Program-made: the position numbers and the translations under genes | In this document: piece by piece, positions 1 through 6,942 of the stretch | Layout: each line of letters starts with the position of its first letter | Position numbering within the stretch: the first letter of the stretch is position 1 | NCBI GenBank assembly: GCA_030041195.1 | Contig: JASHOI010000160.1 | Coordinates: forward strand, 1-6,942 | Source of the DNA: Streptosporangiaceae bacterium | GTDB lineage: Bacteria > Actinomycetota > Actinomycetes > Streptosporangiales > Streptosporangiaceae | Reading direction: 5' to 3' | Length of the DNA stretch: 6,942 nt | Notes under the pieces: model-generated | What the model saw: the letters and a program-made list of their open reading frames with translations, nothing else | Databases searched by the model: none | Told to the model about the DNA's origin: nothing

Positions 1-1045
1 TGTCCTTGATGCCCACCGGCCGCCCGGCCAGCGGCCCGTCGGCGGCGCGCCGCGGCGCCCCGATCACCGACGCGACGGCGTTCAGCGGCCGGCCGAGCCG
101 CTCCAGGCGCTCGTAGGCGGCCAGCAGGTCGAGGTTGGACCGCTCGCAGGTCCGCCGGCCCTGCTCGATCTCGGTGATCAGCTCGACCACCCGGCGCAGC
201 ATCGGGCCCCTCAGCCCGCCGATGTGCGCGGGCACCTCGGTCGGGCGGTGCCGCACCATCAGGTCCCGGTAGATCCCGGAGTGGGTCTTGGCCGAGCGCC
301 GGTTGAACGCGACCAGCGGTGCGAGCGACCCTGGGAGGTCGTCCGGGTCGAATCCGTCGAAGCCCAGCGGCGTGACCGGGGCCTGGTCGAGAACCTCTCT
401 GGCTACCGCCACCAACAACGGTGCGTAGGCCGGGTCCTCGAGCCCGTCCGCGATCGACAGGTCGCTGACCGCGATCGCGGCCAGCATCGCCCCGTAGGCC
501 TCCTTGCCCCACAGGTAGCCCATGATGTGCTCGGCCGGCTCGGCGTCCGCGATGTCCGCGGCCACCGCGCGGACCCGGTCCGAGATCGTCCCGTCGACCT
601 CGCCGATCACGAACGTCTCCCGGCTGCCGCGCAGCACGACCCCCGGCGCGGTCACGTCGGCGCCGAAGTTCACGAAGGCCTCCACCACCCGGTCCGCCCC
701 GACCGCGGCGGCGAGCTGCTCGGCGTTCAGCCCGTTCTGCAGCGAGACCACGAACCCGCCGGAGTGCATCCGCCCGGCCAGGCTGGCCGCCGCGGCCGCC
801 GTGTGCTGTGACTTGACCGCGACCAGGACCGGCCCGTCCAGCCGCTCCGGCAGGTCCGCCGGCAGCACCGCCGGCACCCGGACGGTGAAGTTCTCGATCG
901 GCCCCTCGATCCGCAGGCCTTGCTCATTGATCGCCGCGACCACGGCCGGATCGGCGTCGCTGACCAGCACGTCGTGGCCGTCGCGGGCCAGCCCGGCGGC
1001 CACGGTGCCGCCGATCGCGCCACAGCCAAGCACCACATAGCGCAT
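1..1045 (-). CDS. Ketopantoate reductase-family oxidoreductase fused to an amidase-signature domain (3' part beyond window)
   Basis: Reading leftward from ATG at 1045 gives 348 codons without a stop, so the gene continues past the edge. Residues 1-310 are a PanE/ApbA-type NAD(P)H-dependent reductase. They show a Rossmann GCGAIG at 7-12, LQNG at 102-105, the probable catalytic lysine K181 in LWGK, and RPTE with the conserved glutamate E270. EIEQG at 292-296 and SNLDLL at 303-308 match the usual family C-terminus, and standalone members end near residue 300-310. Here the chain goes on through PLNAVASV into GPLAGRPVGIKD (337-348), which matches the start of amidase-signature enzymes, with K347 at the position of the catalytic lysine. 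The amidase Ser-Ser-Lys triad is otherwise outside the window. The Asn residues four and eight positions after the catalytic Lys in E. coli PanE are Gly185 and Ala189 here, so ketopantoate may not be the substrate. There is no clear Shine-Dalgarno sequence. The gene is divergent from the glycosylasparaginase operon. The reductase family is confident; the fusion is likely. Confidence 0.85.
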   Translation of the reverse strand, partial: MRYVVLGCGAIGGTVAAGLARDGHDVLVSDADPAVVAAINEQGLRIEGPIENFTVRVPAVLPADLPERLDGPVLVAVKSQHTAAAAASLAGRMHSGGFVVSLQNGLNAEQLAAAVGADRVVEAFVNFGADVTAPGVVLRGSRETFVIGEVDGTISDRVRAVAADIADAEPAEHIMGYLWGKEAYGAMLAAIAVSDLSIADGLEDPAYAPLLVAVAREVLDQAPVTPLGFDGFDPDDLPGSLAPLVAFNRRSAKTHSGIYRDLMVRHRPTEVPAHIGGLRGPMLRRVVELITEIEQGRRTCERSNLDLLAAYERLERLGRPLNAVASVIGAPRRAADGPLAGRPVGIKD

Positions 1046-1051
1046 GGCGCG

Positions 1052-1067
1052 CAACGTTACAGCGTTG
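1052..1067. promoter_or_regulatory. Inverted repeat CAACG-N6-CGTTG, candidate operator
   Basis: Perfect 5-bp arms CAACG (1052-1056) and CGTTG (1063-1067) are separated by 6 bases, directly upstream of the minus-strand ATG at 1045. It contains AACGTT, the kind of CG-centred core seen in LacI-family operators. A protein bound here would block transcription or translation initiation of the reductase-amidase gene. Arms this short could arise by chance. Confidence 0.3.
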
Positions 1068-1076
1068 TCGTCCCAT

Positions 1077-1082
1077 AAGCTA
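1077..1082 (-). promoter_or_regulatory. Possible -10 box (TAGCTT) of the reductase-amidase gene
   Basis: On the minus strand TAGCTT lies about 32 bases upstream of the ATG at 1045, and it fits the TAnnnT pattern of actinobacterial -10 elements. Transcription would then start near 1066-1070 and give a short leader without a Shine-Dalgarno sequence. No convincing -35 box is seen. This is only a weak prediction. Confidence 0.25.
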
Positions 1083-1084
1083 GG

Positions 1085-1096
1085 ACAAAGGTTTGT
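1085..1096. promoter_or_regulatory. Palindrome ACAAA-GG-TTTGT, candidate LacI-family operator
   Basis: This is a 12-bp dyad with perfect 5-bp arms around GG. LacI-family operators are typically 12-20 bp palindromes with A/T-rich arms around a central CG, and this one differs mainly in having GG at the centre. It lies midway between the divergent genes and overlaps the best -35-like sequence for the plus-strand operon (TTGTTT, 1093-1098). The LacI protein at 2945-3967 is the obvious candidate ligand; this assignment is inferred. Confidence 0.4.
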
Positions 1097-1119
1097 TTCG
1101 TCGGCAATCTCTGTTAGAT
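1093..1119 (+). promoter_or_regulatory. Possible promoter of the glycosylasparaginase operon
   Basis: TTGTTT (1093-1098) resembles a -35 box, and TTAGAT (1114-1119) is a possible -10 box at a short 15-base spacing. An alternative -10 is TAGCAT at 1157-1162, which would give a leader of about 20 bases and place the large inverted repeat at 1116-1143 over the -35 region. The sequence does not decide between them. Confidence 0.25.
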
Positions 1120-1143
1120 CTCGCGCCTCGGCCGGCGAGATCT
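1116..1143. promoter_or_regulatory. Perfect inverted repeat, 9-bp arms, 10-base spacer; operator or leader hairpin
   Basis: AGATCTCGC at 1116-1124 is repeated in inverse at 1135-1143 as GCGAGATCT, with a GC-rich 10-base spacer. It is the longest dyad in the divergent region and starts 58 bases upstream of the likely Shine-Dalgarno sequence of the plus-strand operon. As DNA it would suit a dimeric regulator with half-sites about two helical turns apart; as RNA it could fold in the leader. It differs from the ACAAA-type dyad at 1085-1096, so a second regulator is possible. Confidence 0.5.
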
Positions 1144-1175
1144 CTAGGCTGACCTATAGCATCCCGAGCCTGATC

Positions 1176-1181
1176 AGGAGG
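1176..1181 (+). promoter_or_regulatory. Strong Shine-Dalgarno AGGAGG that questions the ATG start at 1201
   Basis: AGGAGG is the best ribosome binding site in the window. It lies 7 bases before an in-frame ATA at 1189 but 19 bases before the first in-frame ATG at 1201, which is too far for normal initiation. In-frame CTG at 1198 is 16 bases away. The spacing therefore favours initiation at or near 1189. Confidence 0.7.
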
Positions 1182-1200
1182 ACCGGCCATAACGCCACTG

Positions 1201-2127
1201 ATGATTGCCAGCGAGCGGGGCGAGGTGGGCCTGGCCGCGGGCATGGACCTGCTGCGCGCCGGTGCGAGCGCCATGGACGCGGTCGAGGCAGCCGTCCGCG
1301 TCGTGGAGTCGAACGAGTCCGACCACTACGTCGGCGTTGGCGGGCTGCCGAACCTGCTCGGCGAGGTGGAGCTGGACGCGTCGATCATGGATGGGGCGAC
1401 CCGGCGGGCCGGGGCGGTTGCCGCGGTCACCGGGTTCCCGCACCCGATCTCGATCGCCCGGGCCGTCTGCGACCTGCTGCCGCAGCACCTGCTGCTGGTC
1501 GGCCCCGGAGCGGAGCGCTTTGCCGAGGAGGCCGGCATCGAGCGCGGGCCGACGCTGACCGACGAGGCGAAGAAGATGTGGCAGGACGGCCTGTCCGCGG
1601 CCGGGATCGAGGCCGCCGAGGCCAGGCACGGCCCCGGTGAGCGCGCCTACCGCGAGCAGGTCCTGGAGCGGCTCGCCTCGATGCCGGTGCCCGGCGGGCC
1701 GTGGGACACGGTCAACGTGCTCGCGCTCGACTCCGGCGGCAGCCTCGCGGTGGGCGTGAGCACCAGCGGATACCCGTGGAAGTACCCGGGCCGGGTCAGC
1801 GACTCGGCGATCATCGGCGCCGGCAACTACTGCGACAACGCGGTCGGCGGCGCGGCCTGCACCGGCCGCGGCGAGCTCGCGATCCGCGGCACGAGCGCCC
1901 GCTCGGTGCTGCGCGCGCTCGCGGCGGGCGCGGACCCGGCGCAGGCCTGCGCGGCCGCGCTGGCCGAGACCCTTGACCTGCCGGACGACTTCCGCACGCC
2001 GCTGCAGGCGCTTTGCCTGACACCGGACGGCCGGCACGGCGGGGCGTCTACGATCGCGGGGGCCAGCTACGCCGTGATGACGGCCGACGATGAGACGTTC
2101 CAGGTCGAGGAACGGAGGCAGATATGA
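1201..2127 (+). CDS. Glycosylasparaginase / isoaspartyl peptidase-family Ntn amidohydrolase
   Basis: The family hydrolyses the side-chain amide of N4-(beta-GlcNAc)-asparagine or isoaspartyl and beta-aspartyl bonds. It is made as a precursor that cleaves itself before a threonine, giving alpha and beta subunits. Visible here are GGLPNLLGEVELDASIMDG (47-65), the usual alpha-subunit signature, and WDT at 168-170. T170 should be the nucleophile and cleavage should fall between D169 and T170. STSG (187-190), PGRVSDS (196-202), IGAGNYCDN (205-213) and TGRGE (221-225) line the usual substrate pocket. The pattern is closer to the aspartylglucosaminidase branch than to plant-type asparaginases. The residue before DT is Trp instead of the His seen in human AGA. 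No signal peptide is seen, so it is probably cytoplasmic. The gene overlaps the M55 peptidase gene by ATGA. The true start is probably upstream at ATA 1189 (sequence ITPL then MIAS, matching family starts such as M-T-P-L); 1201 is the first canonical start. The natural substrate is unknown. Confidence 0.93.
   Translation: MIASERGEVGLAAGMDLLRAGASAMDAVEAAVRVVESNESDHYVGVGGLPNLLGEVELDASIMDGATRRAGAVAAVTGFPHPISIARAVCDLLPQHLLLVGPGAERFAEEAGIERGPTLTDEAKKMWQDGLSAAGIEAAEARHGPGERAYREQVLERLASMPVPGGPWDTVNVLALDSGGSLAVGVSTSGYPWKYPGRVSDSAIIGAGNYCDNAVGGAACTGRGELAIRGTSARSVLRALAAGADPAQACAAALAETLDLPDDFRTPLQALCLTPDGRHGGASTIAGASYAVMTADDETFQVEERRQI
2114..2118 (+). promoter_or_regulatory. Ribosome binding site GGAGG of the M55 peptidase gene
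   Basis: GGAGG lies inside the last codons of the glycosylasparaginase gene, 5 bases before the ATG at 2124. It supports that start and permits both reinitiation and independent loading at the ATGA junction. Confidence 0.75.
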
Positions 2128-2948
2128 AGGTCTTCCTGTCCAGCGACATGGAGGGGACCGCCGGCGTCGTCGACTGGGAACAGTGTGTCGGGGACGGCCC
2201 GCAGGCCGCCGCCGGGCGCAAGCTGCTGCTGGACGAGGTCAACGCGGCCATCGAGGGAGCGATGGCCGGCGGCGCCACCGAGATCGTGGTCAACGACTCG
2301 CACTCGACGATGCGGAACCTGCCGCCGGACGCGCTGGCCGGCGAGGCGTCCTACATATCCGGCAGCCACAAGCCGCTGTACATGATGCAGGGCCTGGACG
2401 GCAGCTTCGACGCGGTGCTGTTCGTGTCGTATCACGGCTCGGTCGGCGCGCCCGCCGGGCTCTCGCACACCTACAGCCCGCGGGTGGTCGTCGAGGCGCG
2501 GCTGGACGGCGTCGTGACCGGCGAGGCGGGCATCAACGCGCTGGTCGCGGCGCACTACGGGGTTCCGGTGGTGCTGGTGACCGGGGACCGCTGCGCCTGC
2601 GAGGAGACCGCGACGCTGATCCCGGGGGTGCACCCGGCCGTGGTCAAGGAGCCGGTCAGCCGGACCGCTGCGCACAGCCTGCATCCGTCCCGGGCCCGCG
2701 CGCTGATCAGGGACACCGCCGAGAAGGCGGTCGCCGGGGCGGGCGCCGCCGAGCCGCCGCCGCTGGCATCGGCCACGCTCGAGGTGTCGGTGCGCACCAC
2801 CGACATCGCCGAGGCCGCCAGCTGGGCCCGGGGCGTGGACCGGACCGGGCCGCGGGAGCTGCGCATCCACGGCGAGAACGCGCTGGCCACCTACCGCTCG
2901 TTCTGCGCCGCGATCCTGCTCACCCGGACGGTCGCTGACATCGTATGA
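2124..2948 (+). CDS. dppA: M55-family zinc D-aminopeptidase (DppA-like)
   Basis: DppA-type enzymes are cytoplasmic zinc aminopeptidases that release N-terminal D-amino acids such as D-Ala from short peptides. In Bacillus DppA belongs to a dipeptide-transport operon. The 274-residue length fits the family. All the residues known from B. subtilis DppA can be placed: D8 and E10 in SSDMEG, H60 in NDSH, H104 in SYHG, E134 in TGEAG, plus the proposed catalytic H115 in SHTYS. ISGSHKP (78-84) and GLNA-like GINAL (136-140) also fit. The N-terminus is intact and no export signal is visible. The gene overlaps both neighbours by ATGA, so translation is coupled across the operon. Beside a glycosylasparaginase and a probable amidase, it suggests stepwise breakdown of a peptide with unusual linkages or D-residues. 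Family assignment is firm; the exact substrate is not. Confidence 0.93.
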   Translation: MKVFLSSDMEGTAGVVDWEQCVGDGPQAAAGRKLLLDEVNAAIEGAMAGGATEIVVNDSHSTMRNLPPDALAGEASYISGSHKPLYMMQGLDGSFDAVLFVSYHGSVGAPAGLSHTYSPRVVVEARLDGVVTGEAGINALVAAHYGVPVVLVTGDRCACEETATLIPGVHPAVVKEPVSRTAAHSLHPSRARALIRDTAEKAVAGAGAAEPPPLASATLEVSVRTTDIAEAASWARGVDRTGPRELRIHGENALATYRSFCAAILLTRTVADIV

Positions 2949-3967
2949 ACGCCGTAACCGGGGGCGAGCGGCGGGCGTCGCGGCTGGTCGACATCGCCGA
3001 GGCGGTCGGCGTGCACGTGTCCACCGTGTCCCGGGTGCTGAACGGCGACCCGGCGCAGTCCATCCGGCCAGAGGTCTACGAGCGGATCCTGGAAACCGCC
3101 CGGCAGCAGGGCTACCGGCCGAACGCGCTGGCCCGGGCGCTGAAGCGGCAGCGCACCGGGGCGTTCGCGTTCGTGCTGCCGCTGGAGCGCAACCCGAGCT
3201 GGGCCCGGCTGCAGGGCGGCGCGCTGCGCCGGGCCAGCGAGCGCGGCTACGTCGTCATGATCATGGAAGAGCCGGCCGAGGACCCGAAGCCCCCCGGGGA
3301 CTACCGGTACCTGGTGGAGGAGAGCCGCGCCGACGGCCTGCTGCTCGCCACCCCGCTGCGGATCCCGGAGCACGTCGGCGGGGTGACCGGGGCTCCGCAC
3401 GTCTACGTGAACCGCCGCGGTCCCGACCGCGGCAACGACGTGGTGATGGACGAGCCCGGGGCGGTCCGGCTGTTCCTCGACCACGCGGCCGGTCTCGGCC
3501 ACCGCAGCTTCGCGCTCATCGACGGCGAGCCCGCGGTGGACACCGTGCACCGCAGGGCCACGGCGGCGCGGCGGATCTGCGCGGCGCGCGGCCACGACCT
3601 CACCGTCCGGCACACGGCCTCGACCGAGGACGGCGGCTGGGAGGCCGCGACGAAGATACTGCGCCGCGGCCGGCTGCCGACCGCGTGCGGCGTGGGCAGC
3701 CTCAACCAGCTGTTCGGCGTCATGGCGGCGCTGCGCACCGCGGGCGTGGCGGTGCCCGGCGACATGTCCGTGGTCAGCTTCGACGAGGACCAGTGCCTGG
3801 CCTTCCTCGAGGTCCCGGTCAGCAGCGTGTGCATGCCGCTGCCGGAGCTCGGCGCCGCAGCGGTCGACGCGCTGATCGCGCGCATCGACGGAACCCCGGC
3901 CGGCGACGTGATGATCAGCGAGCCGATGAGCCTGTGCCGGCGCGCCTCGGTGGCCCCGCCTCGCTAG
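2945..3967 (+). CDS. LacI-family transcriptional regulator
   Basis: The protein has 340 residues, the standard LacI length. The DNA-binding domain is at about 12-68. It has the recognition segment VSTVSRVLNG (25-34), YRPNALARALK (57-67) as hinge helix, and a start close to the motif. The periplasmic-binding-protein-like sensor domain follows. It carries SRADGLLLATP (127-137), VVMDEPGAVRL (166-176), GHRSFALIDGE (185-195), and near the end MSVVSFDEDQCLAFLEVP (274-291), the usual effector-pocket region. Such proteins normally repress a nearby catabolic operon until a sugar, nucleoside or other small ligand binds. It is the last gene of the operon and starts inside the peptidase stop (ATGA). No Shine-Dalgarno sequence is visible, which suggests translational coupling and autoregulation. 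Likely targets are the dyads between 1052 and 1143. The ligand cannot be read from the sequence; a product of amide breakdown is an inference. Confidence 0.95.
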   Translation: MNAVTGGERRASRLVDIAEAVGVHVSTVSRVLNGDPAQSIRPEVYERILETARQQGYRPNALARALKRQRTGAFAFVLPLERNPSWARLQGGALRRASERGYVVMIMEEPAEDPKPPGDYRYLVEESRADGLLLATPLRIPEHVGGVTGAPHVYVNRRGPDRGNDVVMDEPGAVRLFLDHAAGLGHRSFALIDGEPAVDTVHRRATAARRICAARGHDLTVRHTASTEDGGWEAATKILRRGRLPTACGVGSLNQLFGVMAALRTAGVAVPGDMSVVSFDEDQCLAFLEVPVSSVCMPLPELGAAAVDALIARIDGTPAGDVMISEPMSLCRRASVAPPR

Positions 3968-3983
3968 CCTGAAGCGCCGCCAC

Positions 3984-4014
3984 CTGCCCCGATACCCGGC
4001 GGGTATCGGGGCAG
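3984..4014 (+). terminator. Perfect 14-bp hairpin terminator after the LacI gene
   Basis: CTGCCCCGATACCC (3984-3997) pairs perfectly with 4001-4014 around a GGC loop. It begins 17 bases after the LacI stop and no U-run follows, as is common for actinobacterial terminators. It should end the three-gene operon and separate it from the hydrolase gene. It could also slow antisense transcripts from the right. Confidence 0.8.
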
Positions 4015-4081
4015 CTCAACAGGTATTGGACTCCCCCGCCGGCCCGAAGCTGGACTGGACGGGTGAGAGACATCGACGAAA

Positions 4082-4094
4082 CCGCCCCGGGCGG
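4082..4094. promoter_or_regulatory. GC-rich palindrome CCGCCC-C-GGGCGG upstream of the hydrolase gene
   Basis: Perfect 6-bp arms sit around one base, 15 bases before the ATG at 4110. It could be an operator or a translation-blocking hairpin, but short GC palindromes are frequent in such DNA. The rest of the interval 4015-4109 shows only a weak -35-like TTGGAC (4026-4031) and no good -10 box. Confidence 0.2.
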
Positions 4095-4109
4095 CGATCT
4101 GGCGAAGCC

Positions 4110-4994
4110 ATGAGCAAGCTGTCTATGCCGCCCGCCTGGCAGGGGCCGCTCCCCGAGGCCACGCCACCGTCGGGCATGGCCGTCCACCAGCTGCCCACCG
4201 GCACCTATGAGACCAGGGCTGCCTTTGCCTTCACCGGCGGCTCGTTCCGCGACAAGCGCCGCTTCGCGGCGACGGCGATCCTGGTCACGCACCCCGAGGG
4301 CGATCTTCTGATCGATGCCGGCTTCGGCTCCGGTGTCGCGGCTCACGTCCACGCTCAGCCCTGGTTCGCGCGCGCTCCCTACCGGGCAGCCGGCACCGCC
4401 AGCGAGCAACTCGACGCCAGCGGCTACGACCGGGGCCGGCTGCGCGGCGTGCTGATCACGCATTCCCACTGGGACCACGTGAGCGGCCTCGACCAGCTGC
4501 AGGTGCCCATCTGGACCAACGCGGGCGAGCTGCAGTACGCGGCGACAGCGCGGGACGGGAAAGTGTTCCGGACCGTGTCAGAGGGTCACGAGATCCACCG
4601 CTACGAATTCGGTAACGCGCCGTACCTCGGGTTCGCGTCGAGCTACGACGTGTACCGCGACGGCTCGGTCGTCGTGGCACTGGCCGGGGGGCACACGACC
4701 GGCTCAGTGATCGTCTTTGTCACGCTGCCGGCCGGCCAGCGCTATGCCTTCATCGGCGACGTGGCCTGGCAGCTTGAGGGCATCGGCAAGCCGGCGCAGC
4801 GGCCGCCGCTGATGCGCAAGCTGGCCGACGTCGACCCCGGCCAGGTGCGCGAAGACCTGCTCCGGGTCGCTTCGCTCGCTGGGCTGATGCAGGTCGTGCC
4901 GGCGCACGACGTCAGGGCGTACGACGGGATCCCGCTGCTGGCCGGCGCTGAGCAGCCGGGCCGGACCGGTACACCGCCGTCGCGATCTGGATGA
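4110..4994 (+). CDS. Metallo-beta-lactamase-fold hydrolase, lactonase-like
   Basis: From the ATG at 4110 the protein has 294 residues. It has the dinuclear zinc motif HSHWDH (118-123: H118, H120, D122, H123), the third histidine H195 in GGHTTGS, the bridging aspartate D217 in FIGD, and H266 in VPAHD. All the metal ligands expected of the fold are therefore present. The leading DLLIDAGFG (65-73) and the overall arrangement resemble the N-acyl-homoserine-lactonase-like branch, which opens lactone or ester rings. Other hydrolytic roles of this large superfamily cannot be excluded. No convincing signal peptide is seen. The frame is open back to a TTG at 4026, but that start lies 12 bases from the terminator and adds a low-complexity Arg-rich stretch. 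ATG 4110 is preferred despite a weak ribosome binding site; 4125 is another option. The last 83 bp overlap the LysR gene on the other strand. Confidence 0.88.
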   Translation: MSKLSMPPAWQGPLPEATPPSGMAVHQLPTGTYETRAAFAFTGGSFRDKRRFAATAILVTHPEGDLLIDAGFGSGVAAHVHAQPWFARAPYRAAGTASEQLDASGYDRGRLRGVLITHSHWDHVSGLDQLQVPIWTNAGELQYAATARDGKVFRTVSEGHEIHRYEFGNAPYLGFASSYDVYRDGSVVVALAGGHTTGSVIVFVTLPAGQRYAFIGDVAWQLEGIGKPAQRPPLMRKLADVDPGQVREDLLRVASLAGLMQVVPAHDVRAYDGIPLLAGAEQPGRTGTPPSRSG

Positions 4995-5832
4995 GCGAGC
5001 GGATCAGCGGGCTGGCGTCGGCTCTGCCCCACGCGACAACCAGCCGGCTGGGCCTCATGTCAGCGAGCGGGACCACGGTGAGCCCCGGCGGCCACGCGTG
5101 ACCCAGCGGTGTCAGCGGCGCCAGCCCGATCGTGCCGCTCCACAAGACGGCCTGCACGCATTCGCCGACCGTGCGGACCACCGGCCCGTCGCGAAGTGTG
5201 CCGCCGGGCTCGGTGCCGTTCCAGTAGGCCCGCCACAGCGGGTCGGTTCCGTCGGGGAACTGGAACCACCGGCGGTCATCAAGGTCGGACACCCGGAGGG
5301 TGTCACGACGCGCGAGCGGGTCGTCGGCGCGCAAGACGACCCCGACGGGATCCGAGCGCAGCACGCGGGCGCTGATCCCGGTGCGGTCGAACGGCATCCG
5401 GGTGAGCGCGGCGTCGACCAGCCCGGCCCGCAGCCCGGTGGTCGGGTCGGTGAGGTCCGCTTCCCGGATCCGGACGTGCACCCCCGGGTTACGCTCGCGG
5501 AACGCGTCGGCGAGCCCGGTGCCGGCCTCCTCGCCGCTGTCGGCGAGAGTGCCGATCGTGAACGTCGCCGTTCCGGCCGCCGCGGTGACCCGGGCCCGGG
5601 CGTGCTCGGCGTGCTCGAGCAGGGCACGCGCCTCGTCGTAGAGCGCCGTTCCCGCTGGTGTGAGCGTGACCCCGGCGGGTGAGCGGTGCAGCAGCAGAGC
5701 GCCGACATCGGTTTCGAGTTGCTTGATGGCCCGGCTCAGCGGTGGCTGGGTCATGTGCAGGCGGGCGGCGGCGCGCCCGAAGTGGCGCTCCTCGGCGACC
5801 GCGACGAAGTAGCGGAGCGAGCGCAGGTCCAT
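4912..5832 (-). CDS. LysR-family transcriptional regulator
   Basis: With ATG at 5832 the protein has 306 residues, a standard LysR length. The winged helix-turn-helix occupies residues 1-60 and is canonical: LRYFVAVAEE, FGRAAARLHMTQPPLSRAIKQLE, then LLLHRSPAGVTLTPAG. The effector-binding domain runs from about 90 to 288, with IGTLADSGEE at its first strand and GTIGLAPLTPLG (233-244) in the second lobe. An in-frame TTG at 5841 would add three residues. ATG 5832 is chosen because family members begin with M-D/E-L-R-L-R-Y-F. Its tail, about 18 residues rich in Arg, Pro and Ala, extends beyond the usual domain end and is encoded within the overlap with the convergent hydrolase gene. It follows the LuxR-type gene by 30 bases on the same strand, so both may share a transcript. 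The target and ligand are unknown; the convergent hydrolase gene is a possible target. Confidence 0.95.
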   Translation of the reverse strand: MDLRSLRYFVAVAEERHFGRAAARLHMTQPPLSRAIKQLETDVGALLLHRSPAGVTLTPAGTALYDEARALLEHAEHARARVTAAAGTATFTIGTLADSGEEAGTGLADAFRERNPGVHVRIREADLTDPTTGLRAGLVDAALTRMPFDRTGISARVLRSDPVGVVLRADDPLARRDTLRVSDLDDRRWFQFPDGTDPLWRAYWNGTEPGGTLRDGPVVRTVGECVQAVLWSGTIGLAPLTPLGHAWPPGLTVVPLADMRPSRLVVAWGRADASPLIRSLIQIATAVYRSGPAAQRRPAAGSRRTP

Positions 5833-5841
5833 TGCCGGCAA
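5832..5841. promoter_or_regulatory. 10-bp palindrome TTGCCGGCAA at the LysR start codon
   Basis: This perfect palindrome spans the LysR ATG and its immediate upstream bases, within the 30-base gap to the preceding stop. It could mediate autoregulation or hide the start codon in RNA. It may equally be chance in GC-rich DNA. Confidence 0.2.
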
Positions 5842-5862
5842 CGCTACTCGTGCGGCACGCCG

Positions 5863-6942
5863 TTAGCCGGCGGCCGCCGGGTCGCCGAGCAGGTCCGGGA
5901 GCTCGGACCGGGCGGCGACGCCGAGCTTCGGGTAGGCCTTGTACAGGTGGTAGCCCACGGTCCGCGGGCTGAGGAACAGCTGGGCCGCGATGTCGCGGTT
6001 GGACAGGCCCTGCGCGGCCAGCCGGACGATCTGCAGCTCCTGCGGGGTCAGCTGGCCGAGCGGACCGGGCCCGCGGCCCTCCGGGGTCGCCACGCCGGTG
6101 GCGCGCAGCTCGGTGCCGGCCCGGGCGCTCCACGGCTCCGCACCCAGCCGGTCGAAGATCTCCAGGGCCGCGCGCAGCTGGGTCCGTGCCTCCGCCTTGC
6201 GCCGCGCGCGGCGTAGCCATTCCCCGTAGAGGCTGTGCGTTCGGGCCCGTTCAAAGGGCCGGTCATCGCGCTGATGCGCATCCAGCGCCGCCGCGTACAG
6301 GGTCTCGGCCTCCGGGTCGGGTGCGAGCAGCGCCCGGCAGCGCAGGACCAGCGCGTCGATCCAGGGCTGGCCGGCTCGCGCGCCCCATTGCGCGAACCGC
6401 TCCATTGACGCCGTGGCGCGGGCCGGCTCGCCGATCCGGACCGCGGCCTCGACGAGGTCGGGGGCACTGCGCATGACCGACACGTGGTGCCGCGCCGGGC
6501 TCTCGGCGAGCGTCGTCAGCCGGCCGAGCGCCGCTTCCACCCGGCCGGCGCCGAGGTCGAGCACGCCGAGCGACCAGTGCGCCCAGCCGCTGCCGGGTGC
6601 GGCGTTGCCCGCGGTGGTCGCGGTCATCGTGTCGTCGGCGAGCTTCCGGCACCGCGCCTCGTCGCCCGCCGTCGCGGCGAGGTACGCGAGCAGGCCGCTG
6701 ACCTGGCTCACCCAGTGCCACTGGCCGCTGTCGTCGGCAACCTGGAGCGCCTCGGCCGCGGTCGTCAGCGCGTCGCGGTGCCGGCCGTGGAACAGCTCGG
6801 CCTCGGCCAGGAAAAACAGAATGGTCGGCAGCAGGCCGATCCGGCCCTGCCCGCGCGCCTCGGCGGCCAGCGCCGCCGCGACCTCGTGGGTCTGCGCGTC
6901 CTGGCCGACGATCAGGCCGGCGCCGCACACCTGGGCCAGGTC
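5863..6942 (-). CDS. LAL-type LuxR-family regulator, C-terminal part (5' part beyond window)
   Basis: The frame enters from the right edge without a start and ends at TAA 5863-5865, leaving 359 visible codons. The last 62 residues (DNA 5866-6051) are a LuxR helix-turn-helix. They include LTPQELQIVRLAAQGLSNRD, then IAAQLFLSPRTVGYHLYKAYPKLGV. The preceding 300 residues are Ala-, Leu- and Arg-rich helical repeats resembling the TPR-like region of large ATP-binding LuxR (LAL/MalT-like) activators, for example EAELFHGRHRDALTTAAEAL. The N-terminal Walker-type ATPase domain expected for such proteins would lie outside the window. A GTG at 6930 could act as a start, but helical-repeat sequence continues to the edge, so the gene is treated as 5'-truncated by the window. 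It lies 30 bases before the LysR gene in the same direction. Its targets are unknown. Confidence 0.9.
   Translation of the reverse strand, partial: DLAQVCGAGLIVGQDAQTHEVAAALAAEARGQGRIGLLPTILFFLAEAELFHGRHRDALTTAAEALQVADDSGQWHWVSQVSGLLAYLAATAGDEARCRKLADDTMTATTAGNAAPGSGWAHWSLGVLDLGAGRVEAALGRLTTLAESPARHHVSVMRSAPDLVEAAVRIGEPARATASMERFAQWGARAGQPWIDALVLRCRALLAPDPEAETLYAAALDAHQRDDRPFERARTHSLYGEWLRRARRKAEARTQLRAALEIFDRLGAEPWSARAGTELRATGVATPEGRGPGPLGQLTPQELQIVRLAAQGLSNRDIAAQLFLSPRTVGYHLYKAYPKLGVAARSELPDLLGDPAAAG

Follow-up and report, generated by a model that had tools for sequence, protein, structure and literature searches.

A reading frame that runs off the left edge of a 6,942-nucleotide stretch of Streptosporangiaceae DNA (the window) raised the question of whether one polypeptide could join a ketopantoate-reductase-like (KPR) enzyme to an amidase-signature (AS) hydrolase and, if it did, what the joined enzyme might be for. 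The first-pass annotation had described a frame with no stop before the window edge that runs into an AS domain, and ORF reading confirmed this, the minus-strand frame 2-1054 being open as far as base 2. Read from the ATG at 1045, its translation contained QNG at residues 103-105, K181 and TE at 269-270, then PLNAVASV and finally GPLAGRPVGIKD; the last 51 residues, which end in GPLAGRPVGIKD, are the start of the AS domain. Lys, cis-Ser and Ser make up the triad of amidase-signature enzymes, and K347, which lay where the catalytic lysine had been placed, is the sole triad residue inside the window, since the window stops at K347-D348. The features of the gene are:

2-1045, minus strand: KPR-AS fusion gene, N-terminal 348 residues, with its ATG at 1045 and running off the left edge
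155-1045, minus strand: KPR-like dehydrogenase domain, residues 1-297 (PF02558, 93.3 bits; N104, K181, E270; acidic D30)
2-154, minus strand: first part of the amidase-signature domain (residues 298-348), which the window edge truncates directly behind the catalytic Lys
95-142, minus strand: joint helix, residues 302-317, in the AS-matching part of the fused model
5-7, minus strand: K347, lysine of the AS triad, from the window sequence and the alignment of relatives

The PF02558 match (93.3 bits against a cut-off of 22.2) spanned residues 7-154 of the longer reading from 1054, and PF01425 had no match in the window by itself, which holds the first 51 residues of that domain only. The G+C content was high and further long frames were open in the same window, making the open frame alone weak proof and inviting the reading that misassembly or a frameshift produced the fusion, spurious long frames being common in such DNA. 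Against that stood the relatives. When one genome per species was scanned, 20 loci had a match reaching the window's last residue, and in 19 of them the gene was one uninterrupted chain of 689-861 aa (read from the first start codon; most full relatives had about 700-735 aa), the twentieth, L019, being interrupted by a run of N. No stop codon followed the joint in the relatives. The closest relative found, L001, was 90% identical and had an entire AS domain after the same joint, and over residues 291-348 it differed from the window at 2, 1 and 17 bases in codon positions 1, 2 and 3, with three of 58 amino acids changed. This pattern, together with the recurrence of the joint in 19 of the 20 loci, established that the joint region is coding. 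Since the same joint was present in MAGs of several groups and in isolates (Microbispora rosea ATCC 12950, M. bryophytorum, M. hainanensis and Microtetraspora sp. NBRC 13810), and since the codon-position pattern ran across it, an artefact was rejected for the relatives, and we give that explanation negligible probability overall. By eye, L001 (1173-3491) also had a low-complexity insert of about 60 residues within its amidase half, its chain being 772 aa long where that of L012 has 713. L064 had an amidase half without a KPR half at 5738-7177; its upstream reading has a non-coding look, and the copy may be broken or misassembled.

The relatives' full chains, profiles and model bore out the proposal that an oxidoreductase and an amide hydrolase share one polypeptide. 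Both PF02558 and PF01425 (242-257 bits, cut-off 27) were matched by the full-length L012, L020 and L001, and the serine pair anticipated beyond K347 was found: K347, S421 and S445 (L012 numbering) were kept in 49 of 49 fused relatives, as were the presumed catalytic residues of both halves. The full-length model was confident (pLDDT 93, pTM 0.90). Residues of the joint region were likewise invariant in the 49 (L278, P281, I293, E294, R298, C300, N304, L305, L307 and R313), and pairwise distances of the two halves correlated with r = 0.91 (1176 pairs, which are not independent). Taken with the codon-position pattern, the invariant catalytic residues and these correlated distances indicate that the fusion is under selection as one protein. 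It is nearly certain that this is one conserved chain, a KPR-type dehydrogenase (residues 1-297) followed by a complete amidase-signature hydrolase (from 298). The domain boundary is the point at which the first-pass annotation had to be revised: it had ended the reductase near residue 310 and put the boundary within 310-337, but structure matches place the meeting point near 297/298. KPR structures matched the full-length model from residue 1 as far as about 291-299; for the AS structures, matching mostly began at model residues 298-299, in a few cases at 204-207, 280 or 311. These limits also spoke against the joint helix (302-317) being the final helix of the classic KPR fold.

Querying protein clusters of about 390-1250 residues with the KPR part (E <= 1e-10, 7995 candidates scored) returned 1586 long clusters, and PF02558 and PF01425 occurred together in all 120 of the matches listed (the best 120 of the 1586). 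The architecture had been called unusual; it is not unique, given those clusters, and no description of a KPR-AS fusion was found among the matches listed in open-licence literature, one elsewhere being possible. In genome draws, which scored only the top few candidates in each genome, a phylum-wide sample matched in 1 of 396 genomes, namely the centre genome itself, the class of L002 in 2 of 199 and the class of Microbispora in 7 of 394 (the centre included in both; all frames 714-777 codons in the latter). The family of Microbispora rosea matched in 27 of 250, and reading of those 27 found 25 with the fusion, one with the KPR alone (G416) and one with the amidase part alone (G450). The fusion is thus common in databases and patchy across sampled genomes. 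The named loci were mostly from Actinomycetota; L011 is labelled Dormiibacterota and L019 Acidobacteria, both being MAGs.

The segment 302-317 recurs as the C-terminal tail of unfused KPR relatives, two of which, L049 (317 aa) and L059 (318 aa), stop just past it; no amidase match better than E 0.3 was found in the stretches fetched for these two. L049 was matched at E <= 1e-30 by 3021 clusters of about 175-555 residues (among 7999 scored), a count that includes fragments of fused proteins, as did a first FastTree of 120 rows. A more careful tree held 56 KPR rows, others having been thinned. Rows dropped beforehand were P0242, P0273, P0277 and P0336, with odd or broken ends, P0290 and P0294, which resemble fused proteins cut short, L009, L015 and a distant PanE, and also P0283, which has a proper unfused end among fused window-group rows and whose omission favours a history of fusion then loss. 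This tree requires the fused or unfused state to change twice. U1 (7 rows, L059 type) lay within a mixed group with 26 fused rows (support 86/87), and U2 (13 rows, L049 type) joined the main fused rows and U1, set apart from the window-type and Thermoleophilia fused rows (96/99). The basal rows were fused when rooted with the single long outgroup row L080, which favours a single fusion after which the amidase was lost once or twice, a history that is weakly rooted; the tree does not establish two losses, since the starred branches alone force one change only for the unfused label and the root is on L080 only. The unfused tail may be what is left of an amidase that was lost, or it may be an extension that the KPR had from earlier on. 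In L080, the distant unfused gene closes with a stretch vaguely similar, by eye, to the joint segment, and one genome, G582, carried an unfused KPR gene (L049 2912-3865) plus a fused copy (L048 8001-10142), each in a locus with a Peptidase_M55 gene.

What the reductase half might do was approached through a PanE/ApbA reference set (PF02558 and TIGR00745; E. coli PanE and the Thermococcus kodakarensis KPR, 5hws/5ayv). The C-terminal KPR domain PF08546 was below cut-off in L012 (20.7 bits against 22.7), had no listed match in the window in the Pfam profile search and was precomputed for a few relatives among the database matches listed; in structure comparison the C-terminal domain of the KPR half still matched KPR folds. 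For the PanE residues, catalytic and pocket roles were taken from PMC3478992 and PMC10127515. PanE K72 and the catalytic N98, K176 and E256 were kept in 34 of 34 aligned rows, and the pocket residues N180 (G/S), N184 (A/F/Y/W), N194 (I) and N241 (T/S/A) were replaced in all 34; S244 aligned to a Gly adjoining an invariant Ser. The TIGR00745 score, 117.2 bits, was under the curated cut-off of 141.35. The description of this half as ketopantoate-reductase-like therefore stands for fold and catalytic residues and falls for the ketopantoate pocket. With catalytic residues kept and pocket residues replaced, this half probably carries out redox chemistry on 2-oxo/2-hydroxy acids, and ketopantoate is unlikely to be its substrate. 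D30 was invariant in the 49 fused sequences, where PanE has L30-R31. An acidic residue at such a position usually favours NAD, and D30 suggests that the reductase half uses NAD, a preference that would suit oxidation in a catabolic path. The replaced pocket and the acidic D30 together make a catabolic 2-hydroxy/2-oxo-acid dehydrogenase likelier than an enzyme of the pantothenate pathway. KPR makes pantoate, of which pantothenate is an amide, so that the chemistry would fit an enzyme that degrades pantothenate, its amidase half cutting this amide and its reductase half oxidizing the pantoate; with the four pocket asparagines replaced in every aligned row and no CoA-pathway gene recognized among the representative neighbours scanned (many neighbours carrying no label), we consider this very improbable.

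The genes beside the fusion offered a second line of evidence, and in the window they are:

1201-2127, plus strand: Asparaginase_2 (Ntn amidohydrolase) gene, a divergent neighbour that recurs in related loci
2124-2948, plus strand: Peptidase_M55 (D-aminopeptidase DppA type), overlapping the end of the Asparaginase_2 gene; recurs in related loci
2945-3967, plus strand: LacI-type regulator, in the same gene run as Asparaginase_2 and M55
4176-4994, plus strand: metallo-beta-lactamase-fold protein, whose best NCBIfam match, an AttM-type lactonase, is far under cut-off
4912-5841, minus strand: LysR regulator, converging with the metallo-beta-lactamase-fold gene with an overlap of about 80 bases
5863-6942, minus strand: LuxR/TPR regulator, after the LysR gene

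No transporter gene was seen in the window, where Asparaginase_2 and M55 are present. Neighbours were counted over 38 loci including the window, with contig duplicates removed by reading and the short loci L021-L047 left out; labels came from BLAST to representatives, and many neighbours carry none. Near the fusion were a Dpp-type ABC transporter (26 loci), M55 (24), Asparaginase_2 (23), an AstE/AspA-type deacylase (16), methylaspartate ammonia-lyase (13), a Zn-dependent alcohol dehydrogenase (11) and one SDR type (11), with LacI genes also in L008, L009 and L063. At least one of the dipeptide transporter, Asparaginase_2 and M55 was present in 33 of the 38, and all three in 17; the five with none within the stretch examined were L015, L016, L017, L062 and L077, some contigs among these loci being short. 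The three-gene layout was kept in a 1.4-Mb actinobacterial genome (L074), and L077, another 1.4-Mb genome, had none of the three in the 10 kb examined. Genome-wide within the same family, all 15 genomes that carry the fusion had M55, as did 13 of the 15 that lack it, and because M55 is common without the fusion this co-occurrence is weak evidence and it is the local clustering that counts. Among individual loci, the ammonia-lyase at L048 125-1387 scored 545 bits on TIGR01502 (cut-off 286), and the gene occurred there and in 12 other loci, often beside M55, being followed in L006 by a CaiB-type CoA-transferase. In L008 (6570-9773) and L009 (7574-10777), the fusion was adjoined by genes for a TPP-dependent enzyme and carboxyltransferase-domain proteins (PF02626, PF02682), which we take to be PxpC/PxpB-type 5-oxoprolinase subunits.

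From residues and neighbours, our best guess is that amide hydrolysis would be coupled to 2-hydroxy/2-oxo acid redox, and we would give about an even chance to the fusion being a bifunctional catabolic enzyme with coupled amidase and dehydrogenase steps. An unusual peptide or N-acyl amide would be imported and then trimmed, the amidase half would cut an amide bond by Ser-cisSer-Lys catalysis, and the reductase half, with NAD, would interconvert the 2-hydroxy and 2-oxo forms of the released acid, probably by oxidation; fusion would keep the ratio of the two steps constant and make one follow the other. The dehydrogenase also exists without the amidase (L049, L059), however, so one activity need not follow on from the other. 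Each half could instead have its own substrate within a single pathway, the fusion fixing only ratio and co-expression, which we regard as a real contender and clearly less probable than not. The unfused L049 locus speaks for it, keeping a similar gene setting (SDR, Zn-ADH, KPR, DUF885, RpiR, Asparaginase_2 and M55) with no amidase, whereas the co-evolution of the halves and the invariant joint residues suggest a constrained arrangement, which does not imply channelling. That the dehydrogenase half would use amidase-released ammonia for reductive amination, in the manner of amidotransferases or opine dehydrogenases, seems to us quite unlikely.

A more specific form of the coupled reading, which we put forward as a long shot, is that the fusion is a de-capping enzyme for 2-hydroxyacyl-capped peptides, coupled to NAD oxidation of the freed D-2-hydroxy acid. 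The caps could be, for example, N-terminal lactyl, hydroxyisovaleryl or hydroxyphenyllactyl groups on microbial peptides; the Dpp-type transporter would import these, the amidase half would take off the cap, and M55, Asparaginase_2 and the deacylases would dismantle the remaining D- or iso-linked peptide.

In the database matches listed, the proteins are named "amidase family protein", "2-dehydropantoate 2-reductase" or "hypothetical protein"; each functional name, being for a single activity, conceals the other, and the second may wrongly count the fusion as a CoA-pathway gene. An enzyme with two active sites, encoded in an uptake and hydrolysis locus that recurs, would mark a route for unusual peptides or amides, and no paper on a peptide or amide utilization route with this enzyme was found among the matches listed in open-licence literature. 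As the enzyme exists in nature both fused and unfused, comparing the two forms could show what the fusion contributes.

Compared with known systems, the fusion differs from PanE/ApbA in its replaced pocket residues, in D30 for L30-R31, in a TIGR00745 score below cut-off and in its attached amidase. To the D-mandelate dehydrogenases of the KPR family (5x20, 3wfi, 8wl1), which have no amidase attached, it is only 17-20% identical in structure alignment. Its amidase half is 32-34% identical to the AS enzymes malonamidase E2 (1obj) and amidase 2dc0, whose chains of about 410-435 residues are the AS fold alone, unlike the AS domain of the fusion, which starts on the end of a dehydrogenase. The unfused KPR relatives (L049, L059, P0121 and others), whose aligned part is 53-59% identical to the window, share the catalytic residues and the C-terminal tail segment but stop shortly after that tail, where the fusion reads on into the amidase. 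Both halves belong to known families, and it is their fusion that is the variant.
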